The position numbers and the translations under genes are program-made. Shown here piece after piece: positions 1 through 64,000 of a DNA stretch of 64,000 nt. This DNA is from Simiduia agarivorans SA1 = DSM 21679 (GTDB taxonomy: Bacteria > Pseudomonadota > Gammaproteobacteria > Pseudomonadales > Cellvibrionaceae), in the NCBI RefSeq assembly GCF_000305785.2, contig NC_018868.3, positions 2,266,001 through 2,330,000 of the forward strand. The letters are read 5' to 3'. Every line of letters begins with the position of its first letter. Position 1 is the first letter of the stretch. The notes under the pieces were generated by a model, which had not been told where the DNA came from, made no database searches, and saw only the letters and a list, made by a program, of their open reading frames with translations.

Positions 1-2830
1 CTTTGAAGTCCCAGGTCAGTGCTGCCGCCTGGTAGACATCGGCCCAGTCCTGACAGTTCTGTGCGTATCCAAGTACGGCATCCGCCTGCTTATCCGCCAC
101 GGTACAGGCGCCGATACGCTTCAGTATGTCGCCGGTGTAATTACCGATCAGTCGCACCGACACGGCATCGTCTTCCCAACCCAGGGTCAGGTTCGCTGCG
201 GTATTGGCGGTTTCAGGCAGGCGGATGTTATCCGCGCGCACCGACTCACCCACATCGCCGTCGCTGTTTTGCAACGTCAGGTTGGCCTGCAGGAACAGGT
301 TATCCAACCAACGCCCCACCGAATGATCCTCCCAGCGACCATCGAGGTACTGGGTATAACTCAGCTCGGCACCGTAGACTTTGGCCGACTCGCCGTTGAG
401 GTAAGTACGAGCATTGGTGAAGGTGGTATCTTCGGGGATGCGGAACATGGTGACCTGATCCACCGGCAAGGTGAACGGCAGATCATTGGCGATATTCACA
501 TCCACGCCGTTGGCATCCACCACAAAGTCCTTGATGTCTTTGTAAAACAACGCAGCCTGTAAAAAGGCGTCGTCACCGTACCAGGACAGAGAAAGATCCA
601 GGTTGGTGGCTTTCATGGGCGCGAGTTTCGGATTACCGATGCGCACGGAATTATCCGGTGAAATCACAAAATGTTCTGCCTGATAATCCAGATCCCCGGC
701 GGCCGACCCGATATCGTCGGGGCGATCGGAACAGGTAGGCGTACCGGTATAGGCCGGATCAGTATTACAGAACTGAACCCGATCGGTGATTTCAAAGTAA
801 GCGCGGCTTTTGCCAAAATCCGGCCGACTGAAACTGGTCCAGAGCGCGGCGCGCGCCAACAATTGCTCACTCAATTCATGCCGGTAATGTAGCGCTGGCA
901 GAAAGTTGCTGTACTCATTGCCGGTATCTTCCAGGGGCAAAGCAATATCCAACGATTCCAGACCTTGAGAATCTTCGTTGCGATCGTTACGCATGGCCAT
1001 GTAGCCGGTGGAATTGAATTTGGTGCGCTCGTAACGCGCGCCCGCAATCAGGGTTGCGCCATCGGCCACCTGGAATTCCGCCATCAGGTAAGCGGCAGAG
1101 GTGTCTTCGCTCAGCTCGTAGTCGAGCTTGGTGGAATCCACCTCACGCTCTTCCGGGTCGTAGTTATCGCCGATGGCGCGGGTTGCGGCAATCAGTCGCT
1201 CAGCTTCCGAGCGGGTAATAAAGGAATGATCGAAAGCGGTATTGTCCGGCCGTTCCACATTAAACTCGCCCAGACGCGCACCGGCCAATGCCACACATTC
1301 CAGATCACCGCCACAACCGGCAACCGCACGGTCGCCCGGCACAATACTGGCCCGGTTTTTATCGTTGCTGCGGTCGCGTTGCTGCAGTTTTACACCGGTC
1401 TTTACGTAATTGATGAAACCACCGTCCGTCCAGTCCCGGCGCAAGTCCATGGAAAACTGATTGATCGCGTCTTCCCGCACACTGTCTTCGAGAAACAGGT
1501 TGTCGTAACCGAGGTTGGGCTGGTCCACCTCGCCGTACTGGTATCCATTGGGGTTAGATACCGCGCCGGAGGTGATTTCGCCAGTGGCAATCAGCTCATC
1601 CAGCTGAGGCCCGGATATGATCTGGCCATTCAGATACTCCTCGCCGAAGCTGCCCACCGAACTCAGATCGCGCAAGCGGAACTGCACGCGGCGGCCATCG
1701 GGTTTTTCGTCTTTACTGCGCGACACCACCAGGTTGTAGTCCAGTTGCCAGACATCGGCAAAGCGGTTTTCACCGCCAAGGTTCAGGGTGTTGGTAGACA
1801 CCTTGGATTCCTGGATAAAGTACTGTTGCTGCAGGTCCACACTGTTGACGCCAAAGGTATTGCTGTTGGGGTCCAGGTACACCTTGTCGGTGCCGGTGTC
1901 GTAGTTAAACCGGTAATATTCCCGCAGGGCAATATCGTCGTCGGCGTAGCTGCTGTGATTGAGTTTTACGTAGTAGCGGCTGTTCACATCGGGCGCGTAC
2001 TCGATGTTTGCAAGGCCCGTTATACGCTCACGCTCTGCGTTTTCTTCGTAGTTAGTAAATTCCCAAGGAATCAGTTTGCGCACGCCGCCCGCTTCGGCAT
2101 ACACCGGCAGGGTCGTGTCGTGGTGCTTGGACTGATAACCCTGGGTTTTGCGTTTTTCCCACGAGCCGGTATAGGCCACGCCCAGGGTGTTATCCAGAAA
2201 CAGATTGGTGCCCTGCAGGGTAATTTTCGGCGAATGGCTGGATGCCTGACTGCTGTAGTAATCCTGCAGGCTGACCTTCAGGCTGTCGCGTCCGCGGTCC
2301 AGCGCCGACAAGGAGCGCACGTTGATGGAGCCTCCGATGGCGTCCAGGTTCATGTCGGGCGTCAGTGATTTATTGACTTCAATACTTTGCAGCACGTCGG
2401 AAGGCAGGCTGTCGAGCGAAAAGGCGCGGTCTTCCAGGTCGCCATTGCTGCCGCCACCGGCGTTGGCGATGGCACCGCCATCCATTTGCACATTCACCAT
2501 GCCCGGGCCAAGGCCGCGCAGGCTGACAAACTTACCTTCGCCCTCACCTTTCTGCAGGGTAATGCCGGGCAGTCGCTGTAACAGCTCCGCCACGTTCTGG
2601 GCCGAGAAGTTACCGGCATCGTCCTGGGTCACCACGGAGCTGAAGTTATCTTTATTGCGTTCGGCTTCGCGCGCATTTTCGTCGGCGGCGCGAATGCCTT
2701 CAACCACCACCTCTTCCAGGCCCTGGCCGGTCATTTCCTGATTGTTTTCTGCCTTCTGAGCGCACACCTGGGCGCTGATCAATGCGATAGCCAAGGGCAG
2801 GAGTTTTTTATGCAACTTGTGTTGATTCAT
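1..2830 (-). CDS. TonB-dependent receptor, pectin locus (C-terminus outside window)
   Basis: Outer-membrane receptor, by position the importer of pectin oligosaccharides. From an ATG at 2830 the minus strand stays open to base 1, so the last part of the barrel is missing and about 943 codons are visible. A signal peptide with core LLPLAIALISA is followed by a TonB-box-like EEVVVEGI and a plug domain showing NVAELLQRLPGI, SLRGLG and GGSINVRSL. The remainder is barrel-like, rich in aromatic and acidic residues, and carries a cysteine pair in a predicted long loop. A GAGGTG ribosome site precedes the ATG. The gene lies 58 bp downstream of the surface lipoprotein gene 2889-5405, so the two probably work as a binding protein and receptor pair. 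The family is secure; the substrate is inferred from neighbours. Confidence 0.9.
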   Translation of the reverse strand, partial: MNQHKLHKKLLPLAIALISAQVCAQKAENNQEMTGQGLEEVVVEGIRAADENAREAERNKDNFSSVVTQDDAGNFSAQNVAELLQRLPGITLQKGEGEGKFVSLRGLGPGMVNVQMDGGAIANAGGGSNGDLEDRAFSLDSLPSDVLQSIEVNKSLTPDMNLDAIGGSINVRSLSALDRGRDSLKVSLQDYYSSQASSHSPKITLQGTNLFLDNTLGVAYTGSWEKRKTQGYQSKHHDTTLPVYAEAGGVRKLIPWEFTNYEENAERERITGLANIEYAPDVNSRYYVKLNHSSYADDDIALREYYRFNYDTGTDKVYLDPNSNTFGVNSVDLQQQYFIQESKVSTNTLNLGGENRFADVWQLDYNLVVSRSKDEKPDGRRVQFRLRDLSSVGSFGEEYLNGQIISGPQLDELIATGEITSGAVSNPNGYQYGEVDQPNLGYDNLFLEDSVREDAINQFSMDLRRDWTDGGFINYVKTGVKLQQRDRSNDKNRASIVPGDRAVAGCGGDLECVALAGARLGEFNVERPDNTAFDHSFITRSEAERLIAATRAIGDNYDPEEREVDSTKLDYELSEDTSAAYLMAEFQVADGATLIAGARYERTKFNSTGYMAMRNDRNEDSQGLESLDIALPLEDTGNEYSNFLPALHYRHELSEQLLARAALWTSFSRPDFGKSRAYFEITDRVQFCNTDPAYTGTPTCSDRPDDIGSAAGDLDYQAEHFVISPDNSVRIGNPKLAPMKATNLDLSLSWYGDDAFLQAALFYKDIKDFVVDANGVDVNIANDLPFTLPVDQVTMFRIPEDTTFTNARTYLNGESAKVYGAELSYTQYLDGRWEDHSVGRWLDNLFLQANLTLQNSDGDVGESVRADNIRLPETANTAANLTLGWEDDAVSVRLIGNYTGDILKRIGACTVADKQADAVLGYAQNCQDWADVYQAAALTWDFK

Positions 2831-2861
2831 TTTATTTTTTTCACCTCTGGATTATTGTCGG

Positions 2862-2882
2862 GCGGGCCGCGCGGCGGCCCGC
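2862..2882 (-). terminator. GC-rich hairpin between lipoprotein and receptor genes
   Basis: A perfect 9-bp GC stem with a 3-base loop lies in the 58-bp gap between the lipoprotein gene and the TonB receptor. There is no run of T after it on the minus strand, so it is not a standard intrinsic terminator. It may lower receptor expression relative to the lipoprotein or protect the 3' end of the upstream message. Confidence 0.4.
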
Positions 2883-2888
2883 GCTCGT

Positions 2889-5405
2889 TTACTGGTATTC
2901 AACAACCAGATTGTCGATGGTGATGGGGTTATCCAGCTTGCTGTCGCAACGAACCTGCAAGAAGGAGGTGGCAGTACCGACGCTACTCGCGATAGTCACA
3001 GTGCCTGTGGCCTGATCGCCGTCGGCAATAATGCCTACGGATTTCTCGAATATTTTCGAGCTGCCGCCATGAATGGATTTGCTCGAGCTTGAGGTGTTGT
3101 TATCCACATACACCTGGCACTTGCCGTCGTCCGCTGCCGGGTTCGGATTCACCGTGACATCGAAACGCACAACATAGGGCTGACTCAGGTCAATATCACC
3201 GCGGGTCACGGTGTCGGTATCAGCGGTATCGGTCGCCGGGTCAGTATCACCGAGCGAGAAACGCGCATTGGCAAGGCTCACACTGCCGCCCGCAAACACG
3301 GTACCCGAACCACCGCCGGTGGAGTTGTGGAAGGGTTTGGCGGCATCGCTGCTGATGCTTTTATAGCCCGCAGTAAAGAAGTCGCTGGTGCTGGCATCGC
3401 CATCGGTTGCTGCATCAAAGCTTTCACTCAGCACAGCTGAACTTGAAGCGCCGGCATAGAAACCCAACTCACCAATGGACGCCGGCAGCTCACCCACCAG
3501 ATCGTCCGCCGTCATCTCGGCGACTGACTGGGCGTTGCTCCACAATATCCAGTCCACCACACTGAAATAACCAGAGGATGAATCTTCACCGATGCGCATG
3601 CGGTTGGCACCACCGCCGCCTGAACGGCCGGTTGCCGCGATGACCGTATCACCGGGCGTACCGGTAAACTGATCGGAAATATTCACGCCGTCGCGGTACA
3701 CACTGATCAGCAGATTATTGCCGTCCACCACCGACACATCGGTGGGATCGAGCAAGGTATAGCTCAAGTGATAGATGTGATAGTCATCGGTCATGGTCTG
3801 ATCGGCTTGCGCGGTGGCATCACCTGCCAGCACTTTTTCCAATTGGATGCGGCCATCGCTGCCCTGATCGGGTCGCAGCAACAACTTGGCGCGTTGATCG
3901 CTGGGCGCCGCAAACACCACTTCCGCTTCCAGACCGCGCGCGGTGCTGGCCGAGGCATCCACCCGTGCAATCAGGGTGAAATACTGCGGGTAACCGTCTG
4001 CATCGGCCACCACACCCGTGATGTCGCCTTTACTGCGCGCACCGGAATCCGCTGTGGTATCCAGCGTTGAAGTGCCATTGTTATTGGCGCCGAACAAGAT
4101 CTCATCGGTGCCATAACTGAGCGAACCGGTGGTGTTGGCTTTTAACACCAGGGCACCGCTGGTATCCGGCGAAACACAACCGTCCCATGCGCTCCAGGCA
4201 ATGCTGGTGGTGATGTCGCCGGGCGCAGTGAGATTACAGCCGAGCGGCGCTACCGGCGTGGCAGAACCCGACGCACTCCACTCGCCCGCACCCACGGCAT
4301 TGTTAACCCGCAGGAACACAAAATACTCGGTGCCATTGGCCAGGCTGACCAACACCTGAGGACTTACAGCGCCGGACACGACGGTGGCACTGGCCACATC
4401 GTCCGCGGTGCCGTAGGCCAGGTCGTAACTGGTGGCACCCAGCACATCCAGCCAGCTCACCGTCAACTGACCATCGCCCGCGGTAACGGCCGGTGCGTCG
4501 GGTGCGTCCGGCGCTGTGGCGGGCACAAACACATTACAGGCCGGCAGATCGGCCTGGCCGTCTTCGGTTTGCGGCTCCACCAGCAGGTCGTCAAAAATGA
4601 CCGAGCTGCCGCCTTCCACGCGGAATTGCAGGAAAGAGGTACTGCTGCCCACCTGCACGGGGCGCACATCCACCGGCGTCGCTTCCGGATCGAGCAGGAT
4701 GTCACCAGGCACGTTAATCTGCACGCGCTTGCCGGCCACCAATTGATCGGCAGGCACATTGAAAATGCGCGAGCCCTGGCTGCCGCCGCCCCAATAGGAT
4801 TTGCTTTCGCTGGAGGTGTTGTTATCCACATACACCTGCATGTTGCGGCTGCCGCTGGTCTCTTTTACACAGAATGAGATCCGGTAAGGCTGGCTCAGAT
4901 TGAGCTCCCCCCAGGTGGCCACATCGTCACCGGTGGTGCTGTCTTTTTTCGGGTCGGTACCGGTCAGATCAGGCCGGTTCTGGCCGGCACTGAAACGGCC
5001 GGTATTGAGCAACATGGCCGGGTTGCCGTTATCGCTCACAATACCCATCTGCTCCAGATTCACTGCCACCGGGCCGGCCGGGTCGTCGCCTTCGTAAAAA
5101 CAGCAGGTGGGGTGATAGAACGAGGGTTTGGTATCGTTTGGATTGGCGTCAGCCAGCGCTTTGTAGGCTTCGCTGAAAAACGCTTCGGTGTCAGCCGCAT
5201 CAAAATTGCTGAACTGCCCGTCGCCGAAGTTTTCGCTGAGGATAATGGCATCGGCTTCTACCGGGCCTTCGCCACCGGAACCACCGCTGGTGGCGGGTGG
5301 CACCGCCAACACATCGCCGCTGCCGGCTGGGTCACTGCCCCCGCCGCCACAGGCGGTCAGGCAGGTTAACAAATACAGGGATGCTGCACTGAGCCTCACG
5401 TTCAT
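2889..5405 (-). CDS. Multidomain surface lipoprotein, probable pectin-binding protein
   Basis: This 838-residue protein has a lipoprotein signal ending LTAC followed by GGGG, which suits an outer-membrane lipoprotein. No catalytic domain is visible. Reading along it: a module at about 55-290 (starting ILSENF, with YVDNNTSS and ending FDDLLVEP), a fibronectin type III domain at about 297-385, a concanavalin/LamG-like stretch at about 388-650, and a second copy of the first module at about 658-838 (LSESF, YVDNNTSSSSKS, IDNLVVE). The same module ends the PL1 lipoprotein at 7655-9400. The module looks like a carbohydrate-binding jelly roll; pectin binding is inferred from the company it keeps. 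It is probably the first gene of an operon with the TonB receptor and has palindromic operators upstream. Confidence 0.75.
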   Translation of the reverse strand: MNVRLSAASLYLLTCLTACGGGGSDPAGSGDVLAVPPATSGGSGGEGPVEADAIILSENFGDGQFSNFDAADTEAFFSEAYKALADANPNDTKPSFYHPTCCFYEGDDPAGPVAVNLEQMGIVSDNGNPAMLLNTGRFSAGQNRPDLTGTDPKKDSTTGDDVATWGELNLSQPYRISFCVKETSGSRNMQVYVDNNTSSESKSYWGGGSQGSRIFNVPADQLVAGKRVQINVPGDILLDPEATPVDVRPVQVGSSTSFLQFRVEGGSSVIFDDLLVEPQTEDGQADLPACNVFVPATAPDAPDAPAVTAGDGQLTVSWLDVLGATSYDLAYGTADDVASATVVSGAVSPQVLVSLANGTEYFVFLRVNNAVGAGEWSASGSATPVAPLGCNLTAPGDITTSIAWSAWDGCVSPDTSGALVLKANTTGSLSYGTDEILFGANNNGTSTLDTTADSGARSKGDITGVVADADGYPQYFTLIARVDASASTARGLEAEVVFAAPSDQRAKLLLRPDQGSDGRIQLEKVLAGDATAQADQTMTDDYHIYHLSYTLLDPTDVSVVDGNNLLISVYRDGVNISDQFTGTPGDTVIAATGRSGGGGANRMRIGEDSSSGYFSVVDWILWSNAQSVAEMTADDLVGELPASIGELGFYAGASSSAVLSESFDAATDGDASTSDFFTAGYKSISSDAAKPFHNSTGGGSGTVFAGGSVSLANARFSLGDTDPATDTADTDTVTRGDIDLSQPYVVRFDVTVNPNPAADDGKCQVYVDNNTSSSSKSIHGGSSKIFEKSVGIIADGDQATGTVTIASSVGTATSFLQVRCDSKLDNPITIDNLVVEYQ

Positions 5406-5468
5406 TGCTCTTCCTCTCTCTGAGTATTTTTATTGTTAGCTTCTGCGGCTACCGGCAGCGGTGGCACG

Positions 5469-5514
5469 GTCTTACCACTTTGGAAGGACATAATAAATAT
5501 ATTGGTAAGACCAA
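5469..5514. promoter_or_regulatory. TTGGTNNNACCAA operators before the lipoprotein/receptor operon
   Basis: A 13-bp palindrome TTGGTAAGACCAA at 5502-5514 and a shorter copy GGTCTTACC at 5469-5477 lie upstream of the ATG at 5405. They match the motif repeated in the other pectin-locus promoters and are probably bound by the FadR-type regulator at 13877-14638. Confidence 0.65.
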
Positions 5515-5515
5515 A

Positions 5516-6694
5516 TCAAGGTTTTTGTGCAAGCGTCTGCTTCCAGGCCGTGAAGGCCTTCTCCAGCTTGGCCGGCGCGGTGGAATACCAGCCATAGCCA
5601 AGGCGGCGCTCGAGCGAAACCTGGCTGACCTGGGTGTAAACGGCGCCATCGCGGTCACCAAACACCGGCTCTTGGCTGACCGGATCATAGAATCTGGCCC
5701 AATGCGGTTTGGCCGATTCATCGTTCACCAGCTCACCCTTCAGCTTGTCCCAGCGCACACCAGCCAGCTGCCTGGCACGGAACCAGCGCATGGCCGCCTC
5801 CACCGCCTGCACCACCGCCGCGGGCGGCTGCGGCAAATCCATCAGGAACAACAGGATTTCGGCACTTTCCTGCGAGGCCAGCGCCGCCGGCTCGAACGCG
5901 CGCGCCGCCGCGGGCGCAAGTGTGAAGGGGTCGTGCTGCGCACCCCAGATGGTCAACTCCCCCCCGATCACCACCTGGGTGATCAACAAGCATTGCACGC
6001 CCCTGATCAATGCATTGGCGGCCCGGTTTCGCTGCTCTGCAGTGGCCAGATCGTAGGGTGCGGAGGCTTCCACCACTGGCCTCAGCAGCTCGAGCAGATT
6101 GACCTGGCTTTTATCGTTGTAAGTGATCAGATTGTGGTAGCCGCCGTCGAGCGGGTAGCTTTGCGGCCAGCCGCCGTTGGGCATCTGGGCGTCGAGAATC
6201 AGATCCAGTGCGCGCCGGAAAGCCGCGCGGTATTTGTCCTCACCGGTGGCGGCATAAGCGCGCGCCAGCACATGCATTTGGGTGCTGGTAGCGTAGTTAT
6301 CAAAGGTGGGCTGATAGCCCTTGCTTAAACCAAACGCCTCCCCACGTCGCCGGAAGTGACTGCTCATATCCACCCGTTTGGACCAACCGCCCGAGGGCGT
6401 TTGATAACTGAGCACAATGTCCGCCACACGGCGGCCGGCGTCAGTGCTGTAGAAACCGACCGGCTGGTCCGGATCGAAGCCAAATTTGTCGTGGGGCACA
6501 GGCTTGATCGGTACTTGCCTGCCGGCCTGCGCCAGCTCGCGGGCCATGGCGCGCTGATCCAGGCGCCGCAATTCCACGGAGCGTTGATACCAGGCCGCCC
6601 ACTCCTGTTTATCAGCGTCGGATTCGGCCGCCACCGCGGACAACGGCAGGAGCGACATAAGCGCTGCCAGAACAGCAATGAGGGTATTTGACAT
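5516..6694 (-). CDS. Pectate lyase, family PL10
   Basis: Cleaves polygalacturonate by beta-elimination, probably in the periplasm. The ATG at 6694 starts a 392-residue protein with a clear signal peptide (LIAVLAALMSLLPLSAVAA); an upstream in-frame ATG at 6763 would lie inside the esterase gene and spoil the signal. PL10 hallmarks are TFDNYATSTQM, the DAQMPNGGWPQSYPL stretch, and GGYHNLITYNDKSQ around residues 130-190. Only two bases separate the esterase stop (6697-6699) from this ATG, which suggests translational coupling. It closes the PL1-esterase-PL10 operon. Confidence 0.9.
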   Translation of the reverse strand: MSNTLIAVLAALMSLLPLSAVAAESDADKQEWAAWYQRSVELRRLDQRAMARELAQAGRQVPIKPVPHDKFGFDPDQPVGFYSTDAGRRVADIVLSYQTPSGGWSKRVDMSSHFRRRGEAFGLSKGYQPTFDNYATSTQMHVLARAYAATGEDKYRAAFRRALDLILDAQMPNGGWPQSYPLDGGYHNLITYNDKSQVNLLELLRPVVEASAPYDLATAEQRNRAANALIRGVQCLLITQVVIGGELTIWGAQHDPFTLAPAAARAFEPAALASQESAEILLFLMDLPQPPAAVVQAVEAAMRWFRARQLAGVRWDKLKGELVNDESAKPHWARFYDPVSQEPVFGDRDGAVYTQVSQVSLERRLGYGWYSTAPAKLEKAFTAWKQTLAQKP

Positions 6695-6696
6695 AC

Positions 6697-7704
6697 TCAG
6701 TTCTCGGAAAAAGTCTTTGCAGGTAACGGCGACACCTGCTGCGATAGAAATTGTTCGATACACTGCACCATGGGCGAAAACCAGGGCTCAAACAACCAGA
6801 AGCTGTGCGGCCCCGCGACCGATTCACGCGTGACGGAAAGTTGAATCCGCAAAGCCTGCGCCTGCAAACGCGCCACGCCGGCACTGAAACGCGGCGCACT
6901 TCCGGTAAAAACCAGAATGGGCGGCGCATTGGCATGCAGGTGCGTCAGCGGCGAGGCCTGCTGCCAACGCGCGGACTGTTGCTCGAACCGGCCACCCAGG
7001 TAAAGACCGGCAGCCGTCCGCGCACGCGACGGATCGTTTTCGTAAGGCAAAGCCAGCGGGTCGGTAAAATCCCATAAACCATCGATATTGATAATCGCTG
7101 CAGGCGCCGCCACTTGCGCGGGATTTAATTCACTCTCACTCACCGCCAGTCCAGCCAGAGCCGCCAGCTGACCGCCGGCCGACGCACCCGCCAGCGCCAA
7201 TCGCTGCCCATCAAGACCATAGGTCACGGCATGCGCTCGCAAATACGCCAGCGCGGCGTACACATCGTGCACCTGCGCGGGAAATGGCGCCCGGGCCGAC
7301 AGGCGATAATCCATCGTGGCGGTTACGTGGCCTCGCGCGGCCAGCGCTTGCGCCAACGGCGCCAGCAATGCACGGGTGCCGGATTGCCAACCACCCCCAT
7401 GCACCAGCAACACACCGGAATAACTGCCTGCATCCTCCGGCGCAAATACATCCATGTGCAGCGGCTCGCCGTCCGGCGAGGCATAAATCTGCGCCGGCCA
7501 ATGGCGCAGCTCCGACCTGGCCTGCAAGGTCACCGGCACAATAAACGGGTAGTCGGCTCTGTGTTTTTCAAAAGCAGTGCTGAGCGAGTAGCTGCCTAAG
7601 GCCGCCTCGGCCATCAGGCAGCCCAGCAACAAGCCAACACCAACCCGGCGCCGATTAATTGGCCGCTTCAACAACCAGATCGTCCAGCACAATAGTCGCA
7701 GCAC
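6697..7704 (-). CDS. Alpha/beta-hydrolase esterase, probable pectin acetylesterase
   Basis: A 335-residue exported esterase of the alpha/beta-hydrolase fold, with the oxyanion motif VHGGGW, the nucleophile elbow GASAGG, and a likely catalytic histidine in VAGPHSFW near the C-terminus. A hydrophobic segment RVGVGLLLGCLMAEAALG serves as signal peptide or anchor. Placement between PL1 and PL10 in one operon suggests removal of acetyl groups from pectin, but the substrate is inferred. The first ATG (7704) overlaps the end of the PL1 gene by 50 bp; a later ATG at 7614 would lose most of the signal, so the start is uncertain. Confidence 0.75.
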   Translation of the reverse strand: MLRLLCWTIWLLKRPINRRRVGVGLLLGCLMAEAALGSYSLSTAFEKHRADYPFIVPVTLQARSELRHWPAQIYASPDGEPLHMDVFAPEDAGSYSGVLLVHGGGWQSGTRALLAPLAQALAARGHVTATMDYRLSARAPFPAQVHDVYAALAYLRAHAVTYGLDGQRLALAGASAGGQLAALAGLAVSESELNPAQVAAPAAIINIDGLWDFTDPLALPYENDPSRARTAAGLYLGGRFEQQSARWQQASPLTHLHANAPPILVFTGSAPRFSAGVARLQAQALRIQLSVTRESVAGPHSFWLFEPWFSPMVQCIEQFLSQQVSPLPAKTFSEN

Positions 7705-9400
7705 TTTCCGTGCGCAGGGTCAGGAACGAATTAGCCGACGCCAACAACCCCGACACCTGATACGTCTGGCCGGGCACAAGGCTATTAAGCGCCACTGAAT
7801 AGAACTTTGACGCACCGCCCCACAACGAGTTGGCGCTGCTGGCAGTATTGTTGTCCACGTAAATCATGAACGCCTTGCTGGTATCGCCAGCCACACTCAC
7901 CACCTTAAAGCTCACGCGATAGTCGGCAACCAGCGGCAACACGCCAGTGGTTTGCTGATCGCTGCCGGTGGTACTGACGGTGGGCGTACTGTTCCCAACA
8001 CTGACCCGTGCGCCGGTTAAACTGAGCGCGCCATCCACAATCTCCGCACTGCCGGTCACCCGATGGTAAAGCGGTGTACCGGTGCCGGCACTGCCAGTCA
8101 GGGATTTGTAACTGGCGGTGAAAAACGCTTCCGTACTTGTGGTAAAAGATTCGCTCAACGGCAAGGTCAGCGAGGCGACGGGCTCACCTTCTTCGCCACC
8201 ACCGTCATCCACAGGTGGCGCCGATACCGGCGGCGGAATATCGAGACCCGACTGATCCAGTTTGCCCACCCCGGCATTGGCCAGAATGTATTCTTTCAGG
8301 CCATCGGTGCTGTCGGCGGTGTAGCTGTAGGGCACCGTATAGGTTGAGGTGGATTCGCCGCTTTGCGCGTGTGCATCCAGGCTACCCGTGCTCCAGGTCA
8401 CACCGGGTCCCATGAGATTATCCACCAGATTCCAGTAACCGATACTGGACGAACCAAATGACACCACCGGGTTCTGGGTATTTTCGAATACGTTTTTTTC
8501 CACCAGTATTTCCGCGCCCATGCGCGAGTTAATGGCGGTGGAGCTGATCTCGTTAAAATAATTGTTGTACACATGGCCCTTGCCGTGACGGAACAGCGGC
8601 ACGCGCGAAGTCAGGTGTTCAAACCGGTTGTGGTGAAAGGTGAGAAAACGGTCGGCGTTCGGTACCGTATCGGTATCGGATGATCCGTGCAGCGAGGTTT
8701 TGTGGGCATGATGCAAATAGCTGTAAGAAACAGTTACCGCATAAGCCCCCGCCTTGGTATCGATCAGACCATCGTAATAATCCTTGTCGCTGGTGAGCTG
8801 GTGGTATAGCTCGCAATGATCAATCCAGATATGCCCGGTGACTGAACCATCGTCATCGCCTTCGATGGAAATGGCGTCCCGCTCCTGCCCGGGCCAGGGC
8901 TCATGGAAGGTCAGGTTCTGAACAATGATATTTTTTGAACGCCGGATGTGCAGCCCGATACCGTCAAAGCTGGCGCGATCGGCCACGCCGATCAACGACA
9001 CATTATCCTGGTCTTTGATCTCGATATCCTTGCCCTGCCCTCCACTGTTGGCATCGGTAATCACACCATCGATATACACCACAATGGGCTGACTGCCGGC
9101 TTTGGCCTCAGCCAGTTTGGCGCGCAGGTCATTGCCATTATTCACCGTATAGACCAAACCACCCGCGCCGCCAGTGAGCGCAAACTGATATCCGGCAAAA
9201 CCGCCATCGGTGGCACCCGGGGTCGGGCTGGGTTCCGGTGTGGGAGTTGGTGTCACCGTGGGGCTTGGGGTTGGTGTCGGGGTCACCGTTGGGGTCGGCG
9301 AGGGCGTCGCCGGCTGCACACCGGGAGACGACCCACCACCCCCACACGCCATTAATGCTGCCGTACAGGCTAACAGACCCAAGTAGTTAACTGCTTTCAT
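7655..9400 (-). CDS. Pectate lyase PL1 lipoprotein with C-terminal YVDNNT module
   Basis: Surface-anchored pectate lyase, 581 residues. The ATG at 9400 is preferred over 9412 and 9538 because it has an upstream GGATGAAG and gives a clean lipoprotein signal ending LMACGGGG. A Pro/Thr/Ser linker (about 20-55) leads to a PL1 parallel beta-helix at about 60-385, with HIWIDHCELY, DGLIDTKAGAYAVTVSYSYL and SRVPLFRHGKGHVYNNYF, which carries the catalytic arginine region. The last 160 residues repeat the module seen twice in the lipoprotein at 2889-5405 (LSESF, FFTASYKSL, IYVDNNT, IVLDDLVVE). It is first in an operon with the esterase and PL10. Confidence 0.92.
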   Translation of the reverse strand: MKAVNYLGLLACTAALMACGGGGSSPGVQPATPSPTPTVTPTPTPSPTVTPTPTPEPSPTPGATDGGFAGYQFALTGGAGGLVYTVNNGNDLRAKLAEAKAGSQPIVVYIDGVITDANSGGQGKDIEIKDQDNVSLIGVADRASFDGIGLHIRRSKNIIVQNLTFHEPWPGQERDAISIEGDDDGSVTGHIWIDHCELYHQLTSDKDYYDGLIDTKAGAYAVTVSYSYLHHAHKTSLHGSSDTDTVPNADRFLTFHHNRFEHLTSRVPLFRHGKGHVYNNYFNEISSTAINSRMGAEILVEKNVFENTQNPVVSFGSSSIGYWNLVDNLMGPGVTWSTGSLDAHAQSGESTSTYTVPYSYTADSTDGLKEYILANAGVGKLDQSGLDIPPPVSAPPVDDGGGEEGEPVASLTLPLSESFTTSTEAFFTASYKSLTGSAGTGTPLYHRVTGSAEIVDGALSLTGARVSVGNSTPTVSTTGSDQQTTGVLPLVADYRVSFKVVSVAGDTSKAFMIYVDNNTASSANSLWGGASKFYSVALNSLVPGQTYQVSGLLASANSFLTLRTESAATIVLDDLVVEAAN

Positions 9401-9458
9401 CGAAGGCTTCATCCAGTCACAGTGTAATTTAGTTATTTGGCAGACAGAATACATCAAT

Positions 9459-9471
9459 TTGATATTACCAA
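9459..9471. promoter_or_regulatory. TTGGTNNNACCAA-type operator, PL1 lipoprotein promoter
   Basis: TTGATATTACCAA lies 59 bp before the ATG at 9400 and matches the locus-wide palindrome in 12 of its 13 positions. It is probably the operator for the PL1-esterase-PL10 transcript. Confidence 0.55.
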
Positions 9472-9729
9472 TAAGCGTTTTTTGGCCATACCTCGAACAA
9501 ACGTGCCAGTCAGGCGGGCAAAATCCTGGCAAGCGCAACTGCCCGCCCCTGAGAAAAGGTAAATATTTCTAACTATTTCATTAGGTTATGACGAAATCCA
9601 GATGACGAACGACGAACCGAAGGGAATCGCGACAAAGCCAATGACAAGGGCGCCAAAAGGCTAAAACCAGCACTGGATCGCGTTTTTACGGGCCATTCTG
9701 GATTTACAGACCGGTAAATGCTGACTATT

Positions 9730-9776
9730 ATGGCCTTACCAAATGGCTTACCAGATTACCATTTTGGACTAACCAA
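9730..9776. promoter_or_regulatory. Paired operators for the secreted PL1 gene
   Basis: Two copies of the locus palindrome, ATGGCCTTACCAA (9730-9742) and TTGGACTAACCAA (9764-9776), flank a further ACCAGATTACCA stretch. They lie about 180 bp before the ATG at 9959, so transcription probably starts near 9780-9800 and makes a long leader. Confidence 0.6.
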
Positions 9777-9800
9777 ACAATAAGAGAGTGAGAGAGCGAA

Positions 9801-9870
9801 CCGTCATCTTCGATGTACCTCGATGACGGCAACAGCACCTGCCGTGAGGCCCGCCCGGGCCGAGGTACAT
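9801..9870 (+). promoter_or_regulatory. Structured 5' leader with possible pseudoknot
   Basis: Bases 9801-9808 and 9822-9829 form a perfect 8-bp hairpin. Its loop contains ATGTACCTCG (9813-9822), exactly complementary to CGAGGTACAT at 9861-9870. A third helix, GGCCC/GGGCC, lies between at 9848-9861. The set could fold as a pseudoknot or as alternative structures ahead of the lyase start at 9959. No known riboswitch class was recognised. Confidence 0.5.
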
Positions 9871-9958
9871 GGTCACAGTGCAACACAACCATAATCAGCG
9901 CGATTGCCGGTACGGCATCCCATGCCCGCCCCGTCGCCATAATAAGCAGGAAAAAACA

Positions 9959-12900
9959 ATGAAACGCCTTTCCCAGACAATGCTTGCAGCATCCATTGCG
10001 GTTGCGGGCCTGGCGGCATTGCCGCAGGCTCACGCCGCAGTACAGGGTTACGCCACCCTCAATGGCGGCACCACCGGTGGTGCCGGTGGTGCGGTGGTGT
10101 ACGCCAGCACCGGCGCCGAAATTAATGCCGCCATGTGCAACCGCGCCAGCGATGACACGCCGTTGACCATCTACGTGACCGGCACCATCAACCACGCCAA
10201 CACCACCAAGTATTCCGGCAGTTGCGATACCACCGCCGAAGAAATCCAGTTCAAAGGCGTGAAAAATATTTCACTCATTGGCGTAGGCAATGCCGCCGTA
10301 TTCGACCAGATCGGCATTCATCTGCGCGACACGTCCAACATCGTGCTGCAAAACCTGCACATCAAAAACGTGAAAAAATCCGGCTCACCTACGTCGAACG
10401 GTGGCGACGCTATCGGCATGGAATCCGGCGTGTATAACGTCTGGGTTGACCACTGTACGCTGGAAGCCTCCGGCGGCGAAAGCGATGGCTATGATTCGCT
10501 GCTGGACATGAAGGCGACCACACAATACGTGACCGTGTCCTACACCCACTACCGCAATTCCGGCCGCGGTGGACTCATGGGCTCCAGCGACAGTGACGAC
10601 ACCAATACCTTCGTCACCTTCCATCACAACTATTACGAAAACATGGACTCGCGTTTGCCGCTGCTGCGCCACGGTACCGCCCATGCTTACAACAACTATT
10701 ACAACGGCATCATCAAGTCCGGCCTGAACCCGCGCATTGGCGGCAAGATCAAAGTGGACAACAATTACTTTGAAAACGCCCACAACCCGCTCGGCACTTT
10801 CTACACCACCGACATGGGCTATTGGGACGTGAGCGGCAACTACTTTGATCCCGACACCGTAGTCTGGGAGCAAAGCGATTCGGACAAGTGGTTCCCCGCC
10901 GGCCCCAATCCGGTGTCGACCACCAGCATCAGCATCCCCTACAGCTACACGCTGGATCAGGTCCACTGTGTACCGCAGATTGTGACCTCCACCGTGGGTG
11001 CCGGCACCGGCATGCTGGAATCCGATGGCAGCTGTTCGGTCACGCCCACTCCGACCCCGGCGCCAACACCAACGCCCACTCCGACCCCGGCGCCAACACC
11101 AACGCCGGTTCCTACCCCGACACCAACACCAGCGCCAACGCCCACCGGTGAAAACCTGAGCATCGGTGCCGGCTCAGACGGTTCCAGCAAAGCCAGCGGC
11201 ACCAGCTACGGCAATGTGCGCGACGGCGATCTCAGCACTTACTGGGCACCGAGCGGCAGCACCGGCCGCGTGTCCGTGAAATGGAGCAGCGACACCACCA
11301 TCAGCAGCGTGATCATCCGCGAAGCCGCCGGCTTTGAAGGCAACATCGGCAGCTGGCAGCTGGTCAACAATGATAACGGCACAGTATTGGCTACCGGCTC
11401 GGGTGCAGGTGCCATTAATTTTTCCAGCACCAGCCTCAGCAAAGTCAACTTTGAAATTCTGAGCAGCAGCGGCCTGGCTACAGTGGCGGAATTTGAAACT
11501 TATGCCGGCTCAGCTGCACCAGCCCCAACGCCGACCCCAACGCCGACCCCAACGCCTACTCCAACCCCGACGCCAACGCCGGTACCGGATACCACCTTTA
11601 CCGTGCAGGAAAACGCAGCCGGTTTCTGTGCCGTTGAAGGTGCCGTGGAAAACGAGCACGCGGGTTACAACGGCAGCGGTTACGCCAACACCACCAATGC
11701 CACCGACGCCGGCATTGATTACGAAATCTATGCGCCGCAAGCGGGTTACTATGAACTCAATGTGCGCTACGCCAATGGCGCCAGCGACCGACCTGCGCGG
11801 ATTCTGGTTAACGGCCAGCAACAGGGCAACCTTGGCTTTTCCAGTACCGGTAGCTGGAGCAGCTGGTCCGACGCCGGCAATCTGGTACTGGCACTGAACG
11901 GCGGCGAACAAAGCCTGCGCATCGAAGCCGAAACCAGTGGCGGTCTGGCCAACATTGATCAGGTCAGCATTACCGGTCTGGCACCGGCGGCGGGCGATTG
12001 CGCACCGGGCGACAGCACCAACGGCGGAACGCCGGTTGAGCCCGAGCCTACCGAGCCCGACCCTGTAGACCCCTCCGATCCAACAGAACCCACCGATCCC
12101 ACCGACCCGGTTGATCCCACTGACCCGTCGGAACCCACTGATCCCAGCGACCCAACCGATCCGGGCAACGGCGGCATTCCACCCATTGGCGATGGCGGTG
12201 ATCCGGCTTGCTCGGAATTGCTGACCAATCCCAACATGAACTGGCGCGAGTCGCCCAGCCTCACCACCGACCAGGAAATCGTTCACTGCCTGGCCACCTC
12301 ACTCGGTCGCCCGGTGGGCTTTGGCAGCAATGCCACTGGTGGTTATGACCCACTCGGCAACAGCAATCTGGTGGTCATCACCCAGGGCGGCAGCGTTTCA
12401 CCCGAGCAGCAAATCCTGAACGCCATCAGCACGCCCGATTACAACTGGATCGTGTTCGACAAGGATGACTTTGCCAATCGCACCGAACTGGGCATGTACC
12501 GGGTAGGCTGTGATGACGCCGATGTCCTGTCTGCCTTGGGCGGCGCCAGTCCGGCGGAGTGCCGCGACCCGCAACTCTGGTGCAGCAATCACGGCGTATC
12601 CTCTGCCAGCTGTCTGGAAACCTTTTTCAATGACCGGTTAAACGACAGCAGCCTGAACGCACTGAAAAATAAACTGATTGAGTCCAACACCACCATCGAT
12701 GGTCGCGGCACCAATGCCACGTTTATTTTCAGCGGGTTTAAAATCGGGGCGGATTCCAGCGGTGCCAGCACGCACCAAAGCCGCAATGTGATCATCACCA
12801 ACAACCGGTTTGAAGGCGTGGGTCACACGGAAGACCACAATCTCGACCCGGATATGATCCGCTCCACTGGCGAATCACACGACATCTGGATTCACCAGAA

Positions 12901-13600
12901 CACCTTCGACACCACGGGCGATTCCGCTTTTGATGTAAAAGTCGGTGCCTACAATCTCACCATTTCCTTCAACAAACTGGTCAATGTGAAACGCGCGGCA
13001 CTGCACGGTTCCAGTGATAGCAGAACCATTAACGAACAGATTACCAGCACCATGCACAACAACCTGTTCATCACCACCGACGACAAGTTTGGCGACAACG
13101 CGTACAACACCTTGCGTCGCGTGCCGTTGATCCGGCGCGGTCAGTCACACATGTTCAACAATGTGTTTTATGGTTATCGCAAAGACCTACTGAGCGTGCG
13201 TGTGGGTGGCCGGGTGCTGTTTGAGGACAATATGTTCCTGAACAACGTCAATAACAGCAAAGGCGATGATCTGAACGATTGGGTAGAAACCCTGCTGCGC
13301 GATTTCCGCGAAGGCGGACTGGAAATCAAACGCAGCTTTGTGTGGTATGCCGATGACCAGTGCCAGGCGCAAGGCAGCCCCGGAGACCTGACCGCCTCTC
13401 ATGGCAGCACGCCCAATATGTTCAGCGCCTACGATGGCAGTTCGCAGAACACCATCAATGCCTACCGGTTCGCCGCAGGGTCCGATCTGGCCAATTACGC
13501 CTTTGCCACCGCGGGCAAGGGTGGCCATACCCCTTACGTCAGCGGCTACGCCGCCGACACGGCCAGCATCATTGCGGCCGCCCCCTCGGGCTGCCAGTAA
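9959..13600 (+). CDS. Secreted multimodular pectate lyase with two PL1 domains
   Basis: A 1213-residue extracellular enzyme. The ATG at 9959 has AGGAAAAAAC upstream and gives a signal peptide ending AHA. Modules in order: PL1 domain at about 26-360 ([44 protein letters not shown]); Pro-Thr linker; F5/8 type C-like domain at about 398-517; Pro-Thr linker; CBM35-like domain at about 545-676; acidic Pro-Glu/Asp linker at about 690-740; and a second PL1-like beta-helix at about 750-1213 ([42 protein letters not shown]). Both catalytic halves keep the PL1 arginine region. Likely the main enzyme that opens up polymeric pectin. A strong terminator follows. Confidence 0.92.
11042..11101 (+). repeat. 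30-bp tandem duplication in Pro-Thr linker
   Basis: Two exact 30-bp copies side by side encode part of the linker between the first PL1 domain and the F5/8 domain. The unit preserves the reading frame, so linker length can change by slippage without harm. Confidence 0.85.
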
Positions 13601-13636
13601 CAGTCGCTGTCTCCGGCCTGGTAACAGGCCCTTCCC

Positions 13637-13662
13637 AGCCCCGCCATGGCGGGGCTTTTTTA
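13637..13662 (+). terminator. Intrinsic terminator after secreted PL1 gene
   Basis: AGCCCCGCC-ATG-GCGGGGCT hairpin followed by six T bases, 37 bp after the stop of the pectate lyase gene. Confidence 0.9.
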
Positions 13663-13668
13663 AAAATT

Positions 13669-13741
13669 GGGTCAGATACACATTTCCACGGTCGTCTGGG
13701 TGGTTCTGGTGGCTCTCGTTGAGGAAATGTGTATCTGACCC
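13669..13741. repeat. Inverted-repeat element of REP/MITE type
   Basis: A perfect 19-bp inverted repeat (13669-13687 and 13723-13741, core GTCAGATACACATTT) encloses 35 bp. The match continues imperfectly outward into A- and T-runs. Palindromes with this GTCAG...ACATTTCC core are typical of REP sequences mobilised by REP-associated transposases, but no transposase is in the window. Confidence 0.7.
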
Positions 13742-13821
13742 CGATTTTTTTACCAATTCACGGCAAAATTCTGCCAAAATAAGGAAATCTGTCTGACCGA
13801 AGGCCAGTCCAATATTGCACG

Positions 13822-13834
13822 ATGGACTAACCAG
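13822..13834. promoter_or_regulatory. Operator-like site before the pectin regulator
   Basis: ATGGACTAACCAG, an imperfect copy of TTGGTNNNACCAA, lies 43 bp before the regulator ATG and would allow self-regulation. Confidence 0.45.
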
Positions 13835-13876
13835 ATTCTTTGCGGAACGACGCCCAACAGCCGAAAAGGAAACTTC

Positions 13877-14638
13877 ATGACGACTCAAGCACACCACGGC
13901 GATAACCGGCTCTATCAGCAAGTGGCTGAACAGTTAGCCGACGCCATTACCCGCGGCGACTACCCCATTGGCACCCGCCTGCCGGCCGAACGCAAACTGG
14001 CCGAGCGCTTTAATGTCAGCCGGCCCACCCTGCGCGAAGCGGTGATCGCCCTGGAAATTGCCGGTTATGTGGAAGTCAAAGGTGGCTCCGGTGTTTACAT
14101 CACCGGTCACGGTGGCGGCGTCAAAGCCAGCGAAAAAGACGTGGGTGCGCTCGAAGTATTGGAAGCCCGCATCCTGTTTGAATCCGAAGCTGCCGGTCTC
14201 GCCGCTCACCACATTACCGAAGAAGAACTGGCCGAACTGGAGCAGAGCCTGGACGCACTGGTACTGGAAAGCCAGTCCGATACGCCCGAAGAAAGTGCCG
14301 ACCGCCGCTTCCACCTCACTATCGCCAAGGCCTGTAAAAACGCCGCCATTGAATCCACCATCGAACACCTGTGGAAACTGCGCAACAGCTCGCCGCTGCC
14401 CGAAGCCATTGTCACCCGGGTGCGCGCCGCCGGTGCAAAAACCCGCGTAAAGGCTCACAAGGACATTTACCTGGCGCTCAAGCAGAAAGATGGCGACAAA
14501 GCCAAAAATGCCATGCGCGCGCACCTCACCGCCGTGGTCGAACAATTGCTTGAAGCCACCGAAGCAGAGGCCGTGGAAGAAGCGCGCAAAAAGAGCGCGA
14601 ACAACCGTGCAAGACTGATCGCGCTAGGTGCAAAATAA
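13877..14638 (+). CDS. GntR/FadR-family regulator of the pectin locus
   Basis: A 253-residue repressor of the FadR subfamily, like ExuR and UxuR. The N-terminal winged helix spans about 10-80 (LYQQVAEQLADAI, LPAERKLAERFNVSRPTLRE, GYVEVKGGSGVYI). The FCD ligand domain spans about 90-235 and shows the expected metal-site residues in ADRRFHLTIA, KAHKDIYLAL and AMRAHL. Family knowledge says the ligand is a hexuronate or pathway intermediate. It sits inside the pectin locus, and 13-bp palindromes in the surrounding promoters are its probable targets; the link is inferred. Start has AAAAGGAAACTTC upstream. Confidence 0.85.
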   Translation: MTTQAHHGDNRLYQQVAEQLADAITRGDYPIGTRLPAERKLAERFNVSRPTLREAVIALEIAGYVEVKGGSGVYITGHGGGVKASEKDVGALEVLEARILFESEAAGLAAHHITEEELAELEQSLDALVLESQSDTPEESADRRFHLTIAKACKNAAIESTIEHLWKLRNSSPLPEAIVTRVRAAGAKTRVKAHKDIYLALKQKDGDKAKNAMRAHLTAVVEQLLEATEAEAVEEARKKSANNRARLIALGAK

Positions 14639-14654
14639 ACACAGTATTCAACTG

Positions 14655-14682
14655 AAAAAAAGCAGAGCGCCATGCGGCGCTC
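14655..14682 (-). terminator. Terminator of the uxaC-reductase transcript
   Basis: GAGCGC/GCGCTC hairpin preceded on the plus strand by seven A bases, so on the minus strand it is followed by T bases. It would end the transcript coming from 17868. It lies beyond the inverted-repeat element, about 280 bp after the stop codon. Confidence 0.55.
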
Positions 14683-14687
14683 CAAAA

Positions 14688-14952
14688 GGGAAACTCTGCA
14701 TAATTTTGATACCGCTCTGCGGCACCTGTAGCCGTTAGCCTCAAGACGAGTTTTGCAGCTAATGGCCATAGTCCTTAGCAAAAAGCTCAACGCCGAGGAT
14801 GACGGCTACAGGTATCGCCCTTCGGGGCCTCCAGCAAATTCCTTGTTCAGTGTTGCGACTTCTCGACAGACCCCGGTATGCCTTCGAAGCCGCGCCTTGC
14901 ACAAAAAATTTGCTGGAGGCCAGAGCGGCATCAAAGTTATGCAGAGGTTCCC
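14688..14952. repeat. 265-bp element with 32-bp terminal inverted repeats
   Basis: Bases 14688-14719 and 14921-14952 are inverted copies matching at 29 of 32 positions. Inside are two more inverted pairs: CTGTAGCCGT (about 14725) with its complement at about 14801, and CCTCCAGCAAATT (about 14828) with its complement at about 14906. No reading frame of note. It looks like a MITE or a clustered palindromic element inserted between the regulator and the reductase gene. Confidence 0.75.
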
Positions 14953-14962
14953 TGGGGAAGCG

Positions 14963-16441
14963 TTAGATTTTCAATGACCTGCTCAACGCAGCCAGCGTGC
15001 CCTGGCTGCGCATGGCCACCAACCAATCCGCAACAGACACCTGCAGCCGGTGATTGGCTTTCAGGTCATCGCCAAACACTGAGGTCACCGAGAGAATTGC
15101 CGACACCCAGGCGCGTGTATCGTCGCGCTGTTCGCGCGCAATCTGCGCCAGTGTTTTTGCCAATGGGTCCTGCACGTCAATCACCTGACCAGACTCGTCG
15201 AAACCCGCCACATAGCGCATCCAACAGGCCAGACCAAAACTCAGCCAACGCACAGAACCACTGCCCTCAAGTTGACCGCGCAAGGTAGCCAGCCAACGCT
15301 GAGGAATTTTTTGTGAACCGTCCATGGCGATTTGCCAGGTGGTATGTTTGAGTGCGGGATTTTTAAAGCGCTGTGCCAGTTCCTGCTGATAGGCATGCAG
15401 ATCAAAGCCTTCAGGCACCTCCACCTGCGGCGTCACTTCATCGCGCCAGAAGGCGGTCAGCAATTGCTGAAAAGCCGGTTGAGCCATGGTCTCGGCGATG
15501 GTCTTACAGCCGGCCAGATAGCCCGCGTAGGCCAGCAACGAATGGGCCCCATTCAGGCAGCGCAGCTTGATGTCTTCATAGGCCTCCACATCTGTCACCA
15601 TCTGCACGCCAACGGTTTCAAAGGCAGGGCGCCCGGCAATGAAATTGTCTTCCACTACCCACTGGGTAAAGGGCTCGGTCACCACCAGCCCCTGATCATC
15701 GAAGCCTGCCATCTGGGCATACTGCTGATAATCTTCGGCGCGGGTGGCCGGCACAATCCGGTCGATCATACTGCTGGGGAAGCTGACGTTATCATTCAGC
15801 CATTCCGCTAATTGCGGATCGTAATCGCGCGAAAACTGGCTCAACACTAGCGCCAGGGTTTTGCCATTGCTGGGCAGATTATCGCAGCTCAGCAAGGTCA
15901 CCGGGCCTGCGCCGCGTGCCTTGCGACGCTGCAAGCCGGCGCACAGATACCCCAGCGCCGTGACCGACACCGAGGCATCGGCCAGATCGGCGATCACGCC
16001 GGGGTGATCCGCCAACAGATTACCGGTGGCCGGATCGTGGCAATAACCTTTCTCGGTAATGGTCAGCGTCACCACGCGGATACGCGGATCGGCAATCCAA
16101 TCCAGCAACGCTTCCCGCTCGGTGGGCGCGTGCAAGACCCGATCAATGGCGCCGATAATGCGCACGTCGTCAGCGCCCGCCGAGCGCACCATCAAACTGT
16201 AAAGACCCTGCTGCGGATTCAGCTGATCGGGCACAGACTGGCTGCGCAAACTCGCACCCACAATGCCCCAGCTCGTGTCGCCGGCGGCGAGAATATCGTC
16301 CACATACACGGCCTGGTGCGCGCGATGAAACGCGCCCACACCCAAGTGCAGAATACCGGGTGTCACCCCGGCGCGTGCATAGGCCGGCGCCCGGATACCG
16401 ATGGGTAAATCATCCAACTGGGCATTTGTCAGGCGTTGCAT
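14963..16441 (-). CDS. uxuB: Hexuronate reductase, UxuB/mannitol dehydrogenase family
   Basis: NAD-dependent reductase of the long-chain mannitol dehydrogenase family, 492 residues from the ATG at 16441. A GTG at 16453 overlapping the uxaC stop by one base is an alternative start. The nucleotide-binding motif ILHLGVGAFHRAH near the N-terminus is of the fructuronate reductase (UxuB) type rather than the UxaB type; SCDNLPSNG, the FPSSMIDRIVPAT stretch and LRCLNGAHS are further family signatures. It is downstream of uxaC, and uxaA is in the same locus, while no uxuA is visible. Its job here may therefore be tagaturonate to altronate as well as, or instead of, fructuronate to mannonate. Confidence 0.85.
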   Translation of the reverse strand: MQRLTNAQLDDLPIGIRAPAYARAGVTPGILHLGVGAFHRAHQAVYVDDILAAGDTSWGIVGASLRSQSVPDQLNPQQGLYSLMVRSAGADDVRIIGAIDRVLHAPTEREALLDWIADPRIRVVTLTITEKGYCHDPATGNLLADHPGVIADLADASVSVTALGYLCAGLQRRKARGAGPVTLLSCDNLPSNGKTLALVLSQFSRDYDPQLAEWLNDNVSFPSSMIDRIVPATRAEDYQQYAQMAGFDDQGLVVTEPFTQWVVEDNFIAGRPAFETVGVQMVTDVEAYEDIKLRCLNGAHSLLAYAGYLAGCKTIAETMAQPAFQQLLTAFWRDEVTPQVEVPEGFDLHAYQQELAQRFKNPALKHTTWQIAMDGSQKIPQRWLATLRGQLEGSGSVRWLSFGLACWMRYVAGFDESGQVIDVQDPLAKTLAQIAREQRDDTRAWVSAILSVTSVFGDDLKANHRLQVSVADWLVAMRSQGTLAALSRSLKI

Positions 16442-16452
16442 AACCGTTCCCA

Positions 16453-17868
16453 CTACAGCTTGTAGGCTTTTTTGGCAAAGTGATAAGCGAGATCGGCAGC
16501 CAACTGCACGGCCTCGTCTTCATCGATGCGATGATCGGCCACCAGCTCGGCCAGGAAAGCGCAATCCATGCGACGCGCCACATCGTGACGGGCAGGAATA
16601 GACAAGAAGGCGCGCGTGTCGTCGTTAAAGCCAACCGTATTGTAGAAACCTGCAGTCTCCGTCACCTGCTCGCGGAAGCGACGCATGCCTTCGGGGCTGT
16701 CGTGAAACCACCAGGATGGCCCAAGCTTCAGGGTTGGGTAGTGACCGGCCAGCGGTGCCAGCTCGCGCGAGTAACTGGTTTCGTCCAGGGTAAACAGAAT
16801 AATTTCCAGCTTGGGGTGATTGCCGTATTTATCCAGCAATGGTTTGAGCGCATTGACGTATTCGGTTTGCGAGGGCACATCGGCGCCCTTATCCCTGCCC
16901 CACCGCTGAAAAACTTGTGCATTGTGGTTGCGCGACGCACCTGGGTGAATCTGCATCACCAGGCCGTCGTCAATACTCATGCCGGCCATTTCAGTCAGCA
17001 TCTGACCACGGAAGGTTCGCGCTTCTTCGGGCGAACATTCACCGCGACGGGCTTTCAGATAAAGCGCTTCAGCCTCCGCGGGCGACAAATTAGCGGTTGT
17101 CGCACAAGGGTGACCATGGTCGGTGGAGGTTGCGCCCATTTCCTTGAAGAACAGACGACGCTTACGCAGGGCATTCAGGTAACCCGCATAGGTCTCCACC
17201 GATTCACCTGCCAGCTCGCCGAGCCTGCGCAGGTTGTCGGAAAAGCCTTCATACTCCGGATCGAGCACATCGTCCGGCCTGAACGCCGTGATGATTTTCC
17301 CGCCCCAACCGCTGGCGCGAATCGCCTGGTGGTGTTTCAGCTCATCCAATGGCGATTCGGTGGTGGCGATGACTTCAATATTGAATCGCTCAAACAAGTT
17401 GCGCGGCAGGAACGCCTCGGTTTTTAATGCCGCATCAATATGGTCGTAGTAATGCGTGGCCGTTTCACTGCTGAGCGCCACCGTCAGACCAAACACTTCC
17501 GAAAACACATGATCGAGCCACATGCGCGACGGCGTGCCGCGAAACAGGTGGTAATTATCGGCAAACAACTGCCAGATTTTCCGGGGATCAGTTTCAACCG
17601 GCGTGCCATCTTTCGTGGGAATCCCCAGGGACTCCATGGCGATGCCCTGGCTGTACAGCATGCGGAACACATAATGGTCGGGAATAATCAGCAATTCGGC
17701 CGGATTCCCGAAGGGCGCATTGGTGGCAAACCAGGCCGGGTCGGTGTGGCCGTGCGGGCTGATAATGGGCAAACCGGCAACCGTTTCATACAGGCGACGC
17801 GCAATGGCCCTGACACCGGGCTCGGCGGGAAATAACCGGTCTGGATTCAAGTTGAGTGGCTTGGACAT
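16453..17868 (-). CDS. uxaC: Uronate isomerase UxaC
   Basis: Cytoplasmic isomerase that converts galacturonate to tagaturonate (and glucuronate to fructuronate), first step of monomer use. The 471-residue length is normal for the family. The metal-site motif SPHGHTDPAWF is near the N-terminus (about 37-47), and HPGASRNHN, FTLDETSYSRELAPLAGHY and GFNDDTRAFLSIPARHDVARR are conserved family stretches. First gene of a two-gene operon with the reductase (one-base or 11-bp spacing depending on start). A palindromic operator is 69 bp upstream. Confidence 0.95.
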   Translation of the reverse strand: MSKPLNLNPDRLFPAEPGVRAIARRLYETVAGLPIISPHGHTDPAWFATNAPFGNPAELLIIPDHYVFRMLYSQGIAMESLGIPTKDGTPVETDPRKIWQLFADNYHLFRGTPSRMWLDHVFSEVFGLTVALSSETATHYYDHIDAALKTEAFLPRNLFERFNIEVIATTESPLDELKHHQAIRASGWGGKIITAFRPDDVLDPEYEGFSDNLRRLGELAGESVETYAGYLNALRKRRLFFKEMGATSTDHGHPCATTANLSPAEAEALYLKARRGECSPEEARTFRGQMLTEMAGMSIDDGLVMQIHPGASRNHNAQVFQRWGRDKGADVPSQTEYVNALKPLLDKYGNHPKLEIILFTLDETSYSRELAPLAGHYPTLKLGPSWWFHDSPEGMRRFREQVTETAGFYNTVGFNDDTRAFLSIPARHDVARRMDCAFLAELVADHRIDEDEAVQLAADLAYHFAKKAYKL

Positions 17869-17936
17869 TAGCAGCCTTTCCTTTTTATCGAACGTATCTT
17901 ATCTAGAGTGGGCGCAACCGAATCCGGTCAAGCTAT

Positions 17937-17949
17937 TTGGTATGACCAA
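17937..17949. promoter_or_regulatory. TTGGTNNNACCAA operator, uxaC promoter
   Basis: TTGGTATGACCAA, a perfect copy of the consensus, 69 bp before the uxaC ATG in the divergent uxaC-kdgK region. Confidence 0.75.
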
Positions 17950-18021
17950 TATAGTCGCCAATGCCAGCTTTAATGTCAACCAAGAACTGGCATTTAAACC
18001 TGCCAGAGGCGAAAAACCCAT

Positions 18022-18068
18022 AAAAAAAGCCCTCAACCGAGGGCATGCAAGAGGTGCGATGGCATGCC
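18022..18068 (-). terminator. Orphan minus-strand terminator inside a divergent promoter region
   Basis: GCCCTC-AACC-GAGGGC (18029-18044), with seven A bases on its plus-strand left side, reads as an intrinsic terminator on the minus strand. An extra inverted repeat GGCATGC/GCATGCC (18042-18068) overlaps it. It lies between the kdgK and uxaC promoters, upstream of the uxaC operator, where no gene ends. Confidence 0.6.
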
Positions 18069-18143
18069 AGACAGGGTATGCAGACCCGAGAGCTTGGCGC
18101 AGGGAGAATGGTTTCACCGCTGCATTATCCGCATGAGCATATT

Positions 18144-18156
18144 TTGGCATGACCAA
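18144..18156. promoter_or_regulatory. TTGGTNNNACCAA operator, kdgK promoter
   Basis: TTGGCATGACCAA, one base off the consensus, 59 bp before the kdgK ATG at 18215. Confidence 0.7.
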
Positions 18157-18214
18157 TTTAATATTAAATGGTAAGCTCACATCATTCAACCGGTAACTGT
18201 ATTCAGAGGATGCA

Positions 18215-19144
18215 ATGAAAGGAATTGCCGCCATTGGCGAGGTCATGATTGAACTGGCGCCACTCCATCCGCCCACCCTGCGCCTGGGTTACGCAGGCGA
18301 TACCTACAATACCGCTATTTACCTCGCCCGCCACGGCGTTCCGGTCAGCTACTGCACGCACCTGGGCCAGGACCGCCACAGCGATGCGATCCTGGCGCAA
18401 CTCGCGCACGAACAGGTAAACACCCAACTGATCTCCCGGCACCCTATACGACTACCAGGCCTGTACATGATCAACAATCTGCCCGATGGCGAGCGGGAAT
18501 TCAGCTACTGGCGCGACCAGTCGGCGGCGCGGCTGCTGTTCAGCGAAGTTCAGCCTCCCGTCGGCCTGTTCGAGCACGCCATGATTTACCTTTCTGGCAT
18601 TACCCTCGCCATCATCAGCCCTGAGGCCCGTGCACATTTATTTGAACAACTGGCCGACTACCGCGCCCGCGGCGGCCGGGTGGCCTTCGACAGTAACTAC
18701 CGTCCCCGCCTGTGGCCGGATCAGGCGACCGCGCAAAACACCACTCGCCAGTGCCTGCAGCTGACTGATATCGCCTTGCTGACGCTGGATGACGAACAGC
18801 TTTTATGGGGAGAGGCAGATGAGGCCATAAGCCTCGCGCGTTTGCGCGCGCTCGGACTCACCGAACTGGTAGTGAAACGCGGGGCCAAGCCCGCGCTGGT
18901 GAGCGAACAAGGTGGCGATTGGCAGCCGTGCCCGGTGGTGAAAGTATCAAACGTCATTGACACCACCGCCGCCGGCGACTCATTCAATGCGGGCTATTTG
19001 TCTGCGCGCCTGATGTCGGCCAACTGCGCTACAGCCGTGCGGACGGGCGCCCTGTGCGCGGGTGCCGTGATTCAACACAAGGGCGCCATAGTGGATCGCG
19101 ATGCATATAACACCAGCCACCAGGATCTCAGCCAGCAATCATGA
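18215..19144 (+). CDS. kdgK: 2-keto-3-deoxygluconate kinase (pectin copy)
   Basis: PfkB/ribokinase-family kinase making KDPG from 2-keto-3-deoxygluconate, the point where the unsaturated and saturated uronate branches join. The 309-residue protein starts with GIAAIGEVMIEL, carries the substrate-pocket stretch EFSYWRDQSAARLLF at about 91-105, and ends with the PfkB signature DTTAAGDSFNAGYL, which holds the catalytic aspartate. It overlaps the next gene by four bases (ATGA). A second, divergent copy is at 50101-51057. No KDPG aldolase gene lies in the window. Confidence 0.93.
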   Translation: MKGIAAIGEVMIELAPLHPPTLRLGYAGDTYNTAIYLARHGVPVSYCTHLGQDRHSDAILAQLAHEQVNTQLISRHPIRLPGLYMINNLPDGEREFSYWRDQSAARLLFSEVQPPVGLFEHAMIYLSGITLAIISPEARAHLFEQLADYRARGGRVAFDSNYRPRLWPDQATAQNTTRQCLQLTDIALLTLDDEQLLWGEADEAISLARLRALGLTELVVKRGAKPALVSEQGGDWQPCPVVKVSNVIDTTAAGDSFNAGYLSARLMSANCATAVRTGALCAGAVIQHKGAIVDRDAYNTSHQDLSQQS

Positions 19145-19674
19145 TATGGCTGGGTCAACTGCTGGGGCTATTTACCTTTGCCTTGGGAATCGCCTGCTTT
19201 TATCAGCGCGACGATCGCAAACTCAAACTCACCATGCTGGTGATGAACCTGAACAATGTGCCGCATTTCTGGTTACTGGGCGCGGAAACCGCAGCACTCG
19301 GTTCGGCGTTGTCGGTCTTACGCACAGGCCTGGCCCTGCGCTTTCGTGGCCTGCCATTGGCATTCGGTTTTATGGGCATCACTTTGGCCTTGGGCGTGCC
19401 GCTGATTCAATCGCCCCATCACTGGCTCGCGCTGGTAGGCAGCTGCATCGGCAGCTACGCACTGTTTTGCTTACAGGGAATTGCCATGCGCGTGGCGTTT
19501 TTACTCGGCGCCCTGTTCTGGCTGGGCAATAATATTGCCGCTGGGTCTATTGGCGGCATATTGCTCGAGCTAACGCTGATCTGCGTTAATCTCCGGACCA
19601 TCGTGCGGATACAAAACACAACTCCAAACAAGCAATCGCCGGAAAAACAGTTACAAGCCGGCCAAAGAGTCTGA
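19141..19674 (+). CDS. YgjV-family inner-membrane protein
   Basis: A 177-residue hydrophobic protein with about five or six membrane segments, resembling the Imp-YgjV family of unknown function. In E. coli ygjV lies next to the uxaCA genes, so the link with uronate metabolism recurs here. The ATG overlaps the kdgK stop (ATGA), which makes translational coupling likely. The last 30 residues are hydrophilic (NTTPNKQSPEKQ). A role in uronate uptake or export can only be guessed. Confidence 0.75.
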   Translation: MIWLGQLLGLFTFALGIACFYQRDDRKLKLTMLVMNLNNVPHFWLLGAETAALGSALSVLRTGLALRFRGLPLAFGFMGITLALGVPLIQSPHHWLALVGSCIGSYALFCLQGIAMRVAFLLGALFWLGNNIAAGSIGGILLELTLICVNLRTIVRIQNTTPNKQSPEKQLQAGQRV

Positions 19675-19704
19675 CAAGCTCGCTCCAACCGCAGCACTCC
19701 GTTT

Positions 19705-19802
19705 GGCGACTCGTCAGAGTAATTTGCAAGCCACAGGGATGTGGTGAGAGCGAATCGGTACAGGACGTATCGTTGAGCGGCAAATTACTCTGACGAGTCG
19801 CC
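19705..19802. repeat. Perfect 23-bp inverted repeat element
   Basis: Bases 19705-19727 and 19780-19802 are exact inverted copies (core GACTCGTCAGAGTAATTTG) separated by 52 bp. They lie between the ygjV-like gene and the convergent kduD transcript. There is no T-run, so this is more like a mobile palindrome than a terminator. Confidence 0.75.
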
Positions 19803-19923
19803 ACCCGAAGTACAAATCTTGATCGTGCCTAATCGAAAACTTCTGAAATGACTTAGTCAAGCGCCAGGCACTGACTAAACCAATCTACGCTGCCGAATCG
19901 CCACCCAAAGTCCGGATCGGAAT

Positions 19924-19945
19924 AAAAAAAGCCCCAAACCGGGGC
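19924..19945 (-). terminator. Terminator of the GH105-kduI-kduD operon
   Basis: GCCCC-AAACC-GGGGC hairpin followed on the minus strand by seven T bases, 15 bp past the kduD stop. Confidence 0.85.
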
Positions 19946-19960
19946 CAAAGTAGGGCGAGA

Positions 19961-20749
19961 TTATTCGTTGGCGGGCTTGCCAATGGTGGCGAGAATTCCG
20001 CCATCCACGTACAGCACCTGACCCGATACAAAATCTGAAGCGCGCGAAGCGAGAAACACAGCGGCGCCTTGCAGATCCTCCGGGTCTCCCCAGCGGCCGG
20101 CCGGTGTGCGGCTGATAATGAAATCGTTAAAGGGATGACCATCCACCCGGATGGGCTCGGTTTGCGAAGTGGCGAAATAGCCGGGACCGATACCATTGAC
20201 CTGCACATTGTGTTTGGCCCATTCCGTCGCCATGTTACGGGTCAGCATTTTCAGGCCGCCTTTTGCCGCGGCGTAAGCGCCTACCGAATTACGCCCCAGC
20301 TCGCTCATCATGGAGCAAATATTAATAACTTTGCCCCCACCGCGCTGAATCATGCCGGGCACCACAGCCTTGCTCACCAGAAACACACTGGTGAGATCTG
20401 TGTTGATCACCTGCTGCCAATCGGCAAGCGGCATCTCCAATAGCGGGATGCGCTTGATAATACCGGCGTTATTGACCAGCACATCGATAGGTGCAAAATC
20501 TGACTCAATTCGCGCGATAGCATCATTCACCTGCGCTTCATCGGTGACATCAAATAACAGTCCGTCTGCCTGAAGACCCGCATCGCGATAAGCTGCGACA
20601 GCGGCATCCAGTTTTGTTTGGGATGACGCGCCGTTAATTACCAGACGCGCACCGGCCTTGCCCAGACCCATGGCCATCGCCATGCCCAACCCATGTGTGG
20701 CACCGGTCACCAACGCAGTTTTACCCGCGAGATCAAACAGCTCACTCAT
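19961..20749 (-). CDS. kduD: 2-keto-3-deoxygluconate-forming dehydrogenase KduD (SDR)
   Basis: Short-chain dehydrogenase, 262 residues, reducing the KduI product (2,5-diketo-3-deoxygluconate) to 2-keto-3-deoxygluconate in the cytoplasm. Motifs: nucleotide binding TGATHGLGMAMA, NNAGI, catalytic serine in NICSM, YAAAKGG with the Tyr-Lys pair, and PGYFAT. KduD-like wording at INTDLTSVFLVS and the IIKRIPLLEMP stretch supports the call. ATG at 20749 overlaps the kduI stop by eight bases and has GGAGG upstream inside kduI; the longer start at 20770 is less likely. Confidence 0.93.
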   Translation of the reverse strand: MSELFDLAGKTALVTGATHGLGMAMAMGLGKAGARLVINGASSQTKLDAAVAAYRDAGLQADGLLFDVTDEAQVNDAIARIESDFAPIDVLVNNAGIIKRIPLLEMPLADWQQVINTDLTSVFLVSKAVVPGMIQRGGGKVINICSMMSELGRNSVGAYAAAKGGLKMLTRNMATEWAKHNVQVNGIGPGYFATSQTEPIRVDGHPFNDFIISRTPAGRWGDPEDLQGAAVFLASRASDFVSGQVLYVDGGILATIGKPANE

Positions 20750-21608
20750 GGGTGCAGCCTCCGCTGGCAAGCATGGTAGGGGTTATGTGGTCCATATCGC
20801 CGTAGTCGAGGTTTTCACCCGCCATTCCCCAGATGAACACATAGTTGCTGGTTCCCGCGCCCGAGTGAATGGACCAGGGTGGCGACACCGCCGCCTGCTC
20901 ATTAGCCAACCATAAATGGCGGGTCTGATCCGCTGGGCCCATAAAGTGACAAATGGCCTGATCTTCCGGCACTTCAAAATAGAAATAAGCTTCCATTCTG
21001 CGACTATGGGTATGGCACGGCATGGTGTTCCACACACTGCCGGGCTGAAGCTCCGTCATACCCATCTGCAACTGGCAGGTGGGCAACACACTGTTGACCA
21101 ACAGCTTATTGATAGCACGCGCATTACTGGTTTCCAGGCTGCCCATTTGCACGATATCGGCGTCTGCGCGCGATACCTTGCGCACGGGAAAAGCCTGATG
21201 CGCCGGCGTGGAATTCAGATAGAATTTAGCCGGCTCAGCTGCAAACGCGGATTCAAAAACCACCGTGTGATCACCGCAACCGATGTACAACGCCTCTTTA
21301 TAATCCAGCGCAATCGATTCGCCATTCACAATCACACGCCCTGCACCACCCACATTGATGATGCCCAGCTCACGACGCGCCAGGAAATGTGCCGCTTTGA
21401 ACTGATTCGGCGCCACCAATTCCAACGGCCCCGAAACCGGCATAGCTCCGCCCAGCACAAAACGGTCGTAGTGGGTATAGGTCAGGTTGAGGCTGTCGGG
21501 CTGAAATAAGTCCGCCACCAGAAAATGCTTGCGCAGCTCGGCCATGGTGAAACGCTCGTAGGCGTCGGGGTGCACTGCAAACCGCTCTTCTGTGTTTACC
21601 TTGGACAT
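20742..21608 (-). CDS. kduI: 5-keto-4-deoxyuronate isomerase KduI
   Basis: Cupin-fold isomerase, 288 residues (typical is about 278), acting on the unsaturated uronate released by lyases and GH105. The metal-site motif is MPCHTHSRRMEAYFYFEVPE at about 199-218, followed by HLWLANEQAAVSPPWSIHSG with a further histidine ligand, and the YVFIWGMAGENLDYGDMD stretch. It lies between GH105 and kduD in one operon and overlaps kduD by eight bases. Confidence 0.95.
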   Translation of the reverse strand: MSKVNTEERFAVHPDAYERFTMAELRKHFLVADLFQPDSLNLTYTHYDRFVLGGAMPVSGPLELVAPNQFKAAHFLARRELGIINVGGAGRVIVNGESIALDYKEALYIGCGDHTVVFESAFAAEPAKFYLNSTPAHQAFPVRKVSRADADIVQMGSLETSNARAINKLLVNSVLPTCQLQMGMTELQPGSVWNTMPCHTHSRRMEAYFYFEVPEDQAICHFMGPADQTRHLWLANEQAAVSPPWSIHSGAGTSNYVFIWGMAGENLDYGDMDHITPTMLASGGCTHE

Positions 21609-21626
21609 AAAAATAACCTCTGATAT

Positions 21627-24047
21627 TTACTGCAGCAGGCGGCTGATCTGCACGCTCGCCATTAAAAACGGTGCCAGACCTTTGATGTCATCAGCCACCA
21701 CAGGTTCGCTCATGTAATAGCGGTAACTACCATCGCGACCAAAACCCAGGCCGGCCACCTGACAAATATTGTTAATGTGCACATCACCATCGGGGTCGCG
21801 ACTCACAAATTGATTCACCACACCCTGATAGGACGCTAACGCATAAGGGCGATAGCTTTCCGGTAATACGCCCAGATTAATGCCCTTAGCCAGGGCGTAC
21901 ACAAACATGGACGACGCCGACGCCTCCTCATAGTTACCTGGTGCGTTCGGCTTATCCATCACCTGATACCAAACACCAGCCGGCGAACGGTGGGGCTTAA
22001 TGGCTGACAGAAATTCCACCAGATAGGCTGTCAAACGCTCGCGTTCTGCCACCTTGTCATCCGGCAGAATCTCAAGCAGATCCACCAGCGCCATGGCATA
22101 CCACCCCATGCCCCGGCTCCAGAACTCCGGCGATAGTCCGGTGGTTTGATCGGCCCAGGTTTGCGCACGTTCTTCATCCCAGGCGTGGTGCAATAAACCG
22201 TTGGCAGCCTTCAGTTTTTCATTCACCACATCAAACTCGTGCACGGCCTCATTGAGGCTGGCACCCTGCTCAAACATCAGGCTGTATTGTGCGAGGAAAG
22301 GCATACCCATATACACGCCGTCCAACCACAGCTGGCCCGGGTACTTTTTCTTGTGCCAGAAAGCCCCATTGGACGTTTTCGGATGGGTTGCGAGCTGTTT
22401 GCGCAATTCGGCCGCGGCGGTCGCAAACCGTGGTTCGCCCGTTTGCTGATACAGTCGCAACAGCATTTTGCCCGCGTTGATATTATCGATGTTGTAACTG
22501 TCGAGTTTGTAGGTATGTATTTGGCCATCCGGCGCCACGAAAGAACCCACAAGATCAGCGCCTGCAGCCGCATAGTTTTGCCCAAGCCCCGCTTGCGCCA
22601 GATCGTCGAAGGCCTGAGCCAACAGGCCGGTGGTGTACTCCCACTTGGCCGGCCTGTCACGCTCCGGGTCCCATCCGCCATAACGCAGCGGCCAGGCCTT
22701 GGTGCGCAATTCGGTATCGGCCATGTCACGCGCGAGCGACAGCACGGTATCTGCCGTTAAGCTATCTACGCTAACCGTTGGATTGCCCGCATGCACAATG
22801 TCTACCCGGGGCGCGAAGGTGAGTCGGTCGCTCCACCCGGCTACAGCCGCTTCGAACGCAATTTTATCCGCAATACCGGCGGGACCACCCGACCAGATGG
22901 CACCAAAATAGTATTCCAGTTGCCCGCTGGGCGCGCGCATCACACTCAGCCAGCTTTTATCGTCCTCGGTCTGTTCAGTGCGCAAGGCATTCTTGAACAC
23001 CAACATCATGCCCAGATCATCACCCGCCAGGCTTTGCTTGCCCCAGGTGGATACAGCCGTATAAGCGTGGCCGGTGATATCGTCATCGCCCTGCACCAAA
23101 GGTGCGGCCTCCGATTTAACCAGGCCAATCACCAAGGGATGCACCGGCTCACTTAATTGCAGCTTCACCTGCACCAATGGGCTGCCCGCCGTCATGGTGA
23201 ATTGCGCGCGCAGGTTTGTGGTCACACCATCAACCTGCCAACTACCATAATCGATAACAAAACTGGAAAGCAGCGGGCCCTTGTCGATAATGATCGCTTC
23301 ACGCGAACTGGTGTGGCCCACCGGCACAACGTTTTTACCGTCCCAGTAACCAAAGCCACCCATGCCCAAAGATTGACCGACTTTTAACAGGTCCATGCCC
23401 CAGTCAGCCATCTGGTGATAGGAATCATAACCATCCAGACCTACCTGTTGTAAAACCAGATCAGATTCGCGCTTGCCAAAAATATCGAAGCCATTGCGCC
23501 AATCCAGATAAACACGGTAGCCGATGTGATCGGATTCAATCCCCGGGCCTTCGTAACGGATGTATTCGGAATGGTCGGTATATTGTCGCGGCAATTTCAG
23601 GCGCGGAACATTAATAAACTCACCACCCTGATACTGTTTACCCTGCCATTGGCCGCCCTGCTTGCGGGAAATTTCCGCCTGGGTGCGTGCTGCCGCCGTC
23701 AGCTGACTTGGCGTGGCAGCCACCGAAAAATTCATCTGAGCCGCGGCCGCCAGATCAATGCTTACCGCCAGCGCATCCGGCCGGCCATCGGCATCGCGAT
23801 CCACCAGTTGCGACGGTAATTCTGCGCCCTCATGCCAGGCCGAGAGCGGGCCCTGAGTTGCGCCCAGACGCTCAAAATCAAGCATCAGTATTTCACTATT
23901 GCGCGCGACCAATTGGGCGTTGCTTACCCTCACCTCAGCCAAGCTAGCCGCTTTCGCCTGCGATGGTTTTTGCGGTTGATCCTGCGTGCGCTCAGCCCCA
24001 CAAGCAGCCAGAGTTATCGCCAGCGCTACAACGAGAAAATATCTCAT
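21627..24047 (-). CDS. Lipoprotein fusion of DUF4861 and GH105 unsaturated uronyl hydrolase
   Basis: An 806-residue periplasm-facing lipoprotein (signal ending LAACGAE). The N-terminal half, about 40-430, resembles DUF4861, a beta-rich domain often found near pectin and ulvan enzymes (LDFERLGATQGPL, DRDADGRPDAL, IRYEGPGIESDHIGYRVYLD). The C-terminal half, about 440-806, is a GH105 alpha/alpha barrel (KWEYTTGLLAQAF, WLDGVYMGMPFLAQY, FWSRGMGWYAMAL) and should cut the unsaturated galacturonyl unit from short oligomers. The product feeds KduI and KduD, the next genes. Such domains are more often separate genes. Confidence 0.88.
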   Translation of the reverse strand: MRYFLVVALAITLAACGAERTQDQPQKPSQAKAASLAEVRVSNAQLVARNSEILMLDFERLGATQGPLSAWHEGAELPSQLVDRDADGRPDALAVSIDLAAAAQMNFSVAATPSQLTAAARTQAEISRKQGGQWQGKQYQGGEFINVPRLKLPRQYTDHSEYIRYEGPGIESDHIGYRVYLDWRNGFDIFGKRESDLVLQQVGLDGYDSYHQMADWGMDLLKVGQSLGMGGFGYWDGKNVVPVGHTSSREAIIIDKGPLLSSFVIDYGSWQVDGVTTNLRAQFTMTAGSPLVQVKLQLSEPVHPLVIGLVKSEAAPLVQGDDDITGHAYTAVSTWGKQSLAGDDLGMMLVFKNALRTEQTEDDKSWLSVMRAPSGQLEYYFGAIWSGGPAGIADKIAFEAAVAGWSDRLTFAPRVDIVHAGNPTVSVDSLTADTVLSLARDMADTELRTKAWPLRYGGWDPERDRPAKWEYTTGLLAQAFDDLAQAGLGQNYAAAGADLVGSFVAPDGQIHTYKLDSYNIDNINAGKMLLRLYQQTGEPRFATAAAELRKQLATHPKTSNGAFWHKKKYPGQLWLDGVYMGMPFLAQYSLMFEQGASLNEAVHEFDVVNEKLKAANGLLHHAWDEERAQTWADQTTGLSPEFWSRGMGWYAMALVDLLEILPDDKVAERERLTAYLVEFLSAIKPHRSPAGVWYQVMDKPNAPGNYEEASASSMFVYALAKGINLGVLPESYRPYALASYQGVVNQFVSRDPDGDVHINNICQVAGLGFGRDGSYRYYMSEPVVADDIKGLAPFLMASVQISRLLQ

Positions 24048-24077
24048 AGGTACATTATCTCTTTGTGTAAATAAAGC

Positions 24078-24095
24078 GGGCGCATCCCTGCGCCC
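24078..24095 (-). terminator. Weak terminator between TonB receptor and GH105
   Basis: GGGCGCA/TGCGCCC hairpin followed on the minus strand by GCTTTATTT. It could reduce read-through from the receptor gene into GH105-kduI-kduD. Confidence 0.55.
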
Positions 24096-24125
24096 CGTGT
24101 GTTCATCCGCTGTTGTCAGCCGTAA

Positions 24126-26792
24126 TCAGAATGCGTAAGACGCACCCAGATAGAACTGACGACCGGTGTGATGATAAACCGAGCTGCGGATAGAGGAATC
24201 CACATACTGGTGGTTGTATTCATCGGTCAGGTTGATACCTTCGAAAGTGAACTTGAGCTGCTCGGAGAAATTATAGTTGAGAGCCATATCCACATTCTGG
24301 GTACCGATAGTACCTTCAATGTCGTTGCCATTGCGGCCGGGCACGCGGGTCAGATAATCATCACGCTTGGCCCAGGAGATGCGGGCACCGAACTTTTCGG
24401 TCTCATAGTAGAACGTCAGGTTATAGGTATTGCGGGACAAGCCTTGCAGATCATCAACAATGATGTTGCCATCGCTGTCTTCGCCGTATTCAACCGCCGA
24501 GTCCACATAGGTGTAGTTTGCTACTACACCAAAATCATTAAACAGCGGCTGCTGCCAGATCACTTCGAAGCCGTCGAGATCGCCGCCTTTGCCATTGCCT
24601 TTGCCGTCAACCTGCCAAAGATCATTGGCGCCGTATTGGCCGTTCGGATCCAGGATGGAGTTTGGCAAGCCAGTGGACGACCAGGGCACGCCCGCATCGG
24701 AAGTGCTCACCACAAAAGAATCAATTTTCTTTTTGAAGTAAGCCAATGCAACCAGGGCCTCATCGTCGTAGTACCATTCCGCCGACAGATCAAACGCATC
24801 AGCACGGAAGGGGTCGAGGTTCGGATTACCATATTTAACCACGCCGTTAAATTGATCCACAGAGCCGCCGGGTGTCAGATCGCCCAGGCCGGGTCGCGCC
24901 ATGACTTTGGCGTAGGACAGACGGAGATTTACGTCTTCCACCGGAGACAAGACCACGTTCAGAGACGGCAGAGTATCGGAGTAATCACGATCCACAGTCA
25001 CCTTCTGAAGCTCACCACCGATTGAGGTGTTGCCCGTAGATTCCAGTGAGGTGGTAACCTGGCGCACACCGAAATTACCGCGCAATGGCATGCCTGCCAC
25101 TTCCGAATCCCAGTTCACTTGCACATAGAAACCGGTGTCTTTTTCCTTCACCGCACGATCATCCTGACTGCGCAGGCTGAGCGGTTGATTGTACAGATCC
25201 ACAGCGGCTGCTGCGGCGGCAACATCTGGTGTGATCCAGGTGATGCCGTTCAGGCTGGTGAGGGTATACATATCACCCACCGGCAGATCCTGGCCATCGC
25301 TGGTCACTGCACTGACCCGGTTATCGCGGCGTGATTCAGTCACTTCAAAATTGTACTGCTTGTACGAAACACCCGCATCCACCGACCAGACATCGCTGAT
25401 ATCGTAGGTCAGATTGAACTGCGCGGTGTCAAACGAATTATCCACACTGTTCGGGCGATCACGGAAGTTGGTGTATTCAAAGTTATCCGGGTTAGTGAGG
25501 TCAAAGTTGCCCCAGCTCAGATCAACCATCTTGCTGTCGCTGCGCGCGTCGTAGGTGAAGGTATCTGGCGCATCAAACGCATCATAAATAATGGTGGTCT
25601 GGATCGGGTTATCGAACGCTGAATTTGAAGTCCCCAACAAACCACTGACGCGGAAGTTATCGCTGAACTCGTGACTGGCGGATACCGACAGCTGCTGGAA
25701 CTTGGTGTTCAGCTCATCGTAGCGATTTTCAATACGGGTATCGAAGTCAGACAATGCCATGTAAGTCAGCGTGTTGTTCGAATCCAACTCATAGTCGACC
25801 ACATCCATCTGGTTAGCGTTGCCATTTTCCTTGATGCTCACTTCCACAAACTCTTCCGAGCGGGTCGCATCAAAGTTGGACATCAGATAATCCACCGAAA
25901 TATCCGTACGGTCGGTCGGTCGGAACTGCAGCGAGCCGGTGAGACCGAAGCGCTCTTGCTCATGGGATAAAACACCGTAACGCGGAATCCGTGGGTAGAT
26001 ACCATCGTTAACAGCATCAAACTCGGCCTGATCGGCACAGGCGGAGCAGCTGGCGAAATCTCGCTCTGACGACCAGCGAACAGCACTGAAACCTTCTTCC
26101 AGAATGTTGCGCTTGGAGTAAGAACCGGTGAGCGACCAGCCGATCGTTTCATCACCATTTTTACCCGCCACCAGGAAAGACGCGCGCGGATCAACTTCCT
26201 GCGCCAGATCGTTGTAACCAGCCTGGCCCGACAGACGGAATGTCAGATCATCTTTGTAGTCCAACGGCTTGCCGGTAGACAGATCAATGGTCGCGCCCAA
26301 TGAACCCTCATCGATATCGGCCGATGCGGTTTTGTGCACAGTCAGACTATTAAACAGCTCTGAGGCAAAGGTATTGAAGTCAAACGCGCGGTCGCGGTTG
26401 GCACCACCCGAGGAGTCGGTACCACCGGTGGTAGACATGGCCTCCATACCGTTGATGCGTACGCGGGTAAACTGCGGGCCAAGACCCCGCACGGATACGT
26501 TGCGACCTTCACCGGCGTCGCGCGAAATGGCCACGCCCGGAATCCGCTGGAGCGATTCCGCCAGGTTCAGATCCGGAAAGTCGGCAATGTCTTCCGCCAT
26601 GATCACGTCGCGTGATCCAACGGCATCGCGCTTCTGATTGAGTGCATTGGCCAGACTGTCGCGATAGCTGGCAGTTACTGTGATCTCTTCCAGTACCGCC
26701 GAGCCTTGCTCTTGAGCCAGGGCGGACTGTGATAGCGCAGGGGTTGCCAACGCTATGGCCGCTACCAGCGGCTTGATTTTGCAGGCGTTCAT
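24126..26792 (-). CDS. TonB-dependent receptor of the pectin locus
   Basis: An 888-residue outer-membrane receptor. Signal peptide ends ALAQ, then TonB-box-like EEITVTASYR, plug motifs IADFPDLNLAESLQRIPG, VSVRGLGPQFTRVRINGM and GSLGATIDLSTGKPL, and a barrel ending in the terminal aromatic YLGASYAF. It resembles the family of oligosaccharide receptors next to polysaccharide lyases. It is first in a run with GH105-kduI-kduD, so unsaturated oligogalacturonides are the likely cargo. Three operator-like palindromes lie upstream. Confidence 0.92.
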   Translation of the reverse strand: MNACKIKPLVAAIALATPALSQSALAQEQGSAVLEEITVTASYRDSLANALNQKRDAVGSRDVIMAEDIADFPDLNLAESLQRIPGVAISRDAGEGRNVSVRGLGPQFTRVRINGMEAMSTTGGTDSSGGANRDRAFDFNTFASELFNSLTVHKTASADIDEGSLGATIDLSTGKPLDYKDDLTFRLSGQAGYNDLAQEVDPRASFLVAGKNGDETIGWSLTGSYSKRNILEEGFSAVRWSSERDFASCSACADQAEFDAVNDGIYPRIPRYGVLSHEQERFGLTGSLQFRPTDRTDISVDYLMSNFDATRSEEFVEVSIKENGNANQMDVVDYELDSNNTLTYMALSDFDTRIENRYDELNTKFQQLSVSASHEFSDNFRVSGLLGTSNSAFDNPIQTTIIYDAFDAPDTFTYDARSDSKMVDLSWGNFDLTNPDNFEYTNFRDRPNSVDNSFDTAQFNLTYDISDVWSVDAGVSYKQYNFEVTESRRDNRVSAVTSDGQDLPVGDMYTLTSLNGITWITPDVAAAAAAVDLYNQPLSLRSQDDRAVKEKDTGFYVQVNWDSEVAGMPLRGNFGVRQVTTSLESTGNTSIGGELQKVTVDRDYSDTLPSLNVVLSPVEDVNLRLSYAKVMARPGLGDLTPGGSVDQFNGVVKYGNPNLDPFRADAFDLSAEWYYDDEALVALAYFKKKIDSFVVSTSDAGVPWSSTGLPNSILDPNGQYGANDLWQVDGKGNGKGGDLDGFEVIWQQPLFNDFGVVANYTYVDSAVEYGEDSDGNIIVDDLQGLSRNTYNLTFYYETEKFGARISWAKRDDYLTRVPGRNGNDIEGTIGTQNVDMALNYNFSEQLKFTFEGINLTDEYNHQYVDSSIRSSVYHHTGRQFYLGASYAF

Positions 26793-26846
26793 GTTATCTC
26801 CCGATCGAATTACTTGTCTTTATATGCATCGATACAGCACATGCAG

Positions 26847-26933
26847 TGCATTACCTAAACTGGTAATGCAGACCATCCTGACACACTAGTATTACCAAAT
26901 CAACCCGTTTTGGCAGCTATTTGGTAATACCAA
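26847..26933. promoter_or_regulatory. Operator cluster before the second TonB receptor
   Basis: Three sites: TTGGTAATACCAA (26921-26933, perfect), CTAGTATTACCAA (26886-26898), and a perfect 9-bp inverted repeat TGCATTACC/GGTAATGCA (26847-26855 and 26862-26870) nearest the gene. The first two fit the locus consensus; the third has the same GGTAAT words in the opposite order. Confidence 0.65.
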
Positions 26934-27034
26934 TTAGCTTAACTCAATTTACCAAACACCCGCAAACACCCAGAAAGGCCGCGCTGAGTGAGGCTCTCAG
27001 CTCCATAGCCCGTCACGCGGCAGCCCATTAATAT

Positions 27035-27047
27035 TTGGCCTTACCAA
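27035..27047. promoter_or_regulatory. Isolated TTGGTNNNACCAA site
   Basis: TTGGCCTTACCAA lies 243 bp before the TonB receptor ATG and just past the end of the GH28 gene. It may help loop or extend the upstream operator cluster. Confidence 0.5.
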
Positions 27048-27101
27048 ACCAACAAGTCCCAGCCCGGGTTTCAACAACAGTCGCAGACCATAAACACACA
27101 A

Positions 27102-27117
27102 GGCGCCCACGGGCGCC
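27102..27117 (-). terminator. Possible terminator after GH28
   Basis: A GGCGCCC/GGGCGCC stem with a 2-base gap lies 30 bp after the GH28 stop. The minus-strand tail is only moderately T-rich, so the call is tentative. Confidence 0.4.
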
Positions 27118-27146
27118 CTGCGTTATTGGAAAGCTGGCTCCGGTAT

Positions 27147-28547
27147 TCAACGCACCACCTGCTCCAGCGTCAGATCCGGTGCATGCTCGATGATGTCGGC
27201 TTTTGCCACCCGACCAAACTGTGCGCGCCTGAGGGTAATGGCACCCACCGGGTTGTGGGCAAAGCCACGCAAATGAAACACCCGCTCCACCTGATCACAG
27301 CGAAGATCCTCCACCAGAATATCGCGCACGGTGGGCATATGCTCACCCGCCTCGCCTTCTTCGTAATGAAAATTCACCACCAGCGCTTCCTGCGCCTGCT
27401 GAATGTGAACGTGACGCACGCGCACTTTCTCGATAACACCACCGCGCCGGGCATTGGTTTTGAACCGCAGCGCACGTTCCAGATGCGGGCTGTTCATGCT
27501 GCAATGTTCCATGAAAATGTTGCGGGCGCCGCCGGAGATTTCGCTGCCCAGCACCAACCCGCCGTGGCCATCCCGCATTTCGCAATGGCGCACCACCACA
27601 TTTTCCACCGCCACCCCCACCCGGCGGCCGTCCTCATTGCGGCCGCTTTTGAGTGCAATACAGTCATCACCTGTGTCGAACACGCATTGTTCGATTAGCA
27701 CGTTTTTACAGGACTCCGGGTCACAGCCATCGTTGTTGGGGCCGTGGCTGCGACAAGTCACGCCGCGCACCACTACGCTTTCACACAACACCGGATGCAG
27801 CAACCAGAAGGGCGAATTGACCAGCGTCACGCCTTCAATTTTGACCTGGTTACAGGCATAGAACTGTACGAAGGCGGGCCGCAGGAAGCTGCCCTCGGCA
27901 TAGTGACGTTCACGCGGGTCCACGCCCGCCAGCACATCGGCCTGCAATGCATCGCGCGCCGGGCGCTGATCTTCACCCTCAATCAGATCCCAATGCCGTT
28001 CTTTGTGCGCGCCCTTCCAGGGCCACCAGGTCTGGTCATTGGCATTGCCATCCAGCACGCCGCCGCCGGTGACAGCAATATTCTGCTGGCCATAGGCATA
28101 AATCAGTGGCGAATAGCCCATCATCTCCATGCCCTCCCAGCGGGTAAACACGGCGGGCAGGTAGCGCGACGGGTCGGTGACAAAAGACAGCGTCGCCCCT
28201 TCCGCCACGTGCAACTCCACGTTGGATTTGAGATGAATAGCCGCGGTCTGATAAACCCCCTTGGCGCACACCACGCGCCCGCCGCCGGCCGCATGAGCAG
28301 CGGCAATGGCATCGGCAATGGCCCGAGTGGCATCCTCGTCGGAATCGGCCACCGCACCAAAATCCTCCACCACAAAATCGCGCTCGGGAATCTGCACTTC
28401 GCGTATGGACTGCACTATCTGATCCGCCAGTTGCCAATCATCCGCTATTGGTGATTTGACAGCACCCGGCTCCCGCGCGGAGCAGGCCAACAGGGCGCCG
28501 GCTGAACCTGCGATGGACAGTTGCAGAAATTGACGTCGGGGCAGCAT
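27147..28547 (-). CDS. Polygalacturonase-like glycoside hydrolase, GH28
   Basis: A 466-residue beta-helix hydrolase for galacturonan or rhamnogalacturonan fragments. The ATG at 28547 follows AGGAGC and starts an arginine-containing signal (LPRRQFLQLSIAGSAGALLAC) that could be a Tat-type lipoprotein signal. GH28 catalytic motifs are intact: NNDGCDPES, TGDDCIALKSGRNEDGRR with the Asp pair, GHGGLVLGSE with the catalytic His, and RALRFKTNARRG in place of the common RIK. An upstream ATG at 28628 sits in the operator and is rejected. Divergent from uxaA. Confidence 0.92.
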   Translation of the reverse strand: MLPRRQFLQLSIAGSAGALLACSAREPGAVKSPIADDWQLADQIVQSIREVQIPERDFVVEDFGAVADSDEDATRAIADAIAAAHAAGGGRVVCAKGVYQTAAIHLKSNVELHVAEGATLSFVTDPSRYLPAVFTRWEGMEMMGYSPLIYAYGQQNIAVTGGGVLDGNANDQTWWPWKGAHKERHWDLIEGEDQRPARDALQADVLAGVDPRERHYAEGSFLRPAFVQFYACNQVKIEGVTLVNSPFWLLHPVLCESVVVRGVTCRSHGPNNDGCDPESCKNVLIEQCVFDTGDDCIALKSGRNEDGRRVGVAVENVVVRHCEMRDGHGGLVLGSEISGGARNIFMEHCSMNSPHLERALRFKTNARRGGVIEKVRVRHVHIQQAQEALVVNFHYEEGEAGEHMPTVRDILVEDLRCDQVERVFHLRGFAHNPVGAITLRRAQFGRVAKADIIEHAPDLTLEQVVR

Positions 28548-28628
28548 GGCCTCAGCTCCTTTTTTACGTGTGCGACTTGTGAAATAACCTGGCCGGAGTG
28601 TGCCCCAGCAACAACCAAAACTCAACAT

Positions 28629-28641
28629 TTGGTATTACCAA
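28629..28641. promoter_or_regulatory. TTGGTNNNACCAA operator, GH28 promoter
   Basis: TTGGTATTACCAA, perfect, 82 bp before the GH28 ATG. Confidence 0.75.
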
Positions 28642-28777
28642 TATGACAAAGCATCACCCAAACCAAAAACCAGAATAATCATAACCTATTGAAATACAAG
28701 AAAATAAAATTTAAGCCACACAAGACTGACAATTTTTCAACCGTTAAACCAAAGTAAAGCCAGGACACAAACTAATT

Positions 28778-28790
28778 GCGGTATGACCAA
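28778..28790. promoter_or_regulatory. TTGGTNNNACCAA-type operator, uxaA promoter
   Basis: GCGGTATGACCAA, with an intact right half and a partial left half, 45 bp before the uxaA ATG. The region between the two operators (28642-28777) is AT-rich and holds both promoters. Confidence 0.6.
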
Positions 28791-28834
28791 TTTAAGTTAA
28801 ACTGGCACCACGATTAAGCCACACCGTGATTACC

Positions 28835-30352
28835 ATGACCCACGCCATTCACCTGCACCCCGACGATAACGTGTTATTGGCCCTGACGCCTCTCGATGAA
28901 GGACAAGCGCTGCCAGTGGGCGGTCATTGCATTCAACCGGTACCGGCCATGCACAAAGTGGCGATAACCGACCTGCCCGCGGGCGCGGCCATCCGCAAAT
29001 ACGGCCAGGTCATTGGCCAGGCGAGCCAACCGATCCGCGCGGGCGAACATGTGCACGTGCACAATTGCGTGATGGCAGGCGAAACCCGCAGCCACCATTT
29101 CTGCAGCAACCTGCGCGACACACCCTTTGTGGCACCCGCGGACCGGGCACAATTCATGGGCTATCAGCGCGCCGATGGCCGGGTGGGCACGCGCAATTTC
29201 ATGGCGCTGGTGACCACCGTCAATTGCTCGGCCACCACCGCCCGACACATTGCGCACCAGGCGCAGGTGCAGGGCCTGCTCAATGACTATGACCAGATCG
29301 ACGGCCTTGTGCCCCTGGTGCACAGTTCCGGTTGCGGCATGAACCCCAACAGCCGGGGCGGCGAGTTGCTGGCCCGGACCTTGTCCGGCTATGCCGCGCA
29401 CCCGAATTTTGGTGGCGTGATCCTGTTAGGTCTGGGCTGCGAAGCGATGCAATTAAAACAGCTGATGGAAAGCCAGGGCCTGCAGGAATCCGATACCTTC
29501 CGCGCCTACACCATTCAACAGCAGGCCGGCACGCGCAAATCCATTGCGTACGGTCTGGATCAGTTGCGCGAGATGCTGCCCTCGGTCAATCGCGCCCGGC
29601 GCACACCGGCCGACGCCAGCCACCTGACACTGGCCGTCCAGTGCGGCGGTTCCGATGCACTGTCCGGCGTCACCGCCAACCCGGCGCTGGGGCGCGCCGC
29701 TGATACGCTCATCGCCCACGGCGGCACGGTGATCTATTCGGAAACGCCGGAAATCTACGGCGCCGAACACCTGCTGACCGCACGCGCCGAAACGCCGGAA
29801 ACCGCGCAAGCGCTCGCCGATTTAGTGCAATGGTGGGAGCACTACACGCTCATGCACGGGGTAGAACTGAACAACAACCCCTCGCCCGGCAACAAAGCCG
29901 GCGGGCTCACCACCATTCTGGAAAAATCCCTGGGCGCCATGGCCAAAGGCGGCAGCACCAATTTGCGTGGCGTGTTCCAGTATGCCGAACGGGTCAACAC
30001 CCGCGGGCTGGTATTCATGGACAGCCCCGGCTTTGACCCGGTATCTGTCACCGGGCAGGTGGCATCGGGCGCGAACGTGATCTGCTTTACCACCGGCCGC
30101 GGCTCGGCTTTCGGCAACAAGCCCGTGCCCAGCCTGAAGCTCGCCAGCAACACCGCCCTGTATGAACGCATGCAGGAAGACATGGACATCAACTGCGGCA
30201 AGGCCATCGAACCCGGCGGCAGCCTGGCGGCGTCGGGCGAGGAGATCTTCCAGACCATTCTGCGCACCGCCTCGGGCGAGCGCACCGCCAGCGAAAAGCT
30301 GGGCTACGGCGACAACGAGTTCACGCCCTGGCACATAGGCGCGGTGGTTTAG
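28835..30352 (+). CDS. uxaA: Altronate dehydratase UxaA
   Basis: Iron-dependent dehydratase turning altronate into 2-keto-3-deoxygluconate, 505 residues from the ATG at 28835; a GTG at 28826 is in frame but neither has a strong ribosome site. An N-terminal SAF-like part (about 1-95) is followed by the dehydratase domain with GYQRADGRVGTRNF, SSGCGMNP, LLGLGCEA, QCGGSDALSG and the NNPSPGNKAGGLTTILEKSLG stretch; the cysteines are conserved in the family. Convergent with the CE8 gene, 13 bp apart. Length suits full-length UxaA. Confidence 0.95.
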   Translation: MTHAIHLHPDDNVLLALTPLDEGQALPVGGHCIQPVPAMHKVAITDLPAGAAIRKYGQVIGQASQPIRAGEHVHVHNCVMAGETRSHHFCSNLRDTPFVAPADRAQFMGYQRADGRVGTRNFMALVTTVNCSATTARHIAHQAQVQGLLNDYDQIDGLVPLVHSSGCGMNPNSRGGELLARTLSGYAAHPNFGGVILLGLGCEAMQLKQLMESQGLQESDTFRAYTIQQQAGTRKSIAYGLDQLREMLPSVNRARRTPADASHLTLAVQCGGSDALSGVTANPALGRAADTLIAHGGTVIYSETPEIYGAEHLLTARAETPETAQALADLVQWWEHYTLMHGVELNNNPSPGNKAGGLTTILEKSLGAMAKGGSTNLRGVFQYAERVNTRGLVFMDSPGFDPVSVTGQVASGANVICFTTGRGSAFGNKPVPSLKLASNTALYERMQEDMDINCGKAIEPGGSLAASGEEIFQTILRTASGERTASEKLGYGDNEFTPWHIGAVV

Positions 30353-30365
30353 GGCCCGGCCCGAT

Positions 30366-31346
30366 TCATTCCGCGCCGGCAATGCGGGCGCGCCAACGGG
30401 CCAGATCCCGTTCCGGTTGCCAACGATCACCGAAGGCCAGTGCGGGCGACACCCGCACCGGTGGCATATTGGTCGCCGCCCAGGCCGGCAAGGGACTGAA
30501 ATCCACCGATGCAGCACCGGAAAAATAATAGCGATCACCCCAATGGTTGGGCCTGTCGCGCGTCGGCTCATCGGGGTAGGTTTTACGGTACAGGGGCTGC
30601 CGGTTCAGGTGCCGGTCGAAGCGCGGATTGATCAGCCAGAAGCTGGCATCGTAGTGGCGCCGGCCCAGCCGATAACCCGGCTCGCCGGAAAACCGGCTGT
30701 TCACCACCACCAACGCTTTGGCCGGATCACCGTCCCCGTCGTGCCAGAGTGCGTGGCCCGGCGAGCGGGTGAAGAATTCGCTGTCGGTAATGTAGGCCCA
30801 GCCGCGCGGGCACACCTGATCCACATAGCCTTCGAAATAACAGCGACTGTGGTAGTACATCCCATTCTTGTCCCACAGGCTGAGGGTATCGGCACCGCCA
30901 CTGATCAGGCGGCAGTTGTCGGTGATGATGCGGGTGCCCTGGAGAGACCGCACCGCAAACTGATGGTCGTGATCGCCGGTGCGCTGGCCGTAACTGTTTA
31001 GCACGGTGAGATCCAGCAGCGCCACGTCCGAGGCATTGATATTCACCACCGCGGCACCCCAATCGGTCTCCGCATGCGCGCGCCAGTGCTCGCGCAATTC
31101 AGCGAATTCAATAATGGTTTTGTCCGGCCCGGCACCCACTAATGCCAATTGGTCCCGGGTGATGTATACCTTTTCCAGGTATTGCCCGGCGGCGATGTGT
31201 ATCACCACTGGCCCGTCTATTCCATTAGCCGCGTCCACCGCTGCCTGAATGGTGGCGTAAGTCTGATCGGGCCCCACGCGCAAGTGACTGGCCGGATGGG
31301 CCAAACCCGACACCAGACAGAAAAAAAACAGGCAGTAACGCAACAT
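30366..31346 (-). CDS. Divergent pectinesterase-like protein, CE8
   Basis: A 326-residue exported beta-helix protein (signal MLRYCLFFFCLVSGLAHP; ATG at 31346, since the codon at 31352 is TTG). The opening LRVGPDQTYATIQAAVDAAN and ITRDQLALVGAGPDKTII are typical of CE8 pectin methylesterases. Around the active site the usual GYQDTL is GGADTL, VDFIFG is VDQVCPRG, and LGRPW is LGRRH. Both catalytic aspartates and the arginine appear kept, while the oxyanion glutamine is replaced. It may be a methylesterase of an unusual subgroup or act on a different ester. Confidence 0.8.
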   Translation of the reverse strand: MLRYCLFFFCLVSGLAHPASHLRVGPDQTYATIQAAVDAANGIDGPVVIHIAAGQYLEKVYITRDQLALVGAGPDKTIIEFAELREHWRAHAETDWGAAVVNINASDVALLDLTVLNSYGQRTGDHDHQFAVRSLQGTRIITDNCRLISGGADTLSLWDKNGMYYHSRCYFEGYVDQVCPRGWAYITDSEFFTRSPGHALWHDGDGDPAKALVVVNSRFSGEPGYRLGRRHYDASFWLINPRFDRHLNRQPLYRKTYPDEPTRDRPNHWGDRYYFSGAASVDFSPLPAWAATNMPPVRVSPALAFGDRWQPERDLARWRARIAGAE

Positions 31347-31391
31347 GGGCAAATCCCGGCTTGTTATTGTGAGGGGACCTAGTGTAGCATT

Positions 31392-31404
31392 TTGGTCTTA
31401 CCAA
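31392..31404. promoter_or_regulatory. TTGGTNNNACCAA operator between CE8 and TRAP genes
   Basis: TTGGTCTTACCAA, a perfect consensus match, 46 bp before the CE8 ATG and 82 bp before the TRAP gene, so it may serve both. Confidence 0.75.
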
Positions 31405-31485
31405 TATAACAAAACATGTATAACCAAATGCTGACCACCCTGACTGGCGTGCGACAGCATTGACCATCAACCGACAGAGGCACCC

Positions 31486-32457
31486 ATGGGCAAACTACTG
31501 GGACTGACACTGCTGAGCCTGGCCCTGGCCATCACCGGCTGCAAAGGTCAGGACACCACCAAGCGGCTCAAGCTCGCGCACACGCTGGATACCAGCCACC
31601 CGGTTCATCAGGGCATGGTGGCCATGGCCGAACGGCTGAATACCATTTCCGGCGGTGAACTGACCATCGACATTTACCCCAGCGGCCAGTTGGGGTCCGA
31701 ACGGGAAATGATCGAACTACTGCAAATCGGCAGCCTGGCCATGACCAAGGTGTCCGCCAGCCCGATGGAAAGCTTTGTACCGGAAATGAAAGTGTTCAGC
31801 CTGCCCTACGTGTTCCGCGATGAGGACCATTTCTGGCGCGTGCTCGACAGTGATCTGGGCAAACAGCTGTTAGTGGCTGGCGAGCGGGTGCGCCTGCGCG
31901 GACTGTGTTACTACGATGCCGGTGCCCGCAGCTTTTACACCACCGACCGCGCCATCAATACGCCCGCCGACCTGGAAGGCCTGAAAATCCGCGTACAGAA
32001 AAGCCAGACCGCCGTGGAAATGGTGAGCACGCTTGGCGGTTCCGCCACGCCTATTTCCTTTGGCGAGTTGTACACCTCACTGCAACAGGGCGTGGTGGAC
32101 GGTGCGGAAAATAATCCGCCCAGTTTTTATTCCTCCAAGCATTACGAAGTGTCGAAATACTACAGCCTGGACGAGCACAGCTACGTGCCCGACATGCTAC
32201 TGGTGAGCGCGCACGTGTGGCGCAACCTGTCGGCCCAACATCAACAATGGTTGCAGCAGGCCGCGGATGAGTCGGTGCCGGTGCAACGGGCGCTGTGGAA
32301 GCAGCAAACGGAAAAAGCGCTGGCGGAAGTACAGGCCGCTGGCGTCACCGTTATTTATCCCGACAAGACACTGTTCGCACAGCAGGTCAGCCCCATGCAC
32401 AGTGCCCTCGAAGGCACGCCCGTGGGTGAGCTGTTAAATACCATCAAATCATTGTAA
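31486..32457 (+). CDS. TRAP transporter solute-binding lipoprotein, DctP type
   Basis: A 323-residue substrate receptor for a TRAP importer of uronates. Signal ends ITGCKGQD, a lipobox, so it is probably anchored rather than free. DctP-family motifs: KLAHTLDTSHPVHQG, IYPSGQLGSEREMIELLQIG, GLKIRVQKS with the carboxylate-binding arginine (about 166-174), GELYTSLQQGVVDGAENNP. Several family members bind galacturonate or glucuronate. First of four genes running to the CE12 esterase. Confidence 0.92.
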   Translation: MGKLLGLTLLSLALAITGCKGQDTTKRLKLAHTLDTSHPVHQGMVAMAERLNTISGGELTIDIYPSGQLGSEREMIELLQIGSLAMTKVSASPMESFVPEMKVFSLPYVFRDEDHFWRVLDSDLGKQLLVAGERVRLRGLCYYDAGARSFYTTDRAINTPADLEGLKIRVQKSQTAVEMVSTLGGSATPISFGELYTSLQQGVVDGAENNPPSFYSSKHYEVSKYYSLDEHSYVPDMLLVSAHVWRNLSAQHQQWLQQAADESVPVQRALWKQQTEKALAEVQAAGVTVIYPDKTLFAQQVSPMHSALEGTPVGELLNTIKSL

Positions 32458-32467
32458 GGCGGACCTG

Positions 32468-32956
32468 ATGAAACCCTTGATTTCGCTGCTCGACCGCAGC
32501 CTGTACTGGCTGCTGGCATTGCTGATGACCCTGATGGTGCTGGATGTGACCTGGCAGGTGCTCACCCGGTTTGTGATGAGCCAACCGAGTTCCTTTACCG
32601 AGGAACTGGCTGGCTTTCTATTAATCTGGATCGGCATTCTCGGCTCGGCCTATGCGTTTCGCTTTAACGCCCATCTGGGGCTGGATCTCATTACCGCCAA
32701 ACTGACGGGTGCGTCCGCCCTGAATGTCAGACGCATCGGCCTGCTGGTGAGTTTTGCCTTTGCCGCCGGGGTCATGGTGTTGGGTGGCGGCTACCTGGTG
32801 CAGATGACATTTGAACTCAATCAGGTGTCGGCGGCACTCGGCATCCGCATGGGTTATGTGTACCTGGCCGTGCCCTTCAGTGGTTTGCTGATTTGTGTTT
32901 ACGCCCTGGCGTTTTTATTCAACGGCCTCGATGCCGATCAATCCTATTCACAATAA
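32468..32956 (+). CDS. TRAP transporter small membrane subunit, DctQ type
   Basis: A 162-residue protein with four membrane segments (about 15-35, 47-67, 90-110, 130-152) and the family stretch FTEELAGFLLIWIGILGSAYAFR. Works with the large subunit and the binding protein; a GGCGGACCTG site 10 bp after the dctP-like stop sets the start. Confidence 0.92.
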   Translation: MKPLISLLDRSLYWLLALLMTLMVLDVTWQVLTRFVMSQPSSFTEELAGFLLIWIGILGSAYAFRFNAHLGLDLITAKLTGASALNVRRIGLLVSFAFAAGVMVLGGGYLVQMTFELNQVSAALGIRMGYVYLAVPFSGLLICVYALAFLFNGLDADQSYSQ

Positions 32957-32967
32957 CCGGGGCTGCT

Positions 32968-34266
32968 ATGGACATCTCTGTTTGGGTACTGCTGATCACC
33001 TTTGTGGTGCTGCTGTTTATCAACGTACCAATTTCCATTTGTATCGGCATGGCCACGCTGCTGACCATGTTGTTCACCATTGACGGCGGGCCTGCGATCA
33101 CCACCATTGCCCAACGCATGGCCGGCGGCATAGAAAGTTTTGCCCTGTTGGCGATTCCGTTTTTTATCCTGAGCGGCATGTTGATGGGCCAGGGCGGCAT
33201 TGCCCGCCGATTAATCAATTTTGCCAAAGTCATGATCGGCATGCTGCCCGGCGGCCTGGCCTATGTGAATATCGTATCCTGCGCCCTGTTCGGCGCCATT
33301 TCCGGTTCGGCCGTGGCCGCCACCAGCGCCATCGGCGGCTTCATGATTCCGGTCATGAATAAAGAAGGTTACGACAAAGACTTCAACGCAGCCGTTACCG
33401 TCGCCTCATCCACCTCCGGCCTGTTGATTCCACCCTCGAATATTCTGATTGTGTATTCACTGGCTTCTGGCGGTGTATCCATTGCAGCCCTGTTTATTGC
33501 CGGCTATTTGCCCGGTATTTTACTGGCGCTGTCATTGATGGCCGTGTGCGGTATCTGGGCCAAGCGTAAAGGCTACCCGGTAGGCGAGCGCACCAGTCTG
33601 GGCGACAGTCTGCGTATCGCGCTCGACGCCATTCCCAGCCTGTTCCTGATTGTGCTGATCATTGGCGGTATTGTGGGCGGCATTTTCACACCCACCGAGG
33701 CCAGCGCCATTGCCGTGCTGTACGCGTTGATACTGAGCGTGTTTATTTACCGCGAAGTGAGCCTGAAACAGTTGCCGGACATTCTGGTGAAATCGGCGAT
33801 TACCACCGCCATCGTCATGTTCCTCATCGGCACCAGCAGTGCCATGAGCTGGATTCTGTCTTACGAAAATATTCCGCAATCCATTTCCGCCGGCTTGTTG
33901 GAATTATCCAGCAATCCGATCGTAATTCTGCTCACCATCAACCTGATTTTGCTGGCCGTGGGGATCTTCATGGACATGACCCCGGCGGTGCTGATTTTCA
34001 CGCCGATCTTTTTGCCGGTGGCCAGCGAACTCGGCATGTCGCCGCTGCATTTCGGCATCATGATGGTACTGAACCTGTGCATTGGCTTGTGCACACCGCC
34101 GGTGGGCAGCGTGTTGTTTGTGGGCGCGAGTATTGCCAAAACCAGTATCACCCAATTGATCCGGCCGCTGTTGCCCATGTACCTGGCCATGTTCATCGTG
34201 CTGATGCTGGTGGCTTACATCCCGGCATTGTCTGAAGCGTTACCGCGTTTGTTCGGACTCTACTGA
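32968..34266 (+). CDS. TRAP transporter large permease, DctM type
   Basis: A 432-residue, about 12-segment permease that moves uronate with sodium. Typical stretches are FALLAIPFFILSGMLMGQGG, GAISGSAVAATSAIG, SSTSGLLIPPSNILIVYS and MDMTPAVLIFTPIFLPVA. The ATG at 32968 is chosen over 32893, which would start inside the small-subunit gene. Its TGA overlaps the ATG of the next gene (TGATG). Confidence 0.94.
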   Translation: MDISVWVLLITFVVLLFINVPISICIGMATLLTMLFTIDGGPAITTIAQRMAGGIESFALLAIPFFILSGMLMGQGGIARRLINFAKVMIGMLPGGLAYVNIVSCALFGAISGSAVAATSAIGGFMIPVMNKEGYDKDFNAAVTVASSTSGLLIPPSNILIVYSLASGGVSIAALFIAGYLPGILLALSLMAVCGIWAKRKGYPVGERTSLGDSLRIALDAIPSLFLIVLIIGGIVGGIFTPTEASAIAVLYALILSVFIYREVSLKQLPDILVKSAITTAIVMFLIGTSSAMSWILSYENIPQSISAGLLELSSNPIVILLTINLILLAVGIFMDMTPAVLIFTPIFLPVASELGMSPLHFGIMMVLNLCIGLCTPPVGSVLFVGASIAKTSITQLIRPLLPMYLAMFIVLMLVAYIPALSEALPRLFGLY

Positions 34267-35069
34267 TGAACCCTCTGAGGCGCTGCGGCCTCTGGCTTGC
34301 CGCATTACTGCTATGCACCCATGCGACCGTTGCCAGTGAGCCACCGGTGGTTCGCCTGCACCTGGCAGGTGATTCCACCCTGGCCGACAAACACCCGAAA
34401 GATTTTCCCGAGACCGGCTGGGGCACGCCCTTCGCGACATTTTTTGGCGACGCGCTGCAGGTAATTAATTACGCCCAGAATGGCCGCAGCACCCGTTCAT
34501 TCCGCGATGAAGGCTTGTGGGATCAGCTATTAGCAGCCATCCAGCCCGGCGATTGGGTGATTATCCAGTTCGGCCACAACGATGAAGCCAAACACAAGCG
34601 CGAGCGCTACAGCTCGCCAGCGCAATTTGAAGCCAATCTGACCCGGTTTGTGCGCGAGGTGCGTGAACGAAACGCAACGCCGATACTGGCCACACCGGTC
34701 ACGCGCCGGAAATTTTCCGGTGACCTTATCGTTGAAACGCACCCGCTCTACAGTGAACGAGTGGCAAATGTCGCCAAAGCACAAAATATTTTACTGCTCG
34801 ATCTGGATAGCATCACCCGGGACTGGTTCAGCGCACAAGGCGACGCCGCCTCGCGCCTGCGTTTCATGCACCTGGCGCCGGGTGACCACCCCAATTATCC
34901 GGTCGGTGTCAGCGACAACACTCACTTCAATGAATTGGGCGCACGTGAAGTGGCGCAACTGGTGCTGAGGGAGTTACGCCTGCTAAAGCATCCGCTGATT
35001 CAATACCTGCGCACACCCGACCCCAAACACCTGCAGCTGGAATACACGGTCGAACGGCCAAGCCACTGA
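34266..35069 (+). CDS. Rhamnogalacturonan acetylesterase-like, CE12
   Basis: A 267-residue exported SGNH hydrolase. Block I GDSTLAD with the nucleophile serine, an asparagine in NYAQNGRSTRSF, block III FGHND, and block V DNTHFNELGA with the Asp and His. This block set, with the DST spelling and DNTHF, matches CE12. It should take acetyl groups from rhamnogalacturonan or galacturonan. Translationally coupled to the TRAP permease by a one-base overlap, which ties it to the pectin locus. Confidence 0.88.
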   Translation: MNPLRRCGLWLAALLLCTHATVASEPPVVRLHLAGDSTLADKHPKDFPETGWGTPFATFFGDALQVINYAQNGRSTRSFRDEGLWDQLLAAIQPGDWVIIQFGHNDEAKHKRERYSSPAQFEANLTRFVREVRERNATPILATPVTRRKFSGDLIVETHPLYSERVANVAKAQNILLLDLDSITRDWFSAQGDAASRLRFMHLAPGDHPNYPVGVSDNTHFNELGAREVAQLVLRELRLLKHPLIQYLRTPDPKHLQLEYTVERPSH

Positions 35070-35074
35070 GCAGC

Positions 35075-35094
35075 TTTCACAAAATCTGCACATT
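35075..35094. promoter_or_regulatory. TTTCACAA...TGCA box before the YHYH gene
   Basis: A TTTCACAAAATCTGCACATT stretch, 63 bp before the YHYH ATG, resembles the box at 39319-39338. It may be the target of the OmpR-type regulator at 37138-37827. Confidence 0.5.
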
Positions 35095-35156
35095 CTCTCC
35101 ACGCTTGTTGCACTGCGCCCCAATAAGGTAGCGGCAACCCCCTCAGGAGAGAGACT

Positions 35157-35981
35157 ATGCAAAGCCTTTGTTTTTCGCGCAGGCTCAGCGCCTGTTGCGC
35201 CATCGCGCTCTTGAGCGCCTGTGGCGGCTCATCTGACAGCGACAACCTGACACCCATTGTGGAGGATACCGATGCGTCCACCAGTGCATGCACCCATGCT
35301 GTAACCGAGCTGTCGGGCGCCTATTTGTTTTTCGGCAGCAACGTCACGGTGACCCTGTCTGACGATGGCTGCGAGGTCACCTTCGAGGCCGCTGGCAAAC
35401 CCGATCACACCTCACCCTACTGGAACCCAGATAACCGCAGCGGTTTATACGAAGCGCCTGGCGCTGAAACAGACATAGCGCACATGTCGCCCGGATACAT
35501 TGAAGATTATTCCAACCGCTACTACCTCACCACACCGGTGGCCCCGGAAAAAGCCGGCAGCAGCACCGCCACCCGATTGGGTGCCGTTGGGATTGCCACC
35601 TCCGGCGCACCGATTTTCAATGATCAGGAAGGTCCGAACGTGGCGTTGCAACTGGGCGTAATCCAGGGTTTTGATCGCAATGGTGCCCACACCGGGCCCG
35701 AGGTCTATCACTACCATCTGGAACCCAAGGCGATTTCCGATGATGACGATGCCTTAGTTGGCGTAATGGCGGATGGCTTTTTTCTGTACGGACGCAAGTG
35801 TTATGGCGTGGGCGACTACCCCACCGACCTTGACGAGTCGGGCGGACATACCACCTTCACCCAGCACACCTTCGGCGACAACCAATATCACTATCACATC
35901 CAGAACACGCTGTATCTGAATGCCTATTATCTGGCATTTCCCGGTGACTATCAGGGCACCTACTATGGCATCAGTAACTGA
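35157..35981 (+). CDS. YHYH-domain lipoprotein
   Basis: A 274-residue lipoprotein (signal ending LLSACGGSS) with a YHYH domain of unknown function. The histidine-rich motifs are VYHYHLEP (about 182-189) and QYHYHIQN (about 242-249). AGGAGAG precedes the ATG. The histidine patches would suit metal binding. It overlaps the MORN-protein gene by 17 bp. The neighbours are a SCO protein and a two-component pair, which suggests metal handling and not polysaccharide use. Confidence 0.75.
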   Translation: MQSLCFSRRLSACCAIALLSACGGSSDSDNLTPIVEDTDASTSACTHAVTELSGAYLFFGSNVTVTLSDDGCEVTFEAAGKPDHTSPYWNPDNRSGLYEAPGAETDIAHMSPGYIEDYSNRYYLTTPVAPEKAGSSTATRLGAVGIATSGAPIFNDQEGPNVALQLGVIQGFDRNGAHTGPEVYHYHLEPKAISDDDDALVGVMADGFFLYGRKCYGVGDYPTDLDESGGHTTFTQHTFGDNQYHYHIQNTLYLNAYYLAFPGDYQGTYYGISN

Positions 35982-36561
35982 TCGCTGGCCCGCGCGCGGG
36001 TTGCTGGCCATCGGCGCGCTGCTGATGGCCGCGCTGTGCTACCAGGTCATCACCGGGCCCACGGTATTTCTTGAGCAACTGACACTCGACAGCAAAGGCC
36101 TGCGCCTCTATCGCGATCGCCCCTTCACCGGTACGGCGGTGAGCTATCACGACAACGGCGCACTGCGTTCGGCACAGCAGTTCCGAGAGGGCCGGCGCCA
36201 CGGCTATTTGCGCGAGTGGTTTGAAGAGGGTCAGCTCGCTTTTGATGCCAGTTTTGCCCGGGGAGAACGTCACGGGTTAATGAAAAGCTGGTGGCGCAAC
36301 GGCAATCCGCGTTCATCCAGCTTTTACCTGCACAATCAGCTGGATGGCGAGTCCCTGCACTGGTACCGCACCGGTGAAAAGTTCAAACGGCTTTATTACC
36401 GGCAGGGTAAACCGGAAGGCCTGCAGCAGGGCTGGCGCCAGAACGGCAAGCTGTTCAGCAACTACGAATACCGCAATGGCCGGCTTTACGGCCTGAACAA
36501 AGCCAATTTATGCGTGGAATTAAACAATGAAGACATTGCTCAGTTTACTCAGCTTAACTAG
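35965..36561 (+). CDS. MORN-repeat (YwqK-like) membrane-anchored protein
   Basis: A 198-residue protein with one N-terminal membrane segment (LLAIGALLMAALCYQVI) and about four MORN-type repeats of the pattern NGxxxS-xxFxxGxxHGxxxxW (for example HDNGALRSAQQFREGRRHG and FARGERHGLMKSWW). Sequences like this are often labelled YwqK antitoxin, but no toxin gene is nearby. The ATG at 35965 gives the anchor cleanly; it overlaps the YHYH gene upstream and the SCO gene downstream (35 bp). Confidence 0.65.
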   Translation: MASVTDRWPARGLLAIGALLMAALCYQVITGPTVFLEQLTLDSKGLRLYRDRPFTGTAVSYHDNGALRSAQQFREGRRHGYLREWFEEGQLAFDASFARGERHGLMKSWWRNGNPRSSSFYLHNQLDGESLHWYRTGEKFKRLYYRQGKPEGLQQGWRQNGKLFSNYEYRNGRLYGLNKANLCVELNNEDIAQFTQLN

Positions 36562-37171
36562 CCTGCTGACCCTGCAGGCGATTGCCAGCGACACACTGCC
36601 CTTTTATCAGTCGGCAGATTTTACCCCGCATTGGTTGACACCCGATTCGAAAGCGGCGCAGCAATTCCACCGGATTCCTGCTTTCCGCTTTACCAATCAA
36701 TTCGGCGAAACGGTTACCGAGGCACTGGTTGATGGAAAAATTTACGTGGCAAATTTTTTCTTTACTACCTGCCCCGGCATTTGCCCTGCCATACGGTCAA
36801 AACTGGTAAAAGTTCACGAGGCATTTGCGCAGGATACCGGCGTGATGATTCTGTCCCACTCCATCCGTCCGCAGCATGATACCGTGGACATTCTGCAGGA
36901 CTATGCCAAACACAATGGCATTACGGGACGCCAGTGGCAACTGCTTACCGGTGACCGGGAGCGCACCTACCGGTTAGCGCGCGATGCCTATTTTGCCAAC
37001 GAAGATCTGGGTGAAGTGCAAAGCAGTGACGATTTTCTGCATACGGAAAACCTGCTGCTGATCGATCAGCACAGGCACATCCGGGGTGTGTACAACGGCC
37101 TGAATGCGGCCTCGGTGCAAAACCTGATTGACGACATTCACCGGCTCAAAGCCGAGTCGTCGAACTTGTAA
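36527..37171 (+). CDS. SCO1/SenC-family copper-binding protein
   Basis: A 214-residue exported thioredoxin-fold protein. The copper site is complete: CPGICP (CxxxC, about 85-89) and a distant histidine in DDFLHTENLLLID (about 168). SCO proteins deliver copper to cytochrome oxidase or protect against copper and redox stress. The gene is the last of a three-gene overlapping set and runs 34 bp into the 3' end of the convergent response-regulator gene. Confidence 0.88.
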   Translation: MKTLLSLLSLTSLLTLQAIASDTLPFYQSADFTPHWLTPDSKAAQQFHRIPAFRFTNQFGETVTEALVDGKIYVANFFFTTCPGICPAIRSKLVKVHEAFAQDTGVMILSHSIRPQHDTVDILQDYAKHNGITGRQWQLLTGDRERTYRLARDAYFANEDLGEVQSSDDFLHTENLLLIDQHRHIRGVYNGLNAASVQNLIDDIHRLKAESSNL

Positions 37172-37827
37172 CCGGCACCATAAATAGACCCGATCAGCTC
37201 AGTTTCCGGCTGCAGCAAAGCCAGTTTTTTGCGCAGCTTCTTCACGTGGCTGTCAATGGTCCGGTCCGACACGATGCGACGGTCGGGGTAGATGGTGTCC
37301 ATCAGATGGCTGCGGGACACAATCCGGCCCGGTCGCGCCATCAGGCAGGCCAATAGTTCAAATTCCACCTGGGTCAGCGTTTGTTCCTGCTCGCGCAGCC
37401 TCACACATAAACGCTCGCGGTCGAGGATAAATGTGGTTGCCGGCGCGGGGATCTCTGCCATCTGCTGCTGGCGCCGCAACACGGTTTTGATGCGCGCCAC
37501 CACTTCGCGCGCACTGAACGGCTTGCAGATATAATCGTCGGCGTGCAATTCCAGCCCCAACAGCCGATCAATTTCATCCACGCGGGCGGAAATCATCAAC
37601 ACCGGCACCTGCGAGAACTGACGGATTTCCTTCAGCAGCTGAAAGCCGTCTTTACCCGGCAACATCACATCCAGCGTCACGGCGGCCGGCTGGTGTTGTT
37701 GCACCCAGGCGATGACCTGATTGCCGTCCGCCAGGCTGTGTGCATCGAACCCTGACGCGGCCAGATAATCACATAACACTTCGGCCAGCGTCGGTTCGTC
37801 TTCCACTACCAGTATTTTAGGTTTCAT
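37138..37827 (-). CDS. OmpR-family response regulator
   Basis: A 229-residue regulator. Receiver domain about 1-118: acidic pair in VVEDEPT, phosphorylation aspartate in TLDVMLPGKDG (about 52), ISAR, and ADDYICKPFS with the lysine. A winged-helix domain fills about 130-225 (RIVSRSHLMDTIYPDRRIVSDRTIDSHVKKLRKKL). The ATG at 37827 lies within the kinase stop region, an 11-bp overlap. Likely targets are the related boxes at 35075 and 39319. Confidence 0.93.
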   Translation of the reverse strand: MKPKILVVEDEPTLAEVLCDYLAASGFDAHSLADGNQVIAWVQQHQPAAVTLDVMLPGKDGFQLLKEIRQFSQVPVLMISARVDEIDRLLGLELHADDYICKPFSAREVVARIKTVLRRQQQMAEIPAPATTFILDRERLCVRLREQEQTLTQVEFELLACLMARPGRIVSRSHLMDTIYPDRRIVSDRTIDSHVKKLRKKLALLQPETELIGSIYGAGYKFDDSALSR

Positions 37828-39232
37828 GGGTTGTTTTTCCGCCAAACACCATTGTCATTTTAATCCCGCCCAGGGCTGAAGCCGACGCACTCAGACTGCC
37901 CCCGTGCGCCTCCACAATGCGGCGGGCAATGGCCAGGCCCAGCCCGCTGCCACCGGTGCTGCGATTGCGCGAACTGTCGGCGCGGTAAAGGTGATCGAAC
38001 AAGCGGGGCAATTGCTCGGCGCTGACACCGGGTGCGCTGTCTTCTACGGTAAGAATAACCCCGCTGTTGTCGGCACGCAGGCGAACCTGAATACGGCCGG
38101 GCGGGTCGGTGTATTTAATGCTGTTGCCGAGCAGGTTTTGCAACAGCTGGTGCAAGCGCGCCGAATCGCCCGGCAGCATAATATCCGTCGGCCCATCGAA
38201 CGTCAGATCCAGCCCCCGGGCACCCGCCCAGGCCTGCATCTGGCGCACACAATCACTGCACAACTGATGCAGGTCCACCGGTTCACGTGGCGAATTGAAC
38301 GAATGAAATTCCGCAGACGCCGACGCGTTGAGGTCATCAATCAGTGTTGCCAGTCGTTCAATCGCCGCGTGCACCACCTGCAGATTGTCGCGTTGGATGG
38401 GCTGGATACCATCGAGCATGGCTTCGAGTTTAGCCATGGCCGCCGCCGTGGGCGTACGTAATTCATGGGAACTGTCGGCCAGCCATTGGCGACGGAAATT
38501 TTCTGTGTTCTGCAATGCCAGGCGCAGATCTTCGAGGTGCTGCGCCAGATCGCCAAATTCATCGGGGGCGAGCACCAGGCGGTCCGGCCGCGCCACAAGA
38601 TCACCGCCGGCCAGGCGCCGGATTTCCTGTTTGATACCGTCCAGGCGCCGGTTAAGGTAGCGCGCCATCAACAATGCCAGCGCGAGCGCCAGCAACAGTG
38701 CCACCGCCAGCGACCACCACTGTGCCTGCAGCTGACTTTCGTACAGGGTTTTCACCACCGCGTCAGCCAACGGCTCGCGCTGCGGTACGGCCAACCAGCC
38801 CACCGGGCGCCCGTCTTCTGAAGCCTTGATTGCGAGCAGCAATTGACCGGGAGGCAAGGGCTCGTGCGCCGGTGCGTTTCCCCGACCGCGGGGCGGGAAG
38901 ATAACCCGGCGCTCCGCATCCAGAATAAACAAGGGCATCATACGCATGGGTGGCCCCGGGCGGGCCTGTGGCTGTACATCCGTGTTACGCGTATGCGCAT
39001 CAAGCAAGGCATGCACTGCGCGACGATCCGCCAGCCACGGACGCCAACCACCCGCGCTGACATAGGCCGCGCCCAGTGCGTCGGCCAGTGGCTGGAAGGC
39101 GGCGCGCTGGCGGGCATCTTCAAATTGCGACAGATCGGCCCGCAGCTGCAGTTGCAAGGCATAGAGCACCCCGCTGAACGCAGCCACCAGCACCACTAGC
39201 AAGGCGATGAATAATTTGCGGCCTACGGACAT
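37817..39232 (-). CDS. Sensor histidine kinase
   Basis: A 471-residue membrane kinase. Two membrane segments (about 8-28 and 174-192) enclose a periplasmic sensor of about 145 residues containing a short proline-rich stretch. Then HAMP (about 193-245), HisKA with DSSHELRTPTAAAMAKLE (phospho-His about 256), and HATPase_c with NLLGNSIKYTD, DSAPGVSAEQLPRLFDHLYR and GGSGLGLAIARRIVEAHGG. Partner of the response regulator; the signal is not evident from the sequence. Confidence 0.93.
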   Translation of the reverse strand: MSVGRKLFIALLVVLVAAFSGVLYALQLQLRADLSQFEDARQRAAFQPLADALGAAYVSAGGWRPWLADRRAVHALLDAHTRNTDVQPQARPGPPMRMMPLFILDAERRVIFPPRGRGNAPAHEPLPPGQLLLAIKASEDGRPVGWLAVPQREPLADAVVKTLYESQLQAQWWSLAVALLLALALALLMARYLNRRLDGIKQEIRRLAGGDLVARPDRLVLAPDEFGDLAQHLEDLRLALQNTENFRRQWLADSSHELRTPTAAAMAKLEAMLDGIQPIQRDNLQVVHAAIERLATLIDDLNASASAEFHSFNSPREPVDLHQLCSDCVRQMQAWAGARGLDLTFDGPTDIMLPGDSARLHQLLQNLLGNSIKYTDPPGRIQVRLRADNSGVILTVEDSAPGVSAEQLPRLFDHLYRADSSRNRSTGGSGLGLAIARRIVEAHGGSLSASASALGGIKMTMVFGGKTTHET

Positions 39233-39318
39233 ACACTGCCAAGTCCAGAGAATGAAAAGGAGAGTCTACCGGGTACAAGCGGACGACCCCAGCGCCAGCC
39301 CCTGCGATTCCACATTTG

Positions 39319-39338
39319 TTTCACAATTTGTGCAACTT
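39319..39338. promoter_or_regulatory. TTTCACAA...TGCA box before the small secreted protein gene
   Basis: TTTCACAATTTGTGCAACTT is nearly palindromic (TTNCACAA/TTGTGNAA) and similar to 35075-35094. It lies between the kinase gene and the small secreted protein gene, so it could act on both directions. Confidence 0.5.
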
Positions 39339-39393
39339 TGCTGCGCCTGAGCACGCCATGATCAAGCCTCCATTTAACGCCGAGGATCAATCC

Positions 39394-39657
39394 ATGCGCA
39401 CCCCATTATGCCTATTCCTGTCATTCGCTATCAGTTCATTCGCATTGGCACAGCCATCGGACGGTGACAAGGGTAAACGCAAGCCGCCCGAAGAGGCGAT
39501 CACTGCCTGTGCCGATGCCAGCGAAGGTAGCCAGGTCAGCTTTACTCTGGCCAACGGAGACACCATCAACGGAACCTGCGTGAATCACCGGGGCCAGCTA
39601 CTGGCAATTCCGGACGAGCACCTGGCGCGGATGAAGCGGGAAAAAACCGGGGAATAA
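39394..39657 (+). CDS. Small secreted protein of unknown function
   Basis: An 87-residue protein with a signal peptide ([16 protein letters not shown]). The mature part has two cysteines (ITACADAS and NGTCVNHRG), probably a disulfide, in a small beta-rich domain ending [12 protein letters not shown]. Start at 39394 follows GAGGAT; the earlier ATG at 39316 lies in the shared box. Divergent from the kinase gene with a likely common regulatory site. Not recognised as a named family. Confidence 0.65.
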
Positions 39658-39770
39658 GCCCAGCATAGCCTGAAAAAACGCAATCGCTTGGCATGGCGTG
39701 GTCGCCACGGATATAATCTGATCGTTTGGACGCCCAATTAATCAGATACTTAAGTCCGCCGGAGACAGCC

Positions 39771-41498
<1,728 letters not shown>

Positions 41499-41514
41499 AA
41501 GCGATTTAAACGCC

Positions 41515-41566
41515 AGCAGTCTGTTGGTCCTCCCCGTGCACGCGAAAGGCTAATCAACAGACTGCT
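41515..41566 (+). terminator. Inverted repeat after the tandem PL7 gene
   Basis: A perfect 12-bp inverted repeat (41515-41526, core AGCAGTCTGTTG, and 41555-41566) with a 28-base loop, 17 bp past the stop. No T-run follows directly, so it may be a weak terminator or an RNA-stabilising hairpin. Confidence 0.4.
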
Positions 41567-41609
41567 AACACGAGTCGCACCCGCGCTTTTTTCGTATAAA
41601 CACGTACGT

Positions 41610-41765
41610 TCAGCGATTGATATCGCAGGCCTGTTGGGAACACGCGGCCAGAGCCGGCACATCAGCTACATCATTCATAAACAAATCATCTGTGGCCGCG
41701 TACAGCAGCAGGGATAACACCGCCACCACCAACAACATCAATTGCCATCCGGGAATCACTTTCAT
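41610..41765 (-). CDS. Small hydrophobic protein, 51 residues
   Basis: ATG at 41765 preceded by GAGGCTGACCT, a good ribosome site. The product has one membrane segment (LMLLVVAVLSLLLYAA, about 9-24) and a short tail with two cysteines (ALAACSQQACDINR). It lies downstream of a terminator (41835-41859), so it would need its own promoter in the 70-bp gap. Function unknown; it may be a small membrane peptide. Confidence 0.5.
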   Translation of the reverse strand: MKVIPGWQLMLLVVAVLSLLLYAATDDLFMNDVADVPALAACSQQACDINR

Positions 41766-41834
41766 AGGTCAGCCTCAGGGTCTGTTTCTCTCTCCTTGCT
41801 CCCGTGTATCCTTCCACGTCCTTTATCCTTAACC

Positions 41835-41859
41835 AAAAAAAGCCCGGCAATGCCGGGCT
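41835..41859 (-). terminator. Terminator of the PL6-like gene
   Basis: AGCCCGGCAATGCCGGGCT hairpin followed on the minus strand by seven T bases, 19 bp past the stop at 41878. Some T bases on the other side may make it work in both directions. Confidence 0.9.
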
Positions 41860-41877
41860 TTCTTACGGGCTTTCCGA

Positions 41878-44868
41878 TCAATCAGCGGTCCAGCTGCTAC
41901 CCGGACCGACCATGTCTTCGGAGATGTAGATCAACGCATCCAAATCCGCACCAATACCGGCATCGGGACCCGCTCCTTCAACCATGTTATTGGCATCCGG
42001 CGTGGTGAGCGTTGCGCCGTTTTCCGCGCCGAACAGGTTGCCATCCATGCCTTGCTTGAAGTTGAAAGAGCCGCTTTTAGACAAGGTGTCTGAGTAGATA
42101 TGCACATTGTCGTAGTCGGAGCTCGCCTCAATGGCACAATCATCTATGACCGCAGTACGGCCACTGCCGTTGGTGTTGCCATTAATCGAGTTAGCTGAGT
42201 CCTGGTTCGCAATCAACAGACCATCCACATCAATCACAATACTGGCCAAACCACAGTTTTTACTGCCGAACTGCAGCGCATACTGTGCGTTAACCACTGT
42301 GTTGTTACTGATGGTCAGCGTTTTATTGATGCTGCCATCAGCTATCACAGCGCCATTGCCGTCCCCAGTCAACACTTCGGAATTGACGAGCAGTGCCGCA
42401 CGCTGACTGGATGTGGTGCGAATGTTATTGATGTAGTTGTTGCTGATGGTGTGGCCCAATGGGGCGAACGAAATACCACCATCATCCTTATCATCGCCAG
42501 CAGAAATAATGATATTACTATCCACAGTTGAGCCAAAACCGTCTTCAAGTGCTATCTGGCCGGTGGAATTCACCACAGTATTATATCGGATCGTATTCCG
42601 GCTGGATTGCACTTTGATTAGTCGGCGGTCAACATTCACATTGCTGAACAGGTTATATTCAATCGTCGTCAGGCCATCTTCTTTACCATCAGAGGATGTA
42701 GAACGCCCCAACTGAATTGCGTAGCCCGATGAGTTGCGATTATCGATATCACCAGAAGGCAATGTGAAGTCCTTGAACAGGTTATAGCGGATGCTGTGAC
42801 CTTCGTTGTTATCCGGTGTATTGTTAACGTAGATGGTAATGGCAGAACCTTTTTGTTCGGCATTTTTTGCCGCAAATACGTTGCGCTCAATAACCGACTG
42901 AAAGCCTTTCAGAGATACATAATGATATTCACCCGAAGCATCTGCCTGACCGTTAAAGGTGTTGTTCGACAAAACCGCTCCGCTACCCTCCATATAGACA
43001 GAAGCCGGTCCCGTCGACGCACAACTGCTACCGCTCGATAGGCTTAAATCGTTGAAGGTCATGCCATCCAGTACCGAGCCCGCGCCTAACACGATACAGC
43101 TAGTACCGGAAACGATTGGCGCCTGCCCAGCAACCGCTTGCACTGTAACACCGTCGCCAATCGATAGCTCTGGCATATTGGCATAGTCGCCTGCCTGCAC
43201 ACCGATCACATCACCAGACGCGGCAGCACCAACGGCCGAGGCCAATTCGGCTTTATTGCTGACAAGCGCACTATAGACAATACCATCGGCAGAGGACGTC
43301 AGCGATTCATCAAAGCCATCATCATCGGTGTAACTTGCCGTTACAGAAATGGCGGCACCGACTTCAGCGGCTGTTAGTGTGTATGACGAAGCATTGGCAT
43401 TGGCGATCGCCTGCCCATCAGCCATCCACTGATAGCTTACGCTGCCACTGATACCGTTGGCATCGGTGGGCGCGGCAACGGTCAGTGCTTCACCAACCAC
43501 CAAAGTGCCCGATATCGCGCCGGCTACACCATCAAAATCTGTTGCATCCGTGGTCACTGCAGCGGTCGACGCGGAGGTCAGTTGTTCCGAGAAGCCTGCA
43601 TTATCGGTGTAGCTCGCGGTTACGCTCAGGGTTGAACCCAGAACCGCGGCAGTAATATTGTAACTGGCAGCGGTTTCGCCTGAGGCAGCCACACCATCAA
43701 CCAACCATTGATAGCTGACACTGCCCACCCCGTTGGCATCAGACACAATCGCCTGAAGGCTGGAGCCCACACTGGCAGAGCCCTGAATGGACACGGAGCC
43801 TTCAGTGTTCACAATACCAATAGAACCTGCCAACGCATCAAGCGCTGCCTGATTCAGGTTTGCCGCCACCGCGGAACTGGCAAGATCCATTTGAGCCGCG
43901 GCCAGATCCTGTAGTGTCTGCACAGAAAAACTTCCATCTTCAAGATCGCTTGCCAATGCAGACACGACGGCTGATGCGTCGCCGCTGGTATTTTCATCCA
44001 GCTGAGACACTAATGCCAATGCGGTTGCATAAAGGCCGGCAGCATCATTACCAATAGCACCGGCTTGCAAATCAGCAGGCGCTTGCGCGGTGATATCAAT
44101 GGTGACCGGAGCAGTTGCACCGGCTGGCACATATTCCAGCCCGAACCACTGCGCCACATCGTTGTTATAGGTGGTCAGCGCACTCAGCAATCCGGCCGCA
44201 TCAGCCAGTGCCAACTGGGTGGCAAGCTCGGTGAGTGGCGAAACCACAAAGTCCGCATCGCCATCCACATTGACTACGGCACGGGTGAGCGGCGCGGTCA
44301 GACTGGAGCCGGTCGCTTCATCGATGTAGGTGCCACCAGAACATTCAACCAAGGCGGGCCCCTGATATTCAACGCCCGCAAAGGTCAGCACACCGGAAGC
44401 CGTCATGCCCGAGCCCAGCGCTGTACCTTTTTCGCCGGTATCGGTCAGTGGAAACAGGCTGCAGCTGCCACCCTCTACCAGACCGTGCACGAAGGTCGCA
44501 TTAATAGTGAGTGAGGCGGGGACTGCGTCGGTTACAGTGGACGCGGTGGACTCACGCAGGCCGTTTTCACCCTGATAGCTCACTTTGACTTGCAGAGTCT
44601 GACCCACGTATTCATTGGTTACCGTGAAGGTGGCCGCATCCGCACCGGAAATAGCTGCACCATTGGCATACCAACCGTAAAGCACAGAATCCGCCACTAC
44701 GCCGTCGGCATCACTGACCGTGGCCGTCAACACATCACCCACACTGGGCGATCCGGTAAAGCCCGAGATTTCCACAGACCCAGGCGTATTGCTGTAGCTG
44801 TTATCACCACCACCGCACGCCGTCAGTGCGGCACCAATGGCCAGGGTAAGTAACGTTTTCTGAAACAT
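41878..44868 (-). CDS. PL6-like beta-helix lipoprotein with Ig-like repeats, catalytic residues replaced
   Basis: A 996-residue lipoprotein (signal ending LTACGGGD). An Ig-like repeat (about 30-120) is followed by an unassigned part (about 125-345) and two more Ig-like repeats of the SYQW...VTASYTD type (about 350-540). The C-terminal 450 residues form a chondroitinase-B-like parallel beta-helix, as in PL6 alginate lyases. In PL6 the catalytic strand reads EVEIISVKS and later LTLRHGN. Here the aligned stretches are DRRLIKVQS (about 744) and IALEDGF (about 770), so the Glu, Lys and Arg of the active site are not kept. It may bind alginate without cutting it, or use other chemistry. Confidence 0.82.
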   Translation of the reverse strand: MFQKTLLTLAIGAALTACGGGDNSYSNTPGSVEISGFTGSPSVGDVLTATVSDADGVVADSVLYGWYANGAAISGADAATFTVTNEYVGQTLQVKVSYQGENGLRESTASTVTDAVPASLTINATFVHGLVEGGSCSLFPLTDTGEKGTALGSGMTASGVLTFAGVEYQGPALVECSGGTYIDEATGSSLTAPLTRAVVNVDGDADFVVSPLTELATQLALADAAGLLSALTTYNNDVAQWFGLEYVPAGATAPVTIDITAQAPADLQAGAIGNDAAGLYATALALVSQLDENTSGDASAVVSALASDLEDGSFSVQTLQDLAAAQMDLASSAVAANLNQAALDALAGSIGIVNTEGSVSIQGSASVGSSLQAIVSDANGVGSVSYQWLVDGVAASGETAASYNITAAVLGSTLSVTASYTDNAGFSEQLTSASTAAVTTDATDFDGVAGAISGTLVVGEALTVAAPTDANGISGSVSYQWMADGQAIANANASSYTLTAAEVGAAISVTASYTDDDGFDESLTSSADGIVYSALVSNKAELASAVGAAASGDVIGVQAGDYANMPELSIGDGVTVQAVAGQAPIVSGTSCIVLGAGSVLDGMTFNDLSLSSGSSCASTGPASVYMEGSGAVLSNNTFNGQADASGEYHYVSLKGFQSVIERNVFAAKNAEQKGSAITIYVNNTPDNNEGHSIRYNLFKDFTLPSGDIDNRNSSGYAIQLGRSTSSDGKEDGLTTIEYNLFSNVNVDRRLIKVQSSRNTIRYNTVVNSTGQIALEDGFGSTVDSNIIISAGDDKDDGGISFAPLGHTISNNYINNIRTTSSQRAALLVNSEVLTGDGNGAVIADGSINKTLTISNNTVVNAQYALQFGSKNCGLASIVIDVDGLLIANQDSANSINGNTNGSGRTAVIDDCAIEASSDYDNVHIYSDTLSKSGSFNFKQGMDGNLFGAENGATLTTPDANNMVEGAGPDAGIGADLDALIYISEDMVGPGSSWTAD

Positions 44869-44947
44869 GGTAGGTCCTCTTTTTTATTGCTATTTATTTT
44901 TTGAGCGACTGTTCGCTGCTCATTGCTCTTACGCCGGCGCGCGCAAC

Positions 44948-46294
44948 TCAGGGTTGCGCAGTACCGTGCGACGTTTCCAGGCGATAAAATGTCGCTTGCA
45001 CGAAGTCGTCTGCATTACCGGTGTTATTCTGGTTGTAGACACCGGCCTTGAAGTACATGTAGTCGTCACTCACGTCGTAGCCGGATTGACTCATGTCCAC
45101 CTCTGTCTGACCGCGCAGTTCATCTCCCACATAGATTTCAACGCGCAGGCTGTTGCCCTTAGCGTCAATCACGTAGGAAAACTTTTCATCCAGCGCGATG
45201 CCGTTAGCCGGATCTTCAGCGTTGTCCTTGCGACTGCCAATCAGGTCGATAAATATTTCGTCGCCGTGGCCGCGCGAGGGCTCATGGGCCATATACACAG
45301 ATCCCCGGGTGTTGTTGGGTAATTTGCGGTAGTAGAGTCGGATTGGTTCATCCTTGTCGGCATGAATCTGACCGATAATGACCCGGCCTACTTGATTGGG
45401 GGCGCCGGTTACCGTGACATAATTGACTGCCAGCGTTGCCTCCATGCGGCCATCGACGGCGCCGGCAATCCGCTGCGCGCGCGGCGGCGCACTGGAAAAC
45501 ACCCAATTGTTTTTGTTGGGCCCGCCAGTAGCTTTGGTCTTGATGGATTTATCGCCGCGCCGGAGCATGCCGCGCAATTCACTGCGGGTAAATTTCGTAT
45601 TAGCAGAGGTACGGCCGCCTTTATTGGGCGCGCGGAAAGTCATACCGCCATCCCAACGGGTAAAGAAATACAGCTCGTCCTCAAAGCCATTCGCCAGTTC
45701 CCACTCGTAGTAAATATCGCCGATACCATCGCCGTCATCATCGCGCGGCGTGCTCAGATACCAGCCGAGCAGATCAAAATTGCGGCCCGGAGGGAGGTCG
45801 GGAGACAAGCCGGTACCGCCTTCACTTTTCGGCTGAATAGCTGCCGCCAAGGGCGCGCCGGCGTGCTCAGCCAATGAGAAAGAAAAGTCGTCAAAGCGGC
45901 CTTCGGTGCCGGCGTATGAAGCAAACACAATGGCCTGAGTGGCCCCCTGACTGTCGAACACCACTGACAATTCTTCCCAATCGCGGGTCTTGCGTTCTGG
46001 CTGATCAAAATACATCTGGCCGTCCACTTTCACACCCAGCGTCCCGGCGCCAAGTACGCGCGCCGTAAGCTGGTAACGGGTGTCAGGCGTGACGGAGACC
46101 AAACGGCCCACATAACTTCCGGGCTTGGTCAGTTTGACGGAGTGCTTGCCGGTGTAGGCCTTGTCGGAAATCGATAACCCCTCGCCCTGGGGCTGCCAAC
46201 CTTCCCAGCCCTGCTCAAAGCCCGGGTTAACCAGCTCATTGGCGCACAATTCAGAAGACAACAACAACGCGGCCAGACCAAGGGTTTTTCTCAT
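44948..46294 (-). CDS. Alginate lyase, PL7/PL18 superfamily, with N-terminal binding domain
   Basis: A 448-residue secreted enzyme (signal MRKTLGLAALLLSSELCA). Residues about 20-145 form a CBM4/16-like jelly roll (ELVNPGFEQGWEGWQPQG). The lyase domain, about 165-445, carries FTRSELRGMLRRGD, IIGQIHADKDEPIRLYYRK and DYMYFKAGVYNQNNTG. The LYYRKLPNN wording and length point to PL18 rather than classical PL7, but I cannot separate the two with certainty. Next in line after the enzyme at 46802-48622 on the same strand. Confidence 0.87.
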   Translation of the reverse strand: MRKTLGLAALLLSSELCANELVNPGFEQGWEGWQPQGEGLSISDKAYTGKHSVKLTKPGSYVGRLVSVTPDTRYQLTARVLGAGTLGVKVDGQMYFDQPERKTRDWEELSVVFDSQGATQAIVFASYAGTEGRFDDFSFSLAEHAGAPLAAAIQPKSEGGTGLSPDLPPGRNFDLLGWYLSTPRDDDGDGIGDIYYEWELANGFEDELYFFTRWDGGMTFRAPNKGGRTSANTKFTRSELRGMLRRGDKSIKTKATGGPNKNNWVFSSAPPRAQRIAGAVDGRMEATLAVNYVTVTGAPNQVGRVIIGQIHADKDEPIRLYYRKLPNNTRGSVYMAHEPSRGHGDEIFIDLIGSRKDNAEDPANGIALDEKFSYVIDAKGNSLRVEIYVGDELRGQTEVDMSQSGYDVSDDYMYFKAGVYNQNNTGNADDFVQATFYRLETSHGTAQP

Positions 46295-46354
46295 TACCTA
46301 CTACACCTGCTTTCTTATTACCCAAACCGGATACAGGCCGGCCAGGGAATCTTT

Positions 46355-46410
46355 TATCTGATACCAAACCATAACATGGGACCTATGTATCAGATCAATA
46401 CATCTGACAT
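46355..46410. promoter_or_regulatory. TCTGAT/ATCAGA operators of the alginate locus
   Basis: Three copies of the core (TATCTGATACC at 46355, GTATCAGATC at 46387, ACATCTGACAT at 46400) lie 60-120 bp before the ATG at 46294. The rest of this 507-bp gap (46411-46700) is AT-rich with nothing recognised. Confidence 0.6.
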
Positions 46411-46704
46411 ATAATTTATTGAAATAAGGTAGTAAAAAAGCGCTTATAAATGCCGTAGACAGGGGCTAACACGCCATTTAACTAACTGATAAATAAGCTT
46501 ATTATTAAATTTCACGCCTTATTTGCGAAACACCCGAAATAATCCAGCCATCTGATCAATTACAGCAATCAAGCGGCGTAATTTGGTCAGCAAGCGCACA
46601 TTTTCGGGTTATTTGCCCTATCACTGGTTGACTAACGGGTCAGATTTCTTCCGCAAGAAATACGCAGCCCTGGGCCTCTAACCTACTACTGCTGGCAAGC
46701 ATGC

Positions 46705-46730
46705 AAAAAAAAGCGCCGCTTAAGCGGCGC
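46705..46730 (-). terminator. Terminator of the CBM32 alginate lyase gene
   Basis: GCGCCGCTTAAGCGGCGC hairpin followed on the minus strand by eight T bases, 72 bp past the stop at 46802. Confidence 0.9.
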
Positions 46731-46801
46731 ATAAGGTGCAAAACGATCCGAATTGATCGGGAGAGATCAGTGTCGTCTACACACGAGGGAACACCACACA
46801 A

Positions 46802-48622
46802 TTAGTCATGCTGCACCGTCAGCTCATAAAAGGTGACTGATGCATAATCGGGCGAGGCGGTACCGGTGTTGTTCTGGTTATACAAGCCGGCCTTGAAGTA
46901 CATATAGTCGTCTTTGTAAAAATCAGAAATCGTAATGGCGTTGATATCGCTGCTATTGTTGATCAACACTTTTGAGCGTGTTTTGGTGTAAGCGATGGCG
47001 TCCGCCGTGGTGTAAGTGTTACCGTCATAGGTCACTGTCACCGTCAGCTGGTCGCCCACCAATTTGATCTCGTACTCCCATTCGGCACCCAGCGGAATAC
47101 CATTGGCTGGCTCTTCGACGGACGATGCATTGGCGTCTGTATCGTTTTTGTCGGTAAAGCCAATCACATTGATGCGATCAACCGGACTGCCACTGGCACC
47201 ATCCACCGTAAAAAATACTGAACCCTTGGTGTGACCAGGTAGTTTGCGATAGTAAATTTTTACCGGTTCATGGTCTGCGCCGTGAATCTGACCCACAATA
47301 ATTCGACCGATCTGGTCTGTACTGGTGGCATCCACACTGACCGTATTCACCTTCAAGCGCGCGCGCATGGTGCCATTCACACCGCCTACCAATGTCTGAT
47401 TTTCAACCGGCGCCTCACTGGTGACCCAGTTATTTTTGGTAAAGCCTTTTACGTTGGCGGAAGAGTCATAGTATTCACTGATCAACTCCCTCAACTCACT
47501 GCGCACAAAGCTCGAGTTGGTAGATGTACTGCCTTTGTTTGGCGCCCTGAATGTCGGGCAACCTTCGCTGTCAAAGGTCAGGTCTGCGCCAATATTGGTG
47601 CGATCAATCAGGTCCTGAATATCGGATGCGTCATTGCGCGAAACACCATCGGATACGGTATAACCCCAGCGGGATAGATCCATATCCGCACAGGTTCCGG
47701 TGGGCGTTGGCGTTGGCGTTGGCGTTGGCGTTGGTGTAGGCGTTGGTGTTGGTGTTGGCGTCACAGAGCCGGCGCTGAATACATCGGCTTCGGTCAGGCT
47801 GTTCCAGCTGTTGCTGCTGTTGCCGTTACCCACATAGCGCACGTAGCGAGCCGAGCTGGAAGGCACACTGAAGCGCTCCGCTTGCAGGCTGGTACCGGAG
47901 CTCACCAGCCCCGAAGCCAACGTCGACCAGCTGCTGCCATTGGTGCTGGCCAGCAAATTGAAATAAGCCTGGCGCTGATCGCCCTTATAAAAGGCCAGAT
48001 CAACTGCATCCACTTGCTGGGTGCTGCCCAGATCCAGCGTCAACGTCTGGCCTGATCCGTTGGCGCTCCAGCGAGTGTCAAAATTATTATCCAATACATT
48101 GACCGCCACGTTGCCATCGTCGGCACTGGCCGAAACGCTCTGCACGGTAATCGGTGTCAGGCTGCCGCCTGCTTCCGATTCAAAACTGACTTCGGTGATA
48201 CTGTTCCAATCATTCGAACTATTACCTAAACCAACCAGCCGCAGATAACGTCCGGCGGCACCACTCACAGCAAAGGCTTCGAAATCCAATGTTGAACCGG
48301 AGCTCACGCCGTCGTATACCACTGACCAGTCGGTGCCATTGGCAGACGTGGCAATCTGAAACTGGGTTGTGCGCTCGTTACCTTTATAGAACGCAATATT
48401 CATCGCGCCGAATATCTGGCTGCTACCAAAATCATATTGCAGGTATTGCCCTGCACCTTGCGCCGACCAGCGCGACTCGGGTTCCAGAGAGCCATCCAGT
48501 GTGTTGGCGGCCACATGCCCATCATTGCCACTATCGGACACATTCACAGGGCTCAACGCATAGGCGGCACTTCCAATAGCCATCGCCAGCGGAAGCAGAA
48601 GGAAAGGGTTTGCTCTTTTCAT
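46802..48622 (-). CDS. Alginate lyase, PL7/PL18 superfamily, with two F5/8 type C domains
   Basis: A 606-residue secreted enzyme (signal ending AAYA). Two F5/8 type C (CBM32-like) domains at about 24-155 and 160-288 share the pattern DGNVAVNVLDNNFDTRWSA and SLTEADVF/SITEVSFE. A Thr-Pro linker (about 291-310) leads to the lyase domain with SFVRSELREL, VGQIHGADHEPVKIYYRK and DYMYFKAGLYNQNNTG. It is close to the enzyme at 44948-46294 in the lyase part but has different binding domains. Two cysteines (CADMDL, EGCPTF) may form a disulfide. Confidence 0.9.
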   Translation of the reverse strand: MKRANPFLLLPLAMAIGSAAYALSPVNVSDSGNDGHVAANTLDGSLEPESRWSAQGAGQYLQYDFGSSQIFGAMNIAFYKGNERTTQFQIATSANGTDWSVVYDGVSSGSTLDFEAFAVSGAAGRYLRLVGLGNSSNDWNSITEVSFESEAGGSLTPITVQSVSASADDGNVAVNVLDNNFDTRWSANGSGQTLTLDLGSTQQVDAVDLAFYKGDQRQAYFNLLASTNGSSWSTLASGLVSSGTSLQAERFSVPSSSARYVRYVGNGNSSNSWNSLTEADVFSAGSVTPTPTPTPTPTPTPTPTPTPTGTCADMDLSRWGYTVSDGVSRNDASDIQDLIDRTNIGADLTFDSEGCPTFRAPNKGSTSTNSSFVRSELRELISEYYDSSANVKGFTKNNWVTSEAPVENQTLVGGVNGTMRARLKVNTVSVDATSTDQIGRIIVGQIHGADHEPVKIYYRKLPGHTKGSVFFTVDGASGSPVDRINVIGFTDKNDTDANASSVEEPANGIPLGAEWEYEIKLVGDQLTVTVTYDGNTYTTADAIAYTKTRSKVLINNSSDINAITISDFYKDDYMYFKAGLYNQNNTGTASPDYASVTFYELTVQHD

Positions 48623-48686
48623 TGATTTAATCTCGTGTCATTCATTATTGGTTTTATGGAACACAACTCCCCGTCATACGGGCACC

Positions 48687-48878
48687 TCAGTCGACTGCAT
48701 CCTGCGGTTCATATCTGCCCTGAAAGTGGTATGAAATCATAGTCAGATAGATTAGTAAACCAAAGGTTAAAAATATTGCGACACAGGTCAGATAAGCGCT
48801 ATAGTCAAAGTGCCGGTATCCCATGGCCCCGGCAGAGTAGGCAGGAAGCACAATAATCAGTAAAATCTGTCTGATCAC
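48687..48878 (-). CDS. Possible small two-segment membrane protein
   Basis: A 63-residue frame opening with GTG at 48878, with two hydrophobic segments (ILLIIVLPAYSAGAMG and LTCVAIFLTFGLLIYLTMI) and a charged tail. The composition is that of a real membrane protein. There is no good ribosome site and the start overlaps the operator of the divergent regulator, so translation is uncertain; an ATG at 48824 is another start. Confidence 0.35.
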   Translation of the reverse strand: MIRQILLIIVLPAYSAGAMGYRHFDYSAYLTCVAIFLTFGLLIYLTMISYHFQGRYEPQDAVD

Positions 48879-48889
48879 TGCATCAGATT
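48864..48889. promoter_or_regulatory. Palindromic operator before the alginate regulator
   Basis: AATCTG...CAGATT (48864-48869 and 48884-48889) enclose an inner CTGAT...ATCAG pair. It ends 20 bp before the regulator ATG, which fits self-repression. Confidence 0.65.
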
Positions 48890-48908
48890 CAGTTATTCAG
48901 GAGCCAGC

Positions 48909-49664
48909 ATGAGCGGACGCCGCCTTTATCAGAACGTTGTTGACGAGATCAATAAACTGATCGACTCCGGCGATTACCCGCCGGGCAGCCGTCTGCCGCC
49001 AGAGCGGGATCTCGCCGAGCGCTTTGACGTCAGCCGGCTGACCATCCGCGAAGCCATCATCGCTCTCGAGGTGCTGGATAAAGTCAGAGTCAAGACCGGC
49101 TCCGGTGTGTACGTGAAAGAACCAGCGCATAAAGCAGTTGCAGGGGCACCATCGGATATTGGCCCGTTCGAACTGACCCAGGCACGCGCCGTCATTGAAG
49201 GTGAAGCGGCAGCCATCGCCGCCAGCATGATCACCGAGGAAGCGCTGAAAGAACTGGAAGGCACCCTGAAGTTAATGGCGCAAGAAAACGCCGAAGGCGA
49301 CCTGGCCGCGGCGGAAGCTGACCGGCAATTCCACCTGATTATTTCGCAGGCCACCAACAATGCCGCGCTGCTGATGACCATTAAACGATTGTGGGAAATC
49401 AGGGAAACTTCGGCGCCCATCGTGCGTGCCTATGAGGGCGTGTGCAAACTGAATGGCAAAAACCGGTTGGATGAACACCGCGCCATTTATGACGCACTCA
49501 AAGCCCGCGACGCCAACGCTGCGCGCAAGGCCATGCACCACCATTTTGCCCGCTTGATCGAATCCCTGCTGCACGTTTCCGAAGCTCAGGCTATTGAGGC
49601 TGCGCGACAGGAATCCCTGAAAAGCCGACAGCAATATTCGCTGGATCATTTGTTCAGCCGATAA
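48909..49664 (+). CDS. GntR/FadR-family regulator of the alginate locus
   Basis: A 251-residue FadR-type repressor. Winged helix about 5-75 (LYQNVVDEINKLIDSG, LPPERDLAERFDVSRLTIREAI, VKTGSGVYV). FCD domain about 85-230 with metal-site histidines in ADRQFHLIIS, DEHRAIYDAL and AMHHHFARL. It is similar in layout to the pectin regulator at 13877 but clearly a different protein. The TCTGAT/ATCAGA motif around it is its probable target. The ligand is likely an alginate-derived keto acid such as KDG; this is inference. GGAGCC precedes the ATG. Confidence 0.87.
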   Translation: MSGRRLYQNVVDEINKLIDSGDYPPGSRLPPERDLAERFDVSRLTIREAIIALEVLDKVRVKTGSGVYVKEPAHKAVAGAPSDIGPFELTQARAVIEGEAAAIAASMITEEALKELEGTLKLMAQENAEGDLAAAEADRQFHLIISQATNNAALLMTIKRLWEIRETSAPIVRAYEGVCKLNGKNRLDEHRAIYDALKARDANAARKAMHHHFARLIESLLHVSEAQAIEAARQESLKSRQQYSLDHLFSR

Positions 49665-49727
49665 CCCCGGTCAAACGCCTGCACGCCCTTAAGTGTGCAG
49701 GTGCCCCCCCGTTCAATAGTCGCCCTG

Positions 49728-49996
49728 AATGCTGAATACGGAGGCTGCGGTTTTCAACCCAGCCTTCCTTGGCAGTCATCGCAAGCCCTCAACCCCTGGC
49801 TCCTGCTTGCATACGACCGCCACGAACGGCGGAAGTGCACCAATTGCAGGAGCAAATTGGTGCCAGTACATCCATGGACGCCGAAGTGTCGGACCACGGT
49901 TCTTGCTCCTGCAAAACCGGCATTTGACTGACAGGGACGTCAGGAATGCCGAAACCGCATGGAGCAGTTTTCGGCCCCGCCATCCTTGGCGGTCAT
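49728..49996. repeat. Region with imperfect direct repeats
   Basis: Bases 49728-49778 and 49945-49996 are imperfect direct copies (shared words GGTTTTC/GTTTTC, CCTTGGCNGTCAT). Between them TGCAGGAGCAA (49845-49855) and its complement (49902-49912) form an inverted pair. No reliable gene in this 436-bp gap. Confidence 0.55.
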
Positions 49997-50019
49997 AAAA
50001 AAAGGCCGCTAATGCGGCC
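49997..50019 (-). terminator. Terminator of the SDR-kdgK2 transcript
   Basis: GGCCGC-TAAT-GCGGCC hairpin followed on the minus strand by seven T bases, about 80 bp after the kdgK2 stop. Confidence 0.85.
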
Positions 50020-50100
50020 GTAACGTGGGCGAGAGATGATTATGCGGTGCCCTTACCGCAAAAACGCGTTAACCAATCCAGTAAGCTATTTCGTTGCTGA

Positions 50101-51057
50101 TCAACCGGTCATTTCCGGGCGATCAAATCCTGCCATCAGGCGGCGCGGAATAATGGCGCCGCGATGCTGGATCACCAGGGCGGCCAAACGGTGTGCGGTT
50201 TTTGCCGACGCCACCGGATCTTTGCCACCAATGCGCTCGGCCAGATAGCCGGCATTAAAACTGTCACCCGCCGAGGTGGTATCCACTGGCCGCACCCGCT
50301 GGGCGGGCACAATCGTGTTCAATTCACCGGCGATGATGCTGGCACCTTCCGGCCCCTGCTTGATCACTAATTCCGGTATGCCGTAGTCGAGCAAACGCTG
50401 CTGGTGCTGCTGCAAGCCGCCATTGCCAAACAAGGCCTGCTCATCCTCCAGCGTCAACAGTGCCACATCCACCTGGCGATAGATCTGCTCAAACGCCCGG
50501 ACCGCGTCAGCCTTGTCGCCCCACAGTCGAGGCCGGTAATTTGAGTCGAACGCGACCTTACCGCCCGCCGCACGGTAGTGCTCCAGAAACCGCAGTAACC
50601 GACTGCGCGCTTCGGGCGGCAGTATCGCCAGACTGATACCCGTCAGATACAGCCATGGGTAGCGCATCAGCTGATCAAAAATCTGTTCGGCCCGGCCGGA
50701 ATCGTTGAATAGCTTGCGCGCTGGTGACTGATCGCGCCAATAGCTGAAGCTACGTTCACCAGTGGCATCTGTTGAAATCAGGTACATGCCGGGCGCGTGG
50801 TCGGGGATGCGCTGCACCTGCGCACATCCGACACCTTCCTGCTGCCACTGGTTGAGCAACCAATAGCTCATTTTGTCGTCGCCCACGGCGGTGACAAAAT
50901 CCACCGGGCAACCCAGGCGCGACAAATACACGGCGGTATTCAATACGTCGCCACCAAAGGCGAGGTTGGCGGGCAGCGAGCTGCCGGCGGAGGTGGCCGA
51001 CGCCAGAGAAATCTCCAGCATGCACTCCCCCAATACCGCTATTTTTACATCCGACAT
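50101..51057 (-). CDS. kdgK: 2-keto-3-deoxygluconate kinase (alginate copy)
   Basis: PfkB-family KDG kinase, 318 residues, the last shared step before KDPG aldolase. IAVLGECMLEIS, FGGDVLNTAVYLSRLG, RSFSYWRDQSPARKLF and the PfkB signature DTTSAGDSFNAGYL are all present. ATG at 51057, with GAGG upstream, 10 bp after the SDR stop; the longer start at 51090 lies within the SDR gene. It is a clear paralogue, not a copy, of the kinase at 18215. Confidence 0.93.
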   Translation of the reverse strand: MSDVKIAVLGECMLEISLASATSAGSSLPANLAFGGDVLNTAVYLSRLGCPVDFVTAVGDDKMSYWLLNQWQQEGVGCAQVQRIPDHAPGMYLISTDATGERSFSYWRDQSPARKLFNDSGRAEQIFDQLMRYPWLYLTGISLAILPPEARSRLLRFLEHYRAAGGKVAFDSNYRPRLWGDKADAVRAFEQIYRQVDVALLTLEDEQALFGNGGLQQHQQRLLDYGIPELVIKQGPEGASIIAGELNTIVPAQRVRPVDTTSAGDSFNAGYLAERIGGKDPVASAKTAHRLAALVIQHRGAIIPRRLMAGFDRPEMTG

Positions 51058-51067
51058 GCGATGGACC

Positions 51068-51820
51068 TCAGGAGTACCAGGTACCGCCATTCACATCCAC
51101 GTTGGCACCGGTCATATAGGATGCTTCGTCAGATGCCAGATACACGGCTGCCTTGGCGATTTCTTCTGAACGGCCTTCACGCTTCAGTGCGGCACCGCCA
51201 GCGACTTTTTCACGCACTTCGGGCTTGGTGAAAATGTTGTGGAAATCGGTATCGATCATGCCGGGGCACAGCGCGTTCACACGGATCTTCGGGCCCAGCT
51301 CTTTCGCCAGCGAACGGGTGTAGGTCATCACCGCACCTTTGGACGCGGCATAGGCAGCAGAACCCGGGCCACCGCCATCGCGCGCTGCTTGTGATGCGAA
51401 GGTCACAATCGAACCACCCTCAGACATCAAAGGCAGTGCCGCTTTAACGGTCAGGAACAGGGAGGTGACATTGAGGTCCATCACCTGGGTCCAGAATGCC
51501 TGATCGGCCTCTGCGGTGGTTTTACGGGCGACCAGACCGCCAGTGACGTGCATCAGCACATCCAACTTGCCAAAGCGTTCTTTAACGGTAGCCAGCGTAC
51601 GATCCACATCGGCCTGCTTGGTCAGGTCTGCCTGCAGCGCTACGGCTTCACCGCCCGCTGCTTCAATTTGGGCACAGACTTTATTGGCACCTTCAGCGCT
51701 GGCCATATAGGTCAGAACCACTTTTGCGCCCTGCGCCGCACTTTCAAGCGCGCAGGCTGCACCGATATCACGACCACCACCGGTGACCAGTACCACTTTT
51801 CCTTTCAATTTATCTGCCAT
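51068..51820 (-). CDS. Short-chain dehydrogenase, probable DEHU reductase
   Basis: A 250-residue SDR. TGGGRDIGAACA binds the cofactor, then the VTGG form of the usual NNAG, the catalytic set FASQAARDGGG...YAASKGA (Tyr-Lys), and CPGMIDTDFHNIF. In alginate-using bacteria an SDR reduces 4-deoxy-L-erythro-5-hexoseulose uronate (DEHU) to 2-keto-3-deoxygluconate. The position between the uronate transporter and kdgK2 supports this role. Distinct from KduD at 19961. Confidence 0.88.
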   Translation of the reverse strand: MADKLKGKVVLVTGGGRDIGAACALESAAQGAKVVLTYMASAEGANKVCAQIEAAGGEAVALQADLTKQADVDRTLATVKERFGKLDVLMHVTGGLVARKTTAEADQAFWTQVMDLNVTSLFLTVKAALPLMSEGGSIVTFASQAARDGGGPGSAAYAASKGAVMTYTRSLAKELGPKIRVNALCPGMIDTDFHNIFTKPEVREKVAGGAALKREGRSEEIAKAAVYLASDEASYMTGANVDVNGGTWYS

Positions 51821-51901
51821 GATTCCAACCTTCTCTCTTTGGATGCACCGGGCCTGAGCACGCAGACCCGGGATAATGTCTGAATAAGTTCACTCTAACT
51901 A

Positions 51902-51956
51902 AATCTGATACATCGGTCAACCAATTTGTCTGACTTAAACTCACGGCTATCAGACC
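51902..51956. promoter_or_regulatory. TCTGAT/ATCAGA operators before the SDR-kdgK2 operon
   Basis: AATCTGATACATCGG (51902-51916), TTTGTCTGAC (51925-51934) and CTATCAGACC (51947-51956) fill the gap between the transporter stop and the SDR ATG, so the SDR-kdgK2 pair has its own regulated promoter. Confidence 0.65.
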
Positions 51957-51974
51957 GATATAATCCTGCTTTCG

Positions 51975-53270
51975 TCACCGGGGTTTAAGCGGTTCGATCC
52001 GGGGGCACAATATCCACACCGCGGCCATCGCTGTGATGGCCAGTGCCGCGCCGATAACAAAAGCGGGGGTATAGTTGCCACCCGATGTCAGCCAGGGCAC
52101 CAAAGAGGTCAGCCCCACGGCGCCAAGCTTGGCTGCCATGCCGGCAAAACCCGCCAATGAGCCCACGGTTTTACCGCCAAACAAATCACTCGGCAGTGTT
52201 TGTACATTGCCAATAGCGGTCTGAAAGCCGAACAGAATCACAGCCATCAGCAGCACCGCTGTCACAGGCTCTCCGGGATTGGCCATAGCGAGCAGTGTGG
52301 GCAACATGATCAGACAGCCCAGGGTAATCACCAGCTTGCGGGTTTTGTCCACCGACCAACCGGCTTTCATCCGGTTCTGCGCCAGCAAGCCACCGAACCA
52401 GGCGCCGAACATGGCCCCTACATAAGGCACCCAGCCATAAATACCGATTTCCTTTACATTCATGCCGTAGACTTCGGACAAGTAAATGGGAATCCAGAAC
52501 ACAAACAACCACCAGATGGGATCGATAGCGGCAGAGGCGATGATCACACCCCAACTCTGCTTGCGGGACAGCATTTCCATCGTGCCTGGGTTGTAGCCAT
52601 CGTCGTCAGCTGAACCCGCAGACGAGTCGCTGCGCTGGCCGGTGAGAATGTACTCACGCTCCTCTTCGGAAATCCAGGGGTGACTTTTGGGCGGTGCTTT
52701 TACCAACACAATCCAGGGAATGAGCCACAGCAGGCCCACCAGACCGACAATCACAAAAATCATCTGCCAGGAAAAGTAGATAGTGAGAAACGCAATTAAC
52801 GGGATCGATATGATGCCGCCGATTGCCGCACCGGAGTTAAAAATTCCCTGCGCAAAGGCCCGCTCTTTGGTGGGGAACCACTCAGCATTGCCTTTGGTAG
52901 CGCCCGGCCAGTTACCGGCTTCGGCCACGCCCAAGATGGCGCGAAAAATACTGAAGGTCACTAAACCCTTGGCGAAAGCGTGAGCGGCAGTGGCCAGCGA
53001 CCAGATACCGATGGACAGCACAAAGCCCATACGGGTGCCCACCCAATCAAAGATCTTGCCGAAAATTGCCTGACCAAAGGCGTATGAAAAAACAAATATG
53101 ACTGAAATGAACGCGTAAATTTCTTTGCGCTCGTCCGGTGTTTTGTCCGGGTACAGGTCCTGCGAAATGGCAGGCCACAACACGTTAAGCGATTGACGAT
53201 CGATATAGTTGATGATGGTCGCCAGGGCGATTAACCCCACTACCCACCAACGCAGGCCTTTTATTTTCAT
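51975..53270 (-). CDS. MFS transporter, hexuronate (ExuT-like, ACS) family
   Basis: A 431-residue, 12-segment permease. ATG at 53270 has GGGGAG upstream. ATIINYIDRQSLNVLWP at segment 1 and GVAEAGNWPGATKGNAEWFP are signatures of the anion:cation symporter family that includes ExuT. It probably imports alginate monomers (DEHU or uronates) released by PL17. It starts at a TCTGAT operator. The pectin side uses a TRAP importer instead. Confidence 0.9.
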   Translation of the reverse strand: MKIKGLRWWVVGLIALATIINYIDRQSLNVLWPAISQDLYPDKTPDERKEIYAFISVIFVFSYAFGQAIFGKIFDWVGTRMGFVLSIGIWSLATAAHAFAKGLVTFSIFRAILGVAEAGNWPGATKGNAEWFPTKERAFAQGIFNSGAAIGGIISIPLIAFLTIYFSWQMIFVIVGLVGLLWLIPWIVLVKAPPKSHPWISEEEREYILTGQRSDSSAGSADDDGYNPGTMEMLSRKQSWGVIIASAAIDPIWWLFVFWIPIYLSEVYGMNVKEIGIYGWVPYVGAMFGAWFGGLLAQNRMKAGWSVDKTRKLVITLGCLIMLPTLLAMANPGEPVTAVLLMAVILFGFQTAIGNVQTLPSDLFGGKTVGSLAGFAGMAAKLGAVGLTSLVPWLTSGGNYTPAFVIGAALAITAMAAVWILCPRIEPLKPR

Positions 53271-53285
53271 AGTGACTCCCCTAAT

Positions 53286-53294
53286 AATCTGATC
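53286..53294. promoter_or_regulatory. TCTGAT operator before the MFS gene
   Basis: AATCTGATC lies 16 bp before the transporter ATG and inside the 3' end region next to the PL17 stop. Confidence 0.5.
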
Positions 53295-53308
53295 ACTGCA
53301 CGTGCGAA

Positions 53309-55495
53309 TTAATGATTTACCAACAGGTGTACGGGGCCCTGCCATTGAACGCGCTGTTCACCTAAGCTCAGCGCGTGCTGCCGCTCTGGCGCACGATCAT
53401 CAGCCAACACAATACGCAGCGTTTGGCCGGACACGGTGTCCAGTGTCAGCACCTGTGCACCCGGGTGTTGCTCGATAGCGGCGCGGGCTATTGCCGATCT
53501 CGGCTGGCTTACAGTTTCCGCGCGGCCGTCATAGTGACCGTGTTGTTCGAGCAACTGGACAAACTGCACTCCGCCGCTGGTTTCGGCACGGGCAATTAAT
53601 GCCTGATCCCTGCGCAGGTTGAACTCCGGGTCATTGGCACCCAGTTCAGCCACCAGCAAGGTCTGATCCGCCGGCGCCACCGCGGTGAGCGTGTAAAACC
53701 GGTTGTTGCTGAGCCAGCTTGCCTGCAGCGGCCGATGAGCTGCCGGCGCCAGTGTGGCCTTGTGCCACAAATGCTGATAGCCGTTTTGTGTGCCCAAAGG
53801 CTTCAACGCATCGGTGTTCACTGCCAGCTCACCGGAAAACGTCATCAGCTGGCCCTGAAAATGCACAGGCAGTTCATACACATGCTGCTCGTCGCTTTCG
53901 GCCGCCAGCAGATCAAGCACCAGAGGACCAGACAGCAACGGATGCTCCAGCAAAATCTGTGTGCGCGTCATCACCACACCTTTATAGGCATTGGCTTCAC
54001 GCGCGCTCACCAGCTGCCATTGCTCGCCGCGAACAAACTGCAATAGTTCCGGACTGGATTTGGACGCGCGCTTAACGCTGCCGTCAAAATGACTGGTGCG
54101 ATCCACCACCAGTGCGTTATGCGCCACAGTTTGCTTCGCCCAGCTGGTATTTTCCGGCAGGTAAATGCCACCTTGTTTGGGCTCCACGTTCAGGTAGCGA
54201 GCGGCACCGTAATCGCTGACGATTTCGGCACCCTGACTGTATAGTTGCCAGCCCAACCGATCGAAATGCCCGTGCCCCATGCCCTGGGACGCAGCCTTGA
54301 ACACCACGGTGGTATCACCCGCCCGCAACAATGCCACAGCGCCTTCGTCGCCATTGGGGCCATCGCGGAACAGCTGGCTGCTGAATGGAAATTGAACGTC
54401 GGCCGAGCGTGCCAAATCAACGGCAACACGCAGGCCATCACCCGTTAACACCACCTGATTCTGCTTGCGCGCGATCGCCAACAGATTTTTGTCCTGGGTT
54501 TTCGCGTAAGCAATGGATACGCCGTAAACCATTTCTATGGTATCCAGCCCCTTGTCTTTGATCGCGTCATTCAAGGGCAGGAAATAGTGGCCGTCGGTCA
54601 ATTGAATGGCGGCGTAAATGGCCTTGATCAGAATGCGGTCACGGTATTCAAAGATACCCATGCTGGGTTTGTGACGATCGAGCGCACGGGCAAACATCAC
54701 GAAAGGCAACAATGCATAGCGTTGGTAGTAAGGGCCTTCCGTGTAATAGCCATCGGGTGAAAACAGCTGATCCATCTGCTTCAGAAAGCCCGCCTTGCCG
54801 GATTGGTCCAATCCTTTCAGGGCGATATTGACGTAATAATCGTCTGCCAGAACCAAACCGGTCATGCCAACTGCCGCCGCGGCCCAGGTGCCATGATTGT
54901 GAACTTTGTTAAAGGTACTGGCGGATTCTTTCGACAAAAAGTCGGCATAGGGTCTCAGCAAACGGGATTCCACCTGCGCACGCTGATCCTCCGTCATGGC
55001 GGGTAACACCATGTCATAGGCCTGAATCACATAAGTCAGCCACCAGGCATCATTGAGAATCTGCCAGAACAATTTGCCCGGCGCCTGATGTTTGTGTTCA
55101 GGATGCAACCCCAGGGTCGGGTACAGATCCGCATAGCGAACCAATACCTCCGCCGCCCAATTGGCATAGCGCGGATCGCCCTTGATGGTGTAAAGCTGCC
55201 CGGCCTGGAAAAGCAGTAAGGCATTTTTTTTGTGGCGCTCATGGCTGTAACCACCACCCGGATCTTTTGGCAGCGGAATATCCAGCGCTTGCGCCATAGC
55301 AGCATCAACTTCAGTCTGAGCTTGCTGCAATGCGTCCGCAAAAAGAGGTGCAGATACGCCGTCCGCACGCTTCATTGCGGCCACGTCTTGCGCTGCCACC
55401 AACAAGTTCGGGTGCCTGGATACATCTGTATCGGACTCACAGGCACTCAATATAAGTGCAGTAACCACTATGGAGAAAAAAACACCGGCTCTCAC
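53309..55495 (-). CDS. Oligoalginate lyase, family PL17 (lipoprotein)
   Basis: A 728-residue periplasmic lipoprotein (signal ending LSACESD) that releases unsaturated monomers from alginate oligomers. The N-terminal alpha/alpha toroid has NHGTW (Asn200-His201) and GYYTEGPYYQRYAL with the likely catalytic tyrosine about 257. The C-terminal heparinase II/III-like part has GMGHGHFDRLGW (His about 408-410) and SDYGAARYLN. These match the known Alg17C residues (Asn201, His202, Tyr258, His415, Tyr450). The ATG overlaps the stop of the PL6 gene by four bases. Confidence 0.95.
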   Translation of the reverse strand: MRAGVFFSIVVTALILSACESDTDVSRHPNLLVAAQDVAAMKRADGVSAPLFADALQQAQTEVDAAMAQALDIPLPKDPGGGYSHERHKKNALLLFQAGQLYTIKGDPRYANWAAEVLVRYADLYPTLGLHPEHKHQAPGKLFWQILNDAWWLTYVIQAYDMVLPAMTEDQRAQVESRLLRPYADFLSKESASTFNKVHNHGTWAAAAVGMTGLVLADDYYVNIALKGLDQSGKAGFLKQMDQLFSPDGYYTEGPYYQRYALLPFVMFARALDRHKPSMGIFEYRDRILIKAIYAAIQLTDGHYFLPLNDAIKDKGLDTIEMVYGVSIAYAKTQDKNLLAIARKQNQVVLTGDGLRVAVDLARSADVQFPFSSQLFRDGPNGDEGAVALLRAGDTTVVFKAASQGMGHGHFDRLGWQLYSQGAEIVSDYGAARYLNVEPKQGGIYLPENTSWAKQTVAHNALVVDRTSHFDGSVKRASKSSPELLQFVRGEQWQLVSAREANAYKGVVMTRTQILLEHPLLSGPLVLDLLAAESDEQHVYELPVHFQGQLMTFSGELAVNTDALKPLGTQNGYQHLWHKATLAPAAHRPLQASWLSNNRFYTLTAVAPADQTLLVAELGANDPEFNLRRDQALIARAETSGGVQFVQLLEQHGHYDGRAETVSQPRSAIARAAIEQHPGAQVLTLDTVSGQTLRIVLADDRAPERQHALSLGEQRVQWQGPVHLLVNH

Positions 55496-57732
55496 TTGGC
55501 TGTCTCCTCTGCCGTTTCGGTCGCATTCAATGCCACAGGCTCACCCCGATAACGGATATCCAGCAACGACTGGCGCCATTGATTGTCGGCTATCTCATAC
55601 AGGGGTTCACCCACACGGCTTTCAATTTTTACCGTGCCCGAACCCGAGAGTTGGTTGCCTTTCAGGGTAACGACCTGCGCACCAAAGGCATCGATTAACA
55701 ATTGATCCTGATTGCGTTTACCGCGTCCGGAATCGGTGAACTGGTTATTCTCCAGTATCAGATGCGGGCCAAAGGTACTTTCGTCAGTGCCGCCCCGGTA
55801 CAGCGACAACACCTTGCCCTGAATCCGCTCAAACTGATTATTGCGAAGCACCACATAATCCGCATTGAAAATACCCAGGTCATCGATCTCCGCGTCCAGT
55901 TTGAGCATATCGCCGGTGATATCACTGAAACGGCTGTTTTCGATGCGAATTTCGTCCGCCATGGTGGACTTGGCCACTTTCAACAATGAATAGGAATGAT
56001 TGACGTCCAGATTGCGCACCCAAACGCCGGAAAGCAGCAATCGATAATTGTTCAGCATGTCATACCGACTGGTACGGATAAGCGTATTGCCGGCAGTATC
56101 ATCCGATTCTGCACCATCAATCAGCAGGTTGCGCAACGCCAACTGGCCACCATCCTGAATTTCAAACAGTGCATTTCTGCTATAGCGGACTGTGACCGAC
56201 AGCGCATCCAGCGGCGCTTCAGGCCCCTGAATGGTCACCGCAAAAGGTACTTCAAGCACACGGTCAACCTGATAGTCGCCCGCTGCCAGCATCAGCACAT
56301 CGCCGGGGGCCGCCTGCTTCAGCGCATGTTCCAATGCCTGATAACCGGGCTTCACATGAATGGTGCGCCCCGAATCCAGGGCACTACGGGCGTCGCCCTT
56401 CGGAAACCAGTCCACACCCACCTGATCCAGTTGAACCGGAAGTGCCGGCTTCGCCATGCCATGCTGCGTGGATTTTGACTGCCACAGACCGTCGGTATTT
56501 TTTTCCACTTGAATGTCCGTGCTACCCAGAGGAAACGCGGTTTGGTAGTTGGAGGCACCGTTGTCTGAAAATACCATGCCACTGACATCGTCGAAGGCGG
56601 TAATCGGATCGCTCTTAATGCCGGTGGCGATAAACAGATTGTTGGTTACTTTGGTATTGCTGGGCGTCTCACTTCGCTCGGCGTCCGAACCTGCAGCCAG
56701 TTGAATTGCAGCCACATCCACCAACGTATTGTTTTCAATGGTGACATTTTTCACTGCGTGATATCGGTTAATGGGCGAATTGGGCACACCGTTCATCACC
56801 ACCAGACCGCCGCCAAAGCGATAGCCGGTTAGTTCGGAAAGGTAGTTATTGCGTACCTGGTGATCCGCGTTGATCACGCGGATTCCGCCGGTGTGCGGTT
56901 TGTTGTTACCCAGAAAAACATTATTCTCAATGATATTGCCATTGCCATGGCGCAAGGTGAGCGTGCCGGCAGACTCGAAAAACACATTATTGGTCAGACT
57001 GTTTTTACCGGATTTAACGGAAATAATTTCCACTTCACCGTCGCACCGGTCAAACCAGTTATTGCTGACTTCGGTAAAGGAGTCCGACAGCGAGTAGTGG
57101 CTGGTACCAATACGCAACGTCTCGCCACCATTGCTGCCCAGCACCTGGCGCGGACCGAAGTAGTTGTGATCGATTTTGTGATGATTTTGCTGGCTTTGTT
57201 CGGTATCCAGGCGCACCGCCAGGGTCACCCCCTGATTCATTTTGCCCACCAGGTGGTTGTGGTCAAAGCGATTGTGGCGACCATACAAAGTCACCCAGAT
57301 ATCCGGCTCGAAACGGCCGGGCTTATTGAATCTGTCGATAACCGTATTGGTTACGCGGGAATAATTTGCCAGTGTTTGTTTATCTTTCCGGAAGCTGATA
57401 ACGCTACCGGTGGGGGAGTAGCCGCGGGTAAACACCAGACCATCGACCACCAGATAGTCGCCCGCCAGGGTCAGATTAGATTCGCCGGTGATGAGTACCT
57501 TGCCCGCTGTTTCCGCTTTCAACGTAATGGGCTTGCCGTCCTGACCATCGACCTCGAACAAAATTTCCACATCCTTCCATTCACCATTACGCAGCGTAAT
57601 AGTCTGGCCAGGCTGTGCAGATGCAATAGCAGCGCTCAATTCGGTGGCGTTGCTCACTAACGCCTGTTTACCGCCACAGGCTGATACAAGCATTAGGGAC
57701 AACACACCCATCAGTCTTATCAAAGAAATCAT
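55492..57732 (-). CDS. Alginate lyase, family PL6 (lipoprotein)
   Basis: A 746-residue lipoprotein (ATG 57732, signal ending VSACGGKQ) with two parallel beta-helix parts. The first, about 25-400, has the complete PL6 catalytic set: GEVEIISVKSG (Glu pair and Lys, about 228-238) and GTLTLRHGNG (Arg-His, about 255). The second, about 440-735, is a beta-helix of the kind found in two-domain PL6 enzymes. Operon with PL17 by a four-base overlap. An ATCAGA operator overlaps the start codon. An upstream ATG at 57801 lies in the terminator and is not used. Confidence 0.93.
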   Translation of the reverse strand: MISLIRLMGVLSLMLVSACGGKQALVSNATELSAAIASAQPGQTITLRNGEWKDVEILFEVDGQDGKPITLKAETAGKVLITGESNLTLAGDYLVVDGLVFTRGYSPTGSVISFRKDKQTLANYSRVTNTVIDRFNKPGRFEPDIWVTLYGRHNRFDHNHLVGKMNQGVTLAVRLDTEQSQQNHHKIDHNYFGPRQVLGSNGGETLRIGTSHYSLSDSFTEVSNNWFDRCDGEVEIISVKSGKNSLTNNVFFESAGTLTLRHGNGNIIENNVFLGNNKPHTGGIRVINADHQVRNNYLSELTGYRFGGGLVVMNGVPNSPINRYHAVKNVTIENNTLVDVAAIQLAAGSDAERSETPSNTKVTNNLFIATGIKSDPITAFDDVSGMVFSDNGASNYQTAFPLGSTDIQVEKNTDGLWQSKSTQHGMAKPALPVQLDQVGVDWFPKGDARSALDSGRTIHVKPGYQALEHALKQAAPGDVLMLAAGDYQVDRVLEVPFAVTIQGPEAPLDALSVTVRYSRNALFEIQDGGQLALRNLLIDGAESDDTAGNTLIRTSRYDMLNNYRLLLSGVWVRNLDVNHSYSLLKVAKSTMADEIRIENSRFSDITGDMLKLDAEIDDLGIFNADYVVLRNNQFERIQGKVLSLYRGGTDESTFGPHLILENNQFTDSGRGKRNQDQLLIDAFGAQVVTLKGNQLSGSGTVKIESRVGEPLYEIADNQWRQSLLDIRYRGEPVALNATETAEETAK

Positions 57733-57741
57733 ATCAGATAC
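57730..57741. promoter_or_regulatory. ATCAGA operator overlapping the PL6 start
   Basis: CATATCAGATAC covers the PL6 start codon at 57730-57732 on the minus strand. A repressor bound here would act as a roadblock. Confidence 0.5.
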
Positions 57742-57765
57742 GAATACAGGGCCTGCTCGGAGGCG

Positions 57766-57799
57766 AAAAAGAAAGCCCGGCGACTGCGCGTCGCCGGGC
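57766..57799 (-). terminator. Terminator after the alginate TonB receptor
   Basis: GCCCGGCGAC/GTCGCCGGGC 10-bp stem followed on the minus strand by TTTCTTTTT, 9 bp past the stop. Separates the receptor from PL6-PL17. Confidence 0.92.
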
Positions 57800-57807
57800 A
57801 CTGGCTA

Positions 57808-60800
57808 TCAGAACTTAACGGTTACGCCGGCAAAAATGCGCGGGCCATAGCTGTTAACTTCACCCAAGTTATCTTCATCAAAGAAGTACTGCTGCTTGGG
57901 TGCACTGAACAGGTTGATAGCCTCGACCTTCAGCTTGACGTTATCGGTGAGGTCATAAGAAGCGCGTGCCTCCCAGGTACCCACATCACCCACATAGCGC
58001 AGGCGCGTGCCGTTGCTGGTGTAAGGCTGGAAGTAGCCACTACGGTACTTGTAGATCAACGCGGTATCAAAATCACCGATCTGGTAATAGATCTGGCCAT
58101 TGAATACGTGGTTGGACAGCCCCGGCACAGAGGCAGGGTCAACAATGCCCGCAGTCAGTTGCGTGCGCACGCCGTCGAGACCGGTAGTGTAGGTATCACC
58201 GTAGAGACTGTCTTCAAACTCGAAATCCGAATCAGCGTAGTTGTAGCCGGCCTTCACACCAATACCATTATCCCAGCGATAGGCCGCGGACATTTCAATG
58301 CCGTACAGGTTACTTTCCTGATCGGTGGTCACCGCGTTGGTAATGGGCAAGCTCACGGTCTGGCCGTCAATCACAAACTCTTCCATCACGGTGCGCTGTT
58401 CAAACCCACCCAGGAAACGCTTGTAGTAGACGCCGGCAGCAAAGATTGCATCGTCATTCGGATACCATTCGAAGGACACATCAGCGTTCCATGACATCAG
58501 TGGCTTGGCATCGGGGTTGCCCGAACCGTTGGCACCCACCAGCAAATCAGGCAGCGTGGTCGGATCACTGGTGTCATCGGTGTCGAAGGTGCGACTGTAA
58601 CCCATGTCGGACGGATTCACCCGCGACATGCCACGGTAAACACCACCGCGGATCACGTGCTGTTCTGAATAGTCCCACACGAAGTTAACGCTGGGCAGGA
58701 ACTCAACATAATCACCGCCACCGCTGACTTTTTCGATTTCGCCAGCCACGGTTTCCAGGCTGACAACACCGGTAACCGGATCAGTTACCACCACGTAGCG
58801 ATCACGGTAGCCATTGGATGTCACGTCTGTGCTGACCACCCGCACGCCGAAATTACCGCGTAATCCGCGATCTGCCAGCTGGGTTTCGTAGTCGGCCATT
58901 ACATAAGCCGCATAGGTGGTTTCGGTTACGTCAGTGGTGCCCGGGTTCAGGAACTCCACTTCCGGGTAGACAAAATCCACACCGTTGGCTGCCGTCAGTG
59001 CGTTGGCAAAACACTGGTTATCGAAGGCCGCATAACTATTGCCGGTACCCTCTTCAATCACATTGCCATTGCTATCGACGTTGGTAATCAGGTTTCCGTC
59101 GCTGACGCGGTGCAAGAATTTACTGGATGGGAAATCGATAGTGCAGTTGGCCTGAATTTCAGCCACTACCGCAGAATCGGAGCTGGTGTACTCATCGCGC
59201 GAACCATTGCCATTGCTGCCACCAAATTGCACATAAGTCATTTCTGAACCGCGCAATCCTCCCTTAACGCCAGTAATGACGCCGGCATTCATGGCGTAGT
59301 CGAAATCAATGCGCAACGCATCCATGCGGTTTTCACGCACGTTTTCGCGATCTACGCGCGCACGGTAGGCGCCATCAAACCAGCTGTGGTCTGTCAAATC
59401 CTGGTTTTCGACGATGATGGTAGGAATGGTTTTGCCCATATCCCACACCACCGGAATACGGTCACCTTGCGCACGGTTGCTGATCTGCAGCTCTTCGCGA
59501 TCAGTTGCAGAGTGGGACGCATCCACCTCAATGGTCAGGCGATCGTTCACATTGTGAGACACGTTCAGACCAAAGCCCTGATAGTTTTCTTCACGTGAAT
59601 ATTTTTCACCATTGGCTTCAAAGCGGGCATCGCCCTCCCAGTGCAGAATGCCACCGGCCGCGTTGGTCACCAGGTTTTCACCGGTCACACCAGGCGTTAC
59701 GCGTTTCTGCTCAAATACCAGATCGTGGCGCTCTTCGGCCTGGGTACGGTTTGACACCTGCGCATCAAAATTAATGTCCCAACGCTCGGACGGCTGATAT
59801 TGCAAACTGACAAAGAAGGAATCCCGCTCGTCCGAGGTTTCATTCTGGCGGTAGCTGCGGCTGGAGCCGGTCCACGCATAAGGAATACCATCGCTCACCG
59901 CTTTACCGGTATTCGGGTCGATAGTGGTGTCGTAGCCGCGGTTGTTACCGCTGCCATCGTTGCGGTCTTCACAATCGCCAGATGAGCTACGGAAGAAGCC
60001 CTCGTTGGTAATGCTGGGATCGTTCAGACACGCCCACAGCGAACTGCCCGTTGGACTGGAGCTGCGGTACTCGCCTTCGGGCTGACTGATGGCCTGACGC
60101 TGACCGCCCAATGAAATACCGATGGCCTGACCGTCGCCGAATTCAAACTGATCCACGTAGCTCAGAGTACCGCGATAACCCAGATCGCCCTGCAGAGAAT
60201 TGTCGATGTGCTGTTGATCCGGGTTGTAATTGAGCTTTACGTCACCCTGAATACGCTGCTTGCCATACTCCAGCGGCTTCAGTGTTTCCAGCGCAATCAC
60301 GCCGGCCACACCGCCTTCAATCATCGAAGCATCCTGGGTTTTATAGATCGCAACCTTGCTCATCAGCTCTGACGGGAACTGGGAGAAGTTCACCGAGCGG
60401 TCACCCGAACCGTTGGTGGCTTCGCGGCCATTGAAGTGGGTCGCGCTCAGGAAAGGGCCCAGACCGCGGATAGTGATTTCAGTGGCACCACCGTTTTCAC
60501 GGTGTGAGGCCGCACCGGTAATGGACTCGAGCGCTTCACCAATAGACAGCGCCGGCAGTTCACCGATGTCAGACGCGGACAGGCCGTCCACAATGGTGGT
60601 AGCGTCGCGCTTAATGGCAATCTGGTCCTGCACCAGCTTGCGGGTACCGGTTACGGTAATTTCTTCCAGCACTTCCGCGTTTTGCGCATCGGCCGATTGT
60701 GCCAGCACCGGCATTGCCAATGGCGCAGTCAATCCGGCCAGGGCAGCGGCCCTGACCCACAGGGCCAACGGCCTGCGGGTAAATGTCTCGTTTGTGATTT

Positions 60801-60840
60801 CGCTCGTTGAGCGACGCTCTCCAGTAATTGTCACCGACAT
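57808..60840 (-). CDS. TonB-dependent receptor of the alginate locus
   Basis: A 1010-residue outer-membrane receptor. ATG at 60840 follows TTGGAGACC; an ATG ten codons earlier is less likely. The long signal region holds WVRAAALAGLTAPLAMPVLAQ. TonB-box-like EEITVTGTR, plug motifs ALSIGEALESITGA, TEITIRGLGPF and GGVAGVIALETLKPL, then a barrel ending IFAGVTVKF. Likely cargo is alginate oligosaccharide, given the operators and neighbours. Confidence 0.92.
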   Translation of the reverse strand: MSVTITGERRSTSEITNETFTRRPLALWVRAAALAGLTAPLAMPVLAQSADAQNAEVLEEITVTGTRKLVQDQIAIKRDATTIVDGLSASDIGELPALSIGEALESITGAASHRENGGATEITIRGLGPFLSATHFNGREATNGSGDRSVNFSQFPSELMSKVAIYKTQDASMIEGGVAGVIALETLKPLEYGKQRIQGDVKLNYNPDQQHIDNSLQGDLGYRGTLSYVDQFEFGDGQAIGISLGGQRQAISQPEGEYRSSSPTGSSLWACLNDPSITNEGFFRSSSGDCEDRNDGSGNNRGYDTTIDPNTGKAVSDGIPYAWTGSSRSYRQNETSDERDSFFVSLQYQPSERWDINFDAQVSNRTQAEERHDLVFEQKRVTPGVTGENLVTNAAGGILHWEGDARFEANGEKYSREENYQGFGLNVSHNVNDRLTIEVDASHSATDREELQISNRAQGDRIPVVWDMGKTIPTIIVENQDLTDHSWFDGAYRARVDRENVRENRMDALRIDFDYAMNAGVITGVKGGLRGSEMTYVQFGGSNGNGSRDEYTSSDSAVVAEIQANCTIDFPSSKFLHRVSDGNLITNVDSNGNVIEEGTGNSYAAFDNQCFANALTAANGVDFVYPEVEFLNPGTTDVTETTYAAYVMADYETQLADRGLRGNFGVRVVSTDVTSNGYRDRYVVVTDPVTGVVSLETVAGEIEKVSGGGDYVEFLPSVNFVWDYSEQHVIRGGVYRGMSRVNPSDMGYSRTFDTDDTSDPTTLPDLLVGANGSGNPDAKPLMSWNADVSFEWYPNDDAIFAAGVYYKRFLGGFEQRTVMEEFVIDGQTVSLPITNAVTTDQESNLYGIEMSAAYRWDNGIGVKAGYNYADSDFEFEDSLYGDTYTTGLDGVRTQLTAGIVDPASVPGLSNHVFNGQIYYQIGDFDTALIYKYRSGYFQPYTSNGTRLRYVGDVGTWEARASYDLTDNVKLKVEAINLFSAPKQQYFFDEDNLGEVNSYGPRIFAGVTVKF

Positions 60841-60889
60841 GATGGGGTCTCCAATTTTTATGGTTATCATCGGGAACCACTATATCCAA

Positions 60890-61129
60890 GTCAGACCAAC
60901 AGATCAACCAATTGGTTCAATAGGTTGATTTCAGCTATCAGACCAAATAAATTGAGCGCCTAACCTATTGATTTTATTGAAAATATACCCTGTCAGCAAG
61001 CCAGATTCTTCGGTTGCGCCGGCGCACGACTGGTCAGTAATTCTGCGATATTCAGCGAACACAGAACAACACGTTAGCGGACCGATCAGTCAGATAAGCT
61101 GACGTCCCAATTCCAATTGATCAGATAAT
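60890..61129. promoter_or_regulatory. Operator-rich promoter of the alginate TonB receptor
   Basis: TCTGAT/ATCAGA cores at 60890 (GTCAGACC), 60935 (CTATCAGACC), 61089 (GTCAGATAAGCTGAC) and 61117 (TTGATCAGATAAT). Between the first two lies a 12-bp palindrome AACCAATTGGTT (60906-60917) within an ATCAACC/GGTTGAT inverted pair, unlike the other promoters. Confidence 0.6.
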
Positions 61130-61139
61130 AGCATTGAGA

Positions 61140-61169
61140 GGACACCTGACTGAGCTTAGCAGTCAGGTG
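61140..61169. terminator. Hairpin at the end of the DUF808 gene
   Basis: Perfect 11-bp inverted repeat ACACCTGACTG/CAGTCAGGTGT, just past the DUF808 stop on the minus strand. Lacks a T-run, so termination is not certain. Confidence 0.45.
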
Positions 61170-61202
61170 TGTACGCGCGATGTGCCGGGCGAAACTTGCC
61201 GG

Positions 61203-62129
61203 TTATTTGTGGCTGCCAGACGCGATAGTTTTCAGCGCCAACAGGGAATTGAGCAACGCCAGAGCCAGACCTCCGGCAACGATGCCTGTCACGAGGTTAG
61301 CCAGCATCGCCGCAATGACAGTAAATTCCGCCTCCAGCCCTTGCACCCAATGATGAACCGGGCCAATACCATGGACCAGGATACCGCCACCCACGAGGAA
61401 CATGGCCGCCGTGCCCACAACAGACAAGGTTTTCATCAGCCAGGGACAAAACGCCAATATGGCTCGCCCGATCGTGTGTTTGAGTTTTTCCAGGCCGGTA
61501 GCGGCAGCGTCATTGATCAACGCCAGCCCCATGTCGTCCAGCTTGACGATAAAAGCCACCAGACCGTACACACCCACAGTCATCAGGGTGGCTATCAGAC
61601 TGAGCACCGCCACCTTTTCACCGAAACTGGCCTGCCCCACTGTGCCTAATGCAATCACAATGATCTCTGCCGACAGCACAAAATCCGTGCGGATGGCGCC
61701 TTTGATTTTTTCCCGCTCAAACGCCACCAGATCCGCTTCGGGTTTACGCAGCGCTTGTTGCAACGCCGCGCGGTTGTCCGCTTTTTCCTGCTTATGAACC
61801 AGTGCGTGCCAGAGCTTTTCTACCCCTTCAAAGCATAAATAGAGGCCGCCCAACATCAACAGCGGCGTCACCAACCAGGGCGCAAACAAACTGATCGCCA
61901 ATGCTGCCGGCACCAGAATCAGTTTATTGACGGCCGACCCTTTCGCCACCGCCCACACCACGGGCAGCTCGCGCTCGGCTCTCACACCGCTGACCTGTTG
62001 CGCATTCAATGCCAGATCATCGCCCAGTACACCGGCCGTTTTTTTTGCGGCCATCTTGGTCATCAGGGCCACATCGTCTAACACGGTAGCGATATCATCC
62101 AATAGCGCCAACAGGCTTACACCCGCCAT
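61203..62129 (-). CDS. DUF808 inner-membrane protein (YedI-like)
   Basis: A 308-residue membrane protein opening [20 protein letters not shown] and containing [15 protein letters not shown], both typical of the DUF808/YedI family. About six membrane segments in the middle and C-terminal parts. Function unknown in the family. Probably not part of the alginate system; it marks the edge of the locus. Confidence 0.88.
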
Positions 62130-62182
62130 AGTTTTTCCTTATGTTGTTGCGCGCCGATTGGCGCGCAGGGTGGTTTTAATTT

Positions 62183-64000
62183 TTACAGCGCCTTCGCCAT
62201 TTTCGCTTTGCGCACCAATTGCACAAACTCGGTGCGATAGCCATACAGGTCTTCACCTTTATTGGCCTGCGCCAGCGCAATGGCATCGTCGTAGCTCCAG
62301 CTGCCGGTATATTTGCCGCCGCGCAGTAATTGTGCAAAACCCGCCACTGCCGTGGCAAATTCCACCTCGCGCATCAGGCCGGTATCCACCCGCGTGCGTT
62401 CGTTGGCGGTATTGCGCGCCGCCACCGGCTGCTCAATAAGACGCGACCTGGTCTCACCGGGCAGTTTATACCGCAGCTTCACAAAGGCGTATTCTGCCGC
62501 GTTACCCGCGTCGTCCTGAGGCGTGCCGTAACGGCTGGCATCGATTAAGGTTTTGCCGCCAACGGGCGTCAATTCATAAATGGCCGTTACCGTGTGGCCG
62601 GCCCCGATATCGCCGGCATCCACCTTGTCATTGTTGAAATCTTCCCGCTTGAGCGCGCGGGTTTCGTAACCAATCAGCCGGTATTCCGCCACGCTGGCCG
62701 GGTTGAATTCCACCTGGATTTTCACATCCTGTGCGATGGGGAAGAGTGCGCTGGTGGCCTCGGTCACCAACACTTTCTGCGCTTCGCTCAGGGTATCAAT
62801 GTAGGCCGCCACGCCATTGCCGTTTTGCGCCAGCTCCTGCATCAGGTGATCGTGATAGTTGCCCTGACCGAAGCCCAGCACCGAAAGATAAATGCCTTTT
62901 TCCCGCTCGCGTTCCACAAAGCCTTTTAATTCGTCGCGATCCGTGATGCCCACATTGAAGTCTCCGTCAGTGGCGAGCAGCACCCGGTTTACCGCCTGCT
63001 TGTCGAAATGCTGGCCGGCCAGCTGGTACGCCAGCTTGATGCCCTCGGCACCGGCGGTAGAACCACCGGCCTGCAGTTGGTTCAGCGCCTGCAGGATGGT
63101 GTGTTTTTCCCGCGCCGGTGTTGGTGCCAGCACCGTTCCCGCTGCACCGGCATACACGGCAATGGCCACGGTATCGTCGGGGTTGAGTTGTGACAGCAAC
63201 AACGCCATAGATTGTTTGACCAGTGGCAACTTGTCTGGCGCATTCATGGAGCCGGACACATCCAGTAAAAACACCAGATTGGATTTGGGTTTTTGCTGGA
63301 TTTCGTAACCCTTGATGCCGATGTGCATTAATTTGTTGCCGGTCGCCCAGGGTGAATCGGTGACCATGACGTTGGTGGTGAAGGGCACAGATGTATCGGT
63401 GGGCGCCGGGTACTGATAGTCAAAGTAATTGATCATCTCTTCTACCCGAACTGCATCCTTCTGTGGCAACACACCCTGATTCAGTTGGCGGCGGACAAAA
63501 CTGTAGGAGGCCGTATCCACATCGATGGAAAAGGTAGACACGGGATCGGCCGTGACCTGTTTGACCGGATTGTCTTCCACCGTTTCAAAGTCATCGCGAC
63601 CTCGTTCCTGATAAGCAGGTTGAGGCACAGGTTCTGAAGGCATCATCATGGAAGCCGCAGCAGGTGCCGCTGGCATCGCAAGGCGAGCTGCAACCATTTC
63701 CCGCTTCTTTTCTTGTGCCACGGTGCCCATCAACTGTTGGCGCTCAGCATCGGCCTTTGCCCGCTCTGCTTTTGAAGCTTTGGCAAGGCGTGTCTCGTCG
63801 GCAAGTACTGCCGGTCTGGCTACACTTTCTTCAACGCTCTCTAGAGGCGCCTGCGCCATATCCGCTTCTGGCTCATCCACATCACGCCTTTCCGGAGTGC
63901 TCCGGCCCTCAGCCATTTCCGCCGGCAGCGCGGGCGTTTTTGCATCGTTAACAGGCGCCGGTTGCTGCTGGATCGCTAACAACGCCACCACCGCTACACT
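62183..64000 (-). CDS. VWA-domain protein, YfbK-like (N-terminus outside window)
   Basis: The minus-strand frame is open to base 64000, so the N-terminus is missing; about 605 residues are visible. The visible N-terminus (VAVVALLAI) looks like the end of a membrane segment. Next is a charged Ala/Glu-rich region, a VWA_N-like part (FSIDVDTASYSFVRRQLNQG), a von Willebrand A domain with the MIDAS motif DVSGSMNAP and ATDGDFNVG, and a C-terminal domain ending QANKGEDLYGYRTEFVQLV. This order matches YfbK. Probably protein-protein interaction at the cell envelope; unrelated to polysaccharide use. Confidence 0.88.
   Translation of the reverse strand, partial: SVAVVALLAIQQQPAPVNDAKTPALPAEMAEGRSTPERRDVDEPEADMAQAPLESVEESVARPAVLADETRLAKASKAERAKADAERQQLMGTVAQEKKREMVAARLAMPAAPAAASMMMPSEPVPQPAYQERGRDDFETVEDNPVKQVTADPVSTFSIDVDTASYSFVRRQLNQGVLPQKDAVRVEEMINYFDYQYPAPTDTSVPFTTNVMVTDSPWATGNKLMHIGIKGYEIQQKPKSNLVFLLDVSGSMNAPDKLPLVKQSMALLLSQLNPDDTVAIAVYAGAAGTVLAPTPAREKHTILQALNQLQAGGSTAGAEGIKLAYQLAGQHFDKQAVNRVLLATDGDFNVGITDRDELKGFVEREREKGIYLSVLGFGQGNYHDHLMQELAQNGNGVAAYIDTLSEAQKVLVTEATSALFPIAQDVKIQVEFNPASVAEYRLIGYETRALKREDFNNDKVDAGDIGAGHTVTAIYELTPVGGKTLIDASRYGTPQDDAGNAAEYAFVKLRYKLPGETRSRLIEQPVAARNTANERTRVDTGLMREVEFATAVAGFAQLLRGGKYTGSWSYDDAIALAQANKGEDLYGYRTEFVQLVRKAKMAKAL

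Follow-up and report, generated by a model that had tools for sequence, protein, structure and literature searches.

What does a polysaccharide lyase do once the residues that are held to carry out its reaction have been exchanged? The question is raised by a gene of the seaweed-degrading marine bacterium Simiduia agarivorans SA1, found in a stretch of 64,000 nucleotides of its genome (the window), whose product resembles the PL6 alginate lyases in fold and differs from them at the catalytic positions. The evidence set out below argues that this lipoprotein belongs to a known but little-studied branch of the PL6 family, PL6_3, and that it is probably an active alginate lyase of the kind represented by AlyM2.

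The lipoprotein and its locus

The gene (41878..44868, reverse strand) is an intact frame with an ATG start; the ORF listing and the translation give a protein of 996 amino acids, with a calculated mass of 100.2 kDa and a pI of 4.05. Inspection of the translation reveals a signal peptide and lipobox in residues 1-18, ending in LTAC with Cys18 (44815..44868; this and the following features are on the reverse strand). A first Ig-like repeat, at residues ~28-115 (44524..44787), was recognized by eye, by BLASTP to P0112 (a relative considered below) and by the NCBIfam model ZirU_fam, which matches residues 37-110 below its cut-off. Two more such repeats, at residues ~357-530 (43279..43800), were delimited by BLASTP to the same relative: residues 354-530 fall within a match of 38% identity over 560 columns that extends outside and inside the helix domain. 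The region between the first and second repeats (residues ~117-352, ~43813-44520) is without a Pfam match, even with the threshold relaxed to E 1. Residues 530-996 (41881..43281) are predicted to form a beta-helix of the PL6 fold. In another genome of the same genus (G302), locus L041 contains an open frame of 7433 amino acids with many matches to the alignment of the lipoprotein's Ig-like repeats.

The earlier note on this DNA had described the product as a PL6-like protein that keeps the PL6 fold, and both statements hold. Indeed, PF14592 matches from about residue 530 (E 5.5e-18, 65.6 bits against a cut-off of 24), the best match by sequence among solved structures is AlyF (5z9t; phmmer, E 1.8e-19), and the nearest structures are all PL6 alginate lyases. 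BLASTP aligns the protein with the ordinary PL6 of the window at 24% identity (E 9e-17), and profile-profile comparison with PL6 by hhalign gives E 1.3e-33. As judged from sequence, the homology is well above chance and, together with the predicted parallel beta-helix, it places the protein in CAZy family PL6. None of the PDB entries among the matches listed is named as PL6_3.

The surroundings are those of an alginate locus, as had also been claimed, with PL7, PL6 and PL17-type lyases nearby. A gene for a PL7-type lyase with a CBM_4_9-like N-terminus (44948..46294; PF08787, E 5.5e-52; CBM_4_9, 25.6 bits against a cut-off of 25.9) lies 79 bp upstream of the lipoprotein gene and shares its strand. 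Pfam identifies another PL7-type lyase, with F5/8 type C domains, at 46802..48622 (reverse strand), and one on the opposite strand at 39726..41498 (forward strand). Domain matches point to a GntR/FCD regulator (48909..49664, forward strand) and, on the reverse strand, to a PfkB-family sugar kinase (50101..51090), a short-chain dehydrogenase (51068..51820), an MFS carrier (51975..53345) and a TonB-dependent receptor (57808..60870). The oligoalginate lyase at 53309..55495 (reverse strand) has Hepar_II_III_C and Alginate_lyase matches and scores 818 bits with the NCBIfam model olalg_lyase, under its cut-off of 1400; from its domains we take it to be PL17-type. The ordinary, AlyGC-like PL6 is encoded at 55492..57801 (reverse strand; E 1.7e-236 to AlyGC) and carries the motifs EVEIISVKS and LTLRHGN, as the earlier note had stated; the start at 57732 given there fits an internal ATG of this frame. 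It is, with the lipoprotein, one of two PF14592 matches in the genome.

Among genomes of the same family, a profile of the branch found matches above 500 bits at the loci of 5 of 100, Simiduia's own included (20 loci were fetched). Both types of PL6 also coexist in two other genomes, G167 and G244, among 274 sampled from the class, the pair in G167 lying ~3 kb apart. Gene order was examined at six (L003-L008) of nine loci. At least one other alginate-lyase gene is present in the fetched stretch at all six, and at four (L003, L004, L005 and L008) the end of a TonB receptor gene lies a short way upstream of the PL6_3 gene; the upstream gene encodes a GGDEF/EAL protein in L006 and a PL7 in L007. 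Four stretches of viral contigs matched a sequence pattern, and none encoded a relative. A protein of 317 amino acids is encoded next to or near the PL6_3 gene in L004 (9604-10554, forward strand) and L003 (10831-11781, forward strand); the two versions are 77% identical over 273 columns. Pfam gave no match, nor did PDB sequences below E 0.033, and the protein could represent an as yet undescribed enzyme of alginate loci. A 320-residue ORF in L008 (9229-10188) is similarly placed.

The exchanged residues and the PL6_3 branch

At the turns that carry the catalytic residues of PL6, the lipoprotein reads DRRLIKVQS (residues 747-755; 42604..42630, reverse strand) and IALEDGF (residues 772-778; 42535..42555, reverse strand). 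The first Glu is thus represented by Asp747, a conservative change, and the second Glu, the Lys, the Arg and the His by Arg749, Gln754, Glu775 and Asp776, all non-conservative. BLASTP, phmmer and hhalign agree on these assignments, with no gap between the Lys/Gln and Arg/Glu columns, so that the replacement of the Glu pair, the Lys and the Arg, as read by the earlier note, is upheld. The Arg column was set independently by the R241A mutant of AlyGC (5gkq), which reads LAHG where AlyGC reads LRHG. An alignment placing equivalent residues elsewhere was sought and not found: phmmer, BLASTP, MAFFT and hhalign all give the same match, and misalignment can be dismissed on account of this concordance.

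The protein thus differs from PL6 of the Ca2+-Lys-Arg type (PL6_1/PL6_2) both at the catalytic Lys and Arg (Gln754, Glu775) and at the Glu pair of the Ca2+ site (Asp747, Arg749). In AlyGC this pair, together with an Asn, provides the Ca2+ ligands. AlyGC-type enzymes, including the one at 55492..57801, share the fold and the locus with the lipoprotein, but have the Glu pair, the Lys and the Arg-His. AlyF from Vibrio, unlike the lipoprotein, also keeps the Lys and the Arg-His, in ERELISIKS and LRHG; it is reported to be Ca2+-independent, in a family in which Ca2+ serves for neutralization (PMC6879350). The same paper reports that the four Lys249 and Arg270 variants of BcelPL6 were inactive and that His271 was also crucial. 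By this standard the lipoprotein should be dead, since its Lys and Arg are both replaced. An unusual variant of the Ca2+ site occurs in two PL6-type proteins of genome G036 (L017 and L031), with TREIIEIKS and ARETIEIKA-like motifs: they keep the Lys, the Arg and the second Glu, while an Arg lies close to where the first Glu would be.

The replacements are, however, the already published signature of subfamily PL6_3. AlyM2 of Pseudoalteromonas arctica M9 is described as a PL6_3 enzyme, grouped with Mase04180, and most PL6_3 proteins are said to have Gln in place of the catalytic Lys and Asp in place of the Arg; a distinct mechanism awaits confirmation, according to its authors (PMC8953905). AlyM2 is an active endolyase on PM, PG and PMG, with trimers as the main product, and has five predicted domains, of which the PL6 helix is the last (PMC8953905). 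The other characterized PL6_3 enzyme, Mase04180 (AFS36385) of Alteromonas macleodii, is an endo-poly-MG lyase (PMC4954714). The absence of the Lys and Arg in this branch does not, then, mean a dead enzyme. AlyM2 resembles the lipoprotein in its lipoprotein-type start, its N-terminal beta-strand domains and its C-terminal PL6 helix, as well as in the Gln for Lys and the acid for Arg.

We used P0112 as a close stand-in for AlyM2 on the basis of its start, length and mass, their identity being unproven: after the signal it reads CDTNSN, the residues encoded by the AlyM2 forward primer, and, counted from its second Met, it is 910 residues long with a mass of 94.80 kDa, AlyM2 having 910 residues and 94.93 kDa. 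In a maximum-likelihood tree of 50 rows, a branch with 100/100 support separates 35 Gln-type from 15 Lys-type rows; P0112 stands among the Gln-type rows, as does the lipoprotein's side. The tree is drawn with a midpoint root, and the branches of two Lys-type rows are long. The lipoprotein thus groups with P0112 in this midpoint-rooted tree and shows the published PL6_3 signature, with Gln754 at the Lys, Glu775 at the Arg and Asp776 adjacent (PMC8953905). That paper puts the Asp at the Arg itself, whereas in our alignment Glu775 is there and Asp776 beside it in both sub-branches, all 28 rows on the side of AlyM2 having the two together; the published assignment may reflect a shift of one residue. 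The core of the Mase04180 forward primer was searched for in three genome families (0 of 107, 0 of 21 and 4 of 395 genomes) and the four matches were short unrelated frames without the reverse primer; no protein named Mase04180 was among the matches listed in a protein search from a distant branch member.

Conservation and competing explanations

Relatives were collected by three protein searches, which gave overlapping sets of at least 108, at least 128 (120 of them listed) and at least 45 matches, with a ceiling of about 8000 scored candidates in each; as the query was always a protein of this same group, the sampling is biased. They include proteins of Simiduia, Saccharophagus, Pseudoalteromonas, Paraglaciecola, Glaciecola, Catenovulum, Thalassotalea and Woeseiaceae, and many from metagenomes. 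Among 198 distinct domain copies, Arg749 is found in 194, Gln754 in 196, Glu775 in 194 and all three in 193. At 80% redundancy the set is kept in 89 of 93 copies, against a median column conservation of 0.49, and few charged or amide residues of the domain are as strongly conserved as these three. Five copies deviate: P0212, which is an ordinary Glu/Lys/Arg PL6 and is to be discounted, P0105, with Ser at position 754, and P0100, P0102 and P0211, which have Gly or Ala at 749 jointly with Arg at 775 and keep Gln754. The joint change is probably a single event, since the tree pairs P0100 with P0102 (100/100) and P0211 has 81% identity to P0100.

This conservation bears directly on the idea that the gene is a decaying duplicate of the window's PL6 gene. 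The two do belong to the same genome and the same family, with 24% identity between them, but the 996-residue frame is intact, the two types stand on opposite sides of the 100/100 branch and 89 of 93 relatives of less than 80% mutual identity share the replaced residues. We reject decay, or a pseudogene, as hardly credible because the replaced positions are nearly invariant. The earlier note's own proposal was a binding protein or a different reaction. A different reaction on a uronan, such as epimerization or the cleavage of another polysaccharide, appears very unlikely to us; it is more probable that the reaction is unchanged and is carried out by other residues.

The proposal of a binding protein fares somewhat better, and we regard it as unlikely but deserving consideration. 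The lipoprotein would be a non-catalytic, alginate-binding surface protein whose groove holds on to alginate without cutting it and offers the polymer to the neighbouring PL7 enzymes or to the TonB receptor. Indeed, it lacks the Lys and Arg that BcelPL6 could not lose without becoming inactive (PMC6879350), and in proteins of the Saccharophagus type two such domains flank a stretch in a PL7-matching protein, as a binding module might. Yet AlyM2, also without this Lys and Arg, is described as active (PMC8953905), the conservation of the replaced positions fits catalysis at least as well as binding, and the fused proteins do not relax the three residues: in seven non-redundant fusions, each with two PL6_3-type domains and a PL7 match, Arg749, Gln754 and Glu775 are present in both copies (14 of 14 rows). 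One fusion, P0009 of Saccharophagus degradans, whose single chain, unlike that of the lipoprotein, has a PL7 match as well as two PL6_3-type helix domains, has 1554 amino acids and a calculated mass of 163.1 kDa, the mass listed for Alg6F (Sde_2873) in PMC3124978; it matches Alg6F by species and mass only.

The active-enzyme reading is backed by the predicted fold, by the near-invariance of the replacements, by the branch shared with the stand-in of an active enzyme and by the alginate genes that surround it and all six relatives whose loci were examined. Counting against it are an identity to P0112 of only 36% over the 452 columns of the helix domain and the differences in the groove between the two sub-branches. 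On the lipoprotein's side, fusions apart, Gln719 is found in 45 of 46 rows, Arg722 in 46 of 46 and Ser or Thr678 in 46 of 46, while on the AlyM2 side the residues are Asn719 (23 of 28), Ser722 (26 of 28) and Lys678 (26 of 28). Since these groove positions differ, activity is not simply transferable from AlyM2; the subsites, and perhaps the block preference too, would differ between the sub-branches.

A possible charge-inverted active site

As an active lyase, the lipoprotein would sit on the outer membrane, exposed at the surface, with its lipid anchor and Ig-like repeats holding the beta-helix off the membrane. It would act as an endolyase, cutting alginate into short unsaturated oligosaccharides, which the neighbouring PL7, PL6 and PL17-type lyases, the TonB receptor and the MFS carrier would finish and import. 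The reaction would be an ordinary beta-elimination in which a charge-inverted set on the same coils replaces the Ca2+-Lys-Arg machinery. Arg749, at the place of a Glu, and Gln754, at that of the Lys, would neutralize the +1 carboxylate directly, with no metal, and Glu775, at the place of the Arg, would pair with Arg749 and might help to move the proton. Gln754 and Glu775 are 21 residues apart, the spacing of the Lys and Arg in AlyGC, and we accordingly place them one above the other on adjacent coils, in the position of the former pair. The joint change at 749 and 775 suggests that these two residues touch; in P0100, P0102 and P0211 the Arg has perhaps moved to the next coil.

Metal independence and the choice of base or acid are speculative. 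The candidates for taking the C5 proton are Glu775, Asp776 or some other residue; Asp776 is disfavoured as a universal base because some relatives have His or Asn there. Other residues are too variable across the 198 copies to be universal catalysts: at position 654, Lys occurs in 113 and Gly in 39; at position 752, Arg occurs in 123 and Lys in 25 (148 with either); and at position 776, 139 copies have Asp, 36 His and 20 Asn. Arg662, Tyr695 and His806 are each present in 88 of 88 branch rows. Arg662 and Tyr695 were set aside as new catalysts because each directly precedes an Asn that we take, from helix register only, to belong to the Asn ladder, and His806 because the ordinary PL6 of the window and P0108 have it too. 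Among the candidate groove positions, which vary widely, no conserved Lys, Tyr or His placeable as a base was found; such a pattern would fit a non-catalytic groove as well. That PL6_3 proteins, the lipoprotein included, have a metal-free, charge-inverted site (Arg749, Gln754, Glu775), and that the proton goes there to a carboxylate, that of Glu775 or Asp776, and not to a Lys, Tyr or His, is a tentative and somewhat doubtful proposal. If true, an ancestral Lys/Arg pair would have been swapped for a new catalytic set with fold and substrate unchanged.

We found no later account of the PL6_3 mechanism in the open-access literature, subscription journals being mostly outside this search. The conservation names Arg749, Gln754 and Glu775 as the residues to test, and P0100, P0102 and P0211, with 749 and 775 changed together, offer a natural comparison. 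Four cysteines of the helix domain, Cys591, Cys616, Cys872 and Cys911, are each kept in 87 or 88 of 88 branch rows, and the window's ordinary PL6 has no cysteines at these columns, which suggests two disulfides particular to PL6_3.
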